DNA of 21,829 bases, taken from IMG/VR virus record IMGVR_UViG_3300036861_000203, positions 1 to 21,829 of that record; one strand, written 5' to 3'. Source of the stretch: a virus. Of the stretch, positions 1 through 21,829 are shown piece after piece. The notes beneath the pieces were generated by a model, which was not told where the DNA came from, made no database searches, and saw only the letters and a list, made by a program, of their open reading frames with translations. Position 1 is the first letter of the stretch. Each line of letters starts with the position of its first letter. The position numbers and the translations under genes are program-made.

Positions 1-2834
1 TGCGTATCGAAGCCGCCGATACTGCCAGGCGATGAGCCCACGTCGATTGGCCCAGCAAACGTCGCACCGTTGTTGTCGGAGGTGCGGACCGAAGCGTTGG
101 ACGGCGCCGTATCCAGGGAAACCTTGACCGTGATGCTGCCGCCGTTATTGCCATAACTGCCGTTTCCGTCGTTCCATTTGAAATTGAGGACAGCACCGGT
201 CCCGGCAACGACCATTGCGTAATAATGATCGGCATTGTAGGCTTGAGCGGTCGGTTCGGCATTGTTGATCCAGATGCCGTCACCGGCTTCGTCGCCACGA
301 ATGTTCCAGTCTCCGCCAACCGCATACCAGAAGGCATCGCCGAGCCAGTTGGGTGACACATCATTGGCAACCTGACCGAAGCCGATCATCTCAACCCGGT
401 AGTTCTGGCCGATAGTCGTGCTCTGCGCCGTTGGCGTGTTGAAATTGTCAGCGAGATTGATTGAGAGCGTCTCGTTCGACCAGGCTGTGCCTGATCCGCC
501 GCCCGGCGTATAGATCTCAATCGTGCCGTTCACGTGGCTGGCCCTGAGCCCCGTATACACGCCCGACATGACCGCGCCCTTGATCCACGTTGCCCCTGCG
601 TTGGCTGCGGCAACGTTGGCGTTGTACCAGACCGCCGAGTTTGTGCCGTCCGAGGCGAGAAGATAGGCAGGCACTGCCGAGCGGGTCTTGAACGGGCTGA
701 CCAGCACCGCCTTGATCTGGTAGCTGCCGAGGTCGGGCGGGGTCACGTCGATGGCCTGCGGGCGCTTGAGCGTAATGACGTTCTTCAGCCAGTAGGCCTT
801 GGTCGGCGACTTGACCAAGAGATATTCGCCGTTGAACGTCGCGACGGAGCCCGCAGGCGGCTTGAGTTGATCCGGGCTGGCGTTGTCGACGCCAGCCTCG
901 GGGATGCTCAGTTCGGGGAAATCCCAGTTGAAGGCCGGCGCGCCGGTGTCAGGGATAAATGGCTCGGTTGCGGCAGGTGGAATGACCTTGGCTGCCGGGG
1001 TGCCGACCGTCTCGCGTTCCAGGACCAGATATTTGCGCTGTTGGCCCGTCGCGGGATCGAACTCGGTCTCGACCTCATGGATGAGACACCGTTCGGTGGT
1101 GAAGGCCAGGCCGCGCTGGGCTGCCGTCTCGGCGGTCATGGTCAGGCGGACGATGTCCAGCGGCTCATAGCTGGCGTCGCCGCCGTGCAGCAGTTCAATC
1201 CTGAACAGGCTCTCCGGCGCATTGTCGCGCTGGTAAGACTGGCCGATGACCTTGTCGAGCTTGTCCTGCGAGATGATCAGGATCTCGCCCTGGTCATTCG
1301 CCGATAAGCCCTGGCCTGGCGTCACGCCAGGCGCGATGTCGAACACGGCGTTAATGCTCGAGGCCGCCGCGACAACTGCCGATCCGTTGAGCCAGTGCGA
1401 GCGCGGTGGCCGCTGGTGGGTCCATTCGAGCATTTGCCAATCGTCTTCGGTCAGGTCAATGGTATTGACGGCGGATCGATCTGCCGACTCCTGGAGCCAG
1501 GGATCGGGCTTGACCTTAACCTTGCCCAGGGCGTCTGAGATGAGCCGGTACATGCCGCCGATGGCCTTGGCCCGACCGTCGATCTGCTCCCACAGCGATC
1601 CACCATTCGACCCCAGACGCGTGAACGGGTAAGCCGCGCCGACGCCGCTCCAGCCAAAATCGGCCAGCACCGGACCGTTACTGTGGTAGAGCCACAGGTA
1701 GGCCAGATACTTGTCGATATTGGGCGCGATCATCTCTTCCCAGCGCGTGGGACTCGCCGAGCCCTCGACGACCTGGGGGAAGCCGGGCAGCGTCGCCAGT
1801 TTGCCCGCCGTATCGACACATTCAAGCGTCGTCTGGCGACGCAGGAACGTTCGCTCGGCCCGAAGCCGCGCCGGATCGGTGTGATGCCAGCCCGAGAACT
1901 TCACGATGCTGCTGTTCAGCTTGGCCTCGGCCTCGCCGTACAGCTCGTGCATGAAGTAGATGAGCATCACGCCGTCGAGATAGGTCGACTCGGGAATGTC
2001 CTGGAACACGTCGAAGCTGATCGACTGCCCATTGACGGTGTGACGGAGCGGGCCGGGCCTGAAAGCCGTGATAGCCTCGTAGGCCGTGCCGTCCTTGCAG
2101 GCCACGACGAGTAAGCGCCGAGTCTGGGTCTTGCCGTTGGCATCGGTGACCTTGGACGTGATCCAGCGCCTGCCGACCGGGAATGTCGCCGTAAAGGTCG
2201 TGCTCGTGGACGATCCCGCAATGTAGGTGCCGTCTTTGATGTCATGCAGGCGCGACGAGATGGCGACGCCTTCGGGCGAAAACGAGGCGGTGGTGTCGAT
2301 AGACAGTGTAATTTTGTCGGTCGCATCGACCTGGTCGGCATAGCCACAGCCCGCGAGGATGTTGCAGATCGGGAGCAGTGCCAGGCCGTAAGTGGCAAAG
2401 TCCCAATCGCTGAACTTGTAGAACGTATCGGTTCCTGGCACGTTGTAGGGGTGATAGGCGAACGGCGGGAACGTGTCGTAGACCGTCGCGTACTTGTTGT
2501 CGATAAGATTGGCCGTGCCGTCGGTCTTGCCCTGGGACGTTCTGGGGAATAGCAGCACCGCGCCGCCGCTCGTGCCCTTGATAATCGTTCGGCCCAGGTC
2601 AGACAGGCCCGGCGTCGTGCCAAAGCACACGAGCATGCCGGCCTCGACGTTGGCGATATTGCCCTGGATGACGTTGTCGGTCACGACTGAGGTAACCGGG
2701 TAGAGAGCGCCAGACGGCAGGTCGAGCTGGGCCTGGTAGATGATCGACGGACGGTCGATCCAAAGCCGCGGCTCGGCCCACTGCGGGTGAGTGCGGTACG
2801 TGACGAGCTGGGGGGACGTGAGCGCAGGTGGCAT
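1..2834 (-). CDS. Tail hub / receptor-binding tail protein, 3' end outside the window
   Basis: An uninterrupted frame starts at ATG 2834 (TAATG overlap with the upstream gene) and is still open at position 1, giving 944 residues with no C-terminus. By position after the tape measure and the small tail-tip gene, it should form the central tail hub and host-recognition structure. About residues 178-245 look like a PKD/Ig-like beta domain (TDANGKT motif). Residues 280-610 resemble the central body of large phage tail proteins. About 783-906 resemble the Pseudomonas LecA (PA-IL) galactose lectin: the segment opens AWSNETL (LecA AWKGEVL) and closes NDGNGSYGNNGGS (LecA NDVPGTYGNNSGS). The LecA calcium ligands Asp100, Thr104, Asn107 and Asn108 correspond to D889, S893, N896 and N897. 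The hub role is inferred from gene order; the lectin similarity is visible in the residues but recalled from memory. Confidence 0.8.
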   Translation of the reverse strand, partial: MPPALTSPQLVTYRTHPQWAEPRLWIDRPSIIYQAQLDLPSGALYPVTSVVTDNVIQGNIANVEAGMLVCFGTTPGLSDLGRTIIKGTSGGAVLLFPRTSQGKTDGTANLIDNKYATVYDTFPPFAYHPYNVPGTDTFYKFSDWDFATYGLALLPICNILAGCGYADQVDATDKITLSIDTTASFSPEGVAISSRLHDIKDGTYIAGSSTSTTFTATFPVGRRWITSKVTDANGKTQTRRLLVVACKDGTAYEAITAFRPGPLRHTVNGQSISFDVFQDIPESTYLDGVMLIYFMHELYGEAEAKLNSSIVKFSGWHHTDPARLRAERTFLRRQTTLECVDTAGKLATLPGFPQVVEGSASPTRWEEMIAPNIDKYLAYLWLYHSNGPVLADFGWSGVGAAYPFTRLGSNGGSLWEQIDGRAKAIGGMYRLISDALGKVKVKPDPWLQESADRSAVNTIDLTEDDWQMLEWTHQRPPRSHWLNGSAVVAAASSINAVFDIAPGVTPGQGLSANDQGEILIISQDKLDKVIGQSYQRDNAPESLFRIELLHGGDASYEPLDIVRLTMTAETAAQRGLAFTTERCLIHEVETEFDPATGQQRKYLVLERETVGTPAAKVIPPAATEPFIPDTGAPAFNWDFPELSIPEAGVDNASPDQLKPPAGSVATFNGEYLLVKSPTKAYWLKNVITLKRPQAIDVTPPDLGSYQIKAVLVSPFKTRSAVPAYLLASDGTNSAVWYNANVAAANAGATWIKGAVMSGVYTGLRASHVNGTIEIYTPGGGSGTAWSNETLSINLADNFNTPTAQSTTIGQNYRVEMIGFGQVANDVSPNWLGDAFWYAVGGDWNIRGDEAGDGIWINNAEPTAQAYNADHYYAMVVAGTGAVLNFKWNDGNGSYGNNGGSITVKVSLDTAPSNASVRTSDNNGATFAGPIDVGSSPGSIGGFDT

Positions 2835-3217
2835 TAGCCAGGCACCCTCAGCCCAACAATCGGGAAGCGAACGCGGCGCCAGAAGGCCAGCTCACGGCGC
2901 ATCTCGTCGCCGTTCTTGGGATAACTGACATAAGCATTACGAGTAATAAATTGCCCGTTGTTGTCGCGTGTGCGGACGGTGATCTGGCGCGACATGACGG
3001 TGTCGCTCAGCCCCAGTTGAGTCAGGATGCTGTCGAGCTGGGCCTGGGTGATGACCTCGACGAACTCCCAGTAGGTGAACGGTCGACCTTGCGGGACGCT
3101 CAGACCAAGCGGCGATGTATCGAACTCGCCGTACAGGATTCCCGGACTGCGCGGCTGCGGGCTCATGTTGCCCAAGGCGCTCGCCTGGTTCCAGCCGATG
3201 GCGCGTTGGTAGGGCAT
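2834..3217 (-). CDS. Small tail-tip (distal tail-like) protein
   Basis: This 127-residue protein starts at ATG 3217, one base after the tape measure stop, and its TAA overlaps the next ATG (TAATG), so translation is coupled on both sides. I do not recognise a firm family. The sequence is rich in aromatic residues (RPFTYWEFVEVI) and has a compact mixed alpha/beta look, with no signal peptide or membrane segment. Lying between the tape measure and the giant hub protein, it most likely belongs to the tail tip or baseplate, for example as a distal tail component or hub adaptor. That role is inferred from gene order only. Confidence 0.7.
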   Translation of the reverse strand: MPYQRAIGWNQASALGNMSPQPRSPGILYGEFDTSPLGLSVPQGRPFTYWEFVEVITQAQLDSILTQLGLSDTVMSRQITVRTRDNNGQFITRNAYVSYPKNGDEMRRELAFWRRVRFPIVGLRVPG

Positions 3218-3218
3218 G

Positions 3219-5384
3219 TTAGTCTCCCTCCATGATGGCGATGATCTTTTCTTCGACCATCACCCCGGCCATATGCGCCAGTTCCTGATTACTCATGCCA
3301 GGCTGCTGGTAAATAGACGCGGTGACATTGATCCCGCCGCGATTGCCGCCCCTGAATGCGCTGGCGAGATCCTGCTGTGAAAAGTTACTGCCCAAGACTT
3401 CACGCATGAGGTTCGAGACGGAGCGGTTGGCGACAACTTCCCCTTCATGGGTCATTCCGCCGTCCCTCGACCAGCTTGTGCCCTCTGCATACTGCGAGAC
3501 GCCGCCGCGACGGGCTACACCCACGGAACGGGGCAAGGGCGTGACGGTAGGCACGTTGGGGTTGATAGACGGTGTCGTAGCAACGGGCCCGGTGGTCACA
3601 ATCGGCCCCGCATACCCCTGCTGAACGGCGGCAGCCGTTGCCCTGCCCTGCTCACGCAACACCCAGGCCTGGATCTCGCGCTCGGCGTCGGCCAGGCCCT
3701 GCTTGTACAGATTGATCATCCGCCCGTTGTGGGCGCCGAGCGCGTTGAACTCGGCAATAAAGCGGTTGTTCTCCTGGTTCAGCTCGCGCGTATGCTGGGA
3801 GGCAATCTTCGCCAGCCGGTCAGCATGCTGCCGGTCGAGCTGGGCGGATTCCTCGCGACCCTGTTGGATGAGTTCTTCACGATGGGCGCGTGCCTCGTCC
3901 TGGCGGACGGCTTCTTCTTCGGCGAAGGTCGCGCGTAATTTCTCAATTCGCGCCGCGTCGGCTGCGTTGTCGGCGGCCACGCGCTCGGTAATCGACCTGA
4001 TATGATCCTGTGTCGCCTCGCGGTCCTTATCGCGCTGGGCCTTGAAGTTGTCCTCGGTCTGACCCTTCCGAATACCAAAATTCTTGAGTTCTTCAAAAAC
4101 GGCCCTGGCGTCGAGCCGGGAAGCCGCCTCAAGTAAATTCTCCTTGTGCTCGCGCTCCATGTCGGCCATCTCGCGCTGGTGGTCGGCGAGAGCCCGCAGT
4201 TCATCCTTTTGAGCCGTGGTCTTGATCTTGTCGATTTCTTCGGCGGCCTGGACTTCACGAGTCGCCGCGTTGTCACGAACGGCCTGAATCTGTTTATCCG
4301 CGTCGGATACTGCTCGGCTGTGCCGTTTGGACTCATCGGCGTCGAACTTCGTAATTTTCTTGACGTACTCTTTCTCAAATTGCTCGCGCTTCTCATGGAA
4401 GTCGTTCTCTTCTTCCAGGATCTGCTCGTTGGCCTGCGCGTCGATCTCGGCATTGCGCTCCTTGTGGGCAATGAAGGCGCGATCCTGTGCTTCGGTCGCC
4501 TTCTGAGCCTCGGCGGCATTGTTCGCGGCAACCTGTGTTGAACCGAGGGCCCGATTCAGGCCGTCGATCTCGTTCGAAGTCTTGGCCGTCGATTTTTGAA
4601 GCTCGGCGATCCGGTCGTCCATTCCCTTGAACTGACCGGTGAGGAATGCAATGCCTTCTGCACCCAGCGGATCTTTAAGCGCCGCTTCGAGCGAGGGCCG
4701 CCTGGCATCTTGAAGGGTCTTGAGTTCGGCCTGCTCCGCTTCGTTCTTGGCCTTGAGCGCGGCAATCTGCTTGTTGATCGACTCGGTCGTGCCTTGCTGG
4801 ATCGCGTCGTAATAGGTTTTTAGACCTGCAACCGCAGCCTGAAGGCCCTGCTTGCTGGCTTCAAGCTTGTCGTTGAACAGTTTCAAGCCGACGGCTACAG
4901 CACCCAGTATCCCGACAACGGGGAGCGCAATTGCCAATACGCCTGATAGGCCAGTACCGAGCCCGGTTGTTACGGAAATGAGGCCGCCGAACTTATCGAC
5001 CAGGCCGCCGATCAGGCCTCCCGACTCGGCTACCTTCAGCACAAGGGGTTCGAGCGCCTGGTCAAGCTGCTTCAGGCCACGAACCGCATTGATCGCCTGC
5101 CCGGCGCTTTGCAGACCTTCGCCACCCGGAATGTTCAGCCTGTTGAGCAATCCACCGGCGGCAGACAGTCCCTCGCCACTAATGCGGAGTTTTGCAGCTT
5201 TTTTTGCGGTATCGTCGAGCCGCCGACCCAGGTTGTCGATTTTCTGCCCGGCGCTGTCCAGCGCACGGGTCATGCCGACCGATTCGCGCTCGACGACCTT
5301 ACGCGCGTTGACAATCCCACTGGTCGAGATCGAGATGTCGCCTTGAGCAGAACCCAGCGGGAATCCGCCAGCGTTATCGGTCAT
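3219..5384 (-). CDS. Tail tape measure protein
   Basis: The 721-residue product has typical tape-measure organisation. A small-residue-rich N-terminal part is followed by a hydrophobic stretch at about 143-170 (AIALPVVGILGAVAVGL core). A very long, charged heptad-type coiled coil runs from about 171 to 560, full of Lys, Glu, Gln and Arg. The C-terminal part is Gly-rich and includes SQYAEGTSWSRDGGMTHEGE, resembling the terminal segments of other tape measures. Tape measures fix tail length, fill the tail tube and contribute to DNA entry. At roughly 1.5 angstrom per residue the length would suit a tail of about 100 nm, a rule-of-thumb estimate. Start ATG 5384 has GGAGAAG eight bases upstream. 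It is followed at once by the tail-tip genes, as in siphoviruses. Confidence 0.9.
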   Translation of the reverse strand: MTDNAGGFPLGSAQGDISISTSGIVNARKVVERESVGMTRALDSAGQKIDNLGRRLDDTAKKAAKLRISGEGLSAAGGLLNRLNIPGGEGLQSAGQAINAVRGLKQLDQALEPLVLKVAESGGLIGGLVDKFGGLISVTTGLGTGLSGVLAIALPVVGILGAVAVGLKLFNDKLEASKQGLQAAVAGLKTYYDAIQQGTTESINKQIAALKAKNEAEQAELKTLQDARRPSLEAALKDPLGAEGIAFLTGQFKGMDDRIAELQKSTAKTSNEIDGLNRALGSTQVAANNAAEAQKATEAQDRAFIAHKERNAEIDAQANEQILEEENDFHEKREQFEKEYVKKITKFDADESKRHSRAVSDADKQIQAVRDNAATREVQAAEEIDKIKTTAQKDELRALADHQREMADMEREHKENLLEAASRLDARAVFEELKNFGIRKGQTEDNFKAQRDKDREATQDHIRSITERVAADNAADAARIEKLRATFAEEEAVRQDEARAHREELIQQGREESAQLDRQHADRLAKIASQHTRELNQENNRFIAEFNALGAHNGRMINLYKQGLADAEREIQAWVLREQGRATAAAVQQGYAGPIVTTGPVATTPSINPNVPTVTPLPRSVGVARRGGVSQYAEGTSWSRDGGMTHEGEVVANRSVSNLMREVLGSNFSQQDLASAFRGGNRGGINVTASIYQQPGMSNQELAHMAGVMVEEKIIAIMEGD

Positions 5385-5450
5385 GCCGAGTCTTCTCCAG
5401 CCGTTTCATTGTCCTGCCCAGCACGACCAGTCACGACAAGACACCCTTCG

Positions 5451-5801
5451 CTACCCCAATAACTGCTCGACCTTGTCCCAGATGATCCCGCTCCACTTAT
5501 CGAGCGTGGGCCCAACAATTCCGAGTGATCCAGCTCGAACCGTCTCTAGAAATTGCCCGTAATCCACGCCGTGCCCGAAGGCGATCACGATGCTGTCAAC
5601 CAGGTCGTATACCTCGCTATGCAGAGAAGCACGCGCTAGACCTGTATCATCCTTCCAGCTTGCGTTTCGCTGCATGTCTTCGGTGATCAGCGGCGCGTAG
5701 GCATTTGCCAACCGCAAGATCGCGCCATGCAATGCCTGGCGATAGGCCTCGAAGCCCGGCACAAAGGTGTCAGTTGGCGTTTTCGTCCACTTGAAGCCCA
5801 A
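5451..5801 (-). CDS. HK97 gp10-like minor tail/neck protein
   Basis: A 116-residue protein. I prefer TTG 5801 as start (first residues MGFKWTKTPTD) because AGGAAG lies seven bases upstream, whereas the TTG at 5825 has no ribosome binding site. With this start it overlaps the end of the chaperone extension by 32 bases. The pattern is a helix (YRQALHGAILRLANAYAPLI), then ASWKDDTGLARASLHSEV, a beta strand, GHGVDYGQFLET and a C-terminal GPTLDKW helix. This matches the HK97 gp10-like family of small tail/neck proteins. In HK97 itself the relative lies between stopper and tail terminator; here it sits between the chaperones and the tape measure. Confidence 0.7.
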   Translation of the reverse strand: MGFKWTKTPTDTFVPGFEAYRQALHGAILRLANAYAPLITEDMQRNASWKDDTGLARASLHSEVYDLVDSIVIAFGHGVDYGQFLETVRAGSLGIVGPTLDKWSGIIWDKVEQLLG

Positions 5802-6129
5802 CGCTGCTCTTCCTTCGACTGACAAAGCCGGGAATCGCTTCGAGGCGACTGATCGCGGCTTCCAGCTCCATCATGATCTCGTCGTCGAGAATTTCCGCGA
5901 GCGAATCGCCCTCGACCAGCCTGTTTTCGGCCCACACGCCAAAGCGGATCAGGGCCTCATCGAACATCAGCGCCGTCAGATGGTCTGCCATCCCCAGCGT
6001 TTGACTGGCCCAGCGCCCGATCCCCAGGATTTTGCTCGCCCGTCGATGGGTGTACTTCTGAAGTTCCCAGATGCGCCAGAGCAGTTTCTTGCTGGCGAAA
6101 GTGGGACGCCAGCATGCGCGCTGGCGTTC
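5770..6129 (-). CDS. Tail assembly chaperone extension (gpT-like, reached by frameshift)
   Basis: This frame is +1 relative to the preceding chaperone gene. It is open from just after an in-frame TAG at 6130-6132 down to the stop at 5770 and overlaps the upstream gene over 5957-6129. Its translation has a sensible helical look from KKLLWRIWELQKYTHRRA onward, continuing through MADHLTALMFDEALIRFGVW and an acidic C-terminus. Position before the tape measure matches the lambda G/T arrangement, in which a rare frameshift makes a longer chaperone. A +1 shift would give a fusion of about 241 residues, a -2 shift about 242. Alternatively ATG 5991 starts a separate 73-residue protein, but only GCTGGGG precedes it. 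I could not locate the slip site; candidates include TTT-C at 6097-6100 and two TGGGGAT runs near 6022 and 5991. Confidence 0.6.
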   Translation of the reverse strand, partial: ERQRACWRPTFASKKLLWRIWELQKYTHRRASKILGIGRWASQTLGMADHLTALMFDEALIRFGVWAENRLVEGDSLAEILDDEIMMELEAAISRLEAIPGFVSRRKSSVGLQVDENAN

Positions 6130-6496
6130 CTAACACCTCCCAGAGCTGCATCTTGTCCGAGAGCGAGATGTCCCACACGCCGATTTCGTCCTCCGTTTGT
6201 GGCTCGGCGACGACGCGCGGCTGGACAAAAGCCAGTTCGCATAGGCAGTTTAGAAAGTCGAACCAGGCCGACTCGTCCTCTAGGCTGGCCGACGCCGGGG
6301 TATCCGCTCGACCGGTCTCGATGAGCTGCACGACCATGGGCTCCAGGACGTTGGGCACGCGCCCGGTCTTGACCAGGAGGTCCAATCCGACCGGGCGAAT
6401 CCTGGCCGTGTTGCCAGATCGGAAGGTGACGCTGATGCCCTGCTCGCGCGCGGCGCGCCAATCCTTGCCGCTGGTTATGCCGTTACCACTCGACAT
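5957..6496 (-). CDS. Tail assembly chaperone (gpG-like)
   Basis: This 179-residue protein is encoded directly after the tail tube gene, the standard place for the lambda gpG-type chaperone that binds the tape measure during tail assembly. The N-terminal half (RAAREQGISVTFRSGNTARIRPVGLDLLVKTGRVPNVLEP in two consecutive segments) looks like the substrate-recognition part of actinophage-type chaperones. The last 50 or so residues (after FRQQETA) become low in hydrophobic residues and look unlike folded protein. The other frame becomes protein-like over the same bases, which supports frameshifting. Start ATG 6496 has GGAGG about ten bases upstream, and that site lies in a short hairpin (6503-6517). 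Confidence 0.75.
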   Translation of the reverse strand: MSSGNGITSGKDWRAAREQGISVTFRSGNTARIRPVGLDLLVKTGRVPNVLEPMVVQLIETGRADTPASASLEDESAWFDFLNCLCELAFVQPRVVAEPQTEDEIGVWDISLSDKMQLWEVLGTPARMLASHFRQQETALAHLGTSEVHPSTGEQNPGDRALGQSNAGDGRPSDGADVR

Positions 6497-6502
6497 GGTG
6501 TT

Positions 6503-6517
6503 GTAACCTCCGGTTAC
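6503..6517 (-). promoter_or_regulatory. Hairpin overlapping the chaperone ribosome binding site
   Basis: On the minus strand GTAACC-GGA-GGTTAC forms a perfect six-base stem with a three-base loop, and the GGAGG ribosome binding site of the chaperone gene is split between loop and 3' arm. It could reduce chaperone translation relative to the tail tube gene just upstream. The inverted repeat is certain; the regulatory effect is inferred. Confidence 0.4.
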
Positions 6518-6530
6518 CCGCTCCTATCTA

Positions 6531-7427
6531 TCAAACAGGCGGAATGGTCACAGGCACGGCAGTTTCGTGCTCGATCAGCTCTGTGACGGTGGCCTTGGCT
6601 TCGACACCCTGCGTCGTCCTAGCCACACTCGCCGTCGGGCTCGATCCACCCGTCAGACCAGCGCCGTTGGCCGTGATGAGCGGCAAGGGCTGCGAGGCAA
6701 GGGTGCCCTGGAACGTGATCGTGACCGGTGTGCCCGGCAATGGGCCGCCGCCGCACACGACGTTGCCGGTACCAATCGTCGCGAGCGCCACCAGCGCGGT
6801 CTGCACTGCGGCAGCCGCCGCGTTGTAGGCAATGGTCGCGGTGGTCGCGCCCATGAACGTCAAGAGGAACGTGCCGCCCGTAGGCGTACCCGTGATGGTC
6901 AGCGTCTGGAGTTCGTTCGTGCCCGCGACCGCGATGTACAGGTCGTCGGGCAGCATCTCGGCTTCGAATTCCGGGATCGTGTACTGCCCGTTCTGCATTT
7001 CGATGAGCGTGATGTCCGACACGATCTTCATCTTGGGTATCCAGGCGTGGATATCCCCCAGGGCGTTCGTCGAGGCGGATTTACCGCACATGCCGAAATA
7101 CTTCATCGACTCCGCCGCGAGCTTCATCCTGCGCACGCGGTTGGGCGTCGAGCCGGTCGAACCGAGCACCTGGTTCGAGATCGCCAGAATCACGTCCAGG
7201 CTGAGCCCGCCCCAGCGACCCCGGCAACGACCGGCGATGATCTTGGCGTGAACGTCCGTCTTCACGTCGTCGCCGAGTAGTTCGCCATTGACCATTTGTG
7301 CCGTAATTCCCATGAGTTGTGCGCTTGGCACGTCGTAATTGATGCCGTATGTGCCATCGCCCAGCCAGGGCGCGACCTTGGCATCCTTGAGACCGAAATT
7401 GACCCCTGCAACGCCCCAGTTAGGCAT
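6531..7427 (-). CDS. Major tail tube protein with inserted beta domain
   Basis: The 298-residue product lies between the tail terminator and the chaperones, as expected for the tube protein that polymerises around the tape measure. Residues 1-168 form the tube core (opening MPNWGVAGVNFGLKDAKVAP). Residues about 170-274 are a separate beta-rich, Thr/Gly/Ala-rich domain that also occurs in the adaptor gene of this window. The tube sequence then resumes and ends VTELIEHETAVPVTIPPV, which reads like a normal tube-protein C-terminus. The extra domain therefore seems inserted just before the final strands and would probably project from the tail surface. Start ATG 7427 has GGAGGG upstream. Confidence 0.8.
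   Translation of the reverse strand: MPNWGVAGVNFGLKDAKVAPWLGDGTYGINYDVPSAQLMGITAQMVNGELLGDDVKTDVHAKIIAGRCRGRWGGLSLDVILAISNQVLGSTGSTPNRVRRMKLAAESMKYFGMCGKSASTNALGDIHAWIPKMKIVSDITLIEMQNGQYTIPEFEAEMLPDDLYIAVAGTNELQTLTITGTPTGGTFLLTFMGATTATIAYNAAAAAVQTALVALATIGTGNVVCGGGPLPGTPVTITFQGTLASQPLPLITANGAGLTGGSSPTASVARTTQGVEAKATVTELIEHETAVPVTIPPV
6606..6920 (-). repeat. Shared beta-domain module, copy in the tail tube gene
   Basis: This stretch encodes tail tube residues 170-274. It contains GTPTGGTFLLTF, TIAYNAAAAAVQTALVAL and GAGLTGGSSP, matching adaptor residues 21-113 closely (35 of 50 identical in the first aligned block). The DNA copies are also recognisably similar, but diverged. I recall this Thr/Gly-rich domain type from other phage and bacterial surface proteins, which was not checked here. 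Confidence 0.75.
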
Positions 7428-7442
7428 TGTCGTATCCCTCCG

Positions 7443-7907
7443 TTAGCTTGATTGTCGCGAGCCGTTTACCACGAAATCGATCCGGAGCGCAGCCGCAAGG
7501 TCAAGCTCTGGATCGCGGATGTTGTTCAGATCGTTTATCCAACTGACGATGCCGCCGCCGACGAGGCCCACGTCCTCTAAATCCTTGTAGATCTGGGCCC
7601 TCGCGGTCTCCAGCGTCGTGTAGCCAGCATCGCCATCGTTGTAGAGCCACACTTCGACGACCTGGCGCAGGCTGGCGTACTGCTGATCGGAGTCGCGCAG
7701 GCCTCCTGCCGGGATCTGATCGCGCGCCTTCACCAGCGCACATGGGCGCAGAAACCCGGTGCTCGGGTCAAACGGGCTTGGCGACATGTCGCGCGTGATG
7801 CCCAGGCGCCGTGTGTCGGCGCTGTAGGCATAGACCCCACCCGTCAGGGTTGCGCCGAGCGTTCCGTCGGCGGCTAGGAGCGCCTTGATCGTCGTCTCGA
7901 AGCTCAT
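7443..7907 (-). CDS. Tail terminator / tail completion protein
   Basis: A 154-residue protein whose ATG 7907 overlaps the stop of the upstream stopper gene (ATGA). The N-terminal helix (FETTIKALLAADGTL) is followed by GGVYAYSADTRRLGITRDM, then strands such as LRQVVEVWLYND and a helix TTLETARAQIYKDLEDV. It closes with a strand (AALRIDFVVNGS). This is the usual make-up of small tail terminator proteins such as lambda gpU or HK97 gp11-type, which cap the growing tail tube and form the tail side of the head-tail joint. The call rests on this pattern plus its place between stopper and tail tube; the family was not verified. Confidence 0.7.
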   Translation of the reverse strand: MSFETTIKALLAADGTLGATLTGGVYAYSADTRRLGITRDMSPSPFDPSTGFLRPCALVKARDQIPAGGLRDSDQQYASLRQVVEVWLYNDGDAGYTTLETARAQIYKDLEDVGLVGGGIVSWINDLNNIRDPELDLAAALRIDFVVNGSRQSS

Positions 7908-8290
7908 GCGCCCTGGCTCACTTCGCCGATGACCTGCAGACTCTCGCGGGTATCGACCAGGATCTGGGTGACGGTGTACATCGTGCTGTCAGCCGTCAGG
8001 TAGAAGCGATCCCCACGTTTCAGATCGGTGTCGGCGATCGTCGGATGCCCTCGGTAGCCGACGATGAGGACACCGGCGTTTGCTACCGTCGCATTCTGGC
8101 CGCGCGTCTCACCCGGTCCGCCGAGCTCCTCGATCCGCACTATCTGGGCAGCCAGATCGGCACCGTTGCGACGGACGACGATGCTGGTCGTCTTGTCGGC
8201 GATGACTTGCGCCGTATCGACCGCCTGATCCGCCCCGGCCAGCCATGACGGCAGCGGAAAGCTGTTGCCCTGCCACTCGTTGATGCTCAT
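7904..8290 (-). CDS. Head-closure (stopper) protein
   Basis: A 128-residue, mostly beta-strand protein. Start ATG 8290 overlaps the adaptor stop (ATGA), and its own stop overlaps the next start (ATGA), so adaptor, stopper and terminator form a translationally coupled trio. The small barrel-like pattern (TSIVVRRNGADLAAQIVRIE, then GVLIVGYRGHP, RGDRFYLTADSTMYTVTQIL) resembles SPP1 gp16 / HK97 gp7-type stoppers, which plug the head channel after DNA packaging. The function is inferred from order and fold pattern. Confidence 0.65.
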   Translation of the reverse strand: MSINEWQGNSFPLPSWLAGADQAVDTAQVIADKTTSIVVRRNGADLAAQIVRIEELGGPGETRGQNATVANAGVLIVGYRGHPTIADTDLKRGDRFYLTADSTMYTVTQILVDTRESLQVIGEVSQGA

Positions 8291-8901
8291 GCGGTCGGCT
8301 CCGGTTCATCCAGGCCGAGCGAGAGCGTGCCCGAACTGAGCGAGCCGCCCTCCATGCCAGCGGTCTTCTCCCACCGGTCGAGCAGCTTCTCCAGACCTTC
8401 GCGGATCTGCTGCTTCTGGTAGCTCGTCTGGCCCACGGTGTACGAGAAAAACTTGGCGCTCTGGGCCAGGATCTGACGCAGGCCGGTGACGACGGTTTTG
8501 TCGTAATCTTCGCCGGACCGGGTCCAGAAGCGCTGCAGCTCGGCGTCGGTGAAGACGACGTTGATCGCCGCACTCACCGCCGGGCTGCTACCCCCGGTGA
8601 GACCGGCCCCACTGCCGGTCAGGAGCGTCGCACCCTCGCGGTTGATGGTCACCGTCCATGGACCGCCGGCGTTGCCAGCGACCGTTGCCCCGCCTGCGCC
8701 GATTGTCGAGAGCGCGACAAGCGCTGCCTGAACCACGGAGGCCGCGGCATTATAGGCAATGGTCGTGGTGGTCGCGTCCTGATAGGTCAGCGTGAAGGTG
8801 CCGCCGGTCGGGTTGCCGGTCAGCGTTACCGTCTGGATGGCGCTGGTGATACCCAGGTCCCCACGCAGATCGGCGAGCTGGGCGCTGTCGAGGGCGGTCA
8901 T
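8287..8901 (-). CDS. Head-tail adaptor protein with inserted beta domain
   Basis: The 204-residue product would be an ordinary HK97 gp6-type adaptor if residues 21-113 were removed. The N-terminus (DSAQLADLRGDLGIT) joins naturally to VVFTDAELQRFWTRSGEDYDK, followed by helices LRQILAQSAKFFSYTVGQTS and REGLEKLLDRWEK. These adaptors form a ring beneath the portal and connect head to tail. The intervening block is the Thr/Gly-rich beta domain shared with the tail tube gene. A short Ser/Gly/Glu-rich tail follows. Start ATG 8901 overlaps the upstream stop (TGATG). Insertion so near the N-terminus of an adaptor is unusual; I am confident of the adaptor core, less so of what the domain does. Confidence 0.8.
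   Translation of the reverse strand: MTALDSAQLADLRGDLGITSAIQTVTLTGNPTGGTFTLTYQDATTTTIAYNAAASVVQAALVALSTIGAGGATVAGNAGGPWTVTINREGATLLTGSGAGLTGGSSPAVSAAINVVFTDAELQRFWTRSGEDYDKTVVTGLRQILAQSAKFFSYTVGQTSYQKQQIREGLEKLLDRWEKTAGMEGGSLSSGTLSLGLDEPEPTA
8563..8841 (-). repeat. Shared beta-domain module, copy in the adaptor gene
   Basis: This stretch encodes adaptor residues 21-113, including GNPTGGTFTLTYQDATTTTI, AYNAAASVVQAALVALSTIG and GAGLTGGSSP. It corresponds to tail tube residues 172-274. The middle part is shorter than in the tube copy, and the boundaries coincide with where the adaptor core sequence breaks off and resumes. Confidence 0.75.
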
Positions 8902-9308
8902 CAGATCGACGTCTCCTCATCCGCCGTCACGTCGCCAGTCGCTTCGTCGACCATCGCGTCATACTCGCGCAGCAGCTCGACGATGTCGGCCTTGCGCTTG
9001 GCGTTGCCGAGATCCACACCCCGCTCCTCGGCCAGCGATCGCAACTCGTCGACGTTCATGACCGCATAGTCAGGGGCAGCAGGTTCACTGGCGTCCGATG
9101 ACTCCGCGACCGCGGCGCTGGCTGCTGCGGCCTGAGCCTCCGCCTGTTCCTGCTCTTCGCCGCGCCGACGCAGCTCGGCGTTGTAGATTGCGTCGGCCTG
9201 CTGCTTCGGCAGTAACCCGCTCAGGTCGATGTTGAATTTCCGCGCTTCGGCCTGGCGTTCGTCGTAGGACATGTCCAGGTAAACCTGGGCACTGAACTCG
9301 CTGGGCAT
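8901..9308 (-). CDS. Virion-associated protein with HeH/SAP-like module
   Basis: A 135-residue acidic protein. Residues about 80-117 (YAVMNVDELRSLAEERGVDL followed by KRKADIVELLREYD) match the helix-extended-loop-helix pattern of HeH/SAP/Rho-N-type modules, which commonly bind nucleic acid. Residues 12-45 (DERQAEARKFNIDL onward) may be a second, weaker copy. A Glu/Ala-rich linker (51-78) joins the two. It lies between a decoration-like gene and the adaptor, so it may be a head or connector component, possibly touching packaged DNA. AAGGAGG precedes ATG 9308. The domain is well supported; the role is not. Confidence 0.7.
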   Translation of the reverse strand: MPSEFSAQVYLDMSYDERQAEARKFNIDLSGLLPKQQADAIYNAELRRRGEEQEQAEAQAAAASAAVAESSDASEPAAPDYAVMNVDELRSLAEERGVDLGNAKRKADIVELLREYDAMVDEATGDVTADEETSI

Positions 9309-9325
9309 AGTTAGCCTCCTTCGGG

Positions 9326-9757
9326 CTATGCGAGCGTGAAGTTGACGTTGCTCACTACGTCATATTGACCGTTGCGAGCGATACATTTGAAGTTGTTGTT
9401 GGCCGCTGCCGTCGCGGTGGCGGTGCCCGATGAACCCTTCCGGTTGAAGCCCTGCGAACAGGTCACGACGTGGGCAAAGGCCGTCTCCGAGAAGAACGTG
9501 ATCTCTTTGCCATCGTCGCCACCCGCCGACTGTGCACCGGCCACCGGTGGGTTGAGCGTGATCGCTGCCGCCGAGCCCTTGGTCAGGAACACGGTACCGG
9601 ACTTGATCGTCACCGTACCATCGCCAGGGATTAGCTGGGTGTTCAGTTGAACGTCGGCGTTCGCCAGCAGCCTGTTGGCCGAATCGAGCAGCATCGAGCC
9701 GTCGCCGGCCTTGACCGAGTTGCGAAAATCCTTGATGTTTTTGGCTTTTATTGCCAT
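9326..9757 (-). CDS. Head decoration / capsid fibre-like protein
   Basis: The 143-residue product starts MAIKAKNIKDFRNSVKAGDG. Its central part (GTVFLTKGSAAAITLNPPVA, DDGKEITFFSETAFAHVVTC) resembles beta-sandwich domains I associate with phage head decoration or fibre proteins. Thr/Ala-rich turns and a C-terminal strand (YDVVSNVNFTLA) follow. There is no signal peptide or membrane segment. It lies two genes after the major capsid protein with a GAGG ribosome binding site, consistent with a structural head protein made in quantity. It could instead be a connector accessory protein. Confidence 0.6.
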   Translation of the reverse strand: MAIKAKNIKDFRNSVKAGDGSMLLDSANRLLANADVQLNTQLIPGDGTVTIKSGTVFLTKGSAAAITLNPPVAGAQSAGGDDGKEITFFSETAFAHVVTCSQGFNRKGSSGTATATAAANNNFKCIARNGQYDVVSNVNFTLA

Positions 9758-9759
9758 CG

Positions 9760-10218
9760 TTACCTCTTTTTCTTGGAGGAGGGCGGATCATCGACGGGCG
9801 CGGCCTCGGCGATAACCCCGGCCTGTTGTAGATCGACGTGTTTGAGCGCCGCGACGACGTCGTCCTTCGTCGCGCTCGCCTTGAGGGCGATGCCGCGCTG
9901 CCTGGCGATGCCGACGAGGGTCGTGATCGGCAGATCGGCATAGGCGAGCGGTTCGAAGTACGGCTGCGCCGGCGCCTCGCTTACGGCCTCGGGTCGTTCC
10001 TCAGATCCCCAGCCCATCTTTTCGATGATGAGCCAGATCCAGTCGGCCATGCCTTCAAGCTGTTTGGCCTGAAGCATCTCCTGGTGCTTGCCCACCTTCG
10101 GGATATCGGGCTTTTCGTCCTCGTCGCTGAGTAACTGCGCAGCGACGATCTCCAGCCCTTTATCCAGCCGTCCGACAGCCGCCGCTCGTTTGCCTGCAAT
10201 CGCTTGCCGTGTCGCCAA
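9760..10218 (-). CDS. HeH/SAP-domain protein downstream of the major capsid gene
   Basis: A 152-residue protein starting at TTG 10218, chosen because GGAGGG lies five bases upstream. The N-terminal half is helical and charged (RAAAVGRLDKGLEIVAAQLL, DEDEKPDIPKVGKHQEM) and contains a Trp-rich helix (MADWIWLIIEKMGW). Residues about 93-130 (YADLPITTLVGIARQRGIAL then TKDDVVAALKHVD) form an HeH/SAP-like module like that in the gene at 8901-9308. The C-terminus is Pro/Ser- and Lys-rich (PPSSKKKR). Genes with such modules often follow phage capsid genes, but their role is not established to my knowledge. Confidence 0.65.
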   Translation of the reverse strand: MATRQAIAGKRAAAVGRLDKGLEIVAAQLLSDEDEKPDIPKVGKHQEMLQAKQLEGMADWIWLIIEKMGWGSEERPEAVSEAPAQPYFEPLAYADLPITTLVGIARQRGIALKASATKDDVVAALKHVDLQQAGVIAEAAPVDDPPSSKKKR

Positions 10219-10237
10219 TCGTCCCTCCCGTGACCTG

Positions 10238-10260
10238 GGAGAGGGTGATAGACCCTCTCC
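10238..10260 (-). promoter_or_regulatory. Stable hairpin between the capsid gene and the next gene
   Basis: A perfect nine-base stem (GGAGAGGGT / ACCCTCTCC) with a five-base loop lies in the 67-base gap after the major capsid stop. No U-tract follows on either strand, so it is not a standard intrinsic terminator. It could protect the 3' end of a processed capsid mRNA or slow transcription, lowering output of the next gene. The structure is seen; the role is inferred. Confidence 0.5.
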
Positions 10261-10285
10261 TGGAAAGTGTTGTAAATGCTCCCGT

Positions 10286-11386
10286 TTACGCGGCCAATGG
10301 AGCGGTGAAGCCCGTTGGGATTGCGTACGAGCCGTTACCGATTCGTTGGATGCAGGCGCCGACCCTGTTGAGCGCGCCGAACCCGGCGAAGCGGATCGAC
10401 CGGAAACTCTTCAGATTGCCGTCCGGCGAGAAGAATTCAGGGAACAGGCCCTGGATCGAAGCCGCCGGATACTGCCGCATGCCGAGCACGTCGTTGGCGC
10501 CGCGCGCATGAGCGATGATGTAGTTGTCAGGCAGCGCGCCCCACTCGATGATCCACACGCCGTTGGCCTTGCCGACGACCCGGTCGCCGAAGCCGACCAT
10601 CGCCCCGCCATACGAGGTCTCGTCGTGGATGTACTGCACCTCGGCCAGCGTCTGGGCCGTGTCGGCATAGGCTATCGACACGTCGGGAGGTTCGTCGAGC
10701 GCGGTCAGAAGCTGGATCGAGGCCACCAGGTTCGTCGGCACGTAGGCCACATACGGCCCGGAGTTCGACGGGTGCTCGTCCAGTTCCGCGTAGATCGCGC
10801 CGAACGGATTCGCCGCGTCGGAGATCGCCGCCGCCTGCGCCAGGAAATGGTTGTCGGTCGCGATCGTGCCGTTTTTGCGCAGGAAGACCACCGAGTCGTT
10901 GTTGGCGAGCGGCTGGATGGTCAGGTTGCCGTACTGCTTGTCGGCATAGGTCCAGGTCGTGTTGGTGAACAGCGCGGCCAGGATGTGCCGGCGCATCCAA
11001 TCCACATCGCGGTCGAGTGCGTCGACCGTGTAGCGGTTGGCGTCGGCGACGGTCATCATCGCATTGGAGATGCGGTCCGTGCCCCAGGCCGTGCCGCCGC
11101 CCTGGATGGGGAAGGCGACATCATAGAAACCCGAGGGCTGCACCTCGATCGGATTGCCCTTCTCGTCAAGCGGTTGGAGCGAGCCGCCGCTTGGCAGTTG
11201 ATAGCGCCGGGAAAAGTCCGTGGTCGGCTGCACCATCGAGCCGAGCAGCTCGGTCACCTGGCGCGAGTGGATCTCCAGCGACTGCTCGACCGCCGTCTGG
11301 ATGGTCTGCACGTTGATCTGCTGCACAGTCTGCGAGAACAGATCCTTCAGTTCGACAAAGCCATAAGCCGTAACGTTTGCTGGCAT
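10286..11386 (-). CDS. Major capsid protein (HK97 fold)
   Basis: A 366-residue protein with AAAGGAGG just upstream of ATG 11386, the strongest ribosome binding site in the window, overlapping the previous stop. It follows scaffold and decoration genes and precedes connector genes, the classical capsid position. Sequence features fit HK97-fold shells: a helical N-terminal arm (FVELKDLFSQTVQQINVQTI), an extended strand region (PIEVQPSGFYDVAFPIQGGG), a spine-helix-like segment, and a C-terminal domain with RSIRFAGFGALNRVGACIQR. It begins without an obvious long cleavable propeptide, consistent with a separate scaffold protein. Assignment is by context and pattern. Confidence 0.85.
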   Translation of the reverse strand: MPANVTAYGFVELKDLFSQTVQQINVQTIQTAVEQSLEIHSRQVTELLGSMVQPTTDFSRRYQLPSGGSLQPLDEKGNPIEVQPSGFYDVAFPIQGGGTAWGTDRISNAMMTVADANRYTVDALDRDVDWMRRHILAALFTNTTWTYADKQYGNLTIQPLANNDSVVFLRKNGTIATDNHFLAQAAAISDAANPFGAIYAELDEHPSNSGPYVAYVPTNLVASIQLLTALDEPPDVSIAYADTAQTLAEVQYIHDETSYGGAMVGFGDRVVGKANGVWIIEWGALPDNYIIAHARGANDVLGMRQYPAASIQGLFPEFFSPDGNLKSFRSIRFAGFGALNRVGACIQRIGNGSYAIPTGFTAPLAA

Positions 11387-11398
11387 TGATGGCCTCCT

Positions 11399-11806
11399 TT
11401 AGTTGTTGAGCAGGAGCAGGCGGTCTGCACTCGCGCCCGACGCCCATCCTGGCATAACGGTACCGATGACGGTCGAGACCGTGCCGGCGGCATCGGCCAT
11501 GGTTCCTGCCGTATCCGACAGGAAAACTTGCGCGTCGAAGGCCAGCGCGTCGAGCGCGCCCGGCACGTCGACCAGCCCGCGGATGATAGCGGTCAAACTT
11601 TCGCCCGCCGCTACTGTCTTGACGGCCATACCGCGACGGCGACCCGCGTTTGCTGCGGTCGTCGCCAGGGCCAGGAACCACTTACCATTCGAGTCGATGG
11701 CCACCATCTGCCCGGCGGTGACGGCCACGGCTGCCGGGGCGGTGAATTGTTCAAGCGGCGCTTTGGCCTCGTGAACCGTCGCCGCGGTTACTGTGAGATT
11801 TGCCAT
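11399..11806 (-). CDS. Probable capsid decoration / stabilisation protein
   Basis: A 135-residue, small-residue-rich beta protein (ANLTVTAATVHEAKAPLEQF, AVAVTAGQMVAIDSNGKW, SLTAIIRGLVDVPG). Its length, Ala/Val/Thr composition and TAGQ...VAID pattern resemble small phage decoration proteins encoded next to the capsid gene, including DUF2190-like ones. It sits directly before the major capsid gene, with GAGGAGAGG upstream of ATG 11806, and its stop is embedded in the capsid ribosome binding site, so the two are probably translated together. Decoration is the best inference; lambda gpD homology is not claimed. Confidence 0.65.
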   Translation of the reverse strand: MANLTVTAATVHEAKAPLEQFTAPAAVAVTAGQMVAIDSNGKWFLALATTAANAGRRRGMAVKTVAAGESLTAIIRGLVDVPGALDALAFDAQVFLSDTAGTMADAAGTVSTVIGTVMPGWASGASADRLLLLNN

Positions 11807-11837
11807 TGTCTGCCTCTCCTCGCACCTTTAGCGCGTG

Positions 11838-12506
11838 CTAAAAGCGCGTTCTTAGATTCTTGTACTGTTCAGCCGCAGCCCGTTCCTTGTCCTTATCGCT
11901 CGGCTGCGGGGTACGACCGCCAGAGTTCGACGGCGAACCGGGCCCTCTCACCTTGAACCAGGAAGGGCGCTCGACCTTCACCTTCTCGATGATCTTGCCA
12001 ATTTCGGCCTCGTCGAGCTTGTCGCCCTCGCCGATGAGCTTTGCCAGCTCTTCCGGCTTCAGATTGAGATGCGCCCAGTTCACCACGTCTTCGGCGTGCT
12101 CGGCGTTGGCCTTGTCGGCCAGGGCCGCGATCTTGCCGTCGACGAGCGCGCTCCGGCGTTTCGTCTCGACCGCGCTCAGCTTCTCGTTCGCCGCGTCCAG
12201 GTCAGCCTTGAGCTTGGCGGCTGCGGCCTCGGCGTCCTTGCGAGCCTGCTCGGTCTTCTCGGCGCCCGTGAGCTGCGCGTCCTTCAATTGCTTCGCCTCG
12301 ACGAGCAGCGCCTTGATGTCCTCGACTTTCTCAAAGCCCAGGGCCTTGAGAAGCTCGGTGCGCTCGGCGGCCTTGGCCCGCTCCAGGCGATCTGGTAACC
12401 AGGGCGGATCGCCCTGGGGAGATTGACCACTGCTCTGATTGCCGCCATTTGCCGGGGGCGTACCCGTTGGAGTGGTCGGAGTTGTTGGATTCGGATTGTC
12501 TGCCAT
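11838..12506 (-). CDS. Capsid scaffolding protein
   Basis: A 222-residue protein beginning MADNPNPTTPTTPTGTPP. I chose ATG 12506 (GGAAGGAA six bases upstream) over the GTG at 12533. The N-terminus is Pro/Thr/Gly/Gln-rich and probably disordered. The centre (about 40-165) is a highly charged Ala/Lys/Glu/Asp coiled coil, and the basic, disordered C-terminal end (RGPGSPSNSGGRTPQPSDKD then EQYKNLRTRF) is typical of scaffold tails that contact capsid protein. Scaffolds guide procapsid assembly and then leave. Position two genes before the capsid gene agrees. No protease motif is fused to it. Confidence 0.85.
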   Translation of the reverse strand: MADNPNPTTPTTPTGTPPANGGNQSSGQSPQGDPPWLPDRLERAKAAERTELLKALGFEKVEDIKALLVEAKQLKDAQLTGAEKTEQARKDAEAAAAKLKADLDAANEKLSAVETKRRSALVDGKIAALADKANAEHAEDVVNWAHLNLKPEELAKLIGEGDKLDEAEIGKIIEKVKVERPSWFKVRGPGSPSNSGGRTPQPSDKDKERAAAEQYKNLRTRF

Positions 12507-12575
12507 TTCAGGTTCCTTCCCGACTGTTACCACCGTCGTCGCGTAGACTGCTGTTCGATGGATAAATGCGTGTGA

Positions 12576-12848
12576 TCAACTCAGGCGGGCGATGCCGCGT
12601 ATCACCTTTGGTCCTGGCGGTTTGGCGGTCGCCAATTTCGCGTTTAGCCGCTTCTCGACCTGCTGTTCGACCATCGCCTGCAGATCGTCCGCCGTATAGA
12701 GCACAGTGTCTTCGACGGCGAATAGCGCCTTGATGAGTGCGATGCGCTCGTCCCTGGTAAACGTGGGCAGGCTGGCGATCACCTGACCGGGGGTAATAAC
12801 CTTCTTTTTCTTGCTTTTAGTCATCGGCTGACGACGTTCAGACCCCAT
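12576..12848 (-). CDS. Small basic protein of unknown function
   Basis: A 90-residue protein with Lys/Arg-rich ends (TKSKKKKVITPGQV near the start, PKVIRGIARLS at the end) and a helical middle (FTRDERIALIKALFAVEDTV, DDLQAMVEQQVEKRLNAKLA). Start ATG 12848 gives an 11-base overlap with the zincin gene and has AGGG upstream; ATG 12824 is the alternative but has no visible ribosome binding site. No family recognised. The basic ends could bind nucleic acid, which is speculation. Confidence 0.55.
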   Translation of the reverse strand: MGSERRQPMTKSKKKKVITPGQVIASLPTFTRDERIALIKALFAVEDTVLYTADDLQAMVEQQVEKRLNAKLATAKPPGPKVIRGIARLS

Positions 12849-13176
12849 CAGACCCTGCCCTTCGTGTCATCTCGACGAGCTGCGGGTTATCTCGGATCAG
12901 GCCGATGATTCCGAAGCCAAGCGCCGAAACAACGCCCTCGTCCTGGTCCTGCCCGGCGTTATGCAGCAGGCCGTGGATGGCCTCGTGCCAGAGCGTGATC
13001 ACCTTGGCCTCTGGCGCGCTGGTCACGTTCACGCGGATCAGCAGGCTGTGATACATGATGTCGCCATTCAGCCTGACCGCCTTTCCGCTGCCATCTGAAC
13101 TCGCGCCGATCATGTGATCGTCATCGGCCTCGACGACGCGGTAGATTACTGGCCCGATCCGGATGCAGTCGATCAC
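12838..13176 (-). CDS. HExxH zincin-like metallopeptidase
   Basis: A 112-residue protein starting at GTG 13176, which overlaps the stop of the microprotein gene (GTGA). The motif WHEAIHGLLHNAG contains HExxH (zinc ligands and catalytic Glu). About ten residues later comes DEGVVSALG, whose Glu is a plausible third ligand, a spacing like short phage zincins and ImmA/IrrE-type peptidases. The N-terminal part is a small beta sheet (YRVVEADDDHMIGAS). There is no signal peptide. It lies between portal and scaffold, where many phages encode the head maturation protease. Activity and substrate are unknown; an anti-repressor or immunity-cleaving role is also possible. Confidence 0.7.
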   Translation of the reverse strand: MIDCIRIGPVIYRVVEADDDHMIGASSDGSGKAVRLNGDIMYHSLLIRVNVTSAPEAKVITLWHEAIHGLLHNAGQDQDEGVVSALGFGIIGLIRDNPQLVEMTRRAGSDGV

Positions 13177-13256
13177 GGTTGCTCCTGATGGGCGACACAC
13201 CATGCGCCTACGAGCGCGACGATAAACACGGCGAAGAGCAAGACGAGGCAGATCAT
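13173..13256 (-). CDS. 27-residue membrane microprotein
   Basis: A very short gene with ATG 13256 overlapping the upstream stop (ATGA) and its own TGA overlapping the next start (GTGA). The product is almost entirely one hydrophobic segment, MICLVLLFAVFIVALVGAWC, followed by a short hydrophilic end (VAHQEQP). The coupled start and stop and the clean transmembrane sequence argue that it is real. It may act with the exported protein encoded just before it, or be a small holin-like or regulatory peptide, which cannot be settled from sequence. Confidence 0.55.
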   Translation of the reverse strand: MICLVLLFAVFIVALVGAWCVAHQEQP

Positions 13257-13738
13257 CGTTTCTTAGCCTGCCCCAGAATCCAGTACAGTCCGCCTTTATC
13301 GACCCCCGCCGCGAAGCAGGGGTGCTGGGCGGGAACACCGGCGACGAACGCCAGGACATAGCTCTCCGACCAGTTCGAGTCGTTGTCAAAAATTTTCATG
13401 ATGGCGTAGTGATCGCTGTCGTTGTCGCCGTATCCGGATGGGATCAGGTGAATCTCGTGCGTGCTCAAATGGAACATGTCGTAAGGCGGGCGTTCCCAGG
13501 TCTGCGAACTGAGCCAGATCGGGCGGCCCGACAGGTTCATCAGCGCATAGAGAACGGTCGGATCGGTGATCGTTTTCTGCGACCGGATCGGGTTTCGCCT
13601 GCTCCAGTCCCAGATGATGACCACGGCATGATGGAGCGGCGCGGGTAACCCGACGCAGGCCATGACACCAGTCCCGCCGGCGCTGGCAGGAACAGGCAAC
13701 AGCAGGACGATCAGCAAGACCAGGAGTAGCACTCTCAT
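13253..13738 (-). CDS. Exported protein with signal peptide, unknown function
   Basis: A 161-residue protein. ATG 13738 is chosen because it overlaps the preceding stop (ATGA) and opens a textbook signal peptide: MRVLLLVLLIVLLLPVPASA, with a likely cleavage after ASA. The mature part has VVIIWDWSRRNPI, a central LSSQTWERPPYDMFHLSTHE and an acidic NDSDHYAIMKIFDNDSNWSE region, plus a few Cys. There is no lipobox and no second membrane segment. An exported protein inside a virion gene block is unexpected: it might alter the host envelope (superinfection exclusion), assist lysis, or be a cargo gene. No family recognised. Confidence 0.65.
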   Translation of the reverse strand: MRVLLLVLLIVLLLPVPASAGGTGVMACVGLPAPLHHAVVIIWDWSRRNPIRSQKTITDPTVLYALMNLSGRPIWLSSQTWERPPYDMFHLSTHEIHLIPSGYGDNDSDHYAIMKIFDNDSNWSESYVLAFVAGVPAQHPCFAAGVDKGGLYWILGQAKKR

Positions 13739-14187
13739 GTCAGGTTCCTCAGATCTTGAACAATGTCGATAAGTACGGCCTGGCGCGTGCGGCCCGGCGA
13801 GTTGTTGATGACCGGAATCTTGGCGGTGTTGATCCCGAACTCGCTCAGGAAATAGGCAATGAACGCATCGCGCTGCACCGTCGTGATGATGTTCTGGCGG
13901 TTGTCGAACGAGGGCGTGGCAACGTCCACCTCCCACCGCGCAAGAGGCATGTAGTGCGTGTCCGCGTTGATGGCCGTGAGCATGGCATCGTCAATCTTGC
14001 CCAGGGCCATCGTGCAGTACAGGGCCGAGCGAGCCGTGATGATGGGCCCGTCCTGCTGGCCGAGATCTGTCCAGCCAGCCTCTTGCCCCAGACTGCTGGG
14101 CGAAGGGTAGGTTTCGGCAACGGCCATGACATTGCGACCGTTGACCGTTGACCACTTCGTGAAGAGAACGATTTTGTAGACTGCCAT
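13735..14187 (-). CDS. Conserved-looking phage protein, unknown function
   Basis: A 150-residue protein starting at ATG 14187 in a TAATG overlap with the upstream gene and ending in an ATGA overlap with the next. It has strands at the N-terminus (AVYKIVLFTKWS), a Gly/Pro-containing middle (GQEAGWTDLGQQDGPIITAR) and helices toward the end (TTVQRDAFIAYFLSEFGINT, RQAVLIDIVQDLRNLT). No signal peptide or membrane segment. I do not recognise the family. Coupling to the beta-domain protein upstream suggests the two are made together, perhaps as fibre and base or chaperone; this is only inferred. Confidence 0.55.
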   Translation of the reverse strand: MAVYKIVLFTKWSTVNGRNVMAVAETYPSPSSLGQEAGWTDLGQQDGPIITARSALYCTMALGKIDDAMLTAINADTHYMPLARWEVDVATPSFDNRQNIITTVQRDAFIAYFLSEFGINTAKIPVINNSPGRTRQAVLIDIVQDLRNLT

Positions 14188-15755
14188 TAACCCGCGTCCA
14201 GTACGTTATAGGCCGGTGAACTGCGCCTGTAGCTGATGAGCGAGCCCGGCGTCGTGCCGGTCGCATAGACGGTGTTCAGGCCCGTCGCTGTATTGAAACT
14301 GGCGTTGTTGACCTGCACGCCGCGCTTCGTCCAGGTCGAGCCAGTTTTAGTGTAAGCGTCGTGCAGGTTGCCGTCACAGATGACTCGAAGCGTGTCAATA
14401 GACCCAACGCCGTTGACGTTGAGCCGGTTGCTTGCTGTACCCGCAACAACGCTATCCAATAAGAAATCCCAGGCAGTATTTCCATCATTGCGCTGCACGT
14501 AGGAGACCCAGTAATTCTGGTCGTCCTGAATGCGGTAGCGCAGTTCTACTCGCTGCCCCGCTACCGGACTGCCCGGCAGCGTGAACGCGAAGTCGATGAT
14601 GGAATTGGCGTCCATCGTGACCTGGGCGTTGAGGGTCAGGAGCTTAAGCGATACGTTGTCGATGGTGATGTCGGTTGGGTTGGTATTCGCCGTCGCGAAG
14701 AAGGTCGCGCCATCAGCACGGGCAATACCAGCCTTGCTCGTTACGGCGCTGTTTACGCCGCCTATCGCTTTGTTGTTCAAAAACATCGCGATATTGCCGG
14801 AGGCGAAAGCAGTGAGATCGTAGGTTAGCTCGTACCAACTGCCACTAGTCAGGATTGATTGCGTGATCCAGAGTGTTCCTGCTGCGCTCCGAAAGAAATT
14901 CGCAGCACCTGTACCGGCCCCGGCGTGTGTCGCTCCCGATCCGCGCTCCGTGACTTCACCGTTAGCCGGTTCACCTGATGGCGCTGACCAGCCGTTCGGG
15001 TTGTCACCTGTCCACGCTGCGAAATTGCCGTTGACTACCAGTTCCGACCCCACAGACTGGGTAAAGGTCGTGATGTTGTTCTCGGTGATGCCGTTGTCAG
15101 ACGAGAATGCGCCGCCGAGGTCGCGCACGCGGAGGTACTCTGAAGTACCGACGTTTGTTTCATTGGCGAACTTAGGCCGAATCGACGCGCCGTTCTGAGA
15201 TAGATCAACCCACACCAACGTCCAAACGCCGCCCGTTTTCCAGAAAGTGAAATTACCGACGCTGCGCAATACGATGGCAATCGCATAGTTGCCATTAACA
15301 ACCGAGGGCAATAAAACGAGATTGGCCGTGCCGTTCCACCACGAAAGACCCGTGCTGGCAATATTCAAGTTTCCGTTGTCGAAATCGCCCGGCGCTGACG
15401 TGATGCCCGTACCTGCCCCCCAACCGATCAAATGACCGGCGTTGGTCAGGGTCGTAAACACCAAATCCTGAATCATGGCTCGCCCGATGGCACGGGCCAG
15501 CGCTGTCGTTGCGTAATAGCCCAAATCGCCAAAGACAGGTGTAGCTTGCGCCGGAAAATTCAGCTTGCCGCTGACAATGGAAAACTGTCCATCGACCTGC
15601 GTCAGCGTCAGCGTGCCCGGCCCTGGCTCGGCGTTGCGCGGCGACGTGAGCGGCGCACCGGCGTCTGTCGTGAACTCGTCCTTGAGCAGCCACACGGCAG
15701 CCCCGCCCCTGCGTTTCCGACTGCTCCTGGAGAACTTCGCCGCAGAGAGGGCCAT
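14187..15755 (-). CDS. Multi-domain carbohydrate-binding-like virion protein
   Basis: A 522-residue protein with ATG 15755 overlapping the portal stop (TAATG). After a basic N-terminus (SRSSRKRRGG) come three beta-rich parts. Residues about 27-210 look like a LamG/concanavalin-like sandwich (VDGQFSIVSGKLNF, YAIAIVLRSVGNFTFWKTGG). About 237-375 look like a CBM4/9-type jelly roll: it opens ELVVNGNFAAWTGDNPNGWS and closes TDITIDNVSLKLL. About 376-522 look like a second concanavalin-like sandwich. Such architecture suits binding to surface glycans by a head fibre or appendage. Its place between portal and scaffold, rather than with tail genes, makes a head-attached or accessory protein more likely than a tail fibre. 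No catalytic motif is evident. Confidence 0.65.
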   Translation of the reverse strand: MALSAAKFSRSSRKRRGGAAVWLLKDEFTTDAGAPLTSPRNAEPGPGTLTLTQVDGQFSIVSGKLNFPAQATPVFGDLGYYATTALARAIGRAMIQDLVFTTLTNAGHLIGWGAGTGITSAPGDFDNGNLNIASTGLSWWNGTANLVLLPSVVNGNYAIAIVLRSVGNFTFWKTGGVWTLVWVDLSQNGASIRPKFANETNVGTSEYLRVRDLGGAFSSDNGITENNITTFTQSVGSELVVNGNFAAWTGDNPNGWSAPSGEPANGEVTERGSGATHAGAGTGAANFFRSAAGTLWITQSILTSGSWYELTYDLTAFASGNIAMFLNNKAIGGVNSAVTSKAGIARADGATFFATANTNPTDITIDNVSLKLLTLNAQVTMDANSIIDFAFTLPGSPVAGQRVELRYRIQDDQNYWVSYVQRNDGNTAWDFLLDSVVAGTASNRLNVNGVGSIDTLRVICDGNLHDAYTKTGSTWTKRGVQVNNASFNTATGLNTVYATGTTPGSLISYRRSSPAYNVLDAG

Positions 15756-17311
15756 TACTGCGCCTCCTGTGCGTATTCGCCGCCGCTCGTGATCTGCACC
15801 GGTTCCGCAGGCGGTTCCTGCCCACTCGGTAGCTGACTCTGCTGAGCCGCCATGAGCGCGAGCTGCGCCTTCATGAGCCGTTCCTGCTCCCACTCGGCAA
15901 TCGTATCGTCGGCGACGTCCAGTTCCTTCCAGATGGCCGAGTCCGGCGCGTTCGACTGCTTGAGGAGCTCGATGCGTTCCTTCTTCGAAATCTGGTCCTT
16001 GATGACCGACCGGTCGGCTATCGAGAATTCGAGGTTGCCCAGCCGGTAACTGTCGAGCGAGAACGCCAGGAAGCCGTCGTAGCGGTTATAGCCGCCAATC
16101 GATACGCCCATCTGCAGCGCGCGTACCAGCCCGTCGTCGTAATTGCCTCGCGCCTCGACGATCTTCTCCACAGCGTCCTGGTAGCCGGCCTCGACGCCGG
16201 GCGCGGTCAGGTTGCCGCCCTCGCGAATGTGATACAGCGACAGCTCCGGCAAATCGCGCTCGATCTCGGCCAGCTTATACTGCACTTCCTGGCTGGCCGC
16301 GGCGATGTCGAGCTGCGCGACCATGGCGTGCGGCTGGCTGTCTTTGGGCCCGTAGACCGCCGGGATGCCGTCTTTCTCGTCGACCGAAATATCGAGGTCC
16401 TCACGTCTGGCGACGCCGGCGTAATACCAGACCAGGTTGACGGCCTTGCGCACCTGGTCGGACAGAAGCGAGGCGGCGTCGTTCAGCTCGTCGATCTTGT
16501 CGAGCGAGGCATGGTAGGCGTTGGCGCCGAAGGCCAGGCCCACGTCCTTATGCTGGACGATGACCATGGGCACGAAGCCGTACTCGTTCGGCCATTCCGC
16601 GACCGCATTGCCGCGGGCGTCCATGTAGAAGGCGTAGGGCTTGCCGTCGCGAAACGTCTGGAATTTGTCGCCGTCGATGTACTCGGTGTAGCAGTACTGC
16701 TTGACCTGCATCATGGGATTGGTCGGCGAATACTGCTTTTCCTCGTAGCGGTAATACTCGAGAGTCACGGCCTTGACGTTGCCGACCTGGTCGAACTCGG
16801 CATGCTTGACGATGCCGGGCATGAGCATCTCCAGGCGGACCTGGCCGCGCTCGCGGTCGTCCACGACCTTGATCACCGAGTCGCCGAACTTCGCGCCGTT
16901 GCGGACGTAGACCGACTTCTGGGTGCCCAGGTTCGAGGCGACGACGAGCTGCCGCAGGGCTTCACGCAGGGTGTCGTCGGCCTGGGCGATGGGCAGCGCA
17001 CCCTTGCGCAGATACTCCAGGTCGATTGATCCGCCGTAGCACTTGGCCGGGTACATGTCGACCAGGCGCTGCACCGGGTTGTAGATGCCGCGCGTGTACT
17101 TGTACAGGCCCTTCTGGTGCTTCAGCACCGCGCCGTAGGCGAAGATCGAGGCGTAGGTCTTGTTGTTGTAGCGCAGGTCGCTGTCGTAGTAGCGCGATAG
17201 GCGGACAGGGTAAGTGTCCCAGCCGAGTTCCTCGCGGGGCACCGTGGCCTGTTCGCTGAAGGCATTAATGGCCGCCCGGCCTGCTGCTACCATACGGTCC
17301 CACAGTCCCAC
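15755..17311 (-). CDS. Portal protein
   Basis: A 518-residue protein starting at GTG 17311 with GGGGGAG nine bases upstream, the ribosome binding site lying within the end of the terminase gene. Size and position right after the large terminase fit the portal, the dodecameric ring through which DNA is packaged. Sequence features fit SPP1 gp6-like portals: RLVDMYPAKCYGGSIDLE, a mixed alpha/beta body with EYGFVPMVIVQHKDVGLAFG, the long helical region around DKIDELNDAASLLSDQVRKA and IAAASQEVQYKLAEIERDLP, and a Gln/Glu/Pro-rich flexible C-terminus. It is coupled to the next gene by TAATG. Confidence 0.9.
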   Translation of the reverse strand: MGLWDRMVAAGRAAINAFSEQATVPREELGWDTYPVRLSRYYDSDLRYNNKTYASIFAYGAVLKHQKGLYKYTRGIYNPVQRLVDMYPAKCYGGSIDLEYLRKGALPIAQADDTLREALRQLVVASNLGTQKSVYVRNGAKFGDSVIKVVDDRERGQVRLEMLMPGIVKHAEFDQVGNVKAVTLEYYRYEEKQYSPTNPMMQVKQYCYTEYIDGDKFQTFRDGKPYAFYMDARGNAVAEWPNEYGFVPMVIVQHKDVGLAFGANAYHASLDKIDELNDAASLLSDQVRKAVNLVWYYAGVARREDLDISVDEKDGIPAVYGPKDSQPHAMVAQLDIAAASQEVQYKLAEIERDLPELSLYHIREGGNLTAPGVEAGYQDAVEKIVEARGNYDDGLVRALQMGVSIGGYNRYDGFLAFSLDSYRLGNLEFSIADRSVIKDQISKKERIELLKQSNAPDSAIWKELDVADDTIAEWEQERLMKAQLALMAAQQSQLPSGQEPPAEPVQITSGGEYAQEAQ

Positions 17312-17316
17312 AAGAA

Positions 17317-18774
17317 TCAGCTCCCCCGATAATTCGCCAGGACGTCAGGCGCCCGCCCGACATGAATGGTCCGATCTTCTCCTAACATGTCGTACGCGCC
17401 GCTCGACCCGTCGACCTGATCGTCGTTCGACGCGTTCGGGAACATGGCCAGTTCGTCGAGATAGGCCCGGTTCCAGCTTCCGCGCACCATCTTGACCTTG
17501 CCGGCCTTGACCCGCGCCGCAAACGGCCCGGCCCGCGTGTATTTGTCGCCGGACGGCGGCACGGCGTCAATCGTGTAGGGCCGCATGCGTTCGTCGCGCA
17601 GCAGGTAGTCGAGTTCGACGATGCCGGCCTTCTCGGCTTCGAGTCTGATGCGCACCTTCGGCCCGTCGATCCGGGCGTTCTGGACAATCGCCTCCTGGAT
17701 ATCCGGCGCGGTCTTCTGCGCCCGCCACACGTCCAGGACGACGGGACTTTCGTCAGTCATGACGCCCATCTTCACGCCGACGGTGTAATCGCTCCGGCGC
17801 CGGGCGGTCACGGCCAGGTCGTAGAAACGCACGACGTCCTTGCATTCCGGCACGAAGTCGACGACTTCGATCAGCTGTGTGTCGAACAGGCCGCCCGACT
17901 TCGGTTTCGGCGACTGCTGGTATTCGGCGCTGAACCGGTAATCGCCCAGCGTTTCCTCGACCTTGACCAGCTTGTCGGCGCTGTAGCGTTCGGGCCAGAG
18001 CGCTTCGCCCGGCGCGCGACCCAGGGGATCTTCTTCGCCGGCGATGGCCGGCAGCGACAGCACGCGCCAATCGTCGGCGCTGTCGGCGAGAAGATGCCCG
18101 GCCAGGTCGTCCTCGTGCCAGCGCGTATGCATGATGATGACCGCCGCGCCAGGTTCCTCGAGCCGCGTGTAGGCGTCGCCGTACCACTCCTTGAGACTGG
18201 TGCGGTACGTCTCGCTTTCGGCTTCGGCGCGGGACTTGATCGGGTCGTCGATGATGAGCAGGTGCGCGCCGTGCCCGGTGATACCGCTGCCCACGCCGGC
18301 GGCAATCGCACCGCCTTCACGACCGGCGATATCCCACTCCTGGGCGCTGGCCGTGTCGTCGGCCAGGCTCACGCCGGGGAAGAACTCGGCATAGCGCGTG
18401 TCCTTGATGAGGTTGCGCACAAAGCGGCTGTTGCGGTTGGCCAGCTTGGTGCCGTAGGAGGCCATGATCATGCGTTTGTCGGGATTACGACCGATGAACC
18501 AGGACGGGAATAGCCGGGAAACGGTCAGGCTCTTGCCGTGACGGGGCGGCATGAAGATCATGAGCCGCCCGAGGCCTTCGACCCCGCCGGACTCGACGTA
18601 GCGCGCGACCTGGGTCAGCAGCTCGTCGAGCTGGGCCTGGAAGCGGGTGTGAACGTACCAGGGGTAAACCGCCTGCTTGAAGACGGTGAGGCCGATGGAC
18701 GACACGCCGCTGTCGGTCTCGACCAGGCCGCACTCGGCATAGACGGCGTCGACAAACGTTTTAACCGTTTGCAT
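17317..18774 (-). CDS. terL: Terminase large subunit
   Basis: A 485-residue packaging motor ATPase/nuclease. I place the start at ATG 18774 (first residues MQTVKTFVDAVYAECG), with GGGAG upstream and a 14-base overlap with the small subunit gene. Walker A is PPRHGKS (76-82). LLIIDDP (172-178) is Walker B, and TRWHEDD (217-223) is the likely coupling motif. The C-terminal RNase H-like nuclease has acidic residues in FYDLA (D319), SDY (D329), LEAEKAG (E379/E381) and NDDQVDG (451-455). This matches Terminase_6-type large subunits. It cuts concatemeric DNA and drives it through the portal, encoded directly downstream. Confidence 0.95.
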   Translation of the reverse strand: MQTVKTFVDAVYAECGLVETDSGVSSIGLTVFKQAVYPWYVHTRFQAQLDELLTQVARYVESGGVEGLGRLMIFMPPRHGKSLTVSRLFPSWFIGRNPDKRMIMASYGTKLANRNSRFVRNLIKDTRYAEFFPGVSLADDTASAQEWDIAGREGGAIAAGVGSGITGHGAHLLIIDDPIKSRAEAESETYRTSLKEWYGDAYTRLEEPGAAVIIMHTRWHEDDLAGHLLADSADDWRVLSLPAIAGEEDPLGRAPGEALWPERYSADKLVKVEETLGDYRFSAEYQQSPKPKSGGLFDTQLIEVVDFVPECKDVVRFYDLAVTARRRSDYTVGVKMGVMTDESPVVLDVWRAQKTAPDIQEAIVQNARIDGPKVRIRLEAEKAGIVELDYLLRDERMRPYTIDAVPPSGDKYTRAGPFAARVKAGKVKMVRGSWNRAYLDELAMFPNASNDDQVDGSSGAYDMLGEDRTIHVGRAPDVLANYRGS

Positions 18775-19243
18775 GGCGCCGCTCCCGCTCCGCGTTGGCC
18801 TTGGCCAGCATGCCGTTGAATACGTCGGCGGGTTCCAGCTCGATGGCCTTGAGGGCCACGACCAGCGCCGCCGTGACCTGGACGATCTCGGTCGGCAGCC
18901 CGTCGAGCAGGCGCTGCTTGTCGAACAGGATTCCCCATACCGTACCGAGTTGGCTGTATGAAGCCTCGGGACGAGCGCTGGGCATTTCCTTGACAATGGC
19001 CTCCAGCTCGGCTTGAATGGCCGCGCGCATGTCAAAGGTTTTTTCGCTGACAACATTGTCAGGCGGGGGGTTGTTCTCGCCATTAAACCAGCGGGAGAGG
19101 GTGCGAGCAGGAACGGCTAAATGCCTGGCGACAAAGGTCAGCGAACCCTTGATCGCCGGGTAGCCCTGAGACTTCAGCATGACGACCGCCGACGCGCGGA
19201 ACTTGTCGTCATAGCTGGGTCGTTTCCTGCGCTTCCTCGCCAT
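18761..19243 (-). CDS. terS: Terminase small subunit
   Basis: A 160-residue protein directly before the large subunit, overlapping it by 14 bases. The basic N-terminus (ARKRRKRPSYDDKFRAS) leads into a helix-turn-helix (about 11-55, with FVARHLAVPARTLSRWFNG as recognition part), suited to binding the packaging site. The rest is helical (DMRAAIQAELEAIVKEM, EIVQVTAALVVALKAIELEP), suited to ring oligomerisation and contact with the large subunit. GGAAGGA lies about nine bases before ATG 19243. The helix-turn-helix resembles transposase-type domains, but the neighbour and coupling make terminase the clear choice. Confidence 0.85.
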   Translation of the reverse strand: MARKRRKRPSYDDKFRASAVVMLKSQGYPAIKGSLTFVARHLAVPARTLSRWFNGENNPPPDNVVSEKTFDMRAAIQAELEAIVKEMPSARPEASYSQLGTVWGILFDKQRLLDGLPTEIVQVTAALVVALKAIELEPADVFNGMLAKANAERERRHANG

Positions 19244-19245
19244 GG

Positions 19246-20103
19246 CTACGATCCTTCCGGCTTCGCCGGCCCGACCGTTTCGTTCGGCACAGGCCGAGTC
19301 GCGAGCTCGGTCGTCAGGCGAGCCACTTCGCTCTCCAGGAACGTGATCCGCGCCTGCTGCTCGCCGACCAGCTTTTGCAACTCTTCGACCTTGACGTGCT
19401 CCTGGGCCAGTTCTGCCTCCAGCTTGCGCTTCTGTTCGGCGGCGAGCGAGCGCTGCGCATCGCGGTCGCGTGTGATCTCGGATATGCGCGCCTGGGCTTT
19501 CGCCAGGTCCACTTTGGTCGCCTCAAGCTCGGCCTGAGTTTTCGTCAGGTCGCCGCGGGCCTGCTCCAGCTCTCGTCTGGTCGTTTCGAGGTCGTCACTC
19601 ACAGCCTTAACCTGACCTTCCAGCCCCGCCAGCCTCGCGTCTCGACGCTGGTGTTCTTCAGCTCGACCGTCAAAATCCCGCTTCAGCTTGTTGTAATCGT
19701 CCATCAGTTTGTCGATGGTCGATTGGTAGGTGTTGATACGCAGTTCTTTATCCCGGCTCTCGGCCTGCGCCTCGGCATACTTCTCGGCAAGCTCCTTGCG
19801 ATCCTCGCGGCTGGCCTTGAGTTCGTCCTGGAGCATGACGAGAATGGGCGAAAACGTGTCCGAGGCGTTCTTCCAGGCGTTATAGGCGCTGTTTGACGCT
19901 TCGAGCGCCTGCTGAGCCTTGGCTTCGGCTGGGGCGGCGGCGGCGCTGACCTCACCTTTGACCTGGGCGACCGCGGCATCAACCTTTCCCGAAACCCGAT
20001 CCAGCGTTTTGCGCTGCCCGTAGGCGATGATGCCCATGCCGCTCAGCACGGTCAGAACGATTGTCCCGGCAAAGATGCCGAGAATTCTTGCCAGTTCGTC
20101 CAA
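19246..20103 (-). CDS. Membrane-anchored coiled-coil protein
   Basis: A 285-residue protein if started at TTG 20103 (GGCGGGA upstream). The longer reading from TTG 20187 begins inside the terminator hairpin and is unlikely. One transmembrane helix lies near the N-terminus (LGIFAGTIVLTVLSGMGIIA, about 7-27). A long Ala/Glu/Lys/Gln heptad coiled coil follows up to about residue 270, then a short Pro-rich end. A short cytoplasmic N-terminus with a long coiled coil outside would resemble an inner-membrane spanin such as lambda Rz, but it is much longer and no lipoprotein partner is visible. It might instead tether assembly to the membrane. Function unresolved. Confidence 0.65.
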   Translation of the reverse strand: MDELARILGIFAGTIVLTVLSGMGIIAYGQRKTLDRVSGKVDAAVAQVKGEVSAAAAPAEAKAQQALEASNSAYNAWKNASDTFSPILVMLQDELKASREDRKELAEKYAEAQAESRDKELRINTYQSTIDKLMDDYNKLKRDFDGRAEEHQRRDARLAGLEGQVKAVSDDLETTRRELEQARGDLTKTQAELEATKVDLAKAQARISEITRDRDAQRSLAAEQKRKLEAELAQEHVKVEELQKLVGEQQARITFLESEVARLTTELATRPVPNETVGPAKPEGS

Positions 20104-20175
20104 GGATTCCCGCCTACTCTGCGATTGCCATTCGGCTTTTGTCACGTTCAAGAGCGACAGGTGGCGCAGAGAATC

Positions 20176-20206
20176 AAAAAGGCCCAATCTACAGAATAGA
20201 CCGGGC
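20176..20206 (-). terminator. Intrinsic terminator before the packaging/virion genes
   Basis: On the minus strand GCCCGGTCTA pairs with TAGATTGGGC over ten positions (two G-U pairs) around the loop TTCTG, followed by CTTTTTG. Stem, short loop and T-run are all classic, and the T-run is on the minus-strand side only. It would end transcripts from the accessory genes at 20273-21827 or serve as an antitermination checkpoint. Confidence 0.75.
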
Positions 20207-20272
20207 GTGCGATGCCGTCACGTCGCCAAACTGGAAGGACTTTACACTTGGAAAGGGTTCCCAGGCGTCGTG

Positions 20273-20692
20273 TCAGGAAGTCCGGCGCTTGATGAGGAAG
20301 TGCAGATACCGACCGTGCCGGAGCACCAGGTGACCACGCACCTTATCGGCACGGGCGAGGTCGAGCAGCTCGCGGCCATACTGCCGGGCGCTCGTGTGGC
20401 TGATGCCCAGCACGCCGCCAACCGTATCCCACGACGGCGACTGGCCGCCGTTGTCGAACTTGTGGTAGACGATGATGATCTCGACGCGCTCGCACTGCCG
20501 CAGATCGGGGTTAAGCAACTGCTTCAGACAGTCCTCGCTCGGAATCCATTGATCCTGCGAGGCCTCCTTGCGTTCGTCCCTGGTCATAGCCTGGAGCTGC
20601 TCAAGGAGGCCGCGCAGGTGCACGATGACGCGCGGCTCTTTGCGTGCGTTCTGGGTCGGTGTCCGTCGTTTGTTTTGATAGAGCATCAGCAC
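20273..20692 (-). CDS. Probable winged helix-turn-helix DNA-binding protein
   Basis: A 139-residue basic protein starting at GTG 20692 with GAGGAG about nine bases upstream. Residues about 84-112 (QSPSWDTVGGVLGISHTSAR followed by QYGRELLDLA) have the pattern of a helix-turn-helix. They are followed by a wing-like strand pair, VRGHLVLRHGRYLHFLIKRR. The N-terminal half is helical and charged. It is the last gene before the intrinsic terminator and the virion genes, so a regulator of late expression is attractive, though only inferred. No integrase or repressor-type features are seen. Confidence 0.65.
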   Translation of the reverse strand: MLMLYQNKRRTPTQNARKEPRVIVHLRGLLEQLQAMTRDERKEASQDQWIPSEDCLKQLLNPDLRQCERVEIIIVYHKFDNGGQSPSWDTVGGVLGISHTSARQYGRELLDLARADKVRGHLVLRHGRYLHFLIKRRTS

Positions 20693-20748
20693 GTCGTCAG
20701 TCTCCTCGCTTTCAAGATAGAATCTTCATAGTGGCATTCATCGGAAAG

Positions 20749-21171
20749 TTAGACCGGTTTCACTTCTCGGAACATAAACTCTCGGCACTGGGCCGCTAGA
20801 TCCTGGATATCGCGGTAATAGACGATGGCGAGATCCCCGGCAATCATGGCTGAGACGGCTCTATCTTTATCGGCAAGCGCCAGGATCGGAATATGCCGGA
20901 CGTGCTTCGCGTAGGCGATCTCATAGCCGACGCCAAGCGAAGCGTTGGAGACTTCTGCGATCATGGCCTGACTATGATCGAGCCAGTAAATGTCACGTCG
21001 ATAGACGTACCGATCTTCGGGCATCATCGGCTCATAAAGGTGCTCTGGTAATTTTGTGTCGAGAGCAGGGACATGTCCCGCCTCTCTGATTGCATTGACA
21101 ATGGTGTTGAAGGTCAGGTTGTCGTCCTGACGATGCGCCCCGCGAATGGAGCGGGCAAAGTAGATTTGCAT
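20749..21171 (-). CDS. 2'-deoxynucleoside 5'-phosphate N-hydrolase (DNPH1/Rcl-like)
   Basis: A 140-residue protein of the nucleoside deoxyribosyltransferase superfamily. Compared with human DNPH1 (from memory), IYFARSIRGA matches LYFCGSIRGG, RRDIYWLDHSQAMIAEVSNA matches EQDLEWLQQADVVVAEVTQP, SLGVGYEIAYA matches SLGVGYELGRA, and VSAMIAGD matches LSAMIRGA. Catalytic and substrate-binding residues Tyr, Asp, Glu and Ser are present as Y4, D60, E84 and S107. DNPH1 enzymes cleave the glycosidic bond of deoxynucleoside monophosphates, including 5-hydroxymethyl-dUMP. In a phage this could shape the nucleotide pool or remove unwanted nucleotides. GGGAGG precedes ATG 21171 within a short hairpin. Confidence 0.8.
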   Translation of the reverse strand: MQIYFARSIRGAHRQDDNLTFNTIVNAIREAGHVPALDTKLPEHLYEPMMPEDRYVYRRDIYWLDHSQAMIAEVSNASLGVGYEIAYAKHVRHIPILALADKDRAVSAMIAGDLAIVYYRDIQDLAAQCREFMFREVKPV

Positions 21172-21172
21172 A

Positions 21173-21186
21173 GATCCTCCCGGATC
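21173..21186 (-). promoter_or_regulatory. Hairpin over the hydrolase ribosome binding site
   Basis: The minus strand reads GATCC-GGGA-GGATC just before ATG 21171: a perfect five-base stem with a four-base loop, and the GGGAGG ribosome binding site spans loop and 3' arm. It is short enough that it may not fold strongly; reduced translation is only a possibility. Confidence 0.3.
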
Positions 21187-21210
21187 AAGATCTAAACTTG
21201 CTGACTGGCC

Positions 21211-21555
21211 TTATCGGAACGTCAGTTCAAACTTCGCCTTGGCCGCCCACGTTCGCCCCGCTTCTAGAGCATCGCGAACTTTGAAACCGCTGCTAGCGGC
21301 AATGCGATCATACGTACCACTCGGTAATATCTCAGCGTCCTCCAATAGTTCAAGTAACGTCTTGAACGGCAGGTCGTACTTGATGCACAGCGCCGCAAGT
21401 GCCGCAATCGAAAGATTGCCTGTTGTGGAATGGTTATCTCGAATAAACACAATATCAAGCCTGACGGACTCGCTGCATTCAACCCAGCACTTTCGCGCCA
21501 GGTCAAAGTACGCCTTACCCCTGGTCTGTTTTAGTTGCTGAGTAAGTTCGCTCAT
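21211..21555 (-). CDS. Unknown helical protein
   Basis: A 114-residue protein with ATG 21555 overlapping the upstream stop (ATGA). It is mostly helical. The middle, LSIAALAALCIKYDLPFKTL followed by LELLEDAEILP, and the next part YDRIAASSGFKVRDALEAGR could fit a small DNA- or protein-binding domain, but I see no definite helix-turn-helix. Two conserved-looking Cys (C23, C57) are too far apart for a simple zinc knuckle. Probably co-transcribed with its neighbours; function unknown. Confidence 0.55.
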   Translation of the reverse strand: MSELTQQLKQTRGKAYFDLARKCWVECSESVRLDIVFIRDNHSTTGNLSIAALAALCIKYDLPFKTLLELLEDAEILPSGTYDRIAASSGFKVRDALEAGRTWAAKAKFELTFR

Positions 21556-21827
21556 AGATCGTCGCCGTCAACGATCTCCCGCAAGGTAGGAACCGCTCGT
21601 GTTATACGCTTAACCGGCTGGCGCACAGTCCACGCCAACTCGAATTTGTCGAAGGAGTCCAGCCTCCGCAAGACTTGGACCCATGCCCACCAGCGGTTGC
21701 CGCTGCGCAGAAGTTCGTAAGCGCATTCAGTTCGACCAAGTTGGTCTGTCTCAAAACCAACCACAATCCCCACGCGGGATTCTTGGTCAACAACGAAATC
21801 GCCTATATGCAAGTTGTGATCAGACAT
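21552..21827 (-). CDS. Small protein, possible KOW/SH3-like fold
   Basis: A 91-residue protein starting at ATG 21827, close to the window edge, so its upstream signals are not visible and an earlier start cannot be excluded. The beginning, HIGDFVVDQESRVGIVVGFE, then ECAYELLRSGNRWWAWVQVL, has the strand-turn pattern of small KOW/SH3/Tudor-like barrels. The C-terminal third is helical and acidic. It overlaps the next gene by ATGA. No function can be assigned. Confidence 0.5.
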   Translation of the reverse strand: MSDHNLHIGDFVVDQESRVGIVVGFETDQLGRTECAYELLRSGNRWWAWVQVLRRLDSFDKFELAWTVRQPVKRITRAVPTLREIVDGDDL

Positions 21828-21829
21828 AG

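Follow-up and report, generated by a model that had tools for sequence, protein, structure and literature searches.

A shared decoration domain in the head–tail adaptor and the tail tube protein of one phage, most likely acquired twice

The minor capsid protein of phage Patience carries a "peanut-like" domain that is missing from its relative Adjutor (PMC10635136), and in Douge, outward-projecting domains of the capsid and the tail tube bind glycans of the mycobacterial surface (PMC13033339). Glycan binding has also been proposed for the Ig-like domains of phages in general (PMC8718954, PMC9230969), and a survey of such domains by Fraser and colleagues distinguishes, as summarised in PMC7602432, five classes of host protein, head–tail adaptors not being among them. 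Here we describe a domain that occurs both in a head–tail adaptor and in a tail tube protein of a single virus. The window, by which we mean the whole stretch of 21,829 nucleotides analysed (IMG/VR record IMGVR_UViG_3300036861_000203, positions 1 to 21,829), holds the following features:

6531..7427, minus strand: host of copy 2, a tail tube (major tail) protein of 298 aa, matching the phrog_4971 major tail family at E 6.6e-15
6603..6926, minus strand: shared decoration domain, copy 2, tail tube residues ~168-275, in the C-terminal slot
7443..7907, minus strand: small gene encoding 154 aa; a probable tail terminator from its place in the gene order alone, without family match
7904..8290, minus strand: small gene encoding 128 aa, between adaptor and tail tube; a probable stopper, again from gene order alone, with no noteworthy family match
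8287..8901, minus strand: head–tail adaptor, gp6/gp15-type connector, 204 aa, host of copy 1 (phrog_1732, profile matches to neck structures, gene order, helices)
8557..8841, minus strand: shared decoration domain, copy 1, adaptor residues ~21-115, between helices 1 and 2 (AF2 pLDDT of about 88-97 for most of its length)
10286..11386, minus strand: major capsid protein, matching phrog_3990 major head protein at E 7e-19 and lacking the domain

Between the portal and capsid genes, the sequence of a 568-aa protein (14187-15893, minus strand) suggests on visual inspection a carbohydrate-binding or lectin-like component of the virion; it has no Pfam or PHROG match.

A sequence-only reading of this DNA had claimed that the adaptor and the tail tube protein carry the same domain, and this is confirmed both by a direct comparison of the two proteins (BLASTP, 55 identities over 100 positions, E 3e-6 for the single comparison) and by alignment of the two copies, in which 55 of the 94 aligned residues of the ~95-residue domain are identical. 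Its count of 35 identities among the first 50 aligned residues was exact, and the DNA is indeed still recognisably similar, with 70% identity over the first 50 codons, 63% overall and an ungapped alignment of 157 nt at 71%. When the adaptor was used as query against its own 21.8 kb virus record, the second copy was recovered at E 2.7e-24; the search of the window detected no third copy beyond those of the adaptor and the tail tube, and the window's major capsid protein gave no match to the domain.

The adaptor is identified by profile matches to neck structures, the gene order and the pattern of helices. Its family profile was built from three rows, the window adaptor and two members from other phage contigs (L130 and L131) that are without the domain. 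In the PDB this profile matches best, at E 6e-4, a phage protein of the Sf14 neck structure 9c39 (PMC11821841); next come a phage protein of the Bas63 connector, structure 9mt4 (E 5e-3), and then a portal adaptor (E 0.1). The genes run in the order capsid, adaptor, two small genes of connector size and tail tube, and the AF2 model has a helix at residues 6-16, the domain and then helices at 119-129, 135-153 and 160-181, a helical core that accompanies the family profile; adaptor-core fold matches were absent from the structure-search list, which was filled by matches to the domain. Given the modelled order of one helix, the domain and three helices, the domain is a true insertion, placed in the loop that links adaptor helices 1 and 2. 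The flanks fit the same layout: positions 27-92 of the phrog_1732 profile match adaptor residues 115-180, that is, after the domain, and positions 9-28 and 29-118 of the adaptor-family profile, of which the window protein is itself one of the three rows, match on either side of it. With family profiles matching both flanks, the adaptor reads as continuous once the domain is removed, as had been suggested. Scans with single sequences found no relatives with similarity to the adaptor, and phrog_1732 had no match in 34 bacterial genomes or in the control genomes, an uninformative negative.

The tail tube protein, which has 27-28% identity to major tail proteins of Gordonia phages and whose gene precedes genes of chaperone size and that of the tape measure, holds the domain in a different manner. 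As only ~24 residues follow it, the domain resembles a C-terminal module more than an insertion, and the earlier view that this host, too, is continuous without the domain therefore holds in a weaker form. In the Gordonia phage Rumi, the same slot of the tail tube is occupied by an FN3 domain (Pfam E 5.6e-9). In another tail tube protein of phrog_4971 (L138:543-1757), the shared domain lies between parts matching profile positions 1-253 and 238-280 and is followed by a sub-threshold FN3 fragment, a sequence arrangement suggesting that the domain was inserted into an FN3 region. With the window domain, the FN3 domain of Rumi and the combination of domain and FN3 fragment in L138, the C-terminal end of the tail tube seems to be a slot that can be filled in at least three ways. 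Predicted from domain rows only, the tail tube core had a pLDDT mostly below 50, and this low-confidence part of the model did not enter the analysis.

In the scan for the domain, 303 viral contigs gave matches, and the best 80 of these were retained. Hosts of the domain include capsid proteins (phrog_283, 777 and 10), tail tube proteins (phrog 792, 117, 476 and 4971) and a lambda-D-type head decoration protein, and copies in two or more ORFs occur in 25 of the compared records, that of the window among them. Several virion proteins unrelated to one another thus contain the domain, which is optional in them: adaptors without it exist in L130 and L131, and a relative of the tail tube has FN3 instead, which supports the idea of a promiscuous decoration module on both the neck and the tail of one virion. 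Copies are also present in contigs of bacterial genomes, mostly Actinobacteria, some of them clearly within phage proteins; giant planctomycete ORFs of 2500 or more residues (in L152, L159 and L171) have four to six domain matches. A long ORF resembling RHS repeats (L191:1-6132) contains one copy. Searches of the phages by tblastn gave eight records with the tail tube copy and nothing with the adaptor copy alone, perhaps owing to low-complexity filtering and divergence. The window copies have no match among Pfam or NCBIfam models, and the domain is hidden within PHROG models titled major tail protein and tail sheath, from where it can mislead the annotation of capsids and adaptors.

We consider it probable that the window copies represent a decoration domain of the unnamed type present in Bxb1 gp23, the Bxb1 capsid and the Patience minor capsid protein, that two virion proteins gained it independently and that it serves as outward-facing, dispensable and weakly host-adhesive knobs. 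One copy would have entered the adaptor loop between the first two helices, the other the C-terminal decoration slot of the tail tube. Siphophages have about 12 adaptor copies round the neck and six tail tube subunits per ring, and the virion would accordingly present some 12 domains at its neck and six on each ring of its tail tube. To judge by related virion proteins, the domains would face outward, projecting as knobs that the particle can do without. By analogy with Douge, with the phage Ig-like domains in general and with the Patience minor capsid protein, their role is likely to be weak adhesion to the host surface: by binding surface polymers loosely, the knobs may keep the virion close to the cell up to the moment at which the tail tip engages. 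The sequence profile of the window domain did not recover the Douge domains among its relatives, and the functional analogy with them is therefore loose. The domains could instead be structural clamps that stabilise the neck and the tail tube by contacting neighbouring subunits, and such a role would suit the internal rather than terminal position in the adaptor and has a parallel in inserted tail tube domains that add ring contacts, such as domain 2 of YSD1 (reviewed in PMC8718954). We find this unlikely, however, as relatives exist without the domain or with FN3 in its place, the host proteins are unrelated and differ in geometry, and a single family would hardly serve as a specific clamp for capsids, tubes and adaptors alike.

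The assignment of the domain to the Bxb1 and Patience type is based on both a profile match and a shared fold over most of the domain. The sequence profile matches Bxb1 gp23 (8e-45), the Bxb1 capsid (1.4e-13), the Bxb1 tail tube (2.4e-7) and Patience gp22 (1e-3). Structures were predicted from alignments of domain rows only because two true adaptors, when added, misaligned into the domain; in both proteins, the pLDDT of the domain was mostly around or above 90. Compared with the same four proteins, both window copies give Z of 10.7-16.3 at 1.8-2.8 A over 84-106 residues; the match in Patience covers residues 101-187, which we infer to be the "peanut" domain, its description giving the fold no name (PMC10635136). 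The predicted order is strand, strand, helix and further strands, and what had been called a beta domain is thus slightly off the mark: the strands are there, but the fold includes a helix and is predicted to be mixed alpha/beta, not clearly Ig. A classical Ig-like domain, another member of the set surveyed by Fraser and colleagues, would account for the similar spread across virion proteins that is reported for such domains (PMC7602432), but is quite improbable: besides the order of its elements, the fold has as its next neighbours below the Bxb1 and Patience group the sheath inserts and flagellin/FliD domains (Z ~4-7.5), with antibody domains reaching a Z of only about 3, and neither window copy is matched by an Ig, FN3 or Big model. 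The similarity of the predicted fold to flagellin/FliD domains may serve as a lead only, with Z values of about 5-7, in the range that the structure-search tool calls common.

The presence of two copies in one genome could reflect their common origin there or separate arrivals. Across 222 domain copies, the two window copies are 58% identical to each other and rank 26 and 36 of 221 as each other's partners, each having at least 25 closer relatives in other phages or bacteria. In a tree of 90 rows and about 99 columns, most of it unresolved, the adaptor copy pairs with the tail tube copy of another contig, L077 (support 99/82), and the window copies are not sisters; a tree forcing them together is rejected weakly (p-AU 0.037, marginal with about 99 columns). 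Identical residues use the same codon in 25 of 55 cases, against 22.5 expected from codon usage, so the similarity of the DNA follows from that of the proteins; synonymous sites look saturated. A recent duplication, as had been suggested, or a gene conversion in this genome that copied the domain between virion genes would fit the recognisably similar DNA and has a possible precedent elsewhere in the family but is very improbable here, given the ranks, the pairing with another phage's tail tube copy, the weakly rejected two-copy clade and the lack of a synonymous excess. The precedent is L051, in which two virion ORFs (3824-4981 and 4591-5979) have copies 79% identical that use the same codon at 48 of 71 shared residues against 32.5 expected; this excess makes L051 a candidate for recent within-genome copying, a process that may therefore happen in the domain family and of which the window phage bears no sign. 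Of the suggested mobility, the shuffling of the domain between phages stands and the element-like part does not: no long repeats border the domains, only the domain itself repeating at length and other repeats being short and non-flanking. Independent acquisition of the domain, twice, by virion proteins of this phage is the most likely history, and the separate pasts of the two copies are moderately well established.

The domain itself is an already known kind of decoration module, widespread, swapped often and seen in cryo-EM structures; what appears new is its place within a protein of the neck ring. Among the ~140 loci examined, no adaptor other than that of the window was found to contain it, and as the sampling was limited and the adaptor profile weak, rarity in adaptors is, from these sequences, likely and short of proven. 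Five adaptor-like ORFs have an unrelated insert of ~70 residues at a different site (L042:1129-1740, L010:1185-1856, L045:1341-1943, L020:4538-5155 and L016:3129-3743), the matches of the last two being weak. More tentatively, and with the odds somewhat against it, a widely shuffled family without a Pfam model, whose fold could resemble flagellin D2 and sheath inserts more than Ig, may be insertable in the 12-fold adaptor and make the neck an extra adhesive surface, a sixth class of virion host beyond the five surveyed for Ig-like domains. The adaptor case suggests that the neck ring tolerates a domain of ~95 residues in one loop, and the family offers a test case for why phages put one module on different parts of the virion.

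Among described systems, the nearest is Bxb1, whose capsid (9d9w/9d9x), tail tube gp19 and tail-tip cage gp23 (9d93) belong by profile and fold to the family of the window domain and in which, as in the window phage, the domain is shared by several virion proteins; the Bxb1 hosts are the capsid, tail tube and tail tip, and unlike in the window, no match to any Bxb1 adaptor appeared. The minor capsid protein gp22 of Patience (8giu) shares the fold (Z 10.9-11.7), on a virion surface protein where the domain is apparently optional, but is distant in sequence (E 1e-3) and sits in the head, not in the neck or tail tube. Adaptors of the phrog_1732, HK97 gp6 and SPP1 gp15 kind are like the window adaptor in their helical core and gene position and differ from it in that the members in L130 and L131 do without the domain. 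The Ig-like, FN3 and Big decorations on the tail tubes of lambda (gpV), T5 (pb6), SPP1 (gp17.1*) and Douge are of another sequence family and probably of another fold, yet they form an outward C-terminal module, as the tail tube copy of the window probably does, they are exchanged between phages, as the window domain is, and weak adhesion to glycans has been proposed for them as it is here for the window domain.
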